Shown piece by piece: positions 1 to 64,000 of a stretch of DNA of 64,000 nt; within the stretch, counting starts at the first letter, position 1, and every line of letters starts with the position of its first letter. The position numbers were made by a program, and so were the translations under genes. The notes beneath the pieces were generated by a model, which saw nothing but the letters and a program-made list of their open reading frames with translations, was not told the origin of the DNA and made no database searches. This DNA is from Marinobacter fonticola (GTDB lineage Bacteria > Pseudomonadota > Gammaproteobacteria > Pseudomonadales > Oleiphilaceae): positions 1,178,001-1,242,000 of the forward strand of contig NZ_CP043042.1 of NCBI RefSeq assembly GCF_008122265.1. Reading direction: 5' to 3'.

Positions 1-167
1 GAACCCAGATTCAGGATATCAATCGGCTGCTCAAGCAACATAAGCAGATGTCCAAGATGATGAAAAAATTGGGCAAAAAGGGTGGTATGGCCAATATGAT
101 GCGAGGAATGCAGGGGATGATGCCGCCGGGGGGCGGTGGGGGTAAGCCGCCGTTTGGCCGTATGTAA
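1..167 (+). CDS. ffh: Signal recognition particle protein Ffh, C-terminal end (partial)
   Basis: The window opens inside this gene; the frame starting at base 3 gives 54 residues and a TAA at 165-167. What remains is the end of the M domain: a lysine- and methionine-rich helix (KQMSKMMKKLGKKGG) and a methionine-rich glycine/proline tail (MMRGMQGMMPPGG) ending in FGRM. In Ffh this domain binds 4.5S RNA and the signal sequences of nascent membrane proteins. The gene directly precedes rpsP, the usual order in gammaproteobacteria. The GTPase (NG) domain lies outside the window, so the call rests on the tail and on the neighbours. Confidence 0.88.
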   Translation, partial: TQIQDINRLLKQHKQMSKMMKKLGKKGGMANMMRGMQGMMPPGGGGGKPPFGRM

Positions 168-208
168 AACCCACGACCTGGATCTTTGTTAAAACCCCGT
201 GTTGGCTG

Positions 209-237
209 TTTTCATTGGCCAGGATTTAGCATAGAAT
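209..237 (+). promoter_or_regulatory. Possible sigma-70 promoter of the rpsP operon
   Basis: TTTTCA (209-214) and TAGAAT (232-237) are separated by 17 bases, in the 170-base gap between ffh and rpsP. The -10 box matches 5 of 6 consensus positions; the -35 box is weak. Position and spacing fit a promoter for rpsP-rimM-trmD-rplS. This is a pattern match only. Confidence 0.35.
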
Positions 238-337
238 AGCGCCCCTTTCGAGTATGGGTCTTCGCGCACAGGCTCTTAATGCCCAACGCCGCGCGATTAA
301 GACAACGTTTATACAACAGAACAGGATATTGGTCGAA

Positions 338-583
338 ATGGTAACAATCCGTTTGGCTCGTGGTGGCGCCAAGAAGCGTCCTTTCTACCATCTGGCAGTC
401 ACTGACAGCCGTAAAGCCCGCGATGGTCGCTTCATCGAGCGTGTTGGCTTCTTCAATCCGGTGGCGCGTGGCCAGGAAGAGCGTCTGCGCGTTGATCAGG
501 AGCGTGTTCAGCACTGGATCAATCAGGGTGCGCAAACGAGTGATCGCGTTGCCAAGCTTCTCAAAGAAGCCGCTGCCAAGTAA
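338..583 (+). CDS. rpsP: 30S ribosomal protein S16
   Basis: 81 residues, close to the 82 of E. coli S16. The N-terminus [18 protein letters not shown] is the conserved S16 signature, followed by [19 protein letters not shown]. An open frame extends upstream to 254, but the conserved N-terminus fixes the start at ATG 338. S16 is an assembly protein of the small subunit. It is first in a same-strand block with rimM (16S maturation), trmD (tRNA modification) and rplS, the classic arrangement that coordinates ribosomal protein and modification enzyme synthesis. Confidence 0.97.
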
Positions 584-624
584 GCGCTGACTGATTAGTC
601 GTTTGTACGAACCGGGGCGAATGT

Positions 625-1152
625 ATGGCAGAAAACACGCAGGAAACTGTGGTTGGCCGCATCACCTCGGTTTTTGGGGTTAAGGGATGGGTCAAAGTCT
701 ATTCCTATACTGCTCCCATGGAAGGCATTCTGGATTACCCGCATTGGCAAGTCAGTCTAGGCGGTAAGCCGATCAGTCTTGAAGTAACAGAAGGCAAGCG
801 TCACGGGCCGGGTCTTGTCGTTCGGCTCAAGGGTGTCGATGATCGCGAAGTAGCTCGATCATATTGTGGACTGGACATCACAGTTCCGCTTAAGAGCTTG
901 CCTGAGCTACCCGAAGGCGAATTTTACTGGCATCAGCTAGAAGGGCTGACCGTTAAAACGCCGGAAGGCGCGGTTCTTGGTAAGGTGAAGCACCTGATGG
1001 AAACGGGGGCGAACGACGTCGTCGTGATACGTCCGACACAGAATTCCATCGATAACCGTGAGCGTTTGATTCCGTATCTTCCGGATCAGGTGATTCAGAG
1101 CATTGATCTTGTTGCCGGCATGATGGTGGCGGACTGGGATCCGGAGTTCTGA
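625..1152 (+). CDS. rimM: Ribosome maturation factor RimM
   Basis: 175 residues, the usual family length. The N-terminal RimM barrel (about 8-90) begins VVGRITSVFGVKGWVKV. The C-terminal PRC-barrel (about 100-172) holds GEFYWHQLEGLTV, GANDVVVI and the closing LIPYLPDQVIQSIDL. RimM binds S19 and helps mature the 16S 3' domain of the 30S head. The gene lies 41 bases after rpsP and 3 bases before trmD, so it is co-transcribed with both. Confidence 0.96.
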   Translation: MAENTQETVVGRITSVFGVKGWVKVYSYTAPMEGILDYPHWQVSLGGKPISLEVTEGKRHGPGLVVRLKGVDDREVARSYCGLDITVPLKSLPELPEGEFYWHQLEGLTVKTPEGAVLGKVKHLMETGANDVVVIRPTQNSIDNRERLIPYLPDQVIQSIDLVAGMMVADWDPEF

Positions 1153-1155
1153 TCC

Positions 1156-1914
1156 ATGTGGATCGGCGCAGTCACGTTATTTCCCGATATGTTCGACGCT
1201 GTTCTTGAGTACGGTGTTACCAGTCGGGCGGTGCGTGACGGGCTGCTTTCGGTGCAGCGCTGGAATCCTCGCGATTTCACGCATGATCGTCACCGTACGG
1301 TTGACGATCGTCCGTACGGTGGCGGACCGGGCATGCTGATGAAGATCGAACCGTTGCGCGATGCGATTCAGGCTGCGAAAGCGTCGGCCGGTGGTCATGC
1401 GACGGTTGTGTATATGTCTCCCCAAGGAGAGCCTCTCACCCAGACTGTGGTCGAGGAGCTAGCCCAAGCCGAGCGATTGATACTCGTCGCCGGACGTTAT
1501 GAAGGGGTAGACGAGCGGTTGATCGCAACAGAGATCGACCGGGAGGTATCCCTGGGGGATTTTGTCCTGTCCGGGGGTGAGCTGGCTGCAATGGCCGTGA
1601 TTGATGCGGTTACCCGCCTCATTCCGGGTGCACTGGGCCATGCGCAGTCGGCAGAGCAGGACTCGTTTGCCGACGGATTGCTGGACTGTCCGCATTACAC
1701 CCGTCCCGAAGTGTACGAAGGGCGTCAGGTGCCGGAGGTCCTTTTAGGTGGGCATCACGAGCAGATCCGGCGTTGGCGGTTAAAGCAATCGCTAATGCGG
1801 ACCTGGGAGCGGCGCCCCGATTTGCTGGAGAAACGGCAGCTAACGGGTGAAGAGCGTGAGCTGTTGGACCAAGTTTTGAACGAACCGGGTGCCTCTGGGT
1901 CAACAGGGCATTGA
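1156..1914 (+). CDS. trmD: tRNA (guanine-N1-)-methyltransferase
   Basis: 252 residues. TrmD makes m1G37 in tRNAs that have G36, which prevents +1 frameshifting, using S-adenosylmethionine bound in a trefoil knot (SPOUT fold). Visible hallmarks are the N-terminus [12 protein letters not shown], the [18 protein letters not shown] loop, the knot motifs [13 protein letters not shown] and [13 protein letters not shown], and a conserved C-terminal basic helix. It starts 3 bases after the rimM stop and precedes rplS by 25 bases. Confidence 0.97.
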
Positions 1915-1939
1915 AAGATTGGGTATTCAGGAGTTAACG

Positions 1940-2296
1940 ATGAGCGGCAAGAACAACATCATCAGTCAGATCGAAGCGGAGCAGATGACCCGGGAAGTCC
2001 CGGAGTTTGGTCCCGGCGACACTGTTGTTATCCAGGTACGGGTTACTGAAGGTAATCGCGAGCGTCTACAGGCTTTCGAAGGCGTTGTCATCGGCAAGCG
2101 TAACCGTGGCATGAACTCGTCCTTCACCGTGCGCAAAGTATCCTACGGCGTGGGTGTAGAGCGTACCTTCCAGACTCACAGCAAGCTGATTGACAGCCTT
2201 ACCGTCAAGCGCCGTGGTGATGTGCGTCAGGCCAAGCTGTACTATCTGCGTGATCTGTCCGGTAAGGCAGCTCGCATCAAGGAAAAGCTGGGTTAA
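1940..2296 (+). CDS. rplS: 50S ribosomal protein L19
   Basis: 118 residues against 115 in E. coli. The sequence has the conserved [41 protein letters not shown] and [15 protein letters not shown] blocks. L19 sits at the 30S-50S interface. The frame is open upstream to 1889, inside trmD, but ATG 1940 has a good ribosome-binding site (CAGGAG, 9 bases upstream region) and matches the family N-terminus. It is last in the operon and is followed by a strong terminator. Confidence 0.97.
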
Positions 2297-2330
2297 GCCG
2301 ATTGCGCTTCGGCGTAGCCGGCAGCTCAAG

Positions 2331-2360
2331 AAAAAGGCAGCCTCACGGGGCTGCCTTTTT
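2331..2360 (+). terminator. Rho-independent terminator after rplS
   Basis: A perfect 7-bp stem GGCAGCC (2336-2342) / GGCTGCC (2349-2355) with a 6-base loop is flanked by AAAAA before and TTTTT after. It closes the rpsP-rimM-trmD-rplS operon 34 bases after the rplS stop. Confidence 0.92.
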
Positions 2361-2415
2361 GCGTCTGGGATCGGGTATGTCTCACGCTGGTTGATCGTTG
2401 GCTGGAGGGTGTTGC

Positions 2416-3330
2416 TTGGTCGAGGAATGTCGGTCAGAGGATCGCGCCATGTTGCGTCGGTTCAACGATGCCTTATGGCTTGAATTTGGTCTCGGTGAAC
2501 GTACTCGCGAGGCCTACCAGGGGGATTTGGCGCGCTTGTCGCGTTGGCTCGAGAAGCAGCCGGATAAGCCGCTTCTGCAAGGCGTCGCTCGCCCCCATCT
2601 TCTGGCGTGGATTTCCGAGGGTATGGCGGCTGGTGCGCAAGCCTCCACGGCTGCCAGGCGCCTATCCGGGTTGCGCCGCTTCTATCGCTTTTTGCTCCGC
2701 GAGGGCTTGATCGCCGAAGATCCGACCTTGCGAATTGACAGCCCCAGTCAGCCTAAGCGCTTGCCGGATACCCTTTCGGAGCAGGATATCGAAAGCCTGT
2801 TGAGCGAGCCTGATCCCTCCGTAGCCATTGAATTGCGAGACCGTGCAATGCTCGAGATTCTCTATGGTTGCGGCCTGCGTGTGTCGGAGCTGGTGAACCT
2901 GACCGTCGATCAGGTCAATCTACGCCAGGGTGTGGTTCGCATTACAGGAAAAGGCGGTAAGGAGCGATTGGTGCCTATGGGCGAGGAAGCGCTGGATTGG
3001 CTGGTGCGCTACATGCGCGAAGCACGCGGTGATTTATTGAAGCAGCGGACGGCCGATGCGCTGTTTCCAGGCAACCGAGCACAGCCGATGACGCGGCAGA
3101 CGTTCTGGTACCGTATCAGGCACTACGCCAGTCGGGCCGGCATCCAGAAAAAGCTATCGCCGCACACGCTGAGGCATGCGTTTGCCACCCACCTGCTCAA
3201 TCATGGCGCGGATCTTCGTGTTGTGCAGATGCTGCTTGGGCATGCCGACCTGTCCACGACCCAGATCTATACTCATGTAGCGCGCCAGCGCCTGCAGGAT
3301 TTGCATAAGGCTCATCACCCCCGCGGTTGA
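2416..3330 (+). CDS. xerD: Site-specific tyrosine recombinase XerD
   Basis: XerD acts with XerC at dif to resolve chromosome dimers. The N-terminal SAM-like core-binding domain (DALWLEFGLGERTREAYQGDL) is followed by the catalytic domain with the full set of active residues: Arg in GLRVSEL, Lys in GKGGKERLVP, HxxR in SPHTLRHAFATHLL, His in LGHADLSTTQ and the nucleophile Tyr in QIYTHV. The start is uncertain. TTG 2416 has a strong GGAGGG 6 bases upstream and gives 304 residues; ATG 2449 gives 293 (E. coli 298); TTG 2398 is also open. The intact SerXerD-type C-terminus makes XerD more likely than XerC, and dsbC-hom downstream is the usual XerD context. Confidence 0.93.
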   Translation: MVEECRSEDRAMLRRFNDALWLEFGLGERTREAYQGDLARLSRWLEKQPDKPLLQGVARPHLLAWISEGMAAGAQASTAARRLSGLRRFYRFLLREGLIAEDPTLRIDSPSQPKRLPDTLSEQDIESLLSEPDPSVAIELRDRAMLEILYGCGLRVSELVNLTVDQVNLRQGVVRITGKGGKERLVPMGEEALDWLVRYMREARGDLLKQRTADALFPGNRAQPMTRQTFWYRIRHYASRAGIQKKLSPHTLRHAFATHLLNHGADLRVVQMLLGHADLSTTQIYTHVARQRLQDLHKAHHPRG

Positions 3331-3479
3331 TCGTGGGTGGTCTGACTGGCCTGCAGAACTTTGTCCCGGTATCGTTGTCCACTGGCTTATTGCGCTTTAT
3401 CGTTGCAATGGTTTTATCCTGCGAAATAAACGTTTTTGCGGCGTAGACAATTGGTTTTATTGCTAAAACAAGAGGCATC

Positions 3480-4226
3480 ATGACAAATACGTGCAAGCTC
3501 CGTTTTATGGGCATGGCTCTGGCCATTCTGAGTCTGTTTTCCTGCGCGGCTTATGCTGCCGACGATGGGACGAAAAAGGCTCTCCGCGATCGCCTGGAGG
3601 CCTCTATCCCGGGATTGAAGATCCAGAATGTGAAGGCCTCCAGCGTGGATGGCCTGTATGAGGTGACCACCAACAATCCAGAAATGATCTATGCCACCGA
3701 GAATGGCGAGTATTTCCTGGTGGGCGACCTGTATCAGGTTGGAGAACAGGGCTTGAGTAACGTGACCGAGCAGGGCCGCGCCGAAGCGCGGGCGAAGCAG
3801 ATGGCCACGGTTGAGCGCGATGACATGATTAGCTACGCCCCCGATGGCGATGTGAAGGCCGAGATTTTTGTTTTCACCGATATCGACTGTCCATACTGCC
3901 GCAAGCTGCATCAGGATGTGCCGCGTCTCAACGAATTAGGTATACAGGTGCACTATCTGGGGTACCCCCGCTCTGGACCGGGCACGCCGTCTTTCAAGAA
4001 ATATGTGTCTGTCTGGTGTGCTGACGATTCCAGCGCGGCTATGGACAAGGCCAAAAACGGCGAGTCTGTCGCGCCGGCAAATTGCGATAATCCGGTAGCC
4101 GACCAGTTTCGCCTGGGGGGCGAGGTCGGTGTGACCGGCACCCCCGCCATCATTCTTGAGGATGGCAATATGATTCGAGGCTATGTCCCCGCTGACCGCC
4201 TGGCGCAGGGGCTTGGGCTGCTTTAG
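3480..4226 (+). CDS. dsbC: Thiol:disulfide interchange protein DsbC
   Basis: 248 residues. Periplasmic protein-disulfide isomerase, kept reduced by DsbD. There is a signal peptide (about 1-26, hydrophobic core MALAILSLFSCAAYA). The N-terminal dimerisation domain (about 28-95) is followed by a thioredoxin fold with active site CPYC (137-140), the cis-proline loop GVTGTPAII and a second cysteine pair (CADDSSAAM ... PANC). It sits between xerD and hom, as in many gammaproteobacteria. The 149-base gap upstream allows its own promoter. Confidence 0.95.
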   Translation: MTNTCKLRFMGMALAILSLFSCAAYAADDGTKKALRDRLEASIPGLKIQNVKASSVDGLYEVTTNNPEMIYATENGEYFLVGDLYQVGEQGLSNVTEQGRAEARAKQMATVERDDMISYAPDGDVKAEIFVFTDIDCPYCRKLHQDVPRLNELGIQVHYLGYPRSGPGTPSFKKYVSVWCADDSSAAMDKAKNGESVAPANCDNPVADQFRLGGEVGVTGTPAIILEDGNMIRGYVPADRLAQGLGLL

Positions 4227-4395
4227 GCAATATCCTCGGCCGACGCTTGGTCCCCAGTTCGCAGGATTGGCTCCCAGCCGTTTTTTTCGGGGGCCAATCG
4301 TTATAAACTGCCGCGCTGGAGCTGGGTTTTAGGGGACTTTGAATGACGCCTAAAGTCCTGGATCCACGCCATTCATCTGGATCAGGGGAACGAAC

Positions 4396-5697
4396 TTGAA
4401 AGAGGTCAGAGTCGGTATCTGCGGACTGGGTACAGTGGGCGGAGGCACATATAACGTGCTGATGCGGAACGCTGAAATGATTGCCGGGCGCGCTGGAAGT
4501 CCGATTCGAATTAGCCGGATTGCCTCCCGACGCCGTCGCGATGACATCGACCTCGGTGAGATCCCTTTTTCTACGGACGTATTTGATGTCGTCAACGATC
4601 CCGATGTAGATATCGTAGTCGAATTGATTGGCGGCTATGAGGTGGCTCGCGAGCTGGTGCTTGCCGCCATCGAGAACGGCAAGCACGTGGTTACCGCCAA
4701 CAAGGCACTGATCGCCGTTCACGGCAACGAGATCTTCGAAGCAGCCGCTGAGCGCGGCGTGATTGTGGCGTTCGAAGCAGGCGTTGCCGGCGGTATTCCG
4801 GTTATCAAAGCGATCCGCGAAGGCATGTCGGCTAATCGGATCGACTGGATTGCCGGTATCATCAACGGCACCGGCAATTACATCCTCACGGAAATGCGTG
4901 CCGGACGCGAGTTCGATGAAGTGCTCAAAGAAGCCCAGGCCCTGGGCTATGCCGAAGCCGATCCCACCTTTGATGTCGAAGGCATTGATGCTGCGCACAA
5001 GCTGACCATACTGGCTTCTACGGGTTTTGGCGTACCGCTGCAGTTCGAGCGCGCCTACACCGAAGGCATTTCCGAAATTACCCCCTACGACATTACTCAT
5101 GCTGAGCTGCTGGGTTATCGCATCAAGCACCTCGGCATTGCCCGTCGCCGCGAAACCGGTATTGAGCTGCGCGTACATCCCACACTGGTCCCGCGGAGCC
5201 ATCTGATCGCTCAGGTCGACGGGGTTCTCAATGCGGTACTGGTTGATGGCGATGCGGTCGGTCAAACCATGTATTACGGTCCCGGCGCCGGCGATGAAGC
5301 GACAGCGTCTGCGGTCATTGCCGATATCGTCGATGTCGCGCGTACCGTCGCACACCAAAGTTTGCAGCGGGTGCCTTATCTGGGCTTCGAGCCGTCGTCG
5401 CTGGATAGCCTGAAAGTGCTCGATATGGAAGATATCCAGTCCGCCTATTACCTGCGGATCGAGGCTCTGGACCGCCCGGGTGTACTGGCTAAAATCGCGT
5501 CTGTGATGAGCGAGCACGGTATCAATATCGAATCCATCATGCAGAAGGAATCCGAGCTGGAAGACGGCCGCATTCCGGTGATTATCTTGACGCACACCGT
5601 GCAGGAGCGTCAGATCAACCGGGCCATCGAGGATCTGGAAGCGCTGGCGGAGATCGAAGATAAGGTCGTTCGTATCCGGGCCGAAAACTTCAGCTAG
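4396..5697 (+). CDS. hom: Homoserine dehydrogenase
   Basis: 433 residues. Reduces aspartate semialdehyde to homoserine, the branch point to threonine and methionine. The Rossmann fold begins VRVGICGLGTVGGG; the catalytic region has NKALIA, GIINGTGNYIL and EADPTFDVEGIDAAHKL; a C-terminal ACT domain (about 350-425, LRIEALDRPGVLAKIASVM) suggests threonine feedback. This is the free-standing type, not fused to aspartokinase. The start is TTG 4396, preceded by AGGGGA. thrC follows after 94 bases on the same strand, so the pair is probably one threonine operon. Confidence 0.96.
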   Translation: MKEVRVGICGLGTVGGGTYNVLMRNAEMIAGRAGSPIRISRIASRRRRDDIDLGEIPFSTDVFDVVNDPDVDIVVELIGGYEVARELVLAAIENGKHVVTANKALIAVHGNEIFEAAAERGVIVAFEAGVAGGIPVIKAIREGMSANRIDWIAGIINGTGNYILTEMRAGREFDEVLKEAQALGYAEADPTFDVEGIDAAHKLTILASTGFGVPLQFERAYTEGISEITPYDITHAELLGYRIKHLGIARRRETGIELRVHPTLVPRSHLIAQVDGVLNAVLVDGDAVGQTMYYGPGAGDEATASAVIADIVDVARTVAHQSLQRVPYLGFEPSSLDSLKVLDMEDIQSAYYLRIEALDRPGVLAKIASVMSEHGINIESIMQKESELEDGRIPVIILTHTVQERQINRAIEDLEALAEIEDKVVRIRAENFS

Positions 5698-5791
5698 CGA
5701 GAATTTCAACGGAGGCGGTCGCGCGGCTGTCTCTCCAGGTACTTGGGTTGTCTGGCGTGCGGCGTTAGGCAGCCCCTGACGGGAAAAGATT

Positions 5792-7192
5792 GTGAGATAC
5801 ATCAGTACACGGGGCGATGCGCCTTCACTGGGTTTTGAAGACGTTCTCCTGACCGGCCTGGCCCCCGACGGCGGCCTCTACGTGCCTGAATCCTTGCCTA
5901 AGTTCAGTCTTGAGGACATTCGCAGCTGGCGAGGGCTTTCCTACGCCGAGCTGGCCTTCAAGGTGATGCATCCGTTCGTCGAGGATGCGATCCCTGCCGA
6001 CGATTTCCGCGCCATGCTGGACGAGACCTACAGCCAGTTTGCTCACAAGGCGGTGGCGCCATTGGTGCAGCTCGATAGCAACGAGTGGGTTCTCGAGCTC
6101 TTCCGCGGGCCGACCCTGGCCTTCAAGGATTTTGCCCTGCAGTTGCTGGGTCGCTTGCTGGATTACGTACTGGATAAGCGCAAGCAGCACGTGGTCATTA
6201 TGGGGGCGACCTCCGGCGACACCGGCTCGGCCGCGATTGAGGGCTGCCGCCATTGTGAGCATGTGGATATTTTTATTCTGCATCCACATGAGCGGGTGTC
6301 TGAAGTGCAGCGCCGTCAGATGACGACGGTCGTCGGTGACAATGTTCACAACATCGCCGTGAAGGGCAACTTCGACGACTGCCAGCGGATGGTGAAGGCC
6401 AGCTTCGGCGATCAGTCGTTCCTGCAGGGCAAAACTCAGCTGGTGGCGGTCAACTCCATCAACTGGGCACGAATCATGGCGCAGATCGTCTACTACTTTC
6501 AGGCGTCCCTGGCCCTGGGTGGACCGGACCGCAGCATGGCGTTCTCGGTGCCGACCGGTAATTTCGGCGATATCTTTGCCGGTTATCTGGCGCGGGAGAT
6601 GGGGCTGCCCATCAGCCAACTGGTGATCGCCACCAACCGCAACGACATCCTGCACCGTTTCATGAGCGGCAACCGCTACGAGCAGCAGCAGTTGGAGCAC
6701 ACCCTGTCGCCGAGCATGGACATCATGGTGTCCAGCAATTTCGAGCGTTTGCTGTTCGACCTGCATGGCCGGGATGGCGCCGCAGTGCGCGATCTACTGG
6801 AGCGCGCTCAGACCGAAGCGGTGAGTGTGGAGGATTATCGCTGGAAAGCGGCTCGCAAGTTGTTCGATAGCGACGCTGTCGACGATGCGACGACCTGCGA
6901 AACGATTCGCGAAATCTTCGAGCAAAACGAATACCTGCTCGATCCCCACACGGCTATCGGTGTCCGTGCGGCCCGCAACTGCCGACGCGATACCAGCGTG
7001 CCCATGATCACCCTGGGTACGGCGCATCCGGCCAAATTCCCGGATGCGGTGAAGCAGTCCGGCGTAGGCGTGAAGCCGGCGTTGCCGCACCATCTGGCCG
7101 ACTTGTTCGAGCGGGATGAGCGCTATACCGTGCTTGAGGATGATTTGCAGTCCATTCAGGACTTTATCCTCGCTCACTGGAAGAACACCTAA
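5792..7192 (+). CDS. thrC: Threonine synthase
   Basis: 466 residues, the long fold-II form typical of gammaproteobacteria. Converts O-phosphohomoserine to threonine with pyridoxal phosphate. The N-terminus MRYISTRGDAPSLGFEDVLL is typical; the PLP lysine lies in GPTLAFKDFALQLLG; the phosphate-binding loop is GATSGDTGSAA; SVPTGNFGDIFAGY is conserved. The start is GTG 5792. It follows hom directly, placing two successive steps of the pathway together. Confidence 0.96.
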   Translation: MRYISTRGDAPSLGFEDVLLTGLAPDGGLYVPESLPKFSLEDIRSWRGLSYAELAFKVMHPFVEDAIPADDFRAMLDETYSQFAHKAVAPLVQLDSNEWVLELFRGPTLAFKDFALQLLGRLLDYVLDKRKQHVVIMGATSGDTGSAAIEGCRHCEHVDIFILHPHERVSEVQRRQMTTVVGDNVHNIAVKGNFDDCQRMVKASFGDQSFLQGKTQLVAVNSINWARIMAQIVYYFQASLALGGPDRSMAFSVPTGNFGDIFAGYLAREMGLPISQLVIATNRNDILHRFMSGNRYEQQQLEHTLSPSMDIMVSSNFERLLFDLHGRDGAAVRDLLERAQTEAVSVEDYRWKAARKLFDSDAVDDATTCETIREIFEQNEYLLDPHTAIGVRAARNCRRDTSVPMITLGTAHPAKFPDAVKQSGVGVKPALPHHLADLFERDERYTVLEDDLQSIQDFILAHWKNT

Positions 7193-7265
7193 AACTCGAT
7201 CCGGGCGCAGCGCAGACATGGCTGTGCCCGGGAAATCCTGAAAGACCCGACACACCCGACACACT

Positions 7266-8996
7266 ATGACGCCACGTAAGATTATCCGGCGTCCCTTGCC
7301 GGAGCAGCTCGCCGATTGGGGGCTTTCGCTGCCGCCCTTGCTCAAACGCCTCTATCAAGCACGGGGTGTTCGATCGGAAGCCGAGCTCGACTATACCCTC
7401 AAGCAACTGGCATCGCCGTTCGAGCTGCGAGGTATCGGCCGCGCCGTGGAGCTGATTGCGGAGGCGATCAGGCAGGATCAGCGCATCCTGATTTTGGGCG
7501 ATTTTGACGCGGATGGGGCCACCAGCACCGCAGTGGCCGTGCTCGGATTGCAGATGATGGGCGCACGGCAACTGGACTTCCGGGTACCCAGTCGTTTCTC
7601 CGATGGCTATGGCTTGACGCCGGGTATTATCGACCGTCTGGAAGAACAGGGCGCGTTGCCCGACCTGATGATTACCGTCGACAATGGTATTGCGGCCGTC
7701 GAAGGCGTCGAGGCAGCCATACGCCGGGGGATGCGCGTGGTGGTCACAGACCATCACCTGCCAGGGGATAGCCTGCCGGCTGCGGATGCCATCGTAAATC
7801 CCAATCAGAATGGCTGTCCGTTCCTTAGCAAGAATGCTGCAGGCGTCGGCGTCATGTTTTACGTTTTAACGGCGTTGCGCCGGTATATGAGCGATCACGG
7901 AATGCTCAACGGCCCAACACCGAATCTGGGATGTCTGCTGGATCTGGTCGCCTTGGGAACGGTAGCCGATGTGGTACCGCTGGATCAGAACAATCGCATC
8001 TTCGTCGAGCAGGGCCTGCGTCGGATTCGTCAGGGGGAGGCCCGGCCTGGCATTCTGGCGTTGCTAGAGGTCGCCGGGCGGGATTTTAGCCAAATCAGTG
8101 CCACGGACTTGGGCTTTGTGGTGGGGCCAAGACTCAACGCCGCGGGTCGGCTGGATGATATGAGTCTCGGAATTGCATGCCTGTTGGCGGACACGCAGGA
8201 GGAAGCCCGGCGTCTGGCGACCGAACTGGATCAGATGAATCGCGAGCGCCGTACGATCGAGACCGGTATGAAGGAGCAAGCCCAGGAGCTGCTGGCTTCG
8301 CTGTCCCTCGATCGCGAAGGGCTGCCATGGGGGCTGGCGCTGTTCGATCCCGACTGGCACCAGGGCGTGATCGGCATCCTAGCGGCCCGTATTCGCGAGC
8401 AAACCCACCGGCCGGTGATCGCATTTGCGCCGGACGAGGGTGGCGAGTTGATCAAGGGCTCCGCTCGCTCCATTCCCGGCCTGCATATCCGGGACGTATT
8501 GGCCTCGGTCGATGCCCGTTTCCCCGGCTTGCTGAAGAAGTTTGGCGGCCATGCGATGGCTGCCGGAATGACCGTCGACGCGACAGCGTTCCAGCAGTTT
8601 GCCGACGCCTTCGATGCGACCGTTCGAAAAATGATTACCGAGGATGCGTTGGAGGCGACGATTACCACGGATGGCCCTTTGACTAAGGACGAACTCACCC
8701 TGGAGACCGCCTATGCGTTGAAACGCTCGGGGCCGTGGGGACAGCACTTTCCGGAACCGGTATTCGATGGCGAGTTCGAGGTCATCAGCCAGCGTATCGT
8801 AGGCGAACGCCACCTCAAGCTGGTGCTTCGTCCACAGGCGGGGGGTGATATTCTGGATGGCATTGCCTTCAATACCGGGGCCGAAGTCGCGGATTTTACC
8901 CGTACCGGCGCGCGTATCGTGTACAAGCCCGATGCCAATACGTTCCGGGGCCGGACTCAGCTTCAACTGCTGGTGGATTACATCGAGCGAGTTTGA
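7266..8996 (+). CDS. recJ: Single-stranded-DNA-specific 5'-3' exonuclease RecJ
   Basis: 576 residues (E. coli 577). DHH-superfamily nuclease acting in RecF-pathway recombination, mismatch repair and base-excision repair. Motifs run in order: LGDFDADGATSTA (motif I), TVDNGI, VVTDHHLPGD (the DHH motif), then DPDWHQGVIGILAAR, and the DHHA1 motif GGHAMAAGMTV, then a C-terminal OB fold. There is no clear Shine-Dalgarno; instead a 9-base unit CCCGACACA is duplicated in tandem (7246-7263) directly before the ATG. Confidence 0.96.
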   Translation: MTPRKIIRRPLPEQLADWGLSLPPLLKRLYQARGVRSEAELDYTLKQLASPFELRGIGRAVELIAEAIRQDQRILILGDFDADGATSTAVAVLGLQMMGARQLDFRVPSRFSDGYGLTPGIIDRLEEQGALPDLMITVDNGIAAVEGVEAAIRRGMRVVVTDHHLPGDSLPAADAIVNPNQNGCPFLSKNAAGVGVMFYVLTALRRYMSDHGMLNGPTPNLGCLLDLVALGTVADVVPLDQNNRIFVEQGLRRIRQGEARPGILALLEVAGRDFSQISATDLGFVVGPRLNAAGRLDDMSLGIACLLADTQEEARRLATELDQMNRERRTIETGMKEQAQELLASLSLDREGLPWGLALFDPDWHQGVIGILAARIREQTHRPVIAFAPDEGGELIKGSARSIPGLHIRDVLASVDARFPGLLKKFGGHAMAAGMTVDATAFQQFADAFDATVRKMITEDALEATITTDGPLTKDELTLETAYALKRSGPWGQHFPEPVFDGEFEVISQRIVGERHLKLVLRPQAGGDILDGIAFNTGAEVADFTRTGARIVYKPDANTFRGRTQLQLLVDYIERV

Positions 8997-9125
8997 CCGC
9001 CGCGGCGCTAAGCCGGCTGATTTCCATACAGATCTCCGGTAAAATGCGTCGCCTCTACCGGGCACAACCCGTGGCTATCGATCATTTTTTGTTTTTAGAA
9101 TTTTTTACCCCGAGATGGAAGCTAC

Positions 9126-10221
9126 ATGGAAATTAACCCCATTCTGAACACGATTAAAGACCTCCGGGAGCGCACCGAAGCGCTTAGGGGGTACCTTTGA
9201 CTACGATCAGCGCAGCGAACGCCTGGTCGAAGTAGAGCGCGAACTGGAAGATCCCAAGGTCTGGGAAGATCCCGAACGCGCGCAGAGTCTGGGTAAGGAG
9301 AGGGCCAACCTGGAGCTGATCGTCACGACGATCGATAAGTTGTCCAGCGGCCTGTCCGACTCTGAGGACCTTATCCAGATGGCGGACGAAGAAGAGGACG
9401 AGCAGGCCGCAGATGACATTCGTAGCGAGCTGGCGGGCCTGGAACAGCATCTGGAGAAGCTCGAATTCCGCCGTATGTTCTCCGGCGAAATGGACGAGAA
9501 TAACGCCTATCTGGATATCCAGGCCGGGTCGGGCGGCACCGAGGCTCAGGACTGGGCCAACATGTTGCTGCGCATGTTCCTGCGTTGGGGCGAGCGCCGC
9601 GGGTTCAAAACGGAAATCGTCGAACTGCAGGAAGGTGACGTGGCGGGTGTCAAAAGCGCCACCATTCATTTCGAGGGTGAGTACGCTTATGGCTGGCTGC
9701 GTACCGAAACCGGCGTCCATCGCCTGGTGCGCAAGTCGCCGTTCGATTCCGGCAACCGTCGCCATACCTCGTTTTCCTCGGTTTTCGTAGCGCCGGAAGT
9801 GGACGACAGTTTCGTGATCGAGATCAATCCGGCGGATCTGCGTGTTGACGTTTATCGCGCCTCCGGTGCGGGCGGTCAGCACGTTAACCGGACTGAATCG
9901 GCGGTGCGTCTGACTCACTTGCCTACCAATACCGTCGTGGCCTGTCAGGCTGGCCGTAGCCAGCATCAGAACAAAGACCAAGCCATGAAACAGCTCAAGG
10001 CCAAACTGTTCGAGCTGGAAATACAGAAGCGCAACGCTGAGAAGCAGAAGCAGGAAGACGCCAAATCCGATATCGGCTGGGGGAGTCAGATCCGCTCCTA
10101 TGTTCTCGACGATAGCCGCGTCAAGGACCTGCGCACCAAAGTTGAAACCAGCAACACGCAAGCCGTGCTCGATGGCGATATCGACAAGTTCATCGAAGCC
10201 AGTCTGAAGATGGCCCTCTGA
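9126..10221 (+). CDS. prfB: Peptide chain release factor 2 (with programmed +1 frameshift)
   Basis: RF2 reads UGA and UAA. The gene is in two frames: ATG 9126 runs 24 codons to an in-frame TGA at 9198-9200, and the rest continues in the +1 frame from GAC 9199 to 10221, for 364 residues in total (E. coli 365). This is the conserved RF2 autoregulatory frameshift, not a mutation. The protein has SPF (in [10 protein letters not shown]), which selects UGA/UAA, and the catalytic GGQ ([13 protein letters not shown]). lysS follows after 79 bases, the usual prfB-lysS pairing. Confidence 0.97.
9186..9201 (+). promoter_or_regulatory. RF2 programmed +1 frameshift site
   Basis: AGGGGG (9186-9191), an internal Shine-Dalgarno-like sequence, stands 3 bases before CTT TGA C (9195-9201). 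The ribosome slips from CTT to TTT and resumes at GAC when RF2 is scarce and the TGA is read slowly. The layout is essentially that of E. coli prfB. Confidence 0.96.
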
Positions 10222-10248
10222 CGGTAGCAGGGTCCCTCCATTATCATC

Positions 10249-10279
10249 GGTCCGGATGTCACAGGGTCCCATCCGGACC
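10249..10279 (+). repeat. Perfect hairpin between prfB and lysS
   Basis: GGTCCGGATG (10249-10258) pairs perfectly with CATCCGGACC (10270-10279) around an 11-base loop. There is no T-tract after it, so it is not a standard terminator. It lies 21 bases before the lysS start and could stabilise the message ends or tune lysS expression. Confidence 0.6.
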
Positions 10280-10300
10280 AGTCAACGCTAGCGAGATATC

Positions 10301-11812
10301 ATGACCGACCAAACCCCGAACGCCACACCCCAGGACGAGAACAGGCTCATTGCCGAGCGCCGGGCCAAGCTGTCCAATCTGCGCGAGCAGGGCAATCCGT
10401 TCCCCAACGATTTTCGCCGAACGACGACTGCGGCCGAGCTGCAAAAAACCTATGGCGATAAATCCAAGGAGGAGCTTGAAGAGATGGGGCTGGACGTGGC
10501 GATCGCCGGCCGGCTTATGCTCGATCGTAAGGCGTTCAAAGTGGTGCAGGACATGTCCGGGCGTATCCAGATTTATGCCAGCAAGGATGTCCAGAAAGAC
10601 ACCCGGCACTGGGATCTGGGCGATGTCGTGGGCGTTCGCGGCAAGCTGAGCAAGTCCGGCAAGGGCGACCTCTACGTGACCATGGACAAGTACGTTCTAC
10701 TGACCAAGTCGCTGCGTCCGTTGCCGGAGAAACACAAAGGGTTGACCGATACCGAGGCCCGCTATCGTCAGCGCTACGTGGACCTGATGGTCAACGAGGA
10801 CACGCGAAGGGTATTCCACGCGCGGTCCAAGATCATCAACTGCATCCGCAATTTCTTTACCCAGCGCGATTTCATGGAAGTGGAAACGCCGATGTTGCAG
10901 GCCATACCCGGTGGCGCCACCGCACGCCCGTTCATTACCCATCATAATGCGCTTTCTATCGACATGTACCTGCGCATTGCGCCGGAACTGTATCTCAAGC
11001 GCCTGGTTGTGGGCGGCTTCGAACGGGTTTTCGAGATCAACCGCAATTTCCGGAATGAAGGGCTCTCGACCCGGCACAATCCGGAATTCACCATGCTTGA
11101 GTTCTATCAGGCCTACGCCGACTATCACGACCTGATGGACTTGACCGAGGCTATGCTGCGCGAAACTGCACAAACGGTGCTGGGTACGACCACGGTGACC
11201 AATACCCGTGGGCTATCCAACGGCGAGACCGAAACTGCGGAATACGACTTTGGCCAGTCGTTCGAGCGTCTGACCGTGTTCGATTCCATCCTCAAGTTCA
11301 ATCCGGACATCAAGGCGGATCAACTGGGCAACGCGGACGCGGCGCGTAAGATTGCCGAAGGCATGGGCATTACTCTGAAAGAGGGCTGGGGTCTGGGGAA
11401 GGTGCAGGTCGAGATTTTCGAGAAGACCGTTGAGCACCGCCTGATACAGCCGACGTTTATTACAGAGTATCCCACCGAAGTGTCTCCTTTGGCCCGCCGC
11501 AAAGATGCCGATCCGTTCGTCACCGAGCGTTTCGAGTTCTTCGTCGGCGGCCGGGAGATTGCCAACGGCTTCTCTGAGCTTAACGATGCGGAAGATCAGG
11601 CCGAACGTTTCCGCGAGCAGGTCGCCGAAAAAGAAGCCGGTGATGACGAAGCCATGTTCTACGACGAAGATTACGTTACCGCGCTGGAATACGGCCTGCC
11701 ACCGACGGCGGGTGAGGGTATTGGTATCGACCGGCTGGCGATGCTGCTTACGGATTCTGCATCAATCCGGGACGTGATTCTGTTCCCGGCCATGCGTCCG
11801 GAAAAAGGTTAG
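10301..11812 (+). CDS. lysS: Lysyl-tRNA synthetase, class II
   Basis: 503 residues (E. coli 505). The N-terminal OB-fold anticodon-binding domain (about 60-150, [20 protein letters not shown]) is followed by the class II catalytic core with motif 2 ([20 protein letters not shown]) and motif 3 ([19 protein letters not shown]). Charges tRNA-Lys. It follows prfB, and ung begins 4 bases after its stop, so lysS and ung are probably co-transcribed. Confidence 0.97.
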
Positions 11813-11816
11813 CGAT

Positions 11817-12557
11817 ATGCACCCGGCCACCGAAGCGCTACGTCAGCAACTCAAGCCCGGCCGGGGTTGGCTGGAACGTCTCGACGATGAGTTCGAGAAG
11901 CCCTATATGCAAGCGCTTGGCGCTTTCCTTGCCGACGAGGAGCAGGCTGGCAAAGTACTGTTTCCTGCGCGCCATCACTGCTTCAATGCGCTGAACTCGA
12001 CGCCGTTCGACAAGGTCAGGGTAGTGATCCTGGGTCAGGATCCCTACCACGGCCCGGGCCAGGCCCATGGCCTATGTTTCAGTGTCCGTCCCGATGTGCG
12101 AACGCCGCCATCGCTGGTCAATATCTTTAAGGAAATCGACTCCGAACTGGGTATCCGGCCACCGGACCACGGCTGCTTGCAGCCCTGGGCCGATCAAGGC
12201 GTCTTACTGCTCAACGCGGTGCTGACGGTGGTGCAGGGGCAGGCAGGCGCCCATCAGGGCCGGGGCTGGGAACACTTCACCGATCAGGTGATCGAGTTAA
12301 TCAACCAGGAGCGGGAGAACGTGGTGTTTTTGCTCTGGGGGAGCTACGCGCAGAAAAAAGGCCGCATCATCGATCGCGAGCGGCATCTGGTGCTGCAGGG
12401 CCCCCACCCGTCGCCCCTGAGTGCTCACCGAGGCTTCTTTGGCTGCGGGCATTTTCGCCAGGCCAACGACTGGCTGGCTGAAAAAGGTCGCCCGTCTATC
12501 GACTGGCAACTGCCGGCGAAGGAAGAGCTGATCGCCAAATACAAGAAAGGCCGGTAA
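11817..12557 (+). CDS. ung: Uracil-DNA glycosylase, family 1
   Basis: 246 residues. Removes uracil from DNA at the start of base-excision repair. The water-activating loop GQDPYHGPGQAHGLCFSV, the PPSLVNIFKEI segment, LLLNAVLTV and the DNA-intercalating HPSPLSAHRGFFGCGHF are all present and unaltered. It starts 4 bases after lysS. The stop codon lies inside the loop of the terminator that follows. Confidence 0.97.
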   Translation: MHPATEALRQQLKPGRGWLERLDDEFEKPYMQALGAFLADEEQAGKVLFPARHHCFNALNSTPFDKVRVVILGQDPYHGPGQAHGLCFSVRPDVRTPPSLVNIFKEIDSELGIRPPDHGCLQPWADQGVLLLNAVLTVVQGQAGAHQGRGWEHFTDQVIELINQERENVVFLLWGSYAQKKGRIIDRERHLVLQGPHPSPLSAHRGFFGCGHFRQANDWLAEKGRPSIDWQLPAKEELIAKYKKGR

Positions 12558-12580
12558 GTACCGGCCTTTCTGCGTTTTTG
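12545..12580 (+). terminator. Terminator overlapping the ung stop codon
   Basis: GAAAGGCCGGTA (12545-12556) and TACCGGCCTTTC (12559-12570) form a perfect long stem, followed by TGCGTTTTT. The TAA of ung falls at the tip, so the last codons of ung encode the stem. Confidence 0.88.
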
Positions 12581-12581
12581 A

Positions 12582-12593
12582 CTAGTGCACTAG
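12582..12593. repeat. 12-bp perfect palindrome
   Basis: CTAGTGCACTAG lies between the terminator of ung and the end of the convergent HDOD gene. It is an exact palindrome with two CTAG tetramers, which are usually scarce in gammaproteobacterial DNA. It may be a protein site or a chance palindrome. Confidence 0.35.
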
Positions 12594-12608
12594 ATGTTTT
12601 CCAGGCCC

Positions 12609-13442
12609 TTACTGGAGTAGTGCCATGGCCGCTTCCATTTCGGCGTTCAAGTCTTCTTCCTGACTCATATCGATGTTGGGGTCCAGCCCCAAGCGTTCGA
12701 AAGCCGGTATCGTGTTCCAGTCGACTTCGGTAAACGGATGTTCGGTGCCAGCGACCAGCTGGAGGTTGGCCACCATGACCAAATCCGCGTAGTCCGTTTT
12801 GGGCACGACGCGCGTGAAGTTAGCGAACTCCGCAGGCACTTGCTGTAGCTCGGCCGGGAAATCCCACTTTTTCAGAATCTTCACGCCAATGTCGGCATGC
12901 AGTTCGTCGATCACGTTGTCCAGCATAATACTGCTGATTTGAATTTCGTTATCTTCGACATAGCGCAGAATCGGCAATACCCCGATCAGGTGGACCAGTC
13001 CGGCCAGGGTGGCCTGATCCGGCTTCAGCTTGGTGTAATGCTGGGCGAGTACATGGCAGATGCCGGCCACTTCGGTACTGGTCTGCCATGTGGCGCGCAA
13101 GCGCTTATCGATCATATCGGAGGTGGCCTGGAACATCTGCTCCATGGCTAGGCCCATGGCCAGGTTGCTGGTATAGGCCATGCCCAGGCGGCCAACCGCC
13201 ATGGTGAGGTTCTCGATCTGGCGCGCTCCGCGAAACAGCGGGCTGTTGCAGACCCGGATCAGGCGAGCCGATAACGCTGTATCGGTACTGATGACCTTGA
13301 CCAGGTCCTGGATGGAGGAGTCTTCGGACTCGGCGATCTCGCGAACCTGAAGTGCGGCTTCCGGCAGGGTGGGCAGCACCAGTTTGTCGCTTTCAATAGC
13401 TGCAGTAATGTCTTGCTTTAAGGTATCCGAGATCGTGGCCAT
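12609..13442 (-). CDS. HDOD domain protein
   Basis: 277 residues from ATG 13442 (MATISDTLKQDITAA). One HDOD domain (about 15-215) fills most of the protein: LPTLPEAALQVREI, the helical STDTALSARLIRVCNSPLF signature, AVGRLGM and LAGLVHLIGVLPILRY. HDOD proteins are HD-related signalling scaffolds, often lacking metal-ligand residues, found near two-component, chemotaxis and c-di-GMP systems; their chemistry is mostly unknown. The frame is open upstream to 13637, but that part reads through short tandem repeats and is probably leader. It is one of three HDOD proteins in the window. Confidence 0.85.
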   Translation of the reverse strand: MATISDTLKQDITAAIESDKLVLPTLPEAALQVREIAESEDSSIQDLVKVISTDTALSARLIRVCNSPLFRGARQIENLTMAVGRLGMAYTSNLAMGLAMEQMFQATSDMIDKRLRATWQTSTEVAGICHVLAQHYTKLKPDQATLAGLVHLIGVLPILRYVEDNEIQISSIMLDNVIDELHADIGVKILKKWDFPAELQQVPAEFANFTRVVPKTDYADLVMVANLQLVAGTEHPFTEVDWNTIPAFERLGLDPNIDMSQEEDLNAEMEAAMALLQ

Positions 13443-13473
13443 AATTAGGGTGTTCCATCCGACGATATAACTA

Positions 13474-13560
13474 GCAGTAAGGTAACTAGTAACTGGCAGT
13501 AAGGTAACTAGTAATAAGCAGTAACTGGCAGCGAGCGGCAACTGAAAAACCAGTAACTGA
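13474..13560. repeat. Degenerate short tandem repeats upstream of the HDOD gene
   Basis: A 19-base unit GCAGTAAGGTAACTAGTAA occurs at 13474-13492 and again, exactly, at 13496-13514. AGTAACTGGCAG appears at 13488-13499 and 13520-13531, and a shortened AGTAACTGA at 13552-13560. The block lies in the presumed 5' leader of the minus-strand HDOD gene. A TATAAA on the minus strand (13637-13642) could be its -10 box. Confidence 0.8.
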
Positions 13561-13690
13561 CAAAAAAAGCAATCCGCTAAAACGGTAGCTGACGCAGAGC
13601 GGCCGGCGCAAATACGAGTCCGCTCGCTGCATTCCATTTATAGCAAATTTAGGCCGGTTCGCCCGTCACAAAACGTATCTGAGGTATTGT

Positions 13691-14680
13691 TCAGCTGCTC
13701 TTTGGTTCCTGTTCCGGCACTTTATAAGGCAAGGGAAGGCGCGCCAGCGGTTCGTCGATACCTTCGAGGCGCCAGTTTGAAACCGAAAGCGCAGAATGCT
13801 TTACCACGGCCAGCATTTCCTGGTGCCCATCATCGAACCGGATGGCGTTCAATACTTCGCCCACTGGCTTTTCGCCGGCAATAACGGCTGCACCAATCTC
13901 AATGGGTTGATCGCTCTGCAAGGAAAGCCGGAACAGACTCTTCTTGAGCTGCCCCAGGTAATGCATGCGGGCGATGACCTCTTGGCCGGTATAGCAGCCC
14001 TTCTTGAAATGGATGCCGTCGACATGCTGCAGGTTGAGCATCTGGGGGACGTACTCGGAAACGGTCTTGGGCGAGAGCTCGGCGAGTCCGGCGCTGATTT
14101 CCGCTGCGGTCCAGTCGGCTTCGGTGGCTTCCGAGCCTTCCGGAATCGGAGCGCTGTCGTCGATTTGCCAGTATTCGTAGCGGGCGACGCCTTCGGCGGT
14201 ATCCTGTACACGGATCAGTTTGCCGCCCGCCAGCGTGATGGACTCGCCCGGCTGCTTTAGCTCGGCTGACTCCGGAACCAATGCCGCCGCTGTTGCCTCG
14301 CCCCAGAGACCATAAAGGTGGGCCTGCTCCACGGCCTTCATGTCCGTCCCCCGGAACAGCATCAGAAACTTGTTGAGCTGTTTGGTGACTTCGTCGGCAA
14401 TGCTGATGGGCAGGCGCAAGACGATGTCGCCTTCGTAGTCAGCCAACAGGGGCAGTGCGTAGGCGCGGCCTTTGGGGTTACAGGCCGCGGCCCGGCGTGA
14501 CGTATCGGGTGTGATTTCGTCCAGGCTCTGGCTTAACTGCCCGTGAAGAAACTTGTGCGGATCCTTGCCGCTGGCCCGGTAGAGCCTGGCGTGGTGAAGC
14601 GGAGCGATGGCCTCGGTCGGTCGTTCCGCGGAAGCGACGGCATCCTTGGTTGTCAGAGCGGACGTGGCGTTATCGGACAT
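13691..14680 (-). CDS. ygfZ: Folate-binding protein YgfZ (tRNA-modifying / Fe-S maintenance)
   Basis: 329 residues, GcvT-like fold. The family signature KGCYTGQEVIARMHYLG, with its conserved cysteine, is present around residue 225. YgfZ binds tetrahydrofolate and supports Fe-S enzymes such as MiaB under oxidative stress. The start ATG 14680 has AGGAGAC upstream. It begins 12 bases after the ygfX stop, so it appears to be the last gene of nadB-sdhE-ygfX-ygfZ. Confidence 0.9.
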   Translation of the reverse strand: MSDNATSALTTKDAVASAERPTEAIAPLHHARLYRASGKDPHKFLHGQLSQSLDEITPDTSRRAAACNPKGRAYALPLLADYEGDIVLRLPISIADEVTKQLNKFLMLFRGTDMKAVEQAHLYGLWGEATAAALVPESAELKQPGESITLAGGKLIRVQDTAEGVARYEYWQIDDSAPIPEGSEATEADWTAAEISAGLAELSPKTVSEYVPQMLNLQHVDGIHFKKGCYTGQEVIARMHYLGQLKKSLFRLSLQSDQPIEIGAAVIAGEKPVGEVLNAIRFDDGHQEMLAVVKHSALSVSNWRLEGIDEPLARLPLPYKVPEQEPKSS

Positions 14681-14692
14681 GCCTGTCTCCTA

Positions 14693-15187
14693 TCACAGCG
14701 GGGAAATGGTCGAATCCTGATGCTGGGCCCGGGCGAAGCGAAGCCAAACGCGCAGGCGCCGGAATGCTTCTGCATCGACATTGCAGGCCAGCGATGTTGC
14801 GATCAAGACAACCGTATAAGTCTTTCTAGTGGCGTTCACCGGGTACTTAGTGGCGTTGATTGGGTGCAGTTTCAAGAGCGCCAAGTGGCCGAACAACCGA
14901 CTGTTGCCGTTAACACGCACTTCACAGGCTGTCACGTTAGCGGTATCGATGAGCAGCCGGCCACGGTCAACGCGTAAGGTATGGGGCGCATGTTTGCCCG
15001 TCAAGGTGGCATGATGGGTCATCGATTGCCATCCCGCGAAGGTGAGTACCGGAAGTGCCACAAGCATCCATGGGGCGGTTTGGAGTGCGGCCAGGGTCAA
15101 CGTGGCGGCAAGCAGCAGCCAAAGGCCGGCCAGTGCCACGGCGAGTGGCCGGCAGGGATAGATCCGTAGGTCAATTCGGCTGTACAC
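14693..15187 (-). CDS. ygfX: YgfX-family membrane protein
   Basis: 164 residues with two adjacent hydrophobic segments near the N-terminus (about 15-35 [20 protein letters not shown], and 38-52) and a soluble basic C-terminal part. This matches the YgfX/CptA inner-membrane family, reported as a cell-shape-acting toxin paired with YgfY/SdhE, although that pairing is debated. Its start overlaps the end of sdhE by 17 bases, which supports translational coupling and the identification. Sequence conservation in this family is low, so position carries much of the weight. Confidence 0.75.
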
Positions 15188-15425
15188 GCTGGACGATCAT
15201 GTCGACGATCACCTGCAAGTCTTCGTCCTGCGGACGCTCGCGCTGCATGAACCACTGATAAATCTCGGTATCCTCGCAGTCGACCAGCTTGCGGTAGCGG
15301 GCCTTGTCCTCATCCGGCAGGCCTGGATAAACCTCTTCCAGGAACGGGATCAGCAGGACGTCTAACTCGAGCATGCCGCGTCGGCTGTGCCAGTACAAGC
15401 GCTTGTATTCGACATCGTGTTGCAT
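15171..15425 (-). CDS. sdhE: FAD assembly factor SdhE
   Basis: 84 residues, the usual size. The conserved RGxxE motif is present (RRGMLELD, residues 15-22), followed by [13 protein letters not shown] and [12 protein letters not shown]. SdhE promotes covalent FAD attachment to succinate dehydrogenase and fumarate reductase. It lies 29 bases after nadB, whose product is a flavoprotein relative of SdhA, and overlaps ygfX. Confidence 0.93.
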
Positions 15426-15454
15426 CGTTGAACCTCTGGACAGGGCTTGAGCGC

Positions 15455-17080
15455 TCAGGGCGCAATCGAGCGAAATGTGGTCGGCGTGAGTATGGTATCC
15501 CGGGCTTCGTGCTGCAGGCCGGGGAAATCCAGGGTGTAGTGAAGCCCTCGACTTTCCCGGCGCTGCAGGGCCGAACAGATAATTAGGTCGGAAATGGTGA
15601 CCAGGTTGCGCAACTCCAGCAGGTCATTCGATACCCGGTAATTACTGTAGAAGTCGCCGATCTCACGGAACAGGAGATCCACCCGGTGCTTTGCCCGCTG
15701 CAGGCGTTTGGTGGTGCGCACAATGCCCACGTAATCCCACATGAAGTGCCGCAACTCGTCCCAGTTGTGGGAAATTACCACGTCTTCGTCTGAGTCCCGT
15801 ACCTGGGATTCGTCCCAGGCGGGCGCTGACGGCGGGGGCGGGATATCGGCATCCTGACGCGCGATATCTTCCGCAGCGGCCCGGCCATAGACCAGGCATT
15901 CCAGCAATGAGTTGCTGGCCATGCGGTTGGCGCCGTGCAAGCCGGTGAAGGCCGCCTCGCCGACGACATACAGCTGGTTGACGTCGCTACGGGCCCGATT
16001 GTCCGTGATGACCCCGCCGCAGGTGTAATGCGCGGCAGGCACCACCGGAATCGGTTCGCGTGTCATATCCACGCCAAAATCCATGCACTTCTCGTAGATA
16101 GTGGGGAAGTGGGTCTGGATGAACGACGCAGGCTTGTGGCTGATGTCCAGGTAAAGATGGTCGGCACCCAATCGTTTCATTTCATGGTCGATCGCCCTGG
16201 CGACGATATCCCTCGGTGCCAGTTCACCTCGCGGATCGAACCGTTCCATGAAGCTGGAGCCGTCCGGTAGCAGCAGGCGTCCACCTTCACCGCGTACCGC
16301 TTCGGTAATAAGGAACGATTTGGCGTGGGGATGATAAAGGCACGTGGGGTGGAACTGGTTGAACTCCATATTGGCTACCCGGCAGCCCGCCCGCCAAGCC
16401 ATGGCGATGCCGTCGCCGGACGCCCCGTCCGGGTTGCTGGTGTAGCGATAGGCCTTGCTGGCGCCGCCGGTAGCGATAACCACAAAGCGGGCGCTGAATA
16501 AGTCCACGTGGCTATCTGCCAGATTCAAAACATAGGCGCCGACACAGCGGTTGCCAGGTAGAGACAGCTTGCGGTTGGTGATGAGATCTACCGCAACGCG
16601 CCCCTCCATGACATCAACATTGGGGCAGTTGCGGACCTGATCGCTCAGGGTGTGAGACACGGCCTGGCCGGTCGCATCTGCGGCGTGGATGATCCGCCTG
16701 CGGCTATGCCCGCCTTCGCGGGTCAGGTGGTAGTTCTGTTCGGCGTCACGCGTGAACGCCACGCCTTTCTCGATCAGCCACTCGATACTTTCCCGGCTGT
16801 GCTCGACGGTAAAACGGACGGCATCTTCATGGCACAGGTCGGCACCGGCATTGAGCGTGTCCTGGATGTGCGCCTCGACGCTATCCTCGGAATCCAGCAC
16901 GGCGGCAATTCCACCCTGAGCCCAGAGTGTGGATCCACTGCTCAGCTCGCCTTTACTGATAACGGCAACCTTGAGATGGGCGGGCAGGTTCAGGGCGACG
17001 GCCAAGCCGGCGGCTCCACTGCCGATGATCAGGACATCATATTGGTGAGATTGTGGCATCTGTTCGGTATCGCGGGCCAT
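15455..17080 (-). CDS. nadB: L-aspartate oxidase
   Basis: 541 residues. First step of de novo NAD synthesis: aspartate to iminoaspartate. The N-terminal FAD-binding motif is [13 protein letters not shown]; the catalytic region has [12 protein letters not shown], and the C-terminal flavin segment is [16 protein letters not shown] followed by [18 protein letters not shown]. It is divergent from rpoE, as in Pseudomonas, and heads a minus-strand block with sdhE, ygfX and ygfZ. A second in-frame ATG (17059) would drop seven residues; neither has a clear ribosome-binding site. Confidence 0.95.
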
Positions 17081-17095
17081 AATGTGGGCGCTATT

Positions 17096-17122
17096 GAACT
17101 AAACTTTACGGCTGCTGTCTAT
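17096..17122 (+). promoter_or_regulatory. Predicted sigma-E (RpoE/AlgU) promoter upstream of rpoE
   Basis: GAACTA (17096-17101), 16 bases, then TCTAT (17118-17122) fits the sigma-E consensus GAACTT-N16-TCTRA closely. It lies in the nadB-rpoE gap and faces rpoE, leaving a leader of about 205 bases. Autoregulation of rpoE from such a promoter is established in E. coli and Pseudomonas; here it is predicted. Confidence 0.65.
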
Positions 17123-17332
17123 TTCGCCACATGGGTTCCGGCCCCACAAGATCGAGAGCGGACAGGGGTTGGCCCGGGCAAGAACAAGCGCAAATGGGAC
17201 TGCAGCATGACGTTTTCCAGAATGCCAACACCGGCCTTTGCAGATAGTCAGACGGGTAAGGACGGACGTGTCCGCGAAAGGCCCGCTGTGGCTCCCCTGG
17301 CAGAGCGCCCAAACGCAGGCAGCCATACGGCG

Positions 17333-17944
17333 ATGACATCGGTGACAGACAAGGCCCCGCAGGCTCCCAGCGAGAGTCAAACGGACAAACAGCTCGTCCA
17401 GCGTGTCAAAAGGGGGGATAGGTCCGCTTTCGACTTTCTGGTACTCAAATACCAGTCGCGGGTTGCCTCCATCATCAGCCGTTACACAAGCGATTCTCAG
17501 GATGTTCTCGACCTGACTCAGGAAACTTTCGTCAAGGCGTATCGCGCCATCGAGCGTTTTCGCGGGGACAGCGCGTTCTATACCTGGCTCTACCGGATCG
17601 CGGTCAATACCGCCAAGAATTTCCTGGAGTCTCGTGGCCGTCGGCCGAAAGGCAGTATGGAAGCGGAAGAGGCGGAGCGGCTGGATTCCGGCGACTGGCT
17701 GCGCGATGTGGCGACCCCCGAAAAGCTACTCCAGCGCGAACAGATGTACGAGGTGATGCAACGGGCCATCGCCGCGTTACCCGAGGAACTACGTTCGGCT
17801 CTGCTCCTGCGTGAATACGAAGGGCTGAGCTATGAAGATATTGCCCGTATCCTGGAGTGCCCGATCGGAACGGTGCGCTCCCGTATTTTCCGGGCGCGGG
17901 ACGCAGTGGACCGCGAGCTCGGCCCGTTGTTGCATGAGGACTGA
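17333..17944 (+). CDS. rpoE: RNA polymerase sigma-E factor (RpoE/AlgU)
   Basis: 203 residues from ATG 17333. ECF sigma factor for envelope stress. Region 2 contains LVLKYQSRVASIISRYTSD and DLTQETFVKAYRAIERFRG; region 4 has LREYEGLSYEDIARILECP and GTVRSRIFRARDAVDREL. The frame is open far upstream into nadB antisense, but similarity begins near residue 18 (TDKQLVQRVKRGD). The genes downstream are its anti-sigma factor and regulators, which confirms the type. The N-terminus is about 10 residues longer than AlgU, so a slightly later start (GTG 17342) is possible. Confidence 0.95.
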   Translation: MTSVTDKAPQAPSESQTDKQLVQRVKRGDRSAFDFLVLKYQSRVASIISRYTSDSQDVLDLTQETFVKAYRAIERFRGDSAFYTWLYRIAVNTAKNFLESRGRRPKGSMEAEEAERLDSGDWLRDVATPEKLLQREQMYEVMQRAIAALPEELRSALLLREYEGLSYEDIARILECPIGTVRSRIFRARDAVDRELGPLLHED

Positions 17945-18002
17945 GCCAATCGGTCCAGGAGTATCGTTGTGATGTTGATCTTATTTTTGAGGTGCGAGCG
18001 CG

Positions 18003-18578
18003 ATGGATGAACGTCTGAAAGAGACGCTGTCCGCCATGATGGATGACCAGGCCGATGAGCTTGCGGTGCGTCGTGTATTGTCTCAGGCGGACAAACCTGA
18101 AGTGAGAGAGCAGTGGCACCGGTGGCAGCAGCTGCGCAGCCTGATGCACGACGAGCGGCGTGATCTTGCGTCGGTTGATGTCAGTGCTGCAGTAAGCGCC
18201 GCGCTGGACGAGGCTTCGTCCCAGATGCCAGCGCCGAAGGCGCCGGTGCAAGTGTCTTCGGTGCGTCGGTCCATGCGTTGGTCCGCGGTGGCTGCCGTAT
18301 CGCTGGCGCTTCTGGTCGGTTTTGGTGCGGGTGCTCAGTGGGGCGTGACCTCGGAAGAGGGAAATCTGGCTCTGGCGGCAGGCGTTGCGGCTCCAGCGGG
18401 TCAAGGCGAACCGGAAATGAATGCCGTGCCCGAGATTGCTCTGCAAGGCCTGGATGAAGAGCAGCGCGAGCAGATGAGTCGCTACTTGCTGGAGCATGCC
18501 CAGCACAACAGCGTGGGTATGGGCTATGGAACCATGGGTTATGCCCGGGTCGCCAGCGCGTCAACCGGTGTCCGTTAG
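18003..18578 (+). CDS. rseA: Anti-sigma-E factor RseA (MucA-like)
   Basis: 191 residues. The cytoplasmic N-terminal domain (LKETLSAMMDDQADEL ... WHRWQQLRSLM, about 1-60) binds RpoE; a single transmembrane segment lies at about 92-112 (SAVAAVSLALLVGFGAG); the rest is periplasmic. In the known cascade DegS and RseP cleave the protein to release RpoE. It starts 58 bases after rpoE and precedes rseB by 15 bases. Confidence 0.92.
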   Translation: MDERLKETLSAMMDDQADELAVRRVLSQADKPEVREQWHRWQQLRSLMHDERRDLASVDVSAAVSAALDEASSQMPAPKAPVQVSSVRRSMRWSAVAAVSLALLVGFGAGAQWGVTSEEGNLALAAGVAAPAGQGEPEMNAVPEIALQGLDEEQREQMSRYLLEHAQHNSVGMGYGTMGYARVASASTGVR

Positions 18579-18593
18579 TCGGGTCGAAAGCTG

Positions 18594-19631
18594 ATGTCTA
18601 TATGTTCCTACATTCGGGCGCGTGCGTTGATGCGCATGAGTCTGGGCCTGGTTGCTCTTTTGTTGGCGGTTGCTGCCCAAGCAGAGCCCACGTCGAGTAG
18701 TTCCGAGGAGGGGGTCGATGGGTGGCTTGAGCGTCTGGGAACGGCTCTGAATACCACCAGCTACAGGGGGGTCTTCGTCTATAGTCGTGGTGACCAAGTC
18801 AGCTCGATGCGCATTGTCCACCGTTATCGGGATAGCCAAGTGCAGGAGCGGCTGGTGATCCAGGATGGCGGCCAGGGGGAAATTATTCGTCACGGCGGCC
18901 GGGTGTTTTGTGTATTGCCGTCCCACGGCCGTATCCAGCTCGATGCCGTACTGCCCTCGGGCCCCTTCTCCGAAGCCTTTACGCCCAGGTTCGCTCCGTT
19001 CCGTCGCTGGTATGCCGCTAAGATGCTGAAGGATGACCGTGTGGCAGGACATGAAGCGGTTGTCATTGTTCTCAATCCCAAGGATGTTCATCGCTATCAG
19101 TATCGTCTATGGCTGGAAAAAACGTCGGGTTTGCTGGTCAAGAGCCAGGTGCTGACCAACGACGAGGAGGTGCTCGAGCGCTTTCAGTTCACCATGCTAG
19201 AACTCACGGATGAGATCCCCGATAGTGAATTCATCATCCCTGAATCGGGAAAAACGCGCGAAATTACCCTTGAGAAACCCAACAAGCCCAGACCTGAAGT
19301 TCATTCACAGGTAGGCTGGACTCTGGGCTGGCATCCAGAAGGGTTCCAGGCGACACCCTCCTCGCCCAAAGATACGCGTCGTCAGGCTGTGTCGTTTTCC
19401 GATGGTTTGGCCTCGTTCTCGGTTTTTGTTTCGCCGGTAGGGGAGATGGACATGCCCACGGGGGTTTCCCGTATCGGCGCAACCACGATTTTTTTACGTA
19501 AGCTGACAGTCGAGGATCAGCGCCATCTGGTGACGGTGGTGGGTGAGATTCCTCCGCAGACCGCCATGAAGGTTGCGGAGTCGGTCGAAGTCGAGTCTCT
19601 GGCTGGCGACGAATCGGGCGGTGCAATGTGA
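18594..19631 (+). CDS. rseB: Sigma-E regulatory protein RseB (MucB-like)
   Basis: 345 residues. Periplasmic protein that binds RseA and shields it from DegS until it senses mislocalised lipopolysaccharide or lipoprotein. A signal peptide (about 1-30, MSLGLVALLLAVAAQAEP) is followed by a large LolA-like domain (SYRGVFVYSRGDQVSSMRIV, LEKTSGLLVKSQVL) and a small C-terminal domain (VGWTLGWHPEGFQATP). Its TGA is the first base of the 20-bp repeat array that leads into rseC. Confidence 0.94.
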   Translation: MSICSYIRARALMRMSLGLVALLLAVAAQAEPTSSSSEEGVDGWLERLGTALNTTSYRGVFVYSRGDQVSSMRIVHRYRDSQVQERLVIQDGGQGEIIRHGGRVFCVLPSHGRIQLDAVLPSGPFSEAFTPRFAPFRRWYAAKMLKDDRVAGHEAVVIVLNPKDVHRYQYRLWLEKTSGLLVKSQVLTNDEEVLERFQFTMLELTDEIPDSEFIIPESGKTREITLEKPNKPRPEVHSQVGWTLGWHPEGFQATPSSPKDTRRQAVSFSDGLASFSVFVSPVGEMDMPTGVSRIGATTIFLRKLTVEDQRHLVTVVGEIPPQTAMKVAESVEVESLAGDESGGAM

Positions 19632-19710
19632 GGCCCCGGATTGTGATAAAACGGCCTGGAATATGATAGAGAGGCTTGGATCGTGATAGCGAGGCCTGGA
19701 TTGTGATAGA
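19631..19710 (+). repeat. Four 20-bp tandem repeats forming a chain of mini-ORFs before rseC
   Basis: Exactly four imperfect 20-base units lie at 19631-19650, 19651-19670, 19671-19690 and 19691-19710; the last reads GAGGCCTGGATTGTGATAGA. Each unit has a GAGG-like site and, 8 bases later, a start codon: GTG 19643, ATG 19663, GTG 19683, GTG 19703. The first three starts open seven-codon frames (MIKRPGI, MIERLGS, MIARPGL) whose TGA overlaps the next start by four bases (ATGA/GTGA). The fourth start is that of rseC. Confidence 0.9.
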
Positions 19711-20191
19711 AGAGAAGGGCACTGTCGTTGCCGTCAGTGACGACAAGATCTGGGTCCAGACGATTCGCCAGAGTACTTGCGGCTCCTGCAGCGCCCGCAA
19801 AGGCTGTGGTCAGGGTGTTCTGGCGCGAATGAGCGATGGACGCGCCAATCAGGTTCGAGTACACAATACCTGTGGTGCTACGGTGGGTGATCCCGTTGTG
19901 CTGGGTATTGGGGAGTCCCAGTTATTGCGAGCGTCACTGCTGGTCTACGCACTGCCACTGGGGGCGCTGTTAACGGGCTCGTTGACGGGTGCTGGCCTCT
20001 GGCCCGGCCAGGATCTCGCGGCCATCATCGGTGGCGGGCTGGGTTTGGCCGCTGGTTTTCTGGCGCTCAAATTGCTGACCGGGAAAGCCGAAGAGGCCGC
20101 CCGCTTGCAGCCTGCCTTGTTACGGATTGATGTGAACCAAGCGGTTCCGGAGCCACTAGTCGTGCATCAATCGAGTACGTTAAACCCCTGA
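19703..20191 (+). CDS. rseC: SoxR-reducing/sigma-E regulator RseC (MucC-like)
   Basis: 162 residues from GTG 19703 (MIEEKGTVVAVSDDKIWVQT). The N-terminal cytoplasmic cysteine motif C26xxC29x5C35 (STCGSCSARKGCGQG) is characteristic; two transmembrane segments follow (about 75-97 and 105-126). RseC is an inner-membrane protein, linked to the Rsx SoxR-reducing complex and to sigma-E control. A TTG at 19676 is also open in frame, but it lies inside the repeat array and lengthens the protein beyond the family start. Confidence 0.88.
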   Translation: MIEEKGTVVAVSDDKIWVQTIRQSTCGSCSARKGCGQGVLARMSDGRANQVRVHNTCGATVGDPVVLGIGESQLLRASLLVYALPLGALLTGSLTGAGLWPGQDLAAIIGGGLGLAAGFLALKLLTGKAEEAARLQPALLRIDVNQAVPEPLVVHQSSTLNP

Positions 20192-20298
20192 TTTTTAGGT
20201 ATTCGGCTGTAGAGCCACTTAGCATGTCCTTTAATTTGCAGTGTCTGGATGTAAAAACAAAACATACACGGTTTTCTCAACCAACTTCGGAGTGAGGT

Positions 20299-21720
20299 AT
20301 GCCCACAAAGAACCTGAGCGTCTGGTTTGCGCCCATTCTGGCCTTAATGATGGTGCTCTCGGCACGCGCCCAAGCGGCGCTTCCCGACTTCACGGATCTC
20401 GTGGAGGAGAATGCGTCCGCTGTCGTGAATATCAGCACCACACAGGCGCCCCGTGCCCAGCAGGGCAACACGCCCTTTAACCAGGATCAGTTGGATCAGA
20501 TGCCGGATTTCTTCCGCCGTTTTTTTGAAGGGCCCAATTCGCCCTTCGGCGGCGGGCAGCCGGGACAGCAGCAGCCGCTGCATTCGATGGGTTCGGGCTT
20601 TATCGTTTCTAAAGATGGCTATGTCCTTACCAACAACCATGTGGTCGAGGGCGCTGACGAAATCATTGTACGCCTGAACGATCGCCGTGAATTGCCGGCC
20701 CGGGTGATCGGAACCGATCCCCGCTCGGATCTCGCGGTACTTAAGATCAAGGCCGAAGATTTGCCCGTGGTCAAGAGGGGCAAATCCAGCGAACTCGAAC
20801 AGGGTGAGTGGGTGTTTGCCATCGGTTCGCCGTTTGGTTTCGATTATACGGTGACCGCTGGTATCGTCAGCGCTATCGGGCGCTCCCTGCCGTCCGAAAA
20901 CTACGTGCCCTTCATTCAGACCGATGTAGCGATCAACCCGGGCAACTCCGGGGGGCCGCTGTTCAACCTCGACGGCGAAGTGGTGGGCATCAACTCTCAG
21001 ATCTATACCCGTTCAGGCGGTTTCATGGGGGTGTCCTTTGCCATTCCCATGGACGTGGCGATGAACGTGTTCCAGCAGATTCGCGATCAGGGCTTTGTCT
21101 CGCGCGGCTGGCTGGGCGTGCTGATCCAGGAGGTCAGCCGTGATTTGGCCGAATCCTTCGGCCTGAACCGCCCGCGTGGCGCACTGGTTGCCGAGGTGTT
21201 GCCGGACTCGCCTGCCGAAGCAGCCGGTTTACAGCCTGGCGATATCATCCTCGAATACGAGGGTCAGTCTATCAACTTGTCCTCCGACCTGCCGCCGATG
21301 GTGGGGCGCACCAAGATCGACGAAACCGCCGAACTGCTGGTGTTGCGTAATGGCGACGAGCGCGAACTCGACGTGACAATCGGTGAATTGCCGGAAGATC
21401 GTATGGCCCGGGAAGACCGGCCTTCTGAGCCGTCGCCTACCGGCGGCCCGCTGGGTCTGTCCGTGGTCAATTTGACCGGCGAGCAGCGCGAGCAGTTGGG
21501 TATCGACAAGGGTGTGCGGGTCCGCAATGTGGGCCCTGGCCCGGCGCTCGATGCCGGTATCCGGCCTAACGATGTGATCCGCAAACTCAACAATGAAACC
21601 GTGGATTCGGTGGAAGATTTTCAACGTGTCGCTTCGGATTTGCCCAAAGGCAAGGCAGTGCCTGTGCTGGTAATGCGTGAAGGGCAATCCACGTTCCTGG
21701 TCATCAAAACCGAGAAATAG
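20299..21720 (+). CDS. degP: Periplasmic serine protease Do (DegP/MucD)
   Basis: 473 residues. A signal peptide (about 1-27, ending ARAQA) is followed by a trypsin-like domain with catalytic triad H114 (NNHVVEGAD), D144 (PRSDLAVLKI) and S217 (NPGNSGGPLFN), then two PDZ domains (about 260-350 and 380-470, SRGWLGVLIQE and GVRVRNVGPGPALDAG). Chaperone-protease for misfolded periplasmic and outer-membrane proteins. Placed after rseC it corresponds to mucD of pseudomonads. Two terminators follow. Confidence 0.95.
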   Translation: MPTKNLSVWFAPILALMMVLSARAQAALPDFTDLVEENASAVVNISTTQAPRAQQGNTPFNQDQLDQMPDFFRRFFEGPNSPFGGGQPGQQQPLHSMGSGFIVSKDGYVLTNNHVVEGADEIIVRLNDRRELPARVIGTDPRSDLAVLKIKAEDLPVVKRGKSSELEQGEWVFAIGSPFGFDYTVTAGIVSAIGRSLPSENYVPFIQTDVAINPGNSGGPLFNLDGEVVGINSQIYTRSGGFMGVSFAIPMDVAMNVFQQIRDQGFVSRGWLGVLIQEVSRDLAESFGLNRPRGALVAEVLPDSPAEAAGLQPGDIILEYEGQSINLSSDLPPMVGRTKIDETAELLVLRNGDERELDVTIGELPEDRMAREDRPSEPSPTGGPLGLSVVNLTGEQREQLGIDKGVRVRNVGPGPALDAGIRPNDVIRKLNNETVDSVEDFQRVASDLPKGKAVPVLVMREGQSTFLVIKTEK

Positions 21721-21721
21721 G

Positions 21722-21746
21722 CGCCGGGTCCCCCTCCCGGCGTTTT
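21722..21746 (+). terminator. Terminator after degP
   Basis: CGCCGGG (21722-21728) and CCCGGCG (21736-21742) form a 7-bp stem with a 7-base loop, followed by TTTT. Confidence 0.75.
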
Positions 21747-21767
21747 ACATCGTCCCTTCATATCGAG

Positions 21768-21797
21768 CCCGTAGTGGATAGTCCCGCTACGGGTTTT
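21768..21797. terminator. Second hairpin terminator after degP
   Basis: CCCGTAG (21768-21774) pairs with CTACGGG (21787-21793), followed by TTTT. With the hairpin just upstream it gives a double stop between degP and the CHASE-GGDEF gene. Confidence 0.65.
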
Positions 21798-21847
21798 GCT
21801 ATATTCTGCCGCTTGATTATTGAACGATTCGCGGTCTCGAGGGGCGA

Positions 21848-24625
21848 ATGTTCTGTTTTCGGGTCTTGTTTTCGATCGCCCGCTCTATTGATCTTTGGAC
21901 TGCACTGATGGCAAAGGATATGACTCTGGGCCAGGTAGCCCGGCATCGTTCGTCGCGTATCGCGTGGCTGTTGCTTGTGATCTCCCTGGCGCTGACGGTC
22001 GGGGCCTGGCGCTTCTCGATCATGCTTGTGGAAGATCGCACCCAAGCCCGTTTCGAGACCCAGTCTCTGCAACTCAAGACCGCGATTGAGGAACGCTTGC
22101 TGAACTACGAGCAGGTGTTGGCCGGCAGTGCCGGGCTATTTGCCGTGGCGGATCTGGTCGGCCGTGACGATTGGCGCCTCTACGTCAGCAAGCTCGATAT
22201 CAATCGTTACTATCCTGGCATTCAAGGCATCGGTTTCACTGCGCGGGTCGAAGGGCGCGATGTGGTCGACTTCGTCAGGCGCATTCGTGAACAGGGGTTG
22301 CCGGATTACCTGATCAATCCCGCCGGCACTCGTGCCGAATATCATCCTATCGTTTTCCTCGAACCCAGTACCCAGCGCAATCGGCGAGCCTACGGCTACG
22401 ATGCGTTTGGCGATCCGGCACACCGGATTGCCATGGAGCAGGCCCGGGATAGCGGTGAGGCCACCATGACCGGCAAGGTCGTGTTGGTGCAGGAAGAGGT
22501 CGACGACGAACAGGCCGGCTTCCTGATGTATTTTCCGGTTTACGAGGGCGACAAAGTACCGAAGATCCTGGACGAGCGGCGCCTACGCCTACGCGGCTTT
22601 GTTTTTAGCGCCTTCCGTATGAACAATCTGATGGACGGTATCGTGGGGCTGATTTCGCCGTTTTTGGATGTGCGCATCTATGACAGCGATGTGGCTGTCG
22701 AAGACGCACTCATGTATGGCTCGAATCTGGGCTCGCTGGATAATGAGTATACGTTCGAGATGAGTGCCAAGGTCCAGCACGGGGGCCGCACCTGGCTGTT
22801 GCAGACGCGTACCACGCCGGCGTTCGATTACCTGGCCTCCGATCCGCGGCCACTGATCGTGGTTGTGGCGGGCCTGATTATCAGTTTCCTGCTGTTTGCG
22901 TTTTTTCTGGTGATGGTCCGTTCGCGCCTGCTGGCTCAGATTAACGCCGGGCGTTACCGGGCTATTACCGAAGGGGCGAGCAATGTGACGCTGATCCTCG
23001 ATCGCAAAGGGAAGCCCAAGTACGTGAGCCCCTCCTCCGAGAAGATTCTTGGCTTCGACCCTACCAATCTGACCGAGCTTTCCCTGGAGCAGCAGGTGCA
23101 CCCGGATGATTGGCCGACGTTGCAACAGTGTTTCGAGCAGGCGTTGATTGAGCCGGGTAAGGCGCTGCCGGTCGTGCATGCCCGCATTCGCGACGCCGAT
23201 GGAGGATGGCGCGACATGGAGGGCACCTACACGGCAATGATCGACGTGCCCGGTGTTCATGGTGTGGTGCTCAGCCTGCGTGACCTGACAGAACTCAAGG
23301 CCGCGCAGTCCGAATTGCATCGTCTGGCGTTCTACGACCCATTGACCGGGCTGGCCAACAGGCAGCTGTTCCGGGATCGTCTGGAGCATGTGATCCGCCG
23401 CTGCAAGCGCAGTGGTCAACCGGCGGCCCTGATGTTTCTCGATCTGGACGGCTTCAAGCGGATCAACGACACGCTGGGGCATGATGTCGGCGACGAGTTG
23501 TTGAAAAACGTCGCGGGCTGGCTCCAGGATTGCGTCAGGGAAGAGGATTCGGTCGCGCGTTTGGGTGGCGATGAATTTGTGGTCTTGTTATCGGAGGTCG
23601 CCGGTTCCGACGCTGCAGCCAAGGTCGCGGAAAATATCCTGAGTCGGCTGTGTCAGCGCATCCGGCTGGGTGAGCACGAGGTTGGCGTCACTGTTAGTAT
23701 CGGCTTGGCGATGATCCCCGACGATAGTGACGAGCCGACGTCGCTGATGAAATACGCCGATCTGGCGATGTACCGGGCCAAGGAATTGGGCCGTAATAAC
23801 GCTCAGTTCTACACGCCTGCTATGAATATCCAGGCCGCGCGCCGCATGCTGCAACAGGAGGAGTTGAGTAATGCGGTGGAAGCGGATCACTTCATGCTGC
23901 ACTACCAGCCCAAGTTCGATCTCGAGCGTGAGACCGTGCTGGGCGTTGAGGCGTTCCTGCGCTGGCAGCATCCCGAACGTGGCCTGATACCGGCCAGCCA
24001 GTTTATCCACCTGGCAGAAGAGTCAGGTCTGATAGTCCGTCTGGGCGAAATGGCGCTGCGGCAGGCCTGCATCCAGATTCAGGCGCTGGAACGCGCCGGA
24101 TTTGAAGGTTTACGCATGTCGGTGAACCTGTCCTCGCGGCAGATTGCGGACCCCCGTTTCCTGGATATGTTCCGCCAGGTCGTCACCGAGACCGGTGTGG
24201 TACCGGAGCGGCTGGAACTTGAACTGCCACCCGAGCTGCTCAACGAGGATGCAGAATCCGTGCAGCGCCTGCTAGGTTCGCTGCACGATATCGGGGTCTA
24301 TCTGATTCTCGACAATTTCGGGGCTCGCAATTGCTCCCTTGCCGCGATGCAGCGCCTGCCGCTGGACGCGGTCAAGATTGACCACGCGTTTATTCGCGAC
24401 ATTCCCTATAATGCGACGGCTACGGACGTTACCTCCGCGGTTATAGCGCTGGCTCATAAACTGCACCTGACCGTGATTGCCGAGGGCGTGGAAACACGCC
24501 AGCAACTGAACTTTCTGCGCGCCAGTGGCTGTGCGCAGGGCCAAGGTAACCTGTTCAGCTACCCGCTCGACGAGGATGCCTTGATCGGATTTCTAGTGCG
24601 TCAGCAGGAGGATGCGACTCTCTAG
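21848..24625 (+). CDS. CHASE-PAS-GGDEF-EAL membrane protein with degenerate EAL domain
   Basis: 925 residues. Order: TM1 (about 37-58), periplasmic CHASE sensor (about 80-300), TM2 (about 335-358), PAS (about 370-480), GGDEF, EAL. The diguanylate cyclase site is intact (GGDEF 573-577) with an RxxD inhibitory site (REED 564-567), five residues before it. The EAL half is altered: E701 is in EAF, not EAL; the usual E in the LEITE motif is replaced (LELPPE); DDFGTG reads DNFGAR. KID and AEGVET remain. It probably makes c-di-GMP and binds it rather than cleaving it. Start ATG 21848 has GAGGGG close by; ATG 21908 is an alternative. Confidence 0.88.
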   Translation: MFCFRVLFSIARSIDLWTALMAKDMTLGQVARHRSSRIAWLLLVISLALTVGAWRFSIMLVEDRTQARFETQSLQLKTAIEERLLNYEQVLAGSAGLFAVADLVGRDDWRLYVSKLDINRYYPGIQGIGFTARVEGRDVVDFVRRIREQGLPDYLINPAGTRAEYHPIVFLEPSTQRNRRAYGYDAFGDPAHRIAMEQARDSGEATMTGKVVLVQEEVDDEQAGFLMYFPVYEGDKVPKILDERRLRLRGFVFSAFRMNNLMDGIVGLISPFLDVRIYDSDVAVEDALMYGSNLGSLDNEYTFEMSAKVQHGGRTWLLQTRTTPAFDYLASDPRPLIVVVAGLIISFLLFAFFLVMVRSRLLAQINAGRYRAITEGASNVTLILDRKGKPKYVSPSSEKILGFDPTNLTELSLEQQVHPDDWPTLQQCFEQALIEPGKALPVVHARIRDADGGWRDMEGTYTAMIDVPGVHGVVLSLRDLTELKAAQSELHRLAFYDPLTGLANRQLFRDRLEHVIRRCKRSGQPAALMFLDLDGFKRINDTLGHDVGDELLKNVAGWLQDCVREEDSVARLGGDEFVVLLSEVAGSDAAAKVAENILSRLCQRIRLGEHEVGVTVSIGLAMIPDDSDEPTSLMKYADLAMYRAKELGRNNAQFYTPAMNIQAARRMLQQEELSNAVEADHFMLHYQPKFDLERETVLGVEAFLRWQHPERGLIPASQFIHLAEESGLIVRLGEMALRQACIQIQALERAGFEGLRMSVNLSSRQIADPRFLDMFRQVVTETGVVPERLELELPPELLNEDAESVQRLLGSLHDIGVYLILDNFGARNCSLAAMQRLPLDAVKIDHAFIRDIPYNATATDVTSAVIALAHKLHLTVIAEGVETRQQLNFLRASGCAQGQGNLFSYPLDEDALIGFLVRQQEDATL

Positions 24626-24643
24626 TACCCCCGTGCCAAGGTG

Positions 24644-24683
24644 TGGCAATAGTCCGGCTAGGGATCATGGCAATAGTCCGGCT
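24644..24683 (+). repeat. 16-bp direct repeat upstream of lepA
   Basis: TGGCAATAGTCCGGCT occurs at 24644-24659 and again exactly at 24668-24683. Its core ATAGTCCGGCTA recurs in reverse orientation at 29486-29497 between era and recO. Each copy has GG-N10-GC spacing, as in sigma-54 promoters, but a poor -12 element, so that reading is weak. Confidence 0.6.
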
Positions 24684-24768
24684 TAACCGGTAAAATCAGC
24701 CTTCCTTTACCTGCCGCCGGTTCATGCCCGCGCGCCGGACACTTTTCTGACGTGAGACACCCAATTCT

Positions 24769-26568
24769 GTGACTGAACTGAGCCACATCCGTAACTTTTC
24801 CATCATCGCCCACATCGATCACGGAAAATCCACCCTCGCAGATCGTTTCATCCAGGTATGCGGCGGCCTGACCGACCGCGAAATGGCCGAGCAGGTCCTG
24901 GATTCCATGGATCTGGAGCGTGAACGCGGTATCACCATCAAGGCTCAGAGCGTCACCCTGCGCTACAAGGCGAAGGACGGTGTCGAGTACGAACTCAACA
25001 TGATCGATACACCGGGTCACGTGGATTTCTCCTACGAAGTTTCGCGCTCGCTGTTTGCCTGCGAAGGCGCGCTGCTGGTGGTGGACGCCGGCCAGGGGGT
25101 TGAGGCTCAATCCGTTGCTAATTGCTACACAGCGATAGAGCAGGGACTAGAGGTGGTACCGGTCCTGAACAAAATGGACCTGCCCCAGGCCGAGCCCGAG
25201 CGTGTCGCCCAGGAAATCGAAGACATTATCGGTATCGAAGCCTCCAATGCCGTGCGATGCAGTGCCAAGAACGGTTTGGGTGTCGAGGAGGTGCTGGAAG
25301 AGTTGATCCGCCTGGTGCCGCCGCCCGAGGGCGACGTTGACGGTGCGCTGCAGGCGCTGATCATTGACTCCTGGTTCGATAACTATCTGGGTGTCGTGTC
25401 CCTGGTTCGTGTGCGCCAAGGCAGCCTGCGCAAGGGCGACAAGATTCTGATCAAGTCCACTGGCAAGGCTTGGATTGCGGACAAAGTGGGTATTTTCACG
25501 CCGAAGCCGACGGATACCGGTACTTTGGGCACCGGCGAAGTCGGCTTTGTGGTCGCCGGCATCAAGGATATCCATGGCGCGCCGGTGGGCGACACCATTA
25601 CCCACCAGAAGACGCCGGATACCTTACCGGTGCCGGGGTTCAAGAAGGTCAAACCCCAGGTTTACGCGGGGCTCTTCCCCGTTAGCGCGGACGATTACGA
25701 TGATTTCCGCGAAGCCCTGGAGAAGCTGACTCTGAACGACGCCTCGCTGTTTTTCGAGCCGGAAAGTTCCGATGCGCTTGGGTTCGGTTTCCGTTGTGGT
25801 TTTCTGGGCATGCTGCATATGGAAATCATCCAGGAGCGGCTGGAGCGGGAATACGATATCGACCTGATCACCACCGCGCCTACGGTCGTTTACGAGGTGG
25901 TTACCCGGCAGAACGAAACGGTCTACGTGGATAATCCGTCGCGTCTGCCGGATGTGGGCAGCATCGAGGAGATGCGAGAGCCGATCGTCGAAGCCAATAT
26001 TCTGGTGCCCCAGGAACATCTGGGCAATGTGATCGCCCTGTGCGAAGAGAAGCGGGGCGTTCAAAAGAATATGCTGTTCCTGTCGAGCCAGGTGCAGTTG
26101 ACCTATGAGTTGCCGATGGCCGAAGTGGTTCTCGATTTCTTCGATAGAATCAAGTCCGCCAGTCGCGGTTTTGCGTCGCTGGATTATCATTTCAAGCGCT
26201 TTCAGACGGCGGATCTCGTGCGTCTCGACGTACTGATCAATGCCGAGCGGGTGGATGCGCTGGCTCTCATTGTTCATCGCGTTCAGGCGCATTATCGCGG
26301 ACGCGCCGTTATCGAGAAAATGAAGGAGCTGATTCCACGGCAGATGTTCGATATCGCGATCCAGGCCGCGATTGGTAACCATGTGATTGCCCGCCAGACC
26401 GTTAAGGCCTTGCGTAAAAACGTCACGGCAAAATGTTATGGCGGTGACGTGAGCCGGAAGAAGAAGCTGTTGCAGAAACAGAAAGAAGGCAAAAAGCGCA
26501 TGAAGCAGCTTGGCAATGTCGAGGTGCCCCAGGAAGCGTTTCTTGCCGTACTGCGCGTCGACAATTAA
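24769..26568 (+). CDS. lepA: Elongation factor 4 (LepA), GTPase
   Basis: 599 residues (E. coli 599). GTPase motifs: [14 protein letters not shown] (G1), RGITIKAQ (G2), [11 protein letters not shown] (G3), [10 protein letters not shown] (G4), SAKNGLG (G5). The C-terminal EF4-specific domain is present ([19 protein letters not shown]). A back-translocating factor on stalled ribosomes or an initiation aid. The start is GTG 24769. lepB follows after 75 bases, the standard pairing. Confidence 0.97.
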
Positions 26569-26633
26569 GTGCTCCGGCCATTTCGGCGTGGACAGACCAA
26601 CTGAAGCCGCAAATTTCACATTGACGGAGCACT
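26568..26633 (+). promoter_or_regulatory. Inverted repeat that could mask the lepB ribosome-binding site
   Basis: AGTGCTCCG (26568-26576) begins on the last base of the lepA stop codon and pairs exactly with CGGAGCACT (26625-26633). The right arm contains the GGAG that precedes lepB (ATG 26644). Ribosomes ending lepA would cover the left arm, so this could couple lepB to lepA translation. Inferred from sequence only. Confidence 0.5.
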
Positions 26634-26643
26634 AGACCCAAGC

Positions 26644-27447
26644 ATGGACATCGATTTTCCCCTGATCCTCGTCACCCTGACGTTTGCCACTGGTTTGATC
26701 TGGCTGGGTGACAGGCTCTTCCTGCGCGCGCGTCGCGAAGCCCGTTTTTCTGAATCGTCCAGCGCCGCTGCCGGCATGCCGAGCGAAGCCGCTGAAGAGA
26801 AGGACGAACCCAAGGAACCGTACCTGGTCGACCTGAGTCGTTCGTTCTTCCCGGTACTGGCCATCGTATTGGTCCTGCGCTCATTCCTGGTCGAGCCTTT
26901 CCAGATTCCGTCCGGATCCATGCTGCCCACGCTCGAAGTGGGTGATTTCATTCTGGTGAACAAGTTCGCCTATGGTTTGCGTCTGCCTGTTGCAGGAACC
27001 AAAGTCGTCGAGATTGGCGATCCCCAGCGCGGGGACGTTATGGTGTTCAAGTATCCCAAAGATGGCCAGACCAACTATATTAAACGAGTGATCGGCTTGC
27101 CCGGGGATACAGTGACGTATCGCGATCACACCTTGTTCATCAACGGTGAGGAAGTGCCCACTGACTTCGTCGCGACACTGCCGCCGGTCCAGTTGTTCGA
27201 GGAAAACCTCGGCGACGTAACGCACCAGATCCTTAAAAATCTCGGAGGGAGCGCGCCCGGCGGTGAAGGGCAATGGACGATTCCCGAGCATAAGTACTTT
27301 GTTATGGGCGATAACCGGGACAACAGCAACGATAGCCGCTACTGGGGCACGGTGCCGGACGAACTCGTGGTCGGTAAAGCCTTTGCCATTTGGATGCATC
27401 TGGAGGACTGGATACCCAGCTTCGGTCGTGTCGGGCTTATTGAGTAA
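26644..27447 (+). CDS. lepB: Signal peptidase I
   Basis: 267 residues. Cleaves signal peptides from exported proteins on the periplasmic face of the inner membrane. Two N-terminal transmembrane segments (about 5-22 and 66-82) are followed by the catalytic domain: Ser92 (IPSGSMLPTL) and Lys147 (YIKRVIGLPGD), aligning with E. coli S91 and K146, and the conserved MGDNRDNSNDSRYWG. It is shorter than E. coli LepB (324) but of usual pseudomonad size. Followed by the DUF4845 gene, rnc and era. Confidence 0.96.
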   Translation: MDIDFPLILVTLTFATGLIWLGDRLFLRARREARFSESSSAAAGMPSEAAEEKDEPKEPYLVDLSRSFFPVLAIVLVLRSFLVEPFQIPSGSMLPTLEVGDFILVNKFAYGLRLPVAGTKVVEIGDPQRGDVMVFKYPKDGQTNYIKRVIGLPGDTVTYRDHTLFINGEEVPTDFVATLPPVQLFEENLGDVTHQILKNLGGSAPGGEGQWTIPEHKYFVMGDNRDNSNDSRYWGTVPDELVVGKAFAIWMHLEDWIPSFGRVGLIE

Positions 27448-27513
27448 GGACCAGCTTGAAGTGCCTTGCGGGTTGTCCCGCGATATAAAAACGTCAAAGA
27501 AGAGAGCAGTAAA

Positions 27514-27879
27514 ATGAAGAACCAACGTGGCGCTTCCACTCTGGGCATTCTAGTCGCCGTACTGTTTTTCGGCAGTCTGATAACGCTGGCGATCAAGCTG
27601 GGACCCATCTACCTTGATGACATCACGATCCAAGAGGCCATCGAGAGTCTCGAGAAAACCGAGGATCTCGGACAATTGCGTCCGGCTGACGTACGTTCGC
27701 TGATCAGCAAGCGGCTCAGCGTGAACAACGTCGATAACTTCGACGAGAAGCAGATTGAAATCAAGAAGGACGGCGAGACGGTATTGATCAACCTGGAATA
27801 CGAGGTGCGTACCGATCTATTCCAGAACGTGGATGCTGTCGTTCACTTCAGCCACGCCTACGAGATGAGAGGCCAGTGA
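27514..27879 (+). CDS. DUF4845 family membrane protein
   Basis: 121 residues from ATG 27514. One N-terminal transmembrane segment (about 8-29, [17 protein letters not shown]) is followed by a short periplasmic domain ([41 protein letters not shown]). This small family almost always sits between lepB and rnc in gammaproteobacteria; its function is unknown. The N-terminus ([13 protein letters not shown]) looks like a pilin leader but lacks the usual Glu5, so that reading is not supported. It overlaps rnc by four bases (GTGA). Confidence 0.82.
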
Positions 27880-28568
27880 GGGTAAGCGAGATCGAACTTG
27901 GCCGGCTTCAGAAGCGGCTTGGCTACCAGTTTCGTAATCCGGAACTGTTAACCCTGGCGCTGACCCACCGAAGCCATGGCAACCAGAACAATGAGCGTCT
28001 GGAATTTTTGGGCGACTCTATCGTGAACATGGTGATCGCCGAGCATTTGTACCGCCATTTCGAGAATGCACGGGAAGGCCAGCTCAGTCGGCTGCGCGCG
28101 CGCATGGTCAAAGGCGTTACGCTGGCCGAGATCGGCCGCGAATTTCATCTTGGTGACTATCTGCGGATGGGGTCTGGCGAACTGAAAAGCGGCGGATTCC
28201 GGCGTGAGTCGATCCTGGCCGATGCGGTTGAATCAGTGATCGGCGCCATTTACCTGGACAGCGATTTTCATACCTGCCGGGTCCGGGTGCTGGATTGGTT
28301 CAACGACCGCCTGGACCGTCTGGACTTGCAGGATACCCAGAAAGATCCAAAAACCCGTCTGCAGGAATACCTGCAGTCCCGCCAATACCCGTTGCCGCGC
28401 TATGACGTCATCTCCGTGGAGGGCGAAGCTCATGCCCAGACTTTCCATGTGGAGTGCGCCTTGCCATCCCTCGACCGCAAGACGACCGGTGTTGGCAGCA
28501 GTCGCCGAGTAGCCGAGCAGCAGGCCGCGCGTAATGCCCTGAAATCGCTGGGCGTGGAGAATAATTGA
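27876..28568 (+). CDS. rnc: Ribonuclease III
   Basis: 230 residues (E. coli 226). Cleaves double-stranded RNA in rRNA processing and mRNA decay. Catalytic region [13 protein letters not shown] carries E40, E43 and D47; the second acidic pair is D116 and E119 ([15 protein letters not shown]); a C-terminal dsRNA-binding domain follows ([14 protein letters not shown] ... [19 protein letters not shown]). The start is GTG 27876 overlapping the previous stop. The TGA shares one base with the era ATG. Confidence 0.97.
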
Positions 28569-29485
28569 TGATCGACCCAACACAGCCGGATAACCCGGAC
28601 AGCCGTTGTGGCTTTGTCGCCATTGTCGGCCGGCCCAATGTGGGCAAGTCCACCCTGTTGAACCATATCCTCGGCCAGAAACTGAGCATTACCTCGCGCA
28701 AGCCTCAAACCACACGGCATCAGGTACTCGGTATAAAGACCCGCGGTGATGTGCAGGCCATCTACGTCGATACCCCGGGCATGCACGAGGACGAGCCCAG
28801 AGCACTCAACCGCTATATGAACCGGGCCGCTTCGTCCGCTTTGGTGGATGTGGACGTGGTTGTCTTCGTCGTCGACCAGACCCACTGGACCAGCGCCGAC
28901 GATATGGTGCTCAAGAAGCTTGAACAGGTGAAAGCGCCGGTCATCCTTGCCGTCAATAAGGTGGATAACTTGGCGCGACGTGAAGTGTTGCTCCCGCACC
29001 TGGAATCCCTGGCGCAAAAGCGCGAGTTCGACGAGATCATCCCACTCTCGGCCCTGCGTGGACAGAATCTGGCGCCGCTGGAAGAAGCGGTTGATCGGAT
29101 GCTACCGGTCAGCGTGCATTTCTACCCGGACGACCAGATCACGGACCGCTCCCAGCGCTTTTTGGGGGCGGAAATCGTGCGCGAGAAAATTACCCGCCAA
29201 CTGGGTGCCGAGCTACCTTACTCCGTTGCGGTCGAGATCGAGGAGTTCAAGCAGGAAGGCAAGATTCTGCACATTGCGGCGCTGATTCTGGTCGAGCGGG
29301 AGGGCCAGAAGAAAATCATTATCGGCGATAAGGGCGAGCGTATCCGGCAAATTGGCCAGGAAGCCCGGATCGATATGGAAAAGCTCTACGACAGCAAGGT
29401 CATGCTGCGCCTCTGGGTTAAGGTCAAGAAAGGCTGGGCGGACAGCGACCGTGCGCTCAAGAGCCTGGGCATGAACGACTTCTGA
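28568..29485 (+). CDS. era: GTPase Era
   Basis: 305 residues. Binds the 3' end of 16S rRNA and aids 30S assembly. GTPase motifs: [12 protein letters not shown] (G1), TTRHQ (G2), [10 protein letters not shown] (G3), [10 protein letters not shown] (G4). A C-terminal KH domain follows ([20 protein letters not shown]). The start ATG 28568 overlaps the rnc stop by one base (TGATG), so translation is coupled. Confidence 0.97.
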
Positions 29486-29542
29486 TAGCCGGACTATGAT
29501 CGGGGCCATTCGCGCAAGGGCCAGCCGGCCGATGGGGAAGGC

Positions 29543-30271
29543 ATGACGGACAAGGTCGAGCAGGAGCCGGGGTACGTGTTGCACCGGCGTAACTACCGCG
29601 AGACCAGTCTGCTGGTGGAGTTATTCACCCTCAACCATGGCCGGCTGACCGTGGTGGCCCGGGGTGCAAATAGCCCGAAAAGTCCCCTCAAGGCGCAACT
29701 TCAGCCTTTTCAGCCGATGCTTCTGTCGTGGCGGGGACGGTCGGATCTGAAAACGCTAACTTCGGCGGAAAGCCGTCTCGGCCCCAACCTTAGCCGTACC
29801 GAACGCCTGTATTGTGGTCTCTACCTGAACGAGCTGATGCAGCGTCTGTTGCCGCCTCAAGAACCGCACCAAACCCTGTTTGCACAGTACATCGAAACGC
29901 TTGACGAGTTGGCGGCTGTGGCCGATTTCGAACCAACGCTACGTCGATTCGAGACGAAGCTGGTGGACGCGTTGGGTTACGGCTTCGACTGGGCGACGGC
30001 TATGGATTCCGGGCGCCCGGTATCGTCCAGCCAGCACTACTACTATGATCCTGAGCAGGGTGTGCTTGAAGCGCCGACTCCGGGGAGTTTGCTGCAAGGC
30101 TTGCAGGGCAGCGTCCTGCTGGCGTTGGCGAACCATAACCTGAGCGACCGAGCATCCCGGCGCACGGCCAAGCGCGTGATGCGCGTGCTGATCGATCACT
30201 TACTCCAGGGCCGGGAGTTACATAGCCGTGCCCTGTTTAGCCATTGGCGAGGAGACAAAGATGAAACCTAG
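29543..30271 (+). CDS. recO: DNA repair protein RecO
   Basis: 242 residues. Loads RecA onto SSB-coated DNA with RecR. The N-terminal OB fold is recognisable ([31 protein letters not shown], in two parts), then [20 protein letters not shown] and the helical [18 protein letters not shown]. No zinc-binding cysteine cluster is seen, as is usual for gammaproteobacterial RecO. It overlaps pdxJ by 11 bases. Confidence 0.93.
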
Positions 30272-30998
30272 AGTGCTGCTTGGTGTGAACGTCGACCATG
30301 TCGCCACCTTGCGCCAGTCACGCGGTACCCGCTATCCCGATCCGGCCCAGGCCGCGCTACTGGCCGAAGAGGCGGGAGCGGATGGCATCACCCTGCATCC
30401 TCGGGAAGACCGTCGCCACATCCAGGACCGGGACGTGCTGCTGTTGCGGGATATGCTTAACACCAAGATGAATCTGGAAATGGCGGTGACCGACGCCATG
30501 CTTGCCTTTGCCGAGCAGGTGCGCCCTCAGTGTGTCTGCCTGGTGCCGGAGAAGCGCGAGGAGCTGACCACCGAAGGTGGTCTGGACGTGGTCGGTCAGG
30601 AGGACAAAGTAGCCAAGGCCTGTGAGCGCTTGGCCCGGATCGGCGCCGAAGTGTCCCTGTTCATCGACGCCGACAAGGACCAGATCGACGCCGCGGTGCG
30701 CTGCGGTGCGCCGGTGATCGAAATCCACACGGGACACTATGCCGATGCCGAGACGCCGGCCGACATCGACAGCGAGTTTCTGAAAGTCGCGAATGGCGTG
30801 GAATACGCGCGCAAGAAAGGATTAATCGTCAACGCCGGCCATGGTTTGCATTACCACAACACGGAACGTGTCGCGGCTATTCCAGGTATCAACGAGCTCA
30901 ACATCGGCCATGCGATTATCGCCAGAGCTTTATTCACCGGCCTCAAGGATGCCGTTCGCGATATGCGGTCGATCCTGGACCGGGCAAGTCAGGAATAA
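30261..30998 (+). CDS. pdxJ: Pyridoxine 5'-phosphate synthase
   Basis: 245 residues from ATG 30261 with GAGGAG just upstream. Condenses 1-deoxyxylulose 5-phosphate with 3-amino-1-hydroxyacetone phosphate, the last ring-closing step of vitamin B6 synthesis. Conserved blocks: [49 protein letters not shown] and [11 protein letters not shown]. It overlaps the recO end, keeping the lepA-to-pdxJ order common in this class. Confidence 0.97.
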
Positions 30999-31015
30999 AA
31001 CGCCCTGAGCGGTGT

Positions 31016-33892
<2,877 letters not shown>

Positions 33893-34247
33893 AGTGCGCT
33901 TCCTGATTCTGCCGCAGGCCCCGTCGCGGATCGTCGTTACCGAAGTTTACGAGGCGGCGTCCCGGATTCTTATTGGCGGGCCTCGCTGAAGCCGCCATAC
34001 CATCAAATCGTGAACCCCGACAGAATCGGGTATACCGCGCAGACGCCTCGCGTTCTGGCCCCGAATATGGCGTAAAGGACTTATAATCCTTAGAACCAAG
34101 CCGCATTTGCGTAGCGATAAGCTTTATTGGGATCCCTGTTGCGATGCGCGTATGATGCGTCGTCAGAGTGTACCACAGCTCGGAAACGTGCCTGGACGAT
34201 TCCCTTGGCATTTTCCGCAAAGCCCGCTGTCAGGAGTCTGCGTATCC

Positions 34248-35141
34248 ATGCATTTTCCAACCATTGAAGATTATGTCGGCCATACTCCGCTGGTCCGTTT
34301 ACAGCGCCTGCCTGGCGAGACCTCCAACGTGATACTGGCGAAGCTGGAGGGCAATAACCCGGCAGGTTCAGTCAAGGATCGGCCCGCGATCAGCATGATT
34401 CAGGAGGCCGAACGCCGTGGCGATATCAAGCCCGGAGATACGCTGATCGAGGCGACCAGCGGTAACACCGGTATTGCCTTGGCCATGGCGGCGGCGATAA
34501 AGGGCTATCGCATGGTGCTGATCATGCCGGCCAATATGAGCGAGGAGCGGCGCGCCTCCATGCGGGCCTACGGTGCCGAGATCGTGGCGGTGAGCAAGGA
34601 AGAGGGCATGGAAGGCGCCCGTGACCTTGCAGCCAAGATGCAACGGGAAGGCAAGGGCCTGCTCTTGGACCAGTTCGGGAATGGCGATAACCCACTGGCC
34701 CACTATCGCACCACCGGTCCGGAACTTTGGGAGCAGACCAGCGGTCGTATCACCCATTTCGTCAGTTCGATGGGGACCACCGGTACGATTATGGGGGTTT
34801 CCCGCTATCTGAAGGAGCGTAATCCGGGCATCCAAATCATTGGGCTGCAGCCGTCCGAAGGCTCGTCAATCCCGGGTATACGCCGCTGGCCCAAGGAATA
34901 CTTGCCGAAAATCTACGATGAAGCACGTGTCGACCAGGTACTGGACGTTAACCAGCAGGAGGCCGAGGACACGATGCGGTCGCTCGCGCGGGAAGAAGGC
35001 ATCTTCTGCGGCGTGTCGTCCGGCGGGGCCATCGCCGCCGCCTTACGGCTATCCGCCCAGGTTGAGAATGCGGTAATCGTCGCTATTATTTGTGATCGCG
35101 GCGACCGTTACCTGTCGACGGGGGTATTCCCCGGCGCCTGA
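34248..35141 (+). CDS. cysM: Cysteine synthase B
   Basis: 297 residues from ATG 34248, with CAGGAG 12 bases upstream. PLP enzyme that makes cysteine from O-acetylserine (CysM also accepts thiosulfate). The PLP lysine is K43 (NNPAGSVKDRPA); TSGNTGIALAMAAA and SMGTTGTIMGVSRYL bind the cofactor phosphate and substrate. The N-terminus (FPTIEDYVGHTPLVRLQRLP) and the shorter length point to CysM rather than CysK. rlmD follows after 45 bases. Confidence 0.95.
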   Translation: MHFPTIEDYVGHTPLVRLQRLPGETSNVILAKLEGNNPAGSVKDRPAISMIQEAERRGDIKPGDTLIEATSGNTGIALAMAAAIKGYRMVLIMPANMSEERRASMRAYGAEIVAVSKEEGMEGARDLAAKMQREGKGLLLDQFGNGDNPLAHYRTTGPELWEQTSGRITHFVSSMGTTGTIMGVSRYLKERNPGIQIIGLQPSEGSSIPGIRRWPKEYLPKIYDEARVDQVLDVNQQEAEDTMRSLAREEGIFCGVSSGGAIAAALRLSAQVENAVIVAIICDRGDRYLSTGVFPGA

Positions 35142-35186
35142 ACCGAGCGCGTGCGCTGCCGGAATACACCTTGACCGGAAATCCTG

Positions 35187-36530
35187 ATGAGTAAGAGACG
35201 AAAAAGAAAAGCGCTGCCAACCGAACCGGTACGCTGTGAGATCGAGAAACTGAGCCACGATGGTCGGGGCATTAGCCACTGCGAAGGCAAGATCCAGTTC
35301 GTCGACGGCGCCTTGCCCGGTGAATCCGTCATGGCGAAGTACATCGGTAGTCGAAAGAGTTTCGATGAACTGCGTGCGACGGAGGTCCTGACGGCATCGG
35401 ACGAGCGGGTATCGCCGCCTTGTGACTTTGCCGACCTGTGCGGCGGTTGTAGCCTCCAGCACATGACGCCGGATGCCCAGGTTGCGTTCAAAGAGAACAC
35501 CCTGCGCGAGCACTTTGCCCATTTTGGGGGCATCGAGCCGGAGCAATGGGTGGCACCGATGCGCTCGCCGGGTCTAGCCTATCGGCGTAAGGCTCGCCTG
35601 GGCGTGCGTTTCGTGCCCAAGCGGGACTCGGTGCTGGTCGGCTTCCGGGAAAAGCGCAATAGCTTTCTCGCCGACATCGATCGCTGTGTGGTCATGGACC
35701 CTCGCGTTGGTGAGCGGATTACGGCTCTGCGCGAACTGCTGTATACGATGGACGCCTACCGTTCAATCGCCCAGGTCGAGGTGGCCTGTGGGGACGATGC
35801 GGTCGCCATGGTCTTCCGTAACATGGAAGACCTGTCCCCGGGCGATAGGGAAAAGCTGATCCAGTTTGGGCAGGCGCGTGATTTGCATATCTATCTGCAG
35901 CCTAAGGGGCCGGACACGGTTCACCGTATTTGGCCTGAGAGCGCCGGCCGCGCCAATGAGCGTCTAAGCTACCGGCTTGATGAATTCGACGTGACGCTAC
36001 AGTTCCATCCTATGGATTTCACGCAGGTCAATGCCGAAATCAACCGGCCTATGGTCTCTCAGGCGCTGGAATGGCTGGAGCCGCAGGAAAACGAGCGGGT
36101 GCTGGATCTGTTTTGCGGCCTGGGCAATTTTACCTTGCCGCTTGCACGCCGGTCCGGGGCCGTGGTGGGCGTCGAAGGCGACGAGGCCATGGTGGTCCGC
36201 GGTCGCGAGAATGCGGAACTGAACGGTTTGAATAATGTCCGTTTCCACGGCGCCAACCTGCAGGGCGACTTCACATCGGAGTCCTGGGCCGCTGAAGGCT
36301 TCGATAAGATCCTGATCGATCCGCCGCGTTCTGGCGCCCAGGAAGTATGCGAATACCTGGCGGCCTTTGGCGCCCGCCGTATCGTTTATGTGTCGTGCAA
36401 TCCGGCGACGCTGGCGCGGGATGCCGGCGTGTTGGTGGCCAAGGGCTATCGTCTGGTGAGGGCGGGCGTCATGGACATGTTCCCCCACACCACCCACGTG
36501 GAATCGATGGCTTTGTTTGAACGTCAATAG
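35187..36530 (+). CDS. rlmD: 23S rRNA (uracil-1939-C5)-methyltransferase RlmD
   Basis: 447 residues. An N-terminal TRAM domain (about 15-72) is followed by [4Fe-4S] cysteines C79, C85, C88 ([15 protein letters not shown]) and a fourth near residue 170 (DIDRCVVMD), then a SAM-dependent core ([16 protein letters not shown]) and the catalytic cysteine in [12 protein letters not shown]. Adds the methyl group of m5U1939. It lies between cysM and relA; in E. coli rumA is likewise directly before relA. Confidence 0.95.
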
Positions 36531-36572
36531 CCGGCGGCTGAGGCCTCTGGTTAAAGAGGAATTCCGACCACT

Positions 36573-38813
36573 ATGGTGAAGGTTCGAGAAGATTACGCCG
36601 TGACCACGGACGGTCAGCTGGACATCGAGGGCTGGGTCAGGCAGATCCAGTCCAAGACCACACTTGAAGATGTCGACCAGTTCAGACAGGCCTGCGAGAG
36701 GGCCGCTATCATCGATCTTCAGGCGGTCAGGGAGGATCGGTTGTGGGCGCCCGGCGCCAGCAGTTTTCGCACCGGTATCGAAATGGCCCAAGTGCTCGCC
36801 GAGCTACACCTCGACCAGGTTTCGCTGGTCTCGGCCATCCTCTATCGAGCCGTCCGCGAAGAGCGCATCAGCTTCGAAGAGGTGCGTACGGAGTTTGGCG
36901 ATGAAGTTGCCAAACTGATCGACGGTGTGCAACAGATGGCGGCGATTTCCTCGATTCACCATCCCCTCAAGGGCAATGTGCTCGGACAGAGCCAGGGCCA
37001 GCTCGACAATGTCCGCAAAATGCTGGTTACCATGATCGACGACGTCCGCGTCGCTCTGATCAAGCTTGCCGAGCGGACCTGTGCCATCAGGGCGGTCAAG
37101 AGTGCGCCGCCGGAAAAGCGTATGCGTGTGGCCCGCGAAGTCTTCGATATCTACGCGCCGCTGGCACACCGCCTGGGAATTGGACACATCAAGTGGGAGC
37201 TGGAGGATCTGTCTTTCCGCTACCTGCACGAGTCTGCCTATAAAAAAATCGCCAAGCTGCTCGACGAGAAACGTCTCGATCGAGACCAGTACGTCAAACG
37301 TGTGCTGGGCGCCCTCAAGACCGAGCTGGATGCGGCCGGCATCGAAGCGGATTTAGCCGGGCGAGCCAAGCACATCTATAGCATCTGGCGGAAGATGCGG
37401 CGTAAGGGGATTGATTTCTCACAGGTCTACGATGTGAGGGCGTTTCGAATTCTGGTGCCGACCGTGCGCGATTGCTATTCGGCGCTGGGCATCGTTCACA
37501 GCCTGTGGCGTCACATTCCCAACGAATTCGACGATTACATTGCCAGCCCCAAGGAAAATGGCTACCAATCTCTGCATACGGCGGTGATCGGTCCCGAGGG
37601 CAAGGTAATGGAGGTGCAGATCCGTACTCAATCCATGCACGAAGAAGCTGAGCTCGGCGTGTGCGCGCATTGGCTGTATAAAGGAACCGATACCGGCAAC
37701 AAGTCAGTGGGTTACGAGGCCAAGATCAACTGGCTGCGCCAAGTGCTGGAGTGGCAGGAAGACCTGGGCGATTTGTCAGGGCTGGTGGATCAGCTCAAGG
37801 CGGATATCACGCCGGATCGAGTCTACGTGTTTACGCCGGAGGGTCACGTGGTGGACCTACCCCAGGGCGCGACGCCGGTGGACTTTGCCTATCGCGTACA
37901 TACGGAAGTGGGGCACGCTTGCCGTGGGGCCAAGGTCAACGGACGCATCGTACCTCTGGTCTACCCCCTGAAAACCGGCGATCAGGTCCACGTCCTGACG
38001 TCGAATAACCCGGCGCCCAGCCGTGACTGGCTTAATTCCAGCCTGGGCTATATTCAGACCTCCCGGGCCCGGGCAAAGGTCACGCACTGGTTTAAGGAAC
38101 AGAATCGCGACCGCAATATCGTTGACGGCAGAGCCATTCTGGAAGACGAATTCAAACGTCTGGCGATCTACGACGTGGACCTTAACGAGCTGGCGCGCAA
38201 GGTTAATCACCAACACGCGGAAGATATGTTCGCCGCGATCGGGGCCGGTGATCTGCGGCCCTCGCACGTCGCCCATCTTGCCCAGCAGTTGGTAGAACCT
38301 CAGACACGCCAGATGGATCTTAAGCTGCAAGGGTTGCGGGCTCAGCCTTACGACACCGAGAGCGATATTCAGATCCAAGGCGTGGGGAAGCTCAAGACAC
38401 AGGTCGCGCAGTGCTGCAAGCCGCTTCCGGGGGATGCCATCTGCGGTTATATCACGGTAGGGCGAGGGGTCACGGTCCACCGCCAGGATTGCATGACGTT
38501 CTTGCACCTGCGGGAATACGAGCCCAACCGTATCATCGAGGTGAGTTGGGGCGGGCGCCAGGAATCGGTCTATCCGGTGGAGATCGAGATCGAAGCGTAC
38601 GACCGCTCAGGCCTGCTGCGCGACATTACCACCGTGCTGGCATCGTCACGTTGTAACGTCTTGGCGCTAAACACGCTGACCAATCAGGACGAGAACTCCG
38701 CCACCATGAGGGTGACGGTGGAAATATCGAGCTTGGAACAGCTCGCTAAGCTTTTGTCCCAGATACGTAACCTGCCCAATATTCTGGAAGTCAGACGTAA
38801 GCGCAGCCAGTGA
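36573..38813 (+). CDS. relA: GTP pyrophosphokinase RelA
   Basis: 746 residues. Ribosome-bound (p)ppGpp synthetase of the stringent response. The N-terminal HD region lacks the HD pair, so it has no hydrolase. The synthetase domain is complete and carries the RelA-type acidic motif (PNEFDDYIASPKENGYQSLH); TGS (RVYVFTPEGHVVDLPQGATP), a zinc-finger-like cysteine segment (VAQCCKPLPGDAICGY) and a C-terminal ACT domain follow. It follows rlmD by 42 bases and precedes mazG by 39, a functional cluster since MazG modulates (p)ppGpp in E. coli. Confidence 0.96.
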   Translation: MVKVREDYAVTTDGQLDIEGWVRQIQSKTTLEDVDQFRQACERAAIIDLQAVREDRLWAPGASSFRTGIEMAQVLAELHLDQVSLVSAILYRAVREERISFEEVRTEFGDEVAKLIDGVQQMAAISSIHHPLKGNVLGQSQGQLDNVRKMLVTMIDDVRVALIKLAERTCAIRAVKSAPPEKRMRVAREVFDIYAPLAHRLGIGHIKWELEDLSFRYLHESAYKKIAKLLDEKRLDRDQYVKRVLGALKTELDAAGIEADLAGRAKHIYSIWRKMRRKGIDFSQVYDVRAFRILVPTVRDCYSALGIVHSLWRHIPNEFDDYIASPKENGYQSLHTAVIGPEGKVMEVQIRTQSMHEEAELGVCAHWLYKGTDTGNKSVGYEAKINWLRQVLEWQEDLGDLSGLVDQLKADITPDRVYVFTPEGHVVDLPQGATPVDFAYRVHTEVGHACRGAKVNGRIVPLVYPLKTGDQVHVLTSNNPAPSRDWLNSSLGYIQTSRARAKVTHWFKEQNRDRNIVDGRAILEDEFKRLAIYDVDLNELARKVNHQHAEDMFAAIGAGDLRPSHVAHLAQQLVEPQTRQMDLKLQGLRAQPYDTESDIQIQGVGKLKTQVAQCCKPLPGDAICGYITVGRGVTVHRQDCMTFLHLREYEPNRIIEVSWGGRQESVYPVEIEIEAYDRSGLLRDITTVLASSRCNVLALNTLTNQDENSATMRVTVEISSLEQLAKLLSQIRNLPNILEVRRKRSQ

Positions 38814-38852
38814 AGCGGCACCATCGTTCATAAGCAGAACCAGGGAGCTATC

Positions 38853-39719
38853 ATGTCGGATACCTACACGATCGACGACCTGAAGTACCTCATGGCCCGC
38901 TTGCGGGATCCGGAAACGGGCTGCCCTTGGGACTGCAAGCAGGATTTTCGCAGCATTGTGCCCCATACCCTGGAAGAGGCGCATGAGGTCGCCGATGCTA
39001 TCGAGCGGGAGGATTACGCTCACTTGAAAGACGAGCTGGGCGACCTGTTATTCCAGGTTATTTTCTATGGCCAGTTGGGTAGCGAGGGACAACACTTCGA
39101 TTTCGGCGGCATCGTCGATCACTTGGTGCGCAAGTTGATTCGGCGCCATCCTCATGTGTTTCCGGCAGGAACCCTGGAGAGCAAGGTCGATCCGGATAGC
39201 CGTCCGACAGACGCTGAAATCAAAGTAAGCTGGGAGCGTATTAAGGCCGAAGAACGGGCAATGGCGTCGAACGCCGATAAAATTCGCCAGGACGAGAGCC
39301 GGCTTGATGGCATTGCGGGCTCGCTACCCGCCATGGTGCGCGCGGAAAAACTTCAGCGTCGGGCGGCGAGTCACGGCTTTGACTGGCCGACTATCGAGCC
39401 GGTATTCGACAAGCTTCACGAGGAAATCGATGAGCTTAAAGCGGCGTGGCGTCAAGCCGAACGAGACCCGGCGGATCGCGATGCCTTGGAAGACGAGCTG
39501 GGGGATCTTCTGTTTGTGTGCGTAAATCTGGCACGCTTTCTGAAAGTAAACCCGGAGCAGGCACTTCGGCGCACCAATCGGAAATTCGATGCACGGTTTC
39601 GGGCCATCGAGCGGGTGCTTGTATTACAAGGGCGCGATTTCGACGCCCAGTCCCTCGACCAGCTGGACGAGATATGGCAGTCGGTGAAGGGGGTTGAGAA
39701 CACGCCAAGCGGAAATTAA
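38853..39719 (+). CDS. mazG: Nucleoside triphosphate pyrophosphohydrolase MazG
   Basis: 288 residues (E. coli 263). Two MazG repeats: the first has the metal motif LEEAHEVADAIEREDY ... KDELGDLLFQVIF (about 32-70), the second EEIDELKAAWRQAERD ... LEDELGDLLFVCVNLARF (about 190-230). Hydrolyses all NTPs to NMP and PPi, cleaning damaged nucleotides. N-terminal LRDPETGCPWDCKQDF is the family signature. Directly after relA on the same strand. Confidence 0.95.
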   Translation: MSDTYTIDDLKYLMARLRDPETGCPWDCKQDFRSIVPHTLEEAHEVADAIEREDYAHLKDELGDLLFQVIFYGQLGSEGQHFDFGGIVDHLVRKLIRRHPHVFPAGTLESKVDPDSRPTDAEIKVSWERIKAEERAMASNADKIRQDESRLDGIAGSLPAMVRAEKLQRRAASHGFDWPTIEPVFDKLHEEIDELKAAWRQAERDPADRDALEDELGDLLFVCVNLARFLKVNPEQALRRTNRKFDARFRAIERVLVLQGRDFDAQSLDQLDEIWQSVKGVENTPSGN

Positions 39720-39869
39720 CGTCCTATTAAATCACCGTAAAATCCGCGCCGAAAAGCTTACCGATAGGTACAATCCGTAACGATATCACGCAGTAAGCGG
39801 AAGTTCGTTAAGCTACACTTTATTTAAGAATTCGTTACGTCAGCCGTGCTTTATGACTGACGCAATGCC

Positions 39870-39901
39870 CAAGATAGGGTAGTACTCAAGATAGGTAGTA
39901 C
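39870..39901 (+). repeat. Short direct repeat upstream of the first small regulator-like gene
   Basis: CAAGATAGGGTAGTAC (39870-39885) is followed by CAAGATAGGTAGTAC (39887-39901), identical but for one G. Just upstream CGTCAG (39837-39842) and CTGACG (39857-39862) form an inverted repeat. The block lies in the gap before the gene at 39967. Confidence 0.55.
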
Positions 39902-39966
39902 GCTGTAAGGGTGCTCAAGGCATCTGTGCAGTCTTGATCGAGTAATCGAAGCGGGAGCGTTGAATC

Positions 39967-40311
39967 ATGAAGATCAAGGATCTGGTGCGGTATTGGGACA
40001 AGCATGCGCGGGGGCGTCTGACCCGTGATGGCTATGAAGCAGCGTTGAACGAGCAGCATATGGCGCGGCTGGAAAAGTTAGCTGAATTATACCCGATGAA
40101 ATCACCCCAGGATCTGATTCGCGATTTGGTTTCTGCCGCGTTGGATGAACTGGAAACCAGTTTTCCCTACGTGCAGGGCTCCAAAATCGTTGCCTTTGAC
40201 GAGGATGGCTTCGAAATTTACGAGGACGCCGGCTTGACGCCCCGTTTCGTAAGCCTCAGCCAGAAGCACATGCAGCAACTCAAGGAACGACAGCTCGAAT
40301 CCGCCGCCTGA
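39967..40311 (+). CDS. Small protein, possible ribbon-helix-helix regulator (paralogue 1)
   Basis: 114 residues, not assigned to a named family. The N-terminal part (MKIKDLVRYWDKHARGRL) leads into helices HMARLEKLAELYPMKSPQDLIRDLVSAALDEL, split by a turn as in ribbon-helix-helix folds; the C-terminal tail contains FPYVQGSKIVAFDEDGFEIYED and an amphipathic end. It shares MKxxDL-x3-W, Y-x3-L, LAELYP, D and AALDxL with the gene at 40432. A protein like this precedes ppc in pseudomonads, as far as I recall. No clear enzyme residues are seen. Function unknown. Confidence 0.7.
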   Translation: MKIKDLVRYWDKHARGRLTRDGYEAALNEQHMARLEKLAELYPMKSPQDLIRDLVSAALDELETSFPYVQGSKIVAFDEDGFEIYEDAGLTPRFVSLSQKHMQQLKERQLESAA

Positions 40312-40322
40312 GCGGGTCGGGT

Positions 40323-40357
40323 AGTCGTCTGCAATCGAACAGTCGTCTGCAATCGAA
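40323..40357. repeat. 17-bp tandem direct repeat between the convergent paralogues
   Basis: AGTCGTCTGCAATCGAA occurs at 40323-40339 and, exactly, at 40341-40357 (period 18). Each copy ends in the AATCGAA heptamer. Confidence 0.8.
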
Positions 40358-40389
40358 AGTCAGTCATAAGTGCTGACTATTCTCCGTGA

Positions 40390-40414
40390 ACAGGTCGCGT
40401 TCCGAGCGACCTGT
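40390..40414. terminator. Possible hairpin between the convergent small genes
   Basis: ACAGGTCGC (40390-40398) pairs with GCGACCTGT (40406-40414) around a 7-base loop. Neither side has a T-tract, so it may be a weak terminator or a structural site. Confidence 0.45.
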
Positions 40415-40431
40415 CATGCGATGCCCGCACC

Positions 40432-40665
40432 CTATTTTTTGACCGCTTCCAGCTTACCTTTCAACGGCGTTTGGCGCGTCAGGTCGTCCAGGGCGGCGCC
40501 GATCATGTCGTTCAGGATGTCCGTCTCGTTCCGATCCGGGTAAAGCTCGGCAAGGGCGGCGATGCGCGCTGCATCCTCCAGTGGTAGGCGCAAAGTATAG
40601 CTTTGCGGACGGTCGGACTCTTCTTTTTGGTTTTCCCAGTGTTTGGGCAGATCGGTCACTTTCAT
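40432..40665 (-). CDS. Small ribbon-helix-helix-like protein (paralogue 2)
   Basis: 77 residues. MKVTDLPKHWENQKEESDRP is followed by a strand-helix-helix pattern: SYTLRLPLEDAARIAALAEL, YPDRNETD, ILNDMIGAALDDLTRQ. The YTLRLP strand before two helices is the ribbon-helix-helix arrangement (as in Arc/MetJ), with the strand expected to bind DNA. It is a shortened paralogue of the convergent gene at 39967 and lacks that gene's C-terminal tail. Non-coding sites of AATCGAA type flank it. A DNA-binding role is inferred; it could also be an antitoxin-like protein, but no toxin gene lies beside it. Confidence 0.7.
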   Translation of the reverse strand: MKVTDLPKHWENQKEESDRPQSYTLRLPLEDAARIAALAELYPDRNETDILNDMIGAALDDLTRQTPLKGKLEAVKK

Positions 40666-40877
40666 ATCAATTCCTCGCGTTAACCGGCACTCGATTGCAG
40701 ATTAGCCGACTTTCGATTCTGGGTGTTAGGCCTCTTCCAAATAAACACTTTTGCGATCGCAATTTCAATCGAAAGCCGTATGGCAGTATTTTAGCAGGGT
40801 GTGATGATGAGCCGGTAACGGCCTGTTATATTGGAAATCTCTCCAAGGAACCTTTGACATAAGGACGGTAGACCCTC

Positions 40878-43520
40878 ATGACCGAATTGCATCCGCATCT
40901 GAGAGAAAATGTCAGGCTGCTGGGGGAACTTCTCGGCGAAAGCATTCGCCAGTACCCTGGCCAAGAGTGCTTCGACCTCATTGAGGAAGTGCGGGCTGCG
41001 GCAAAGGCGGATCGCCGCCAGGAAAGTGGATCCGGCCAGCGCTTGGTCAATTTGTTGAGCAAAATCAGCGACGATCAGCTTCTTCCGGTCACCCGGGCTT
41101 TCAGCCAGTTTCTTAATCTGGCCAATTTGGCGGAACAATATCATGGCATCCGGCGCAAGCAGGGCCATCATGCGGATGTGATGGTGGAATCCCTAAGCGA
41201 CGTATTCGAACGGCTGCTGGCCAAGGACATTCCGCCGGACGAGCTGCACCGGCGCGTGACCGAGTTGGACATTGAGTTTGTCCTCACCGCACACCCCACC
41301 GAAGTCACCCGGCGCACTTTGATTCTCAAGTACGACGAGATCTCAAACTGTCTGGGTCAGCTTGATCACGATGATTTGTTGCCGGTCGAGCGGGATGAAA
41401 TCGTTGCCCGCCTGCGTCAACTGATCGCGGAAGCATGGCACACCGACGAGATACGCTATCAGCGGCCAACAGCCGTCGACGAGGCGAAGTGGGGCTTTGC
41501 GGTAATTGAGAACAGTCTCTGGCAAGCCCTGCCCCGATTCTTGCGAGGGCTCGATCGATCCCTGGTAGAGGCTACCGGTAAAGGGCTGCCCATCGATGCG
41601 GTGCCCTTGCGCTTTGCGTCCTGGATGGGGGGAGATCGGGACGGCAATCCTAACGTAACCCACGAAGTTACCCGCGAAGTTCTCTGGCTCGGTCGCTGGA
41701 TGGCAGCGGATCTTTACTTGCGGGATATTCAGACGTTACGGGCCGAGCTATCCATGTGGGAAGCCAGTGACGCTCTGTGGGCTGAAGCCGGCGATTCCCG
41801 GGAGCCTTACCGGTCTGTGTTGGGTCAGTTGCGTGAACGCCTGCTCAAAACCCGCGATTGGGCCGAGGCCTGTATCAATGGCGAGCCGGCCAATAGCAAC
41901 GGTATTCTGTTCGAGAACGATGACCTGATCCGTCCGCTTCAGCTGTGCTATGACTCGCTCATCGAATGTGGATTGGATGGCATCGCTGACGGTTTGCTGC
42001 TCGACACCTTGCGTCGGGCGCATACGTTCGGCTTGCCGCTGGTTCGATTGGACATTCGCCAGGAAGCCAGCCGGCATGCCGAGGCGATCGGCGAAATCGT
42101 CGGGGAGCTGGGGCTGGGCGATTACTCGGCGTGGGATGAGAAAAGGCGTCAGGAGTTCCTCGTCAGCGAATTACGAGGCCGGCGGCCGTTGATCCCCCGC
42201 AACTTCTCGCCATCGGCTAACGTGCGCGAAGTGCTCGACACCTGCACTGTGATTGCCGGGCAGACTCCGGAATCCCTGGGCTCCTACGTGATTTCCATGG
42301 CCAGTCAGCCATCGGATGTGCTCAGCGTGATCGTATTGTTACGCGAAGCGGGTATGACCAACCCGATGCGCGTGGTGCCCCTGTTCGAGACGCTCGACGA
42401 TCTCCGCGGCGCTCCGGACACCATGTCGGCCTTGTTTCAGGTGGATTGGTATCGCGACTACAGCGGTGGCCGGCAGGAAGTGATGATTGGCTATTCCGAC
42501 TCGGCAAAGGATGCCGGTCAGCTCATGGCCGCATGGGCCCAGTACCAAGCGCAGGAACAAATTACCGCGGTAGCCAATCAATACGGCGTGCATCTCACCT
42601 TGTTCCACGGTCGTGGCGGTACGGTCGGACGTGGCGGTGGTCCCGCTAACCGGGCGATCCTGTCCCAGCCACCTGGGTCGGTAAATGGTAGCTTCCGCAT
42701 TACCGAGCAGGGGGAGATGATTCGCTTTAAGTTTGGCTTGCCGCGATTGGCCGAACAGAGCCTCACGCTTTATGCGACGGCGGTGATCGAGGCGACCATG
42801 GCGCCACCGCCCGAGCCTCAGCACGAATGGCGCGAGATGATGGACTGGCTTACCGAGCGTTCGCTGAAGGCCTATCGCCACGTGGTGCGTGAAGACCCGG
42901 ACTTCGTCACCTACTTCCGTCAGGCCACTCCCGAACAGGCTTTGGGCAAGTTGGCGCTGGGCAGCCGTCCGGCACGGCGCAAGGCCAGCGGCGGTGTCGA
43001 AAGCCTGCGGGCTATCCCCTGGATATTTGCCTGGACCCAGATGCGGATGATGCTGCCCAGCTGGCTAGGCAGCGACGTCGCCCTGAAGGCCGCTGCCGAA
43101 GCCGGTCATGTGCCGTTGCTGCGGGAAATGATGGCGCGCTGGCCGTTCTTCAAGACTTACGTCGATATGCTCGAAATGGTGTTGGCCAAGTCAGATCTGC
43201 GAATTGCCAATTACTACGAAAAGACATTGGTGGAACCCGACTTGCAACGCCTGGGCGAGGATCTACGCCAGCGCCTGGCCGGTTGTATCCAGCAGGTGAA
43301 AGACCTTAAGCAGCAGGACGAGCTGCTACTTGACGAGCCGGTGTTCGCCCACTCCCTGCGTGTGCGTAATCCGTATACCGATCCGCTGCACTACCTGCAG
43401 GCGGAGTTGCTGCGTCGTGACCGCGAGAGCGAGGGCCGCGGCGAGGTGCCGGAACTGGTTGAGCGGGCGCTCAAGGTGTCGATGGCGGGGATTGCTGCGG
43501 GCATGCGCAACACCGGCTAG
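40878..43520 (+). CDS. ppc: Phosphoenolpyruvate carboxylase
   Basis: 880 residues (E. coli 883). Converts PEP and bicarbonate to oxaloacetate, refilling the TCA cycle. Key motifs: H139 in LTAHPTEVTRRT, the GGDRDGNPNVT loop, the catalytic lysine region MIGYSDSAKDAGQLMAAW, and the glycine-rich FHGRGGTVGRGGGPANRA with SVNGSFRITEQGE. It ends MRNTG, the PEPC C-terminus. The AATCGAAAG site at 40767 is 103 bases upstream of its start. Confidence 0.97.
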   Translation: MTELHPHLRENVRLLGELLGESIRQYPGQECFDLIEEVRAAAKADRRQESGSGQRLVNLLSKISDDQLLPVTRAFSQFLNLANLAEQYHGIRRKQGHHADVMVESLSDVFERLLAKDIPPDELHRRVTELDIEFVLTAHPTEVTRRTLILKYDEISNCLGQLDHDDLLPVERDEIVARLRQLIAEAWHTDEIRYQRPTAVDEAKWGFAVIENSLWQALPRFLRGLDRSLVEATGKGLPIDAVPLRFASWMGGDRDGNPNVTHEVTREVLWLGRWMAADLYLRDIQTLRAELSMWEASDALWAEAGDSREPYRSVLGQLRERLLKTRDWAEACINGEPANSNGILFENDDLIRPLQLCYDSLIECGLDGIADGLLLDTLRRAHTFGLPLVRLDIRQEASRHAEAIGEIVGELGLGDYSAWDEKRRQEFLVSELRGRRPLIPRNFSPSANVREVLDTCTVIAGQTPESLGSYVISMASQPSDVLSVIVLLREAGMTNPMRVVPLFETLDDLRGAPDTMSALFQVDWYRDYSGGRQEVMIGYSDSAKDAGQLMAAWAQYQAQEQITAVANQYGVHLTLFHGRGGTVGRGGGPANRAILSQPPGSVNGSFRITEQGEMIRFKFGLPRLAEQSLTLYATAVIEATMAPPPEPQHEWREMMDWLTERSLKAYRHVVREDPDFVTYFRQATPEQALGKLALGSRPARRKASGGVESLRAIPWIFAWTQMRMMLPSWLGSDVALKAAAEAGHVPLLREMMARWPFFKTYVDMLEMVLAKSDLRIANYYEKTLVEPDLQRLGEDLRQRLAGCIQQVKDLKQQDELLLDEPVFAHSLRVRNPYTDPLHYLQAELLRRDRESEGRGEVPELVERALKVSMAGIAAGMRNTG

Positions 43521-43664
43521 CGCTTTTCCACGGTTAATGGCCTGCGCCTGGTAAATAATTTTGGGCGCCGTATCCGAAACACGGAAGAATCGGTTAGTCT
43601 GTGCTTTGAGTCTGCCCGGCAAGCGGGGAGGCTCTCGGTCTATAGAATGATAGAGGTAGTGTGC

Positions 43665-45041
43665 GTGGCGGTATCAGCCAAACTGGACGTTTTTCTCAAC
43701 CGTAAGGGCGTCATCTACGAAACGATTCAGCACGATGAGATGCCAAGCTTTGACGCGGCGGTGTCCGGCGCTGGCATCGCTCAGGAAGACGTGCTCCGCG
43801 CCACGCTGCTGATCGACCTGAAAGGCGTTGTTATGGCCGTGCATGGCTACCATACGGCGGTTGATGTGGATGCCGTTTCGGACATGACGGGACGGCGTCT
43901 ACAACTGCTGACGGCCCGCCAAGCGGATCGTATGTTCGACGACTGCGAGTCGGGTTTCCATCCGCCCGTAGGTGCCGCTTACGATGTGCCGGTGGTGGTG
44001 GACGAGCCTGTGCTGGCTATGACCCAGGCTTATATGGCGTCGGGCGCCAGCAACAGCTTTCTCCGGATGGACGGCCGAGCGTTGCGTCTGGCATTGGCCG
44101 GCGCGCGCAAAGCCCAGATTGGTATTGTTGACCAGGCCCACGATATCCAAGACGGCAACAACGGCGAAGTTACGCTGGAAGACGTCGCCCAACGGCTGCA
44201 GAAACTCTACCGTTTGCCGCCCATGCCGGCGTTGGCTTTGAAAATCCTTCGCCTTACCGCTAATCCGGAAGCAACGGCAAAAGAACTGGCTGATCTGATC
44301 GAATTCGACCCCAGCCTCACGGCGCAAGTCATGCGCTATGCCCGCTCGGCGCTGTTCAACTACCCGGGACAGATCAATTCCGTACAAGAAGCCGTTACGC
44401 GGGTACTGGGTTTTGACCGTGTCGCTCACGTCGCCATGGGGATTGCTTCGGTGAGGGCGTTCGATGTTCCTCGTGACGGCATGCTGGGTATGGATGCTTT
44501 CTGGCGCCATTCGCTGTACTGCGCTCATCTATGCCAGCAGATGGCCATGAAAATGGGTGCGGATAAAGGTCTGGCCTATCTATGCGGCCTGCTGCACAAC
44601 TTTGGGTTATTGCTGATAGGCCACCTGTTTGCTGACGAGTTCGATCAGCTCAATCGCCTGCGTGAGGCCAATCCCGAGCAAAGTATGCGCGCGTTGGAAC
44701 GGCAGGTGTTCGGCGGCAGCCAGGAATTTATTGCCGTCGGCCATGGGCCCATTGGTGGCATTCTCCATCGTCTCTGGCAATTGCCCGACGCGGTCGTCAA
44801 GAGCGCCGGCGTACACCAGCATCCGGACTATGAAGGCGAACACGCCACCTACGTTCACATGGTGCAGCTCGCCAACGGCCTGTTGAAGAAAAAGGGAATT
44901 GGCGACGAGTTCAACCCCGACGATACGGCAGCTCTCGCGGAGTCTTTGGGGCTCACCGAATCCGATGTCGATACCCTCGTCAAAACAACCGATGCGGTGG
45001 CCGAGGAACTCGACGACCTTGCCCGCTCCTTGGCGGCCTGA
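43665..45041 (+). CDS. YbaK/EbsC-type deacylase domain fused to HDOD domain
   Basis: 458 residues from GTG 43665, which has GAGGTA 7 bases upstream; ATG 43647 is also open but has no such site. The N-terminal 150 residues resemble YbaK/ProX aminoacyl-tRNA deacylases (VFLNRKGVIYETIQHDEMPS, LIDLKGVVMAVHG). The C-terminal half is an HDOD domain (LPPMPALALKILRLTANPEA, FDPSLTAQVMRYARSALF, LCGLLHNFGLLLIGHLF). It lies between ppc and adk. The fusion suggests that tRNA-editing or tRNA-sensing chemistry is tied to signalling, but no experimental role is known to me. Confidence 0.86.
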   Translation: MAVSAKLDVFLNRKGVIYETIQHDEMPSFDAAVSGAGIAQEDVLRATLLIDLKGVVMAVHGYHTAVDVDAVSDMTGRRLQLLTARQADRMFDDCESGFHPPVGAAYDVPVVVDEPVLAMTQAYMASGASNSFLRMDGRALRLALAGARKAQIGIVDQAHDIQDGNNGEVTLEDVAQRLQKLYRLPPMPALALKILRLTANPEATAKELADLIEFDPSLTAQVMRYARSALFNYPGQINSVQEAVTRVLGFDRVAHVAMGIASVRAFDVPRDGMLGMDAFWRHSLYCAHLCQQMAMKMGADKGLAYLCGLLHNFGLLLIGHLFADEFDQLNRLREANPEQSMRALERQVFGGSQEFIAVGHGPIGGILHRLWQLPDAVVKSAGVHQHPDYEGEHATYVHMVQLANGLLKKKGIGDEFNPDDTAALAESLGLTESDVDTLVKTTDAVAEELDDLARSLAA

Positions 45042-45064
45042 CCCATCCTGATACCTTCGTACCC

Positions 45065-45093
45065 TTTCTATGCCCGTTCTGACTTCGTATAAT
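45065..45093 (+). promoter_or_regulatory. Possible promoter for adk, with a long leader
   Basis: TTTCTA (45065-45070), 17 bases, TATAAT (45088-45093). The -10 is a perfect consensus; the -35 matches poorly. Transcription from here would give a leader of about 345 bases before adk. Confidence 0.4.
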
Positions 45094-45318
45094 GCCCGAG
45101 CCTTCGAATAGCTTGGGTCGATCCGAGTTGGCTTCATCATTGGCCAGCGCCGCGCATCCAGGCAGAATGTTCCATTGGAGCCCTATGGTTTGCTCCGGGA
45201 TTCTAGTGTCGTGGGTCCGCCTGTTGTGCTGTGGTAAGGCGTCTGGCCGCGTAGCTTAAAGCCACATTCATGGCCATTTTCAGATCACGACTGGCACGCC
45301 CTCGAGCATGCCGGCGAT

Positions 45319-46100
<782 letters not shown>

Positions 46101-46141
46101 GACGTTCTTCAATCGAGGCTTTGCCGGGGCGTGACGATTCC

Positions 46142-46837
46142 ATGAAGCTATTGGCATTGGATACCACCGCAGAAGGCTGTTCTGCTGCCCTCTGGCTGGA
46201 AGGCGTGTTGTTCGAGCGTTCCATCCGGTCGCCCCGGGGGCATACCCAGCACCTTATGCCGATGGTGCGTGAGTTGGTGGCGGAGGCGGATATTCGTCTC
46301 TCCGACCTTGATGCCCTGGCTTTTGGGCGCGGCCCCGGGTCATTTACCGGCCTGCGCATCGCTACTGGGGTGGTTCAGGGGCTGGCTTATGGCCTGGATG
46401 TCCCGGTGGTGCCGGTATCTTCGCTCGCAGCCGTCGCGGCTCAGGCGGTGAGGCGGGGAGTCGCCCAGGAAGGGCAGGGTGTTGCCGTGGCATTCGATGC
46501 ACGAATGGGCGAGGTCTACTGGAATTGCTACACCGTGCAGCATGGCGTGCCCCGAGCGTCCGCAAACGAGCGCGTCTGCGCGCCGCAGCAGGTCACTCTG
46601 ACTGAAACCGCCGATTATTGGCTCGGAGCGGGTTCAGGCTTCACCCTGGTCAACCAATTACCTGCCGCTGTGCGTGAGACTGTGGCAGAATCCTATCCCG
46701 ACTGGTACCCGCAAGCCGCCGATATTGCATCCCTGGCGGTGGCGGACTGGTCGCAAGGAGTCCAGGTCCCCGCGTGGGAAGCGGCTCCTGTCTACGTCAG
46801 GGATGAAATTACCTGGAAGAAACTGCCGGGACGTTAG
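46142..46837 (+). CDS. tsaB: tRNA threonylcarbamoyladenosine biosynthesis protein TsaB
   Basis: 231 residues, as in E. coli. Partner of TsaD, TsaE and TsaC in making t6A37 of ANN-decoding tRNAs. The ASKHA-fold N-terminus MKLLALDTTAEGCSAAL, the GPGSFTGLRIATGVVQGLAY loop and the VPVSSLAAVA stretch are conserved; it lacks the catalytic metal site of TsaD. An open frame from 45998 overlaps adk and is not used. uppP follows. Confidence 0.94.
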   Translation: MKLLALDTTAEGCSAALWLEGVLFERSIRSPRGHTQHLMPMVRELVAEADIRLSDLDALAFGRGPGSFTGLRIATGVVQGLAYGLDVPVVPVSSLAAVAAQAVRRGVAQEGQGVAVAFDARMGEVYWNCYTVQHGVPRASANERVCAPQQVTLTETADYWLGAGSGFTLVNQLPAAVRETVAESYPDWYPQAADIASLAVADWSQGVQVPAWEAAPVYVRDEITWKKLPGR

Positions 46838-46902
46838 CGCCCCTTCGGTTGAGGGACGTCGTCTGGCCCGGTATTCGCCAACGCCTCGCAGGAAGCCACT
46901 TA

Positions 46903-47700
46903 ATGGACCTCTGGCAAACGATTGTCCTCGCCATTATTCAAGGATTGACCGAATTTCTCCCCATCAGTAGTTCAGCCCACCTTATTCTTCCGTCTCAGGT
47001 TCTGGGTTGGCCTGATCAGGGGCTGGCGTTCGATGTCGCCGTCCACGTAGGTACCTTGCTGGCGGTCATGGGTTATTTTCGTCGTGATGTCGTCCGGCTT
47101 ACCTCCGCCTGGGTTACGGATACCGCGGCCCGTCGTACCAGTCAGGATAGTCGTCTGGCCTGGGCGATCGTCCTTGCAACGGTTCCCGCAGGGCTAGCCG
47201 GTCTGCTGTTCGATGATTTCATTGAACAGGAACTGCGTTCGGCGCTGGTGATCGCGTTGTCCACCATTGGTTTCGGTCTGGTGCTGTGGTGGGCCGACGC
47301 CGTCGGTCGCCGGGAGCGCGGTCTGGGCAGTCTGGGTTGGCGAGATGCGCTGGTCATCGGCATTGCCCAGGCACTGGCTTTGATACCGGGTACCTCGCGT
47401 TCAGGCATTACCATGACGGCGGCTCTGTTTCTGGGCTATCAGCGCGAGGCGGCAGCGCGTTTTTCCTTCCTGTTGTCCATTCCGCTTATTATCGCAGCCG
47501 GCTTGTTGAAGGGGATGGAACTGGCCGAAACCGGCAGCGAAGCGCAATGGCTGGATATTCTGGTCGGTACCGGCGTGTCCTTCGTTAGTGCAGTGATCTG
47601 CATCCACCTGTTTCTTCGTTTTCTGGATCGCCTGGGCTTCATGCCCTACGTTATTTACCGTTTGTTACTAGGCGCGCTGCTGCTGTTGATGATATCTTAA
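46903..47700 (+). CDS. uppP: Undecaprenyl-diphosphate phosphatase UppP (BacA)
   Basis: 265 residues, integral membrane protein with about eight hydrophobic segments. Dephosphorylates undecaprenyl pyrophosphate to recycle the lipid carrier for cell-wall synthesis. Family signatures: IQGLTEFLPISSSAHLIL near the N-terminus and GTSRSGITMTAALFLGYQRE in the middle. The start ATG 46903 is the conserved MDLWQTIVLAIIQG. Confidence 0.95.
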   Translation: MDLWQTIVLAIIQGLTEFLPISSSAHLILPSQVLGWPDQGLAFDVAVHVGTLLAVMGYFRRDVVRLTSAWVTDTAARRTSQDSRLAWAIVLATVPAGLAGLLFDDFIEQELRSALVIALSTIGFGLVLWWADAVGRRERGLGSLGWRDALVIGIAQALALIPGTSRSGITMTAALFLGYQREAAARFSFLLSIPLIIAAGLLKGMELAETGSEAQWLDILVGTGVSFVSAVICIHLFLRFLDRLGFMPYVIYRLLLGALLLLMIS

Positions 47701-47753
47701 CCAGTCAGAATTCTTTCCAAATTCAGCACCTGTGTGTGAGTCAGACCTGAATC

Positions 47754-48080
47754 ATGATTGGTGGCGTTAATTCAAACGGTTACGGTACGCTCCAGCCGGA
47801 TCGCCTGATCCAGCGGGACGATGCCGCGCGGCAGGGTGACCGTCGCAATACCGGTATTGTCATTGATGCGGAAGCTCCGGTTCGGCGTGATACGATCGAT
47901 CCACAGCTTTTGGAGCGCCGCGTACAGGCCCGCCAGGCGGCTCAGGATGCCCAGCTCGAGCGCTTCCGTGCAGACGACATTCCGCGTCGTAATGCTGAGG
48001 CGCTGGAGGTCTTCACCGGCATAGCGAGCCAGCACGATGGGAGTGACGTCGAGCTGGCCGGCATCGATATTCGCGTTTAA
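47754..48080 (+). CDS. Small uncharacterised protein, conserved before rsmJ
   Basis: 108 residues, hydrophilic. MIGGVNSNGYGTLQPDRLIQ is followed by an Arg/Asp-rich middle, then RRVQARQAAQDAQLERF and EALEVFTGIASQHDGSDVEL. No transmembrane segment or known motif is visible. Small proteins of this kind beginning MIG...NSxxY are seen in pseudomonads, from memory. It ends 10 bases before rsmJ. The overlapping minus-strand frame (47772-48092) is judged a shadow. Function unknown. Confidence 0.6.
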   Translation: MIGGVNSNGYGTLQPDRLIQRDDAARQGDRRNTGIVIDAEAPVRRDTIDPQLLERRVQARQAAQDAQLERFRADDIPRRNAEALEVFTGIASQHDGSDVELAGIDIRV

Positions 48081-48090
48081 GCCTCGTCGC

Positions 48091-48882
48091 ATGGATGCTA
48101 TTCAACTGGCCGTTGGCTGTTCACACCCTTTATATGGTCCCCAGGCGCGTTCTGTCGCCGAATCCCTGAATCTTCCTTTTCTTGACCGGGTGGACCCCAA
48201 GTTTATCGAGGATTATCCGGTACTGCTCTGGCTGGAAGAGGGGGGGCTTTCGCTTCAGGTTACCGGTCGCAAGGCCCCGGGACCCGTGCGGGCGGAATTT
48301 GTTTCAGGCAAGGCGGGTTACCGGCGTGATCACGGCGGTGGTGCGGGGCAACTGGTGGCGAAGGCCGTGGGCTTGCAGCGAACCTCAAAACCCCTCCATG
48401 TTCTGGACGCAACCGCCGGTCTGGGGCAGGATGCGTACGTTCTTGCAGGGTTGGGTTGTGACGTCACGTTGTTGGAGCGTTCGCCGATAATCCACGCCTT
48501 GTTGGCTGATGGTCTGGCCCGGGCGGCCGGCGATGTCGGCGCGGGGCCATTGGTTGCGCGAATGCAGTTGGAGTCCGGCGATAGCATTCGCTGGATGAAA
48601 GCACGAAACGATGCTGTGGCCGACGTGATTTATCTGGATCCGATGTTCCCGCATCGAGACAAGTCAGCACGGGTCAAAAAAGAAATGGAGCTGTTCCGTC
48701 CCATCGTTGGTGCCGATGACGATGCCGCGGATCTTCTGCAAGTCGCGCTGGAGCGGGCGCGTTACCGGGTGGTGGTTAAGCGACCGCGCAAGGCTCCGAC
48801 CATTGAGGGCCCGCCGCCCAATACCCAGCTAGAAGGGAAGAGTAGTCGGTACGATATCTATGCCCTTCGGGCGCTGCCTTAA
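48091..48882 (+). CDS. rsmJ: 16S rRNA (guanine-1516-N2)-methyltransferase RsmJ
   Basis: 263 residues. SAM-dependent enzyme making m2G1516. The SAM motif is VLDATAGLGQDAYVLAGLG; the catalytic region has IYLDPMFPHRDKSARVKKEM, the RsmJ signature. C-terminal KRPRKAPTIEG also fits. The frame is open from 48037; ATG 48091 matches the family N-terminus (IQLAVGCSHPLYGPQA). It ends 6 bases before the convergent plsB. Confidence 0.93.
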   Translation: MDAIQLAVGCSHPLYGPQARSVAESLNLPFLDRVDPKFIEDYPVLLWLEEGGLSLQVTGRKAPGPVRAEFVSGKAGYRRDHGGGAGQLVAKAVGLQRTSKPLHVLDATAGLGQDAYVLAGLGCDVTLLERSPIIHALLADGLARAAGDVGAGPLVARMQLESGDSIRWMKARNDAVADVIYLDPMFPHRDKSARVKKEMELFRPIVGADDDAADLLQVALERARYRVVVKRPRKAPTIEGPPPNTQLEGKSSRYDIYALRALP

Positions 48883-48888
48883 GAGCTC

Positions 48889-51354
48889 CTAGGCTCCCAG
48901 CATCGTCACTTGCTGAATCGCCTGGCGCATCTCTATATTCAGTACCAGTCGCGCATCTTCAGCCACTTCATCCAGCCCTTCGGTATAGCAGAGCAGGTCG
49001 TTTTCGTCGGCGGTGAGGATGTCGTTTTTTCGCAGGTTCGCGATGAAATTGCGAAACAGCATCTTGTCAAAAAATTCCGGAGCATTCAGGCCGAACAGGA
49101 TCGACATGCGCTGGGCCATTTGCGTGCTCTGTTCTTCCAGTTCCTTGGCGGAAATCTTGCCGGAGCCGTATTTGCGCAGGATGGCAATGGAAATGTGGTA
49201 GCGCTCCAGGGTTTGGATAATAAAGTGGGAGAGGTGGCGCAAACGCAGGGCGGCTTCGGTGCCGTCCGCTGGACGACAGACACGGTCACCCTCCAGTACC
49301 AGCAGGTTGCGCTCGACCAATACGCCGATCCAACGTTCGATGACTGGATCGACCTCTTCGTCGTCGTACTTAAGGAACAGCTCCGATTTAATATAGGGAT
49401 AGATGGCGCTGGCCAGAAAGACCAAGCGCTCGCGATTGAGCGAGGCAAAGTTCTCGAATAGACAGGCAATCAGTGCCGGTAGAGCAAAGAGATGCTGAAT
49501 GTTATTGCGGTAGTAAGTCATCAGGATGGCGTTGTTGCCTTCCAGCGCAATGATGTCGCCCAGATCCTGTGAGTAGCGGCTGATCAGCCCCATCTCCTCG
49601 CCATAGTTAACCCAGTCGCGTCCGCTACCTTCAGGGAACGTGACGTTTTCCGAGTAGGGGGCGGTCTTGATCAGGTCGCAGAACTCGTTCATCAGACGGA
49701 TCAGCAAACGCTCATCCATTGCCAGACGCTGGGCTGACAGGAGGACTGTGGCCAGTATGCCGATTGGATTTACGGCGACAGCGGCATTGATGTTTACGGC
49801 GACCTTGTCCGACAGGGTTTCGACGGCGCTGTTCAGCCAGCGGGGCCGGTAATCGCTGTCGTAGGCCTCTTCGCGCCACTGGGGGCGGGCCTGGTCGAGG
49901 ATGGCGCTGAGTTCGATCGGGGAGCCGAAGTTTACCGCCACGCGACCGAAGGAATTGCGCAGTTTTTTCGCGGCCTTGGCCAGAGAGAAGATGTTTTCCT
50001 TCTGTTTCTTTTTGCCGCGTAGTTCACCCAGATAACTGCGGCCTTCCATCACTTTTTCGTAGCCGATGTAGACCGGTACAAAGACTATCGGCTTGCGGTG
50101 ATCGCGCAGATAACTGCGAACGGTCATCGCCAGCATCCCCGCTCGCGGCTGCAGCATGCGGCCCGTCCGACTCCGGCCGCCTTCCACGAAGTATTCGACG
50201 GAATAGCCGCGGGAGAACATAACGTGCATATACTCGTTGAAGACCGTGGCGTATAGCGGGTTGTCCTTGAAGCTGCGGCGCATGAAGAAAGCGCCGCTAC
50301 GGCGCAGGATGGGTCCGACAATGGGCATGTTGAGGTTGATGCCGGCGGCAATGTGGGGCGGCATCAGGCCGTTGCGATAGAGCACGTAGGACAGCAGCAG
50401 GTAGTCGATATGCGAGCGGTGGCAGGGCACATACACGACAGCATTGTCTTTGGCCACATCTTGAGCCACTTCGATGTTATTGATAGCGATGCCGTTGTAG
50501 ATACGATTCCAAAGCCACGACAAGACCACTTCCATAATACGAATGGTGACGACGGACATGCTCGCGGCAATTTCGTCGGCATACTTGAGGGCCTTGGCGC
50601 GGACTTTCTCGGGAGGTAAGTCCTTGTCCCGGGCCGTCTCACGAATGGCTTCCTTCACCGCAGGCGTGCGAACCAGAGACGCTACCAGGGTGCGCCGGTG
50701 AGACAGGTCAGGACCGAGGACGGCTTGGCGAACGCGGCGGAAATGCGTGCGCAGAATGCGCGCCAGTTTGCGGGTAGCGCGCTCGTCGTTGTCGCGTACC
50801 TCGTTGATCACATGCTGGATGGAAATCGGTTGGCCGAACTGAACATAGGTGTTGCGTCCGTGGACCAGGATAATTAGCAGCTTCTGTAGCCGGCCAGCGA
50901 CGGACCACGTGTCTGACAGCAGCAATTTGAACAGGGATTTCTCCTTGTCTGGCGAGCGTCCCCAGAACAGGGTCACCGGTACGATCTGGATATCCAGACT
51001 GGAATCATTCAGAGCCAACGCCGTGACCTGTTTGATGCGCGGCGTCAGCGCTGGAGAATGGCGACGCCGGAAGAGGCCGCCGGCACGCTGATAAAGGAAA
51101 AAAAACGAGCGGCGTGGACCGTTGGGTACCGGTAACTGCGTCTGTGACGAGGGTAAACCGGCACGCAGGATTTCCTGCTCAAGGACCAGGCGGCTGGACA
51201 GGGAGCTGTATTGGAGCACGTAGCATACGGGTTTGTCCGGGTCGAGCCCCAACTGTTCCCGCTTGGCGCCCATCACATCGGTGCGTACCCAGAGGAACAG
51301 AATTTTACGGAACAAAGTAAAAAACAAGGCGCTCAGCCCCGGAAAAATACGCAT
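48889..51354 (-). CDS. plsB: Glycerol-3-phosphate 1-O-acyltransferase
   Basis: 821 residues (E. coli 807). First step of membrane phospholipid synthesis: acyl transfer to glycerol 3-phosphate. The catalytic HX4D is H312-D317 (VPCHRSHIDYLLL), followed by GAFFMRRSFKDNPLY, the substrate-binding EGGRSRTGRMLQPRAG and PVYIGYEKVMEG. Peripheral membrane enzyme with hydrophobic N-terminal residues. Its end is nearly adjacent to rsmJ; its start faces a repeat-rich gap. Confidence 0.95.
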   Translation of the reverse strand: MRIFPGLSALFFTLFRKILFLWVRTDVMGAKREQLGLDPDKPVCYVLQYSSLSSRLVLEQEILRAGLPSSQTQLPVPNGPRRSFFFLYQRAGGLFRRRHSPALTPRIKQVTALALNDSSLDIQIVPVTLFWGRSPDKEKSLFKLLLSDTWSVAGRLQKLLIILVHGRNTYVQFGQPISIQHVINEVRDNDERATRKLARILRTHFRRVRQAVLGPDLSHRRTLVASLVRTPAVKEAIRETARDKDLPPEKVRAKALKYADEIAASMSVVTIRIMEVVLSWLWNRIYNGIAINNIEVAQDVAKDNAVVYVPCHRSHIDYLLLSYVLYRNGLMPPHIAAGINLNMPIVGPILRRSGAFFMRRSFKDNPLYATVFNEYMHVMFSRGYSVEYFVEGGRSRTGRMLQPRAGMLAMTVRSYLRDHRKPIVFVPVYIGYEKVMEGRSYLGELRGKKKQKENIFSLAKAAKKLRNSFGRVAVNFGSPIELSAILDQARPQWREEAYDSDYRPRWLNSAVETLSDKVAVNINAAVAVNPIGILATVLLSAQRLAMDERLLIRLMNEFCDLIKTAPYSENVTFPEGSGRDWVNYGEEMGLISRYSQDLGDIIALEGNNAILMTYYRNNIQHLFALPALIACLFENFASLNRERLVFLASAIYPYIKSELFLKYDDEEVDPVIERWIGVLVERNLLVLEGDRVCRPADGTEAALRLRHLSHFIIQTLERYHISIAILRKYGSGKISAKELEEQSTQMAQRMSILFGLNAPEFFDKMLFRNFIANLRKNDILTADENDLLCYTEGLDEVAEDARLVLNIEMRQAIQQVTMLGA

Positions 51355-51469
51355 GCAAACTCCAGTCAGCGTTCAAGTGCGCTAAGTTTACTTGGTCGAC
51401 CCACGGGCGCAAAGCGCAGCACGTGTGAGCGGCCCGGGCGGGCGTAGATTGTCCCGGCTGGGCGCGCTC

Positions 51470-51504
51470 TGTGGTACCTTTAGCCAGCTGTGGTACCTTT
51501 GGCC
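51470..51504. repeat. Short direct repeat in the plsB-nudC gap
   Basis: TGTGGTACCTTTAGCC (51470-51485) is followed at period 19 by TGTGGTACCTTTGGCC (51489-51504); one base differs. Confidence 0.7.
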
Positions 51505-51531
51505 GGATCGGGCCCAAAGTTCAAATTATAG

Positions 51532-51604
51532 AAGGTGTCTGAGGACAGTGTGCTTTCCCGGTACATTGTGTTTTTCCCAATACACTGTCCGGTCCCCACA
51601 CCTT
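51532..51604. repeat. Two-tier palindrome (REP-like element)
   Basis: AAGGTGT (51532-51538) pairs with ACACCTT (51598-51604), and inside it GGACAGTGT (51543-51551) pairs with ACACTGTCC (51582-51590). The 73-base element could fold into one long hairpin. Such symmetric elements in gaps are typical of REP-type sequences associated with RAYT transposases, but no transposase gene is near. Confidence 0.55.
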
Positions 51605-51613
51605 TGCGGCGCC

Positions 51614-51661
51614 AATACTATGCGGTCCTAATACTATGCGGTCCCAATACACTGTAGTTCA
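51614..51661. repeat. 16-bp tandem repeat upstream of nudC
   Basis: AATACTATGCGGTCC is repeated at 51614-51628 and 51630-51644 (period 16), and the third unit decays to AATACACTGTAG (51646-51657). The last matches AATACACTGTCC at 51579-51590 in the palindrome, so both elements share sequence. Confidence 0.75.
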
Positions 51662-51688
51662 GGGTTAAAAAGTCAGGAGTACGTTTGC

Positions 51689-52486
51689 ATGGCAGGCTGG
51701 GTTCCCGGTTGGTCAAGTAGCCCGCCAGCGGCCGGTGATAGGCTGGTGCTGGCTCGCGGTTCGAAGATTGTCGCATCGTCCGGCGGTTGGCTCCACGATG
51801 CGCTCGCACCCGAAGCCGATGTGGATGGGAAGGAGCCCGCGATCTTCCTGGGACACCTGGAAGGCCGCCGCGTCTTTGTGGCCCGCGCAGCGGAGACGAG
51901 CGAGGAGCAGCTCTCGGGTTTGCGTGACGCTTTGCTGGGGTCGGATCCGGCGCTGGCCTCTTTGCTGAATACCGCTTCCCAGGTTTTGCAGTGGCAAATG
52001 GACCACCGCTATTGCGGCCGTTGCGGCAACCCTACGCGTATGCATGCCTGGGACCGGGCGAAATGGTGCGAGCCTTGCGAGATCCCGTTTTATCCCCGTA
52101 TCGCCCCCTGCGTGATCGTACTCATTCGTGATGGCGAAAAGCTGTTTCTGGCACGCTCCATCCGGCATCGCCACGGTTTTTACGGTTTAATCGCCGGATT
52201 TGTTGAACCCGGCGAAAGTGCCGAAGAGGCGGTGAAACGGGAGGTGTTCGAGGAGACTGGATTGTCTATCGACAACATCCGTTATCAGGCTTCGCAACCC
52301 TGGCCCTTTCCCCATCAATTGATGCTCGGGTTCTACGCGGACTATACCGGCGGTGAGCTGCGCCTGCAGGAAGACGAGCTGGCAGCCGCGGGCTGGTTCG
52401 TTCCTGGCGAACTGCCGCCCTATCCTCCCGACAACACGATTGCCGGGCGCCTGATCAACCGGGCCCTGGCAGAGTCCGGCGTTTAG
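51689..52486 (+). CDS. nudC: NADH pyrophosphatase / RNA decapping hydrolase NudC
   Basis: 265 residues. Hydrolyses NADH and removes NAD caps from RNA. A zinc ribbon C109/C112/C127/C130 (YCGRCGNP ... KWCEPC) precedes the Nudix box (about 170-192; GFVEPGESAEEAVKREVFEE then TGL), which matches GX5EX7REUXEEXGU. The SQPWPFPHQLMLGFYADY motif specific to NudC is present. murI follows after 4 bases. Confidence 0.95.
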   Translation: MAGWVPGWSSSPPAAGDRLVLARGSKIVASSGGWLHDALAPEADVDGKEPAIFLGHLEGRRVFVARAAETSEEQLSGLRDALLGSDPALASLLNTASQVLQWQMDHRYCGRCGNPTRMHAWDRAKWCEPCEIPFYPRIAPCVIVLIRDGEKLFLARSIRHRHGFYGLIAGFVEPGESAEEAVKREVFEETGLSIDNIRYQASQPWPFPHQLMLGFYADYTGGELRLQEDELAAAGWFVPGELPPYPPDNTIAGRLINRALAESGV

Positions 52487-52490
52487 GACG

Positions 52491-53321
52491 ATGCCAAGCG
52501 TTCTGGTATTCGACTCCGGTGTCGGCGGCCTCAGTATTGCGGCTTGCCTGCATGACGCCATGCCCGGGATCGAGCTGCTCTACGTCGCGGATACGGCGGG
52601 TTTTCCCTATGGCGCCCAGAGCGAGGCCGCTGTCATATCGCGATGTGCGGGCTTGGTAACGGCGGCCATGGCCGAACGTGCTATCGACCTTGTGGTCGTT
52701 GCGTGCAATACCGCAAGCACCGTCGTGCTGCCGACGCTACGCAGCCGTGTCGACGTACCGGTGGTTGGCGTGGTGCCCGCCATCAAACCGGCGGCCAAGC
52801 TCTCTATCAACCGCCGGCTCGGTATTCTGGCCACCCCGGCGACCATCAAGCGGCCCTATACCGACGAGCTGATTCGGCAGTTTGCCGCGGACTGTGCCAT
52901 TACTCGGGTCGGCCATCCCGGTCTGGTGCAATGGGCCGAAGACAAAGTTTCCGGGTGGCCTGTGCCGCTTGCCGACCTGCGGCGGGCCACGCAAGCGCTG
53001 GCTGATGCTTACGTCGATACGGTGGTGCTGGGCTGCACGCACTACCCGCTGATTGGCCAGGAATTACGTGAGGTGTTGCCGCAAGTGCTGCACTGGGTAG
53101 ATTCTGGCGAGGCGATTGCACGACGGGTGGCCTACTTGCTCGGGGAGGCGGGTTTTTCAGTGGCGGAGCTGGAAAGAACAGCGCCTGGTCGTGCGCTCGA
53201 CGCCCTGTTCTCGGGGGCCGCCCCCAGCGAGCTCGCTGATTTTCTGTCGGAACTCGGGCTGGGGGTAGGGCAAGTGAGTGCGAACTGGCCGGAAGGTTTT
53301 ACAGCACGCGGGTCAGTTTGA
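52491..53321 (+). CDS. murI: Glutamate racemase
   Basis: 276 residues. Makes D-glutamate for peptidoglycan. The N-terminal FDSGVGGLS (Asp8), the catalytic cysteine C72 in VVACNTASTV, the nucleotide-like loop VVGVVPAIKPA, and the second cysteine in GCTHYPLIG are all in place. Start 4 bases after nudC. The 3' end overlaps the convergent gene at 53299 by 23 bases. Confidence 0.95.
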   Translation: MPSVLVFDSGVGGLSIAACLHDAMPGIELLYVADTAGFPYGAQSEAAVISRCAGLVTAAMAERAIDLVVVACNTASTVVLPTLRSRVDVPVVGVVPAIKPAAKLSINRRLGILATPATIKRPYTDELIRQFAADCAITRVGHPGLVQWAEDKVSGWPVPLADLRRATQALADAYVDTVVLGCTHYPLIGQELREVLPQVLHWVDSGEAIARRVAYLLGEAGFSVAELERTAPGRALDALFSGAAPSELADFLSELGLGVGQVSANWPEGFTARGSV

Positions 53322-54306
53322 GCATAGCCAGGAATTCCAGCGCCGGGATAGCGCGCTTGTGGCAACAATAGGTCTTCAGGCTCTCGCCGCGGAAACGCGA
53401 CTTGGTGAACTCTAATCCCTTGAAGTTATATAGGAAATTGCCCTTTTCGTAGAGGCCGTGCAGCGTACGCTTGAGCATTCGGCTTTCCTGGGGTTCGGTT
53501 GTCTTGTCCAGGGAGAGGGGGATCAATCCCAGATCCAGATAGGGCACGCCTTCGCTCTGAAATACAGCCATGGCATGGGCCATCAGCGTATAGAAGATAC
53601 CCTGGCGAAAGTCCGCGTTGGCTCTTGAGATATTGGGCACGTAGCTGATGATCCGGTTGTTCTGGTAGACCGGATCGAAGTAGATGAAGCCGGCGGCCTT
53701 GCCATCCTGGTAGGCATAGAAGTGACGCTCGTTCTCCCGGTACTGCATTTCCATCGGACGAATCAGAAAGCGAATTTCGTTGCTCTTGACCTTTCGCGTG
53801 CGGATCCAGGCTTCGGAAATTTCTCGCGTGTGATCGTCGCTGAAGCGTTCTTGCACGGTGACGCCACTGCATTCCGCCTGGTTCACTGCCGTGCGGATGA
53901 TCTGTTTTTTCTTTCCCTTGAGCGACCATTTCTGTAGGTCGATACGGGATTCGCTGCCAAACTGCGTGCCGTAGAGCCCATACCGGCGATGGAGAATATC
54001 CACCACGGGCTTGGAGACCTGGATATAGCTCGCGTTAGGGTAGCGCGCGTGGAAGCGCTCTAGCATGAACTCGAAGTGCTCAGTAGCGGATACCGGATCA
54101 GACAACACAAAGGTCATGCCCCACTTACGCATAAAGCCGATGTAGCCGACGCCGGGCAGATCGAAATAGTCCATCCCAGGTTGCAACGTCGAGAAGGACT
54201 GCGTGTGCATGCCGTATTTTTTCAGGTAATCGACACGTTGGGAGAAGGTCAGGCGGCCCTCTTCCAGTCCGCTAAACTTATCTAGGGCAAGGATTTGCTC
54301 TGTCAT
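53299..54306 (-). CDS. DUF2156 / MprF C-terminal-like protein
   Basis: 335 residues. It matches the C-terminal aminoacyl-tRNA-dependent transferase domain of MprF (DUF2156, a double GNAT fold): IDLQKWSLKGKKKQIIRTA and the closing YLDLGLIPLSLDKT are family marks. The integral-membrane flippase half of MprF is absent. In MprF this domain adds lysine or alanine to phosphatidylglycerol, which is a membrane-defence change; here the substrate is unknown. Same strand as the methyltransferase at 54439-55095, so the two may share a role in polar-lipid or amino-acid modification. Start ATG 54306 has GGGAGA upstream. Overlaps murI by 23 bases. Confidence 0.82.
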   Translation of the reverse strand: MTEQILALDKFSGLEEGRLTFSQRVDYLKKYGMHTQSFSTLQPGMDYFDLPGVGYIGFMRKWGMTFVLSDPVSATEHFEFMLERFHARYPNASYIQVSKPVVDILHRRYGLYGTQFGSESRIDLQKWSLKGKKKQIIRTAVNQAECSGVTVQERFSDDHTREISEAWIRTRKVKSNEIRFLIRPMEMQYRENERHFYAYQDGKAAGFIYFDPVYQNNRIISYVPNISRANADFRQGIFYTLMAHAMAVFQSEGVPYLDLGLIPLSLDKTTEPQESRMLKRTLHGLYEKGNFLYNFKGLEFTKSRFRGESLKTYCCHKRAIPALEFLAMLKLTRVL

Positions 54307-54341
54307 TTTCTGTCTCCCGGAATCCTTGTTCTTATTTCTCT

Positions 54342-54362
54342 GTTCCGTGTTCCGTGTTCCGT
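54342..54362. repeat. Triple 7-bp tandem repeat
   Basis: GTTCCGT is repeated three times without gaps (54342-54362), upstream of the minus-strand DUF2156 gene, between it and the methyltransferase. Confidence 0.85.
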
Positions 54363-54438
54363 GTGCTGGCTTCGCCTCGCTGGCGCTAGTGGCCCTCAGG
54401 TTTGGCCCGCGTCACAGCTACAATCGCTATATCCCGGC

Positions 54439-55095
54439 TTACCCGGCCTGCTTCTGGCCCAGGATTGACCAATAGCAGTTCATGTTCAGCAGTTTGAAAT
54501 GCTTTTTATGGGCAATTTTCAGGCCCAGGCGCTGCATGTGTTCGGGGTAGTTGTAGATCTTGTGAAATGCGTTATTGGCGAATAGCCAAAAGATGAAAAC
54601 CGCGGTATACCAGTAGAGCTTCTTGAATACGCGGGCAAAGACGTTGCCGGTGGGGTAGCAAAAGTCGCCCACCACCACACTGCCGTCAGCCTTGGCCAAG
54701 CCGATCAAATGCTCGAGAACCCGGACCATCATGTCCTCGTCGAAGACGTTGAGGAAAAAATTGGCCACGACCATGTCGTAATCGCCCTTGTCCTCGATTT
54801 TCATGATGTCGCTGTGGACGCGGCGGATGTGTAGGTCGGGGGCCTCCATTTCCAATGCTTCGCCAAACTTGCGCAGCATGGTTTCGGAGAGATCGACCAC
54901 GGTGACGTCGGCGCCGAGCTCGGCAGCCCGGATCGCATCGCGGCCATGACCGACACCGGCGAAGAGTACTTTTGTGCCCGGTTTGACGGTTTCCACGTCG
55001 AGCATCGCGGTTTTGCAGTGGTGGATACTTTTGCCGCTATACAGATTGCTCAGGAAGTCATAGACGGGGCCGATGTACTTGTATTTGTCGCGCAT
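54439..55095 (-). CDS. Class I SAM-dependent methyltransferase, substrate unknown
   Basis: 218 residues from ATG 55095; a TTG seven codons upstream (55116) is also open. The Rossmann SAM motif is VLFAGVGHGRDAIRAAELGA, with VVDLSETMLRKFGEAL and the MVVANFFLNVFDEDMMV segment. A hydrophobic C-terminal stretch (WYTAVFIFWLFANNAFH) suggests a membrane-facing surface, as in lipid methyltransferases. It lies upstream of the DUF2156 gene on the same strand. It resembles UbiE/PmtA-type enzymes in plan but cannot be assigned. Confidence 0.8.
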   Translation of the reverse strand: MRDKYKYIGPVYDFLSNLYSGKSIHHCKTAMLDVETVKPGTKVLFAGVGHGRDAIRAAELGADVTVVDLSETMLRKFGEALEMEAPDLHIRRVHSDIMKIEDKGDYDMVVANFFLNVFDEDMMVRVLEHLIGLAKADGSVVVGDFCYPTGNVFARVFKKLYWYTAVFIFWLFANNAFHKIYNYPEHMQRLGLKIAHKKHFKLLNMNCYWSILGQKQAG

Positions 55096-55510
55096 GGTCT
55101 TTACTGCCTGTCCCAAGTCGTGTCGGAATCAGAGTCGTCCCCACGACACCGTGTCGCTGGTGGGCGCCCTTTTTGTTTGTGCCGGTCACCGGTTGGCGGT
55201 GGCGGGCTTTCTTGTTCCGAAAGAGCTTAGATAACTCGCTGCCGGGTTTTTGTGCAGCACCACGCATTTTGGGATACGCAAATTTACATAAGGATACGCT
55301 TTGCAAACTTAGTCAAAATTATGAATTGGACTGTAAGACAATCCGATTAACAGAAAGGCGGCAGTATAAATGCCGGGCAAAAATGCTGATAAGAGCTATT
55401 GTGAGTGGCGCACCCATGTTATTGGTGTAAAACTTCGAAAGTGACTTCCTGAATCATTTGGATACCGAAAAACCTTCGAGATTCAAAGGACCAGGGACTT
55501 TCAGGCGCGC
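55096..55510. other. Divergent gap between methyltransferase and binding-protein genes
   Basis: About 415 bases without a supported gene, AT-richer towards the middle. GGATACGC occurs twice (around 55271 and 55293). Promoters for both neighbours must lie here, but no strong consensus was found. No terminator or RNA gene is evident. Confidence 0.5.
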
Positions 55511-56374
55511 ATGAGTGCGTTGGTTCATGGGTCAGGGGTGATGAGGATGAGAAATTCTGGCGTTCCGTCCAGGCTGCTAATTTGGGGGGCCGGCCTTGCA
55601 CTGATATTTTTGGTGGGGAATGCCCAGGCCGCGCGAAAGGTGACCTACCTAATCGTCGAAGACAAGGCCCATCCGTTCCAGATCGTGCAGGGTAGCGAAA
55701 GTCGTGGCGGCATCATTTCCGATATGGTGGACGCCATCTTTGCCGGCGATGAATATACGGTGGATCACCAAGTCTATCCGATCAACCGGCTACGCCAGGT
55801 CGTGGCCAAGGAACAAGTGAATTTCTGGGTGGCGTACGAGGCTGTTCATTGGCACACGTTCGGCAATCAGGGCTTGATGGTTGAAGAACCGCTATTCAAT
55901 ACCCGCCATGTGTTGTTGACCTGTCGTGAGGATATTCCCGACCGCATTACCCGTTTGGAGCAGCTGCGAGGCCTGAATTTGGTCATGCTGCGCGGCTTTG
56001 ATTATCAGGCGCTGGATAGCGCGATCGAGGGTGGCCTAATTGCGGAGGTTCCCATTGACCGTTACGAAGCGGGTATCCAGTTGGTTGCCATGGGCCGGAC
56101 CGACGGTTTCGTCGAAATGGAATCGCGGCTGAAATACCACGTCCGTACGAGCGGCGTTGGGAACACGGACTGTCTGCGCTGGATCGATTTCAGCGCCATC
56201 ATTCCCAACTTTCCGCTTTATATCAGTGTCGATATCGACTGGCCGCCGGCATTCCGTGATTTCATCGCTCAACGCATTCGCACGTTGCGCGCGTCAGGTG
56301 AACTGGAGCGCATTATGGATCATTATCTTGGCTCAGACTACAGCCCGAACCTGGGGTTTGGTACTGCCGAGTAG
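55511..56374 (+). CDS. Periplasmic solute-binding protein, family 3 (possible sensor)
   Basis: 287 residues. A signal peptide ends near residue 40 (LLIWGAGLALIFLVGNAQA), followed by a two-lobed family-3 binding fold: YLIVEDKAHPFQIV, SRGGIISDMVDAIF, then LNLVMLRGFDYQ and the C-terminal RASGELERIMDHYLG. No permease or ATPase genes are beside it, so it is unlikely to be part of a transporter here; it may feed a sensor. It converges with the c-di-GMP response regulator gene and overlaps it by 42 bases. A later ATG (55541) is possible. Confidence 0.8.
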   Translation: MSALVHGSGVMRMRNSGVPSRLLIWGAGLALIFLVGNAQAARKVTYLIVEDKAHPFQIVQGSESRGGIISDMVDAIFAGDEYTVDHQVYPINRLRQVVAKEQVNFWVAYEAVHWHTFGNQGLMVEEPLFNTRHVLLTCREDIPDRITRLEQLRGLNLVMLRGFDYQALDSAIEGGLIAEVPIDRYEAGIQLVAMGRTDGFVEMESRLKYHVRTSGVGNTDCLRWIDFSAIIPNFPLYISVDIDWPPAFRDFIAQRIRTLRASGELERIMDHYLGSDYSPNLGFGTAE

Positions 56375-58549
56375 CCGGTCAATTTCATGGGCGGGACGCG
56401 CGGGGCCGTAAAAAAAGCCCTGTACCTGGTGGCAGCCGAGATTGCGTAGATAAGCTAGCTGAGTGTCGGTTTCCACGCCTTCCGCCACGATGTCCAGCCG
56501 CAGGCCATGTGCCATGGCGACAATGGCATTGACGATGCAGGCGCCATCTTCGCCGCTACGAATTCCCTTGACGAAGGACTGGTCCACTTTCAGGGTGTGA
56601 ATGGGCAGGCGGTGAAGGTAGTTCAGGGAGGAATAGCCCGTGCCGAAATCGTCGATGGCGATGCGGACGCCGTGCGACGCCAGTTCGCGTAGTTTTTGGC
56701 TGATTTGCTCGAGATCGTTCATGATCACGTTTTCCGTGATCTCGATTTCCAGGTTTTCCGGCGGGAAATTAATGGCTTCGAGCTGAGCGATGAGATTGGC
56801 CACGAAGCGTGGGTGGTCGACCTGCAACGGCGAAAGGTTCACCGCTAAGCGCATGGACTTGTGGCCGGCGTCGATCCATTGTTTCATCTGCCTGCAGGCG
56901 GTATCGAGGACGCATTCACTGAGTTCGGCGATCAGCTTGGTTTCCTCTGCCAGGGGCAGAAAGTCTCTCGGGTAAAGCAGACCCCTTTCTGGATGTTGCC
57001 AGCGTACCAGAGCCTCAAGGCCCACAACGACGCCGGTGTCGGACGAGACCTGGGGCTGGTAGTGGACGCAAAGCTCCTTGTTCACCAGTGCCTGGCGAAG
57101 ATCCCGCTCCAGGCTCAGGCGGTTAGCGGTGTCGATGCTCATGGTTTCGCTGTAGAAACGATAACCGTCCTTGCCACCCGCCTTGACGTGATACATGGCA
57201 ATATCGGCGCACTGGATCAACTGATCCAACGAGTCGCCGGCGTCCGGGAAAATGGCGATGCCGACGCTGACGCCGACAAATACTTCATGTTCGCCCAGTT
57301 GGAATGGCTCGCGCAGCACGCTGATCAGTTTGCGGGCGATCTTGCGCGCATCGTCGTGGCTGTTGATAGCCGGTAGCAGGAGGGTAAATTCGTCTCCCCC
57401 GAAGCGCGACAGCGTATCCCCCTTTCGCAGGCAGCTCTCGAGACGCTGTGTAACGGCCTGCAGCAGCCGGTCGCCCATAGCATGGCCGAGTGTGTCGTTG
57501 ACCACCTTGAAGCGGTCCAGGTCGAGGAACATGACAGCCAGTTTCTGCTGGCTGCGCTGGGCCTGGGTGATCGCCAGCATGAGCCGATCCTTGAACAGGG
57601 CACGGTTGGGCAGGCGGGTCAGCAGGTCGTGATAGGCCTGAAAGTTGATGAAGGCTTCCGCTTCCTTGCGCTCGGTAATGTCGCGGGCAGAACCGTAGAT
57701 GCTCGCGTTGCTGTTGTTGCTCCCTGGCGTGACGTGGGGGAGGAACAGTCCGCCATCGTCGCCTATCGGAAAGGCGGTAATTTCGAAATACCGGTTGGCT
57801 CGGCGACTACCCCGTGTTTTCAGCCGGATCTCGAAAGTGCGCGGATTTTCCGCGTTGATGGTGGGGTCTTCCAGGGCGTAGGCGCCACGGGCGACATCCT
57901 GTTCATCGATGAGATGACGGAAATGTCGACCGATGAGCTCCGCCGGACGGTATCCGAGCAGCGCCTCGATTTTGTGGTTGACGAAGCATACCCGCCCTTC
58001 GAGGTCGAGCATGAAGACGATATCCGGCGACGTGTTGACAATGTAACGATGCAGTTCTTCGGATTTTTGCAGGCGCAACTGCACATTATTGTGGGCCCAT
58101 TCCAGCGCTTGCTTGTGCAGGACGTTACTCACGGTGGCCAGCAGTTCGTCAGGATCGAACGGCTTCTTTATATAATCTTGCGCGCCGCGGCGCAGGGCAC
58201 GGCTAACGGCGGTAAACGAGGATTCGCCACTGACCACGATGACCGGCGTGCCGATCTTCCGGTCCTGGATAAACTGCATCACCTGGTGTCCATCCACCTC
58301 TGGCATACGCAGGTCCAGCATGACCAAATTAAAGGATATCTCGGTTAGCAGGTCACAGGCTGCCTGACCACCCAATGCAGGCACAGCGTCGAAACCCTGC
58401 TGCTCCAGCAAGTCCACCAGACTCTGGAGCAGTCGCGGTTCGTCATCGACGACGAGTATTTTTGCCTCGGAAGTACTGAAGTTTTGCAGTCGGTCCGAAA
58501 TCATGGCCTGTGCCCGTCCTGTTGGGTTACCCGATTCTACACGGGTCAT
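56333..58549 (-). CDS. Response regulator REC-PAS-GGDEF-EAL
   Basis: 738 residues (723 if ATG 58504 is used). The receiver (about 28-140) has the phospho-Asp in NLVMLDLRMPEVDGHQV. PAS (about 165-300) is followed by GGDEF, intact (SRFGGDEFTLLL) with an RxxD inhibitory site (RKGD), and a complete EAL domain: EALVRWQHPERG, EIEITENVI, IDDFGTGYSSL, VKVDQSFV and AEGVET. It should both make and degrade c-di-GMP, under control of a partner kinase. The kinase gene 28 bases upstream is in the same orientation, so the two form a two-component pair. Confidence 0.9.
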   Translation of the reverse strand: MTRVESGNPTGRAQAMISDRLQNFSTSEAKILVVDDEPRLLQSLVDLLEQQGFDAVPALGGQAACDLLTEISFNLVMLDLRMPEVDGHQVMQFIQDRKIGTPVIVVSGESSFTAVSRALRRGAQDYIKKPFDPDELLATVSNVLHKQALEWAHNNVQLRLQKSEELHRYIVNTSPDIVFMLDLEGRVCFVNHKIEALLGYRPAELIGRHFRHLIDEQDVARGAYALEDPTINAENPRTFEIRLKTRGSRRANRYFEITAFPIGDDGGLFLPHVTPGSNNSNASIYGSARDITERKEAEAFINFQAYHDLLTRLPNRALFKDRLMLAITQAQRSQQKLAVMFLDLDRFKVVNDTLGHAMGDRLLQAVTQRLESCLRKGDTLSRFGGDEFTLLLPAINSHDDARKIARKLISVLREPFQLGEHEVFVGVSVGIAIFPDAGDSLDQLIQCADIAMYHVKAGGKDGYRFYSETMSIDTANRLSLERDLRQALVNKELCVHYQPQVSSDTGVVVGLEALVRWQHPERGLLYPRDFLPLAEETKLIAELSECVLDTACRQMKQWIDAGHKSMRLAVNLSPLQVDHPRFVANLIAQLEAINFPPENLEIEITENVIMNDLEQISQKLRELASHGVRIAIDDFGTGYSSLNYLHRLPIHTLKVDQSFVKGIRSGEDGACIVNAIVAMAHGLRLDIVAEGVETDTQLAYLRNLGCHQVQGFFYGPARPAHEIDRLLGSTKPQVRAVV

Positions 58550-58577
58550 CGATGCTTCTCAGCCGGTGATGCCCCGG

Positions 58578-60599
58578 TTATTCTTTTTCGGTGTTTTTTA
58601 CGCCTGGCAGCAGGATGCGGAAGCTGGTGCCTTCCTCTCCCGTGCGACAGCTGATGATGCCCTCCATGTCATCGACGAGCTGTTTTACGATACTCAACCC
58701 GAGCCCGCTATGCCCCGGCCCCTTGGTGGATCTGACCGGTTTGAATAGGGCGTCTCGGATTGGTTCGGGAATTCCCTGGCCCGAATCGTCTATGGTCAGC
58801 TCAATCCAGCGACGGCCATCCTGCCAGATCGGGGCTGCGGTATGGAAATGAATGCTGCCGCCGTTCGGCATGGCCTCCACGGCGTTGCGCACGAGATTCA
58901 TCACTAACTGCCGCACCGGTCCGCGCGTAGCCTGAGCGCGAGTGCTGGCGGTGGTCATGGTCAGCTCGCAATGAATATCGTGCGGCGCAAACAGGGCTTC
59001 CTCGAAGAGATCGCACAGGATGGTCAGTTCATTGTTGATGACGACGCCTTCCTCGCTAACCTGCGCATCGGCCGATTCGGGCTCATGAGCTTCACTGATC
59101 CGTTCGAGCAAACCGGCAGCCCGGTCCAGTTCCTCACGGACGATGTCCAGATCGGGCTCGACCTTGCCAGAGCCTTCGATGTCCTGCAGCTTATACTGCA
59201 GTTGACGGATATACTGCCGCACGATGGTAAGCGGATTGCTGATTTCATGCACCCGCTTGCGCAGTTCGATGCGTTGGGCGAGCTGCTCCAGGGTTTCGCC
59301 AGCGACTTTTTCCGTGCGCGTGTCCTTGCGCAGGGCGTGGGCAAACTGGCCCACCCGATGTGCAAAGAGTTCGACCAGTACGGTGTAGAGCCCGGCGTCC
59401 GCGGCCGAGTCCAGGCCAATTATGTAGACGCCACAACATTGTTCGCCGTAGCACACCGGCACGCTCATCATCGTACGGCAGTCCAGTAGGCCCAGTAGCT
59501 GACGGTCGAGAATGGTTGCGTTCTGCGGATTGAGGACGTCGGTCTCGCGCAGGGTGGCGACCTGGGTGACCAGGCTCTGGGGGTTATCCAGCGGCACCTC
59601 GATGTGCGGCGGTGCGGTACGCGTGGCGGCGAGAAGCTCGAGACGATCGTCGTGCTGCTGGAACGCCAAACCCGGACGCCCGGTCAACGTCACCAGATTG
59701 CGCAGGGCCGTGGTTAATAGTTCGGCGCCGTTGGCTTGTTCCGGCAGGGCTTGGAGCGCGTGCTCGACCATGGCAGAACGCACAACCTGTTCGAACAGGC
59801 GTTTATGCGCATCGCCGCCGTCGAAGGGGCCTTCCAGGGGGATATCGAGGCTATCGGCGAGGGCGACGACTTCACGGTCGATGCGGGTACAGATTTCCCG
59901 GGTCAGGGCACTGGTCAACCCAAAGATGGTTTGGGCCGCCTCGATGCCGCTCGAGTCGGCCAGCGCCAGGCGAGTCGAAAGGTTAATGAGCTTGACCAGA
60001 TGGCCCGCATCGCGAATGTCACGGGCTGGCGCCTGCTGATAGCGGATCGCGTCTGTTGCCATTTGACCCAAGCCCCAGTGGCTGGCAAGTCGCGCGCCGA
60101 TTTCGATTTGATTGTCGAGTAACGCCTGATGATCGTCTCCGGGAGGCTGGCGTAACGCGATCAGCTCACCGACGTTGTGAAGAACGCCTACCATAAACGC
60201 TTCTTCAGTATTGGCGTAACCGGTGAGGCGTCCCAGCGCCCGCGCGGTCAGAGCGGTGGTCAAGGAATGGCGCCAGAAGTCCCGGATTTGCTGCCAGCGG
60301 TCAGCGCCCAAATCGAACAGTAGTTGTCTTAGTGAGGCCGTGATGATCAGGGCCTGGAGTTGGTCTGTGCCCAGGCGCAATAAAGCTTGCTCAATAGAAT
60401 TGATCTCGCCCGAACGGCCGTAGAGCGCCGAATTGGCGAGCGCGAGCACACGGGCACAAAGAGCCGTGTCAGCGCTAATTATCCGACCTATCTCACGATA
60501 GTCCGAATCGCAACGACAGGCTTCCAGCGCGCGCAGGACAACCTGCGGCAGGCTAGGCAGTTCGCCGTCCGTGGGTAAATCAATATTGGCCCGGGCCAT
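58578..60599 (-). CDS. HDOD-domain sensor histidine kinase
   Basis: 673 residues, no transmembrane segment. HDOD (about 12-250; LPSLPQVVLRALEAC, ISADTALCARVLALANSALY, VGVLHNVGELIAL) is followed by a GAF-like segment (about 280-425), HisKA with H451 (VHEISNPLTIVRQY) and HATPase (about 555-670; LVMNLVRNAVEAMPNGGS, DSGQGIPEPIRDALFKP, HSGLGLSIVKQLV). A soluble kinase whose input is an HDOD module is uncommon. Its likely partner is the GGDEF-EAL regulator 28 bases downstream on the same strand. Confidence 0.88.
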   Translation of the reverse strand: MARANIDLPTDGELPSLPQVVLRALEACRCDSDYREIGRIISADTALCARVLALANSALYGRSGEINSIEQALLRLGTDQLQALIITASLRQLLFDLGADRWQQIRDFWRHSLTTALTARALGRLTGYANTEEAFMVGVLHNVGELIALRQPPGDDHQALLDNQIEIGARLASHWGLGQMATDAIRYQQAPARDIRDAGHLVKLINLSTRLALADSSGIEAAQTIFGLTSALTREICTRIDREVVALADSLDIPLEGPFDGGDAHKRLFEQVVRSAMVEHALQALPEQANGAELLTTALRNLVTLTGRPGLAFQQHDDRLELLAATRTAPPHIEVPLDNPQSLVTQVATLRETDVLNPQNATILDRQLLGLLDCRTMMSVPVCYGEQCCGVYIIGLDSAADAGLYTVLVELFAHRVGQFAHALRKDTRTEKVAGETLEQLAQRIELRKRVHEISNPLTIVRQYIRQLQYKLQDIEGSGKVEPDLDIVREELDRAAGLLERISEAHEPESADAQVSEEGVVINNELTILCDLFEEALFAPHDIHCELTMTTASTRAQATRGPVRQLVMNLVRNAVEAMPNGGSIHFHTAAPIWQDGRRWIELTIDDSGQGIPEPIRDALFKPVRSTKGPGHSGLGLSIVKQLVDDMEGIISCRTGEEGTSFRILLPGVKNTEKE

Positions 60600-60969
60600 A
60601 AATTATGACACTTTCTTCATTTATCGTTATGACGGTGGAGCTTAGCCAATTCCCGCCGGATATCAAAGATAAAGTGTACATATTTTGAACCATGCCCACT
60701 CGCCTTAGTTGTAAAATCGCGTAAATCCTTCCGCCTCCAATATATTGAAGGGTAAGTAAAACTGTCCTCATGGCGCTGCGGCCCTGTACAATTCGCTATC
60801 AATTCAGGCTGATTTGCTTGTAAATCATCACCGAAGCTGTATAGCGGCCGTTCCTGACCAACGGGTCGGGAAAGCGTCTCAACCGAGACTTTTATACAGA
60901 CTTTTTTTATTCAGGATCCGGAGAGAGTCCGATCTCCCTGCTCACTGCAGTTTTGTGGCGTACTGATCC
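60600..60969. other. Divergent gap before the FlhG-like gene
   Basis: 370 bases, AT-rich. On the plus strand TTGTAA (60818-60823), 16 bases, TATAGC (60840-60845) is a weak promoter-like pair. No gene, RNA or terminator is evident. Confidence 0.4.
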
Positions 60970-62364
60970 ATGAAGCAATCGTCGGAACGTTCGACAGGTC
61001 ATCCCCGCATTCTAGCCGTTACCGGCGGCAAGGGCGGCGTGGGAAAAACCTCCGTGGCTCTTAACCTGGCACTGGTGCTCGCCCGTCAAGGTAATCGCGT
61101 TCTGTTGCTCGACGGTGACACCGACCTTGCGAACGTCACGATCATGCTGGGCCAGTACCCGGGACGGACCCTGGAGCATGTATTGAAGGGCGAATGCTCC
61201 CTGGAGCAGGCCATCTTCGAGGCGCCCTTTGGTCTCCATGTGCTGGCCGGCGCGTCGGGGGTCGAGCGGTGCATGGGCATATCCCCAACCGACCGCCTAT
61301 CGATTTTTCGCGGTCTGGCGGCCTTCGAGAAGCGCTACGACTATATCCTGATCGACACCGCCGCCGGGCTGCAGGCCAATGTGATTCATATGATCGCCAG
61401 TGCCGCGATGGCCTGCGTGGTCGTGACCCCGGATCCGACCTCACTGACCGATGCCTTTTCCTTGATCAAGGTGCTCAAACGCCGGGGGTATCGGCGCACG
61501 CCGAGTGTCCTCGTCAATATGGCGCAGGGTGCAAGCCAGGCCCGCTCGATATTTCAGCGTTTTTCAGCCGCATTGCAGCGCCACGTGGACGTGACGCCCC
61601 ATTATCTGGGAGCGATCTGGCGCGATGAAACGCTGCGTCAGGCCGTGTCCATCCAGCGCCCGGTAGCCTTGTTGTCGGAAACCGATCCCTCCTGTCGTCA
61701 GTTTCGTGTTCTGGCCGACATGCTTATGGTCCGCTTCGAGCAGATAGAGCCACGCCGGGCGGGCTTCGCCGCGTATTGGAATCGGCTTGCCGAGCGCAAG
61801 CCGACCGCGAGACCCTCCGCGCATCCCTCTACGAAGCCCTCCATGAAGCCCACCATGAAAGCCAGCGCGGGCAATGCTGAGGGCTCGGCTCCGGTGAGTC
61901 ATCCATCTTCTGCCGATAATAAAGAAGCCACTCTCGACCCGGCTACTCGCTGGCACAATTGGTCGGCAGAACTGGAGGCACTGCTCCAATCCGCGGACGT
62001 GGCGCCGCTGCAGCGCTACGAGGCCGTCACTCAGTGTTTCGTCCAGTTGGGCAAAGTCATGGATGAAGATATGGTCGAAATGCTCCAGACCGGCCTGGCG
62101 TCGATGCAATGGGAGCAGTTGCCTGCGCCCCAGCGCCGTCACTTCGCGACCCATTTGCGCGACCTCGCTGGCCAGATCGATCCGGACAACGCTTCGAAGT
62201 CTGTCAGTGAAAAGCGTTTGATACCCGGCAGCAGTCCCGGGCCGCGTTATGACGAGGTGCGATTTGGCACTCAGGATGCGCTATTGCGTGCCCTGCAGGA
62301 TCAGCCCGAACACGTTTCGCTGGATGCCTGGTTGGACCGGATCATTCGGGGCTCGAAAAGGTAG
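60970..62364 (+). CDS. FlhG/MinD-like ParA ATPase with long C-terminal extension
   Basis: 464 residues. The N-terminal 265 residues are a MinD/FlhG-type ATPase: deviant Walker A GGKGGVGKTSVALN with K21 and K26, LLDGDTDLANVTIMLG, YDYILIDTAAGLQANV. A linker with Pro/Ser/Lys repeats follows (about 283-300, KPSMKPTMK), then about 130 residues (LDPATRWHNWSAELEALL ...) of unknown fold. FlhG/FleN normally lies in flagellar operons; no flagellar gene is nearby. It may position another polar structure or regulate a transcription factor. Start ATG 60970. Confidence 0.78.
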   Translation: MKQSSERSTGHPRILAVTGGKGGVGKTSVALNLALVLARQGNRVLLLDGDTDLANVTIMLGQYPGRTLEHVLKGECSLEQAIFEAPFGLHVLAGASGVERCMGISPTDRLSIFRGLAAFEKRYDYILIDTAAGLQANVIHMIASAAMACVVVTPDPTSLTDAFSLIKVLKRRGYRRTPSVLVNMAQGASQARSIFQRFSAALQRHVDVTPHYLGAIWRDETLRQAVSIQRPVALLSETDPSCRQFRVLADMLMVRFEQIEPRRAGFAAYWNRLAERKPTARPSAHPSTKPSMKPTMKASAGNAEGSAPVSHPSSADNKEATLDPATRWHNWSAELEALLQSADVAPLQRYEAVTQCFVQLGKVMDEDMVEMLQTGLASMQWEQLPAPQRRHFATHLRDLAGQIDPDNASKSVSEKRLIPGSSPGPRYDEVRFGTQDALLRALQDQPEHVSLDAWLDRIIRGSKR

Positions 62365-62810
62365 ATTTTAGGGACGTATTAACCCCGTCTTTTTTCTTTC
62401 ATAATGTCGGTCCGCTGTGGGTTTGTCATACCGGGTCATGGCGGATACGGCGTCACAGTTTCAGTAACCGATGTATATCTGAACTATTTTCTTGCTTCAG
62501 GTCACCTATTTGTCACGGCATGCACCGTAAAATGGCCCGCGAAGCGATTTGCAGTCGTTGAGATTCGAAACTGTTTTCAGTCTGCCGTGTCGTGCCCGTG
62601 AAGCTTTGCTGTGAACTCAGCAACTTCTTGCTGTAAACCCAGCGACTTATAGGTCAGGCGGTTTTATCCCGTGCCAGCCCCCTGGAACTGGCGCGGTTGA
62701 TGCATTCTTCAGTTTGACCTTTGTGGGAAACCAGGACGTTTTTCTTGAGGGCCCTGACACTCGGACGTCTTCGAGGCCCCTTAACACGATTTTTGAGAAG
62801 GAGTTCCGTC
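62365..62810 (+). other. Gap upstream of the fatty acyl-CoA reductase
   Basis: 446 bases without a supported gene. GAAACTGTTTTC (62567-62578) is near-palindromic and loosely like a PsrA-type site. Otherwise no firm promoter or terminator was recognised. A small frame at 62404-62601 has no ribosome-binding site and is not called. Confidence 0.45.
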
Positions 62811-64000
62811 ATGCCGTACACCGTCGAACAGCCCGGTTCGAATGTCTTACGAGCGCTGAAAGGGAAGCATGTGTTGATTACCGGTACCACCGGTTTTCTG
62901 GGTAAGGTTGTGCTGGAAAAGCTGATCCGGGCTATGCCGGATATTGGCGGCATCCATTTGCTGATCAGGGGTAATCGTCGACATCCCAAGGCGCATGATC
63001 GCTTTCTAAACGAGATTGCCTGTTCCTCGGTATTCGAGCATCTGAAGTTGAGCGATCCGGATGCCTTCGATGCCTTTATCGAGCAAAAAGTGCACTGCAT
63101 AACGGGCGAGGTCACCGCGCCGCATTTTGGTCTGACTGAAGCTAAGTTCGAGCAACTCGCCGGGCGTCTGGACGCTGTGATCAATTCGGCGGCCAGCGTC
63201 AATTTCAGAGAGGAACTGGACAAGGCGCTGGAGATTAACGCGCTGTGCCTGCGCAATGTCATCGACCTGTCCAACACCGGCAATCCGTTACCCGTCATCC
63301 AGGTCTCGACCTGCTATGTCAACGGCATGAATGCGGGCCAGGCTCACGAAGACGTGGCGCGGCCGGCGAAAGGCAATGTCGCGCGTGCCGACGACGGTTC
63401 CTATGAAGTGGACGAGCTGATCCACTTGCTTCAGGACAAAATTGCAGACGTCAAATCACGCTATTCCGGACCGGTATTGGAGAAAAAGCTGGTTGAGCTG
63501 GGTATCCGCGAGGCCAACCGTTACGGCTGGAGCGACACCTATACGTTCACCAAGTGGATGGGCGAGCAGATTCTCGCTCGCGGTCTGCAAGGCGCGCCGC
63601 TGACCATTCTGCGACCATCCATTATCGAGAGTGCGTTGGAAGAGCCGGCTCCGGGCTGGATCGAAGGCGTGAAAGTGGCCGATGCGATCATCCTGGCTTA
63701 TGCCCGGGAAAAAGTTGCGCTGTTCCCCGGTAAACGCAGCGGCGTGATTGATGTTATCCCGGCGGATTTGGTGGCCAACAGCATCATTCTGTCTCTCGCC
63801 GAAACGTTTATCGAGCCGATCCAGCACCGCATTTATCAGTGCTGCAGTGGCTCGGGCAATCCGATCACCCTCGGCGAGTTCATCGACCACCTGATGATGG
63901 AGGCCAAGGAGAATTATGCGGCCTATGATCGTCTGTTCTACCGGCGCCCACGCAAACCCTTCATTGCGGTCAATCGCCGGCTGTTCGGGGCGGTGATCAA
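62811..64000 (+). CDS. Fatty acyl-CoA reductase of wax-ester biosynthesis (partial)
   Basis: 396 residues before the window edge; the family in Marinobacter is about 510 long, so roughly 115 residues are missing. NAD(P)-binding GTTGFLG (25-31), SAASVNF and the active-site YxxxK (Y244, K248 in DTYTFTKWMGEQ) place it in the SDR-type FAR family. The blocks RPSIIESALEEPAPGW, SLFPGKRSG-like ALFPGKRSGVIDV and YRRPRKPF match Marinobacter FAR as I remember it. It reduces fatty acyl-CoA or acyl-ACP to fatty alcohol for wax esters. ATG 62811 has AAGGAG 7 bases upstream. Confidence 0.9.
   Translation, partial: MPYTVEQPGSNVLRALKGKHVLITGTTGFLGKVVLEKLIRAMPDIGGIHLLIRGNRRHPKAHDRFLNEIACSSVFEHLKLSDPDAFDAFIEQKVHCITGEVTAPHFGLTEAKFEQLAGRLDAVINSAASVNFREELDKALEINALCLRNVIDLSNTGNPLPVIQVSTCYVNGMNAGQAHEDVARPAKGNVARADDGSYEVDELIHLLQDKIADVKSRYSGPVLEKKLVELGIREANRYGWSDTYTFTKWMGEQILARGLQGAPLTILRPSIIESALEEPAPGWIEGVKVADAIILAYAREKVALFPGKRSGVIDVIPADLVANSIILSLAETFIEPIQHRIYQCCSGSGNPITLGEFIDHLMMEAKENYAAYDRLFYRRPRKPFIAVNRRLFGAVI

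Follow-up and report, generated by a model that had tools for sequence, protein, structure and literature searches.

A 20-bp tandem array between rseB and rseC of Marinobacter fonticola forms a candidate chain of coupled mini-cistrons

In Marinobacter fonticola the stop codon of the rseB homologue and the start of the rseC homologue are 71 bases apart, and this interval is built from 20-bp repeats. This raises the question of how such a gap arose and whether ribosomes leaving rseB could still reach rseC. The window analysed here is a stretch of 64,000 nucleotides (contig NZ_CP043042.1, positions 1,178,001 to 1,242,000), and its coordinates refer to the plus strand unless indicated. Pfam assignments give the gene order rseA-rseB-rseC: an rseA/mucA homologue (18003..18578; RseA_N, PF03872, E 6.5e-10), an rseB/mucB homologue ending in TGA 19629-19631 (18594..19631; PF03888 and PF17188, MucB_RseB) and an rseC/mucC homologue (19703..20191; PF04246, RseC_MucC, E 8.7e-34), a protein of 162 aa that starts at a GTG and begins M-I-E-E. 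The start at 19703 agrees with those in relatives. The mechanical ORF starts at TTG 19676, which was rejected because rseC of relatives begins at or near M-I-E and because its Shine-Dalgarno energy is poor (-3.3).

Four units of 20 bases occupy positions 19631-19710, where the original prediction had placed them, and the array is detected by TRF (score 90, 20 bp x 3.7). The predicted starts at 19643, 19663, 19683 and 19703 are also present. Unit 1 (19631..19650) has GAGG 19630-19633 and GTG 19643, unit 2 (19651..19670) has ATG 19663, unit 3 (19671..19690) has GAGG 19671-19674 and GTG 19683, and unit 4 (19691..19710) holds the rseC Shine-Dalgarno site, GAGG 19691-19694, together with the rseC start. 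As predicted, there are three seven-codon mini-ORFs, VIKRPGI from a GTG (19643..19666), MIERLGS from an ATG (19663..19686) and VIARPGL from a GTG (19683..19706), each closed by a TGA that overlaps by four bases the next start, at 19663, 19683 and 19703, respectively. A GAGG-like site had been claimed for every unit. It is found 8-9 bases before the three GTG codons of units 1, 3 and 4, with predicted anti-Shine-Dalgarno duplex energies of -5.6, -6.4 and -6.4 kcal/mol, but unit 2 carries ACGG instead and the ATG is left without a site (-2.1 kcal/mol). These sites are modest in comparison with random 17-mers from the window, of which 25% reach -5.2 and 5% reach -8.5 kcal/mol.

The chain is tighter than was first described, with no gap after the rseB stop. 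GTG 19628 overlaps the rseB TGA and shares the frame of GTG 19643; the chain is therefore seamless from rseB, and its first ORF may extend over 12 codons (19628..19666, VRPRIVIKRPGI). By the sequence and the chain script, rseB and rseC are connected throughout by stop/start overlaps of -4 (19628-19631, 19663-19666, 19683-19686 and 19703-19706), the arrangement of translationally coupled gene pairs. The repeat length had been considered just right for this purpose. A period of 20 does produce the -4 overlap, but the same is automatic for any period of 2 modulo 3, because the start codon is followed by A (rseC begins GTGAT) and no stop comes earlier; therefore the 20-base length is not evidence of design.

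We incline, by a modest balance of probability, to the reading that the gene junction was tandemly duplicated and that its copies, in the -4 register, became coupled mini-cistrons linking rseB to rseC. The junction would originally have been a 4-base GTGA stop/start overlap, and a 20-bp stretch with the rseC Shine-Dalgarno site, spacer and start would have been copied in tandem to about four in this lineage. With a period of 2 modulo 3 and an A after every start codon, each added copy would make a seven-codon mini-cistron, its TGA sharing four bases with the start that follows. In the simplest case, unit 1 would be the old rseB/rseC overlap and units 2-4 later copies, and rseB would afterwards have acquired an earlier stop, again overlapping a start. 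In the frame of rseB, 15 nt (a multiple of 3) past its TGA, a second TGA (19644-19646) overlaps GTG 19643, as it should if unit 1 represents the old junction. This TGA is probably the ancestral rseB stop, in -4 overlap with the rseC start.

Ribosomes leaving rseB would thus re-initiate stepwise on the mini-ORFs until they reach rseC, and the array probably keeps them passing from one gene to the other. Coupling would survive the separation of 71 nt, with some loss expected per step; a degree of independent initiation is likewise expected from the Shine-Dalgarno sites. According to PMC10666635, a 38-nt gap cuts re-initiation by 80-90% in two E. coli gene pairs and abolishes it in a third, and across six gene pairs coupling is nearly lost once gaps reach about 20 nt; the same text names a competing model in which ribosomes scan long gaps. 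From this gap dependence, an unbridged gap of 71 nt should uncouple rseC. Stepwise re-initiation, already part of the original prediction, fits this published distance dependence, but rseC may be initiated independently, and its Shine-Dalgarno site (-6.4 kcal/mol) could suffice alone. The missing GAGG of unit 2 and the abundance of short tandem arrays outside junctions in this genome also speak against a relay of ribosomes.

It must be taken into account that the array could be neutral slippage debris, in which the rseC start was duplicated to no effect, rseC initiates from its own GAGG and the chain is a by-product of the period; we consider this possible, though on the unlikely side. In its favour are the Shine-Dalgarno site of rseC, the automatic overlap, a 1 in 3 outcome, and the background of arrays. 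In a 2.064-Mb sample (the window and L053-L112, L133-L172; genes called by a crude ORF rule), 61 noncoding arrays lie in 223 kb of noncoding sequence. The one congener sampled, G004, has 3 in the 42 kb of noncoding sequence of a 400-kb sample, so that the density is about 3.8-fold higher in M. fonticola (p 0.015). Their periods are mixed, with 17, 27 and 17 arrays at 0, 1 and 2 modulo 3. In a slightly different script, which counted 62 arrays instead of 61, 24/62 lay at most 20 nt from a gene 3' end, against 20.4% of random intervals (p 0.0007), and 8/62 near a 5' end, against 22.1% (p 0.09). Because arrays are enriched at 3' ends, a tandem duplication at the end of a gene is not strange here, and at an overlapping junction it would unavoidably touch the start of the next gene. 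Another array of the window, TAACTAG-rich, lies at 13468-13524 inside a mechanical minus-strand ORF, 12609-13637 (22 bp x 2.6, score 93). A dispersed repeat was also seen, as a 25-base match, GGAGACTGCCGGTGACAAACCGGAG, at G000:C1 773366, 999699 and 1663736.

Chance alone accounts for mini-ORF chains as such, which were ruled out as a signal because shuffled sequences contain as many: 464 kb hold 3 chains of 5 steps with NTGA overlaps, against a mean of 5.0 chains of at least 5 steps in 10 shuffles. When the 71-base gap itself was shuffled 1000 times, -4 was kept at every step in 5.1% of cases, and 35% gave a chain when the steps were allowed to range loosely from -8 to +5. What stands above chance is a tandem repeat that exactly links two genes. 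Drift was modelled by introducing 12 random substitutions across the three upstream units. This number equals their ungapped differences from unit 4 and may be too high, since the alignment of unit 1 improves if one extra C is allowed. The chain stayed intact in 7.4% of 20,000 trials, and in 11.8% and 18.2% with 10 and 8 substitutions. As drift spares the chain in 7-18% of trials, selection on it is only weakly indicated, as a hint of constraint and no more, and these figures also favour neutral debris. On the other side, the single substitution in a start codon left a start codon in place (GTG to ATG).

A second duplicated junction was found in the same genome, on the minus strand at 6405-6445 of locus L059 (G000:C1:1520001-1540000), where a GTGA junction is duplicated with a period of 20 bp, the copies being 85% alike in the compared register. 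Here the TGA of a zinc-protease-family gene (PF05618) overlaps the GTG of a seven-codon mini-ORF (GTG AAG TCA GGA GAT AGC CAG TGA), and the TGA of the latter overlaps the GTG of an inactive-transglutaminase/7TM gene (PF14402, PF14400), giving two -4 overlaps. Five congeners have a single -4 GTGA overlap at the equivalent junction. Both junction duplications thus have a period of 20 with -4 kept, while noncoding arrays have mixed periods, which argues against neutral debris, though weakly with n=2.

These two were the only ones accepted among 8 hits of a junction-array script run on 2.064 Mb (45% of the genome), the other 6 being set aside by eye. The whole genome was also scanned for a pair of GGAG or of GAGG sites around RTGA, a pattern that misses copies with a decayed Shine-Dalgarno site; it gave 77 matches, and of the 60 that were read only rseB-rseC and L059 are tandem. 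No third junction duplication was seen in the script output for 2.064 Mb or in these 60 of 77 pattern matches. Most other hits, from this script and from a looser one, were judged by eye, without a family test, to be internal repeats of coding sequences or wrong-strand ORFs, and a candidate ORF in L153 had no Pfam match. A 17-bp GTGA array at L093 12778-12840 was rejected because it sits between genes that are on the other strand. At L070 9728-9815 (14 bp) and L169 17067-17117 (26 bp x 2) the adjoining ORFs have no Pfam match and, by eye, a gene on the opposite strand is likelier. The former has about six 14-bp units (TGTCAGGAGAGCAC) with an AGGAG-like site and is probably on the 3' side of the minus-strand gene 9802-10338; the latter lies, by eye, just past the 3' end of a minus-strand gene that resembles rpsO.

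The state of the junction in relatives bears on what may have preceded the array. The first sample comprised 58 genomes, of which 55 had rseC and 30 loci were extracted (own genome included in each step); in the scripts, the last ORF above 600 nt upstream of rseC was accepted as rseB, with no family test. Among the 29 relatives, 11 junctions are at -4, 5 at -8 and 13 are gapped, including the doubtful placements L023 and L026. In a second sample of 30 family genomes, with 29 main loci, rseB was recognised in 28 (L258, lacking rseB, was dropped, and L276 was left out as a second partial match in the same genome), and of these junctions 24 are at -4, 1 is at -11 and three have gaps of 1, 14 and 104 nt. 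Overlap is the usual state, being found in 41 of the 57 relatives with both genes recognised (35 at -4, 5 at -8 and 1 at -11), and a gap of at least 1 nt is found in the other 16. In a further 60 family genomes, searched for gene presence only and outside the 57 junctions, rseC was found in 59.

The five congeners have junctions of +29, +15, -8, -8 and -4, and none of the five has the 20-bp repeat; the nearest, G004, is already gapped by 29 nt. When 163 family genomes (own included) were searched at the DNA level, the array turned up nowhere else; 16 other genomes were matched, 15 of them in the coding start of rseC and one in the 3' part of rseB. A contig scan found one relative, Marinobacter halodurans. 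Looser bridges occur in relatives: in G003 an ATG overlapped by the rseB stop opens an ORF that ends just within rseC, and in G004 a TTG immediately 3' of the rseB stop opens one that ends at -4 on rseC. The shuffle control indicates that such bridges are not rare. Bridging mini-ORFs were rejected as a rule for gapped junctions, since a loose chain was found in 5 of 12 (own included) against 2.8 expected, which is not convincing; these 12 are the 14 gapped junctions of the first sample, own included, minus L023, with its badly placed start, and L026, and the three of the second sample were excluded. With 16/57 gapped and so few bridges, coupling is no rule in the family.

Duplication of the rseC start may simply be frequent. 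Just 5' of rseC in G015 (genus g11; L025) there is a 22-bp period with 17/22 bases alike, both copies reading M-I-E-E-(A/T)-G-K, which is a probable independent tandem duplication of the rseC start. Genus g8 (L008, L016, L262) shows a weak 19-bp match (14/19) in the rseB-rseC gap at the rseC start, perhaps an old start duplication. Being 1 modulo 3, neither period gives a -4 relay, a point against the coupled reading. The original prediction had also proposed that slippage between strains changes the number of units and thereby sets the level of rseC. These possible repeated duplications would suit it, as would the head-to-tail 20-bp units, of which 3 and 4 are 85% identical. However, units 1, 2 and 3 differ from unit 4 by 5, 4 and 3 of 20 bases in ungapped register, a divergence that would reduce slippage and argues for a fixed array, and there is no tie to a variable phenotype. 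We therefore regard such a switch as very unlikely, and regulation of the rseC level by repeat number can be entertained as a possibility only.

The array could also act as an operator, its GGA motifs 20 nt apart binding a CsrA/RsmA-like RNA-binding repressor or its direct repeats a DNA regulator. GGA is present at the equal place in all four units, 2 bases 5' of each start, and 20 bp is near two helical turns. The core of CsrA/RsmA targets is ANGGA, typically in hairpin loops. The bases before GGA are CC, CT, TT and CT, so that this core is absent from the array, and the predicted folding of the region is ordinary (z -1.5). Rfam gave no match up to E 1, and simple scans for sigma-70-type promoters and terminators found none at the array. 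The repeat unit is not dispersed in the genome either: the 161-base region matches once only, and a 17-base core with 3 mismatches has only 7 matches outside the array genome-wide, against 3 for the reversed-pattern control and a hand estimate of about 10 from base counts. A plasmid search gave no match. Thus an operator role seems to us highly improbable.

Another alternative is that the mini-ORFs lower rseC expression, with an AUA second codon causing peptidyl-tRNA drop-off or the short ORFs occupying ribosomes. ATA is the second codon in all three mini-ORFs in their seven-codon form, and, according to PMC8708949, short ORFs close to a start codon can either reduce or increase translation downstream. 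The same paper indicates that drop-off toxicity declines with length, for which seven codons are long, and AUA is merely the second codon of rseC itself. Attenuation of this kind is thus extremely unlikely.

Coupled mini-cistrons derived from the junction, the reading we favour, have counterparts in known systems. Pairs using termination-reinitiation at 4-nt overlaps share the ATGA/GTGA -4 arrangement and a Shine-Dalgarno site within the upstream frame, but in M. fonticola four overlaps follow in series via mini-ORFs of a tandem repeat. The closest known system is that of the MIRUs of mycobacteria, described in the review PMC12548453, repeats at gene starts with a small ORF at -4 to the next gene, and the sequence here has the same relation between small ORF and flanking gene. 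MIRUs are apparently mobile, insert at start codons and are interspersed, whereas the present array is found at one place and resembles a copy of the rseC start region. The same review covers upstream mini-ORF or bicistronic designs, in which a short ORF stops at the next start and delivers ribosomes; here, by contrast, three mini-ORFs are chained inside an operon, from tandem duplication. The TAACTGA direct repeats of marine Beggiatoaceae are also short intergenic tandem repeats abutting starts, but they have 7-nt units at many loci, mostly lack an obvious Shine-Dalgarno site and, where PMC4679880 describes them, are not presented as coupled mini-ORFs. Among the matches listed from the open-access literature, there is no earlier tandem mini-cistron chain.

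Termination-reinitiation reportedly needs overlaps or very short gaps, and a relay at rseB-rseC would show a gap of about 70 bases with coupling kept. A natural series of 0 to 3 mini-ORFs would suit the measurement of the loss per re-initiation step. The array further suggests how MIRU-like elements could arise by a simple route. More speculatively, and we think it rather doubtful, tandem duplication of -4 junctions might be a recurrent route in this lineage to self-coupled relays, by which genes would become separated and yet stay coupled, with copy number tuning the ratio of their proteins.
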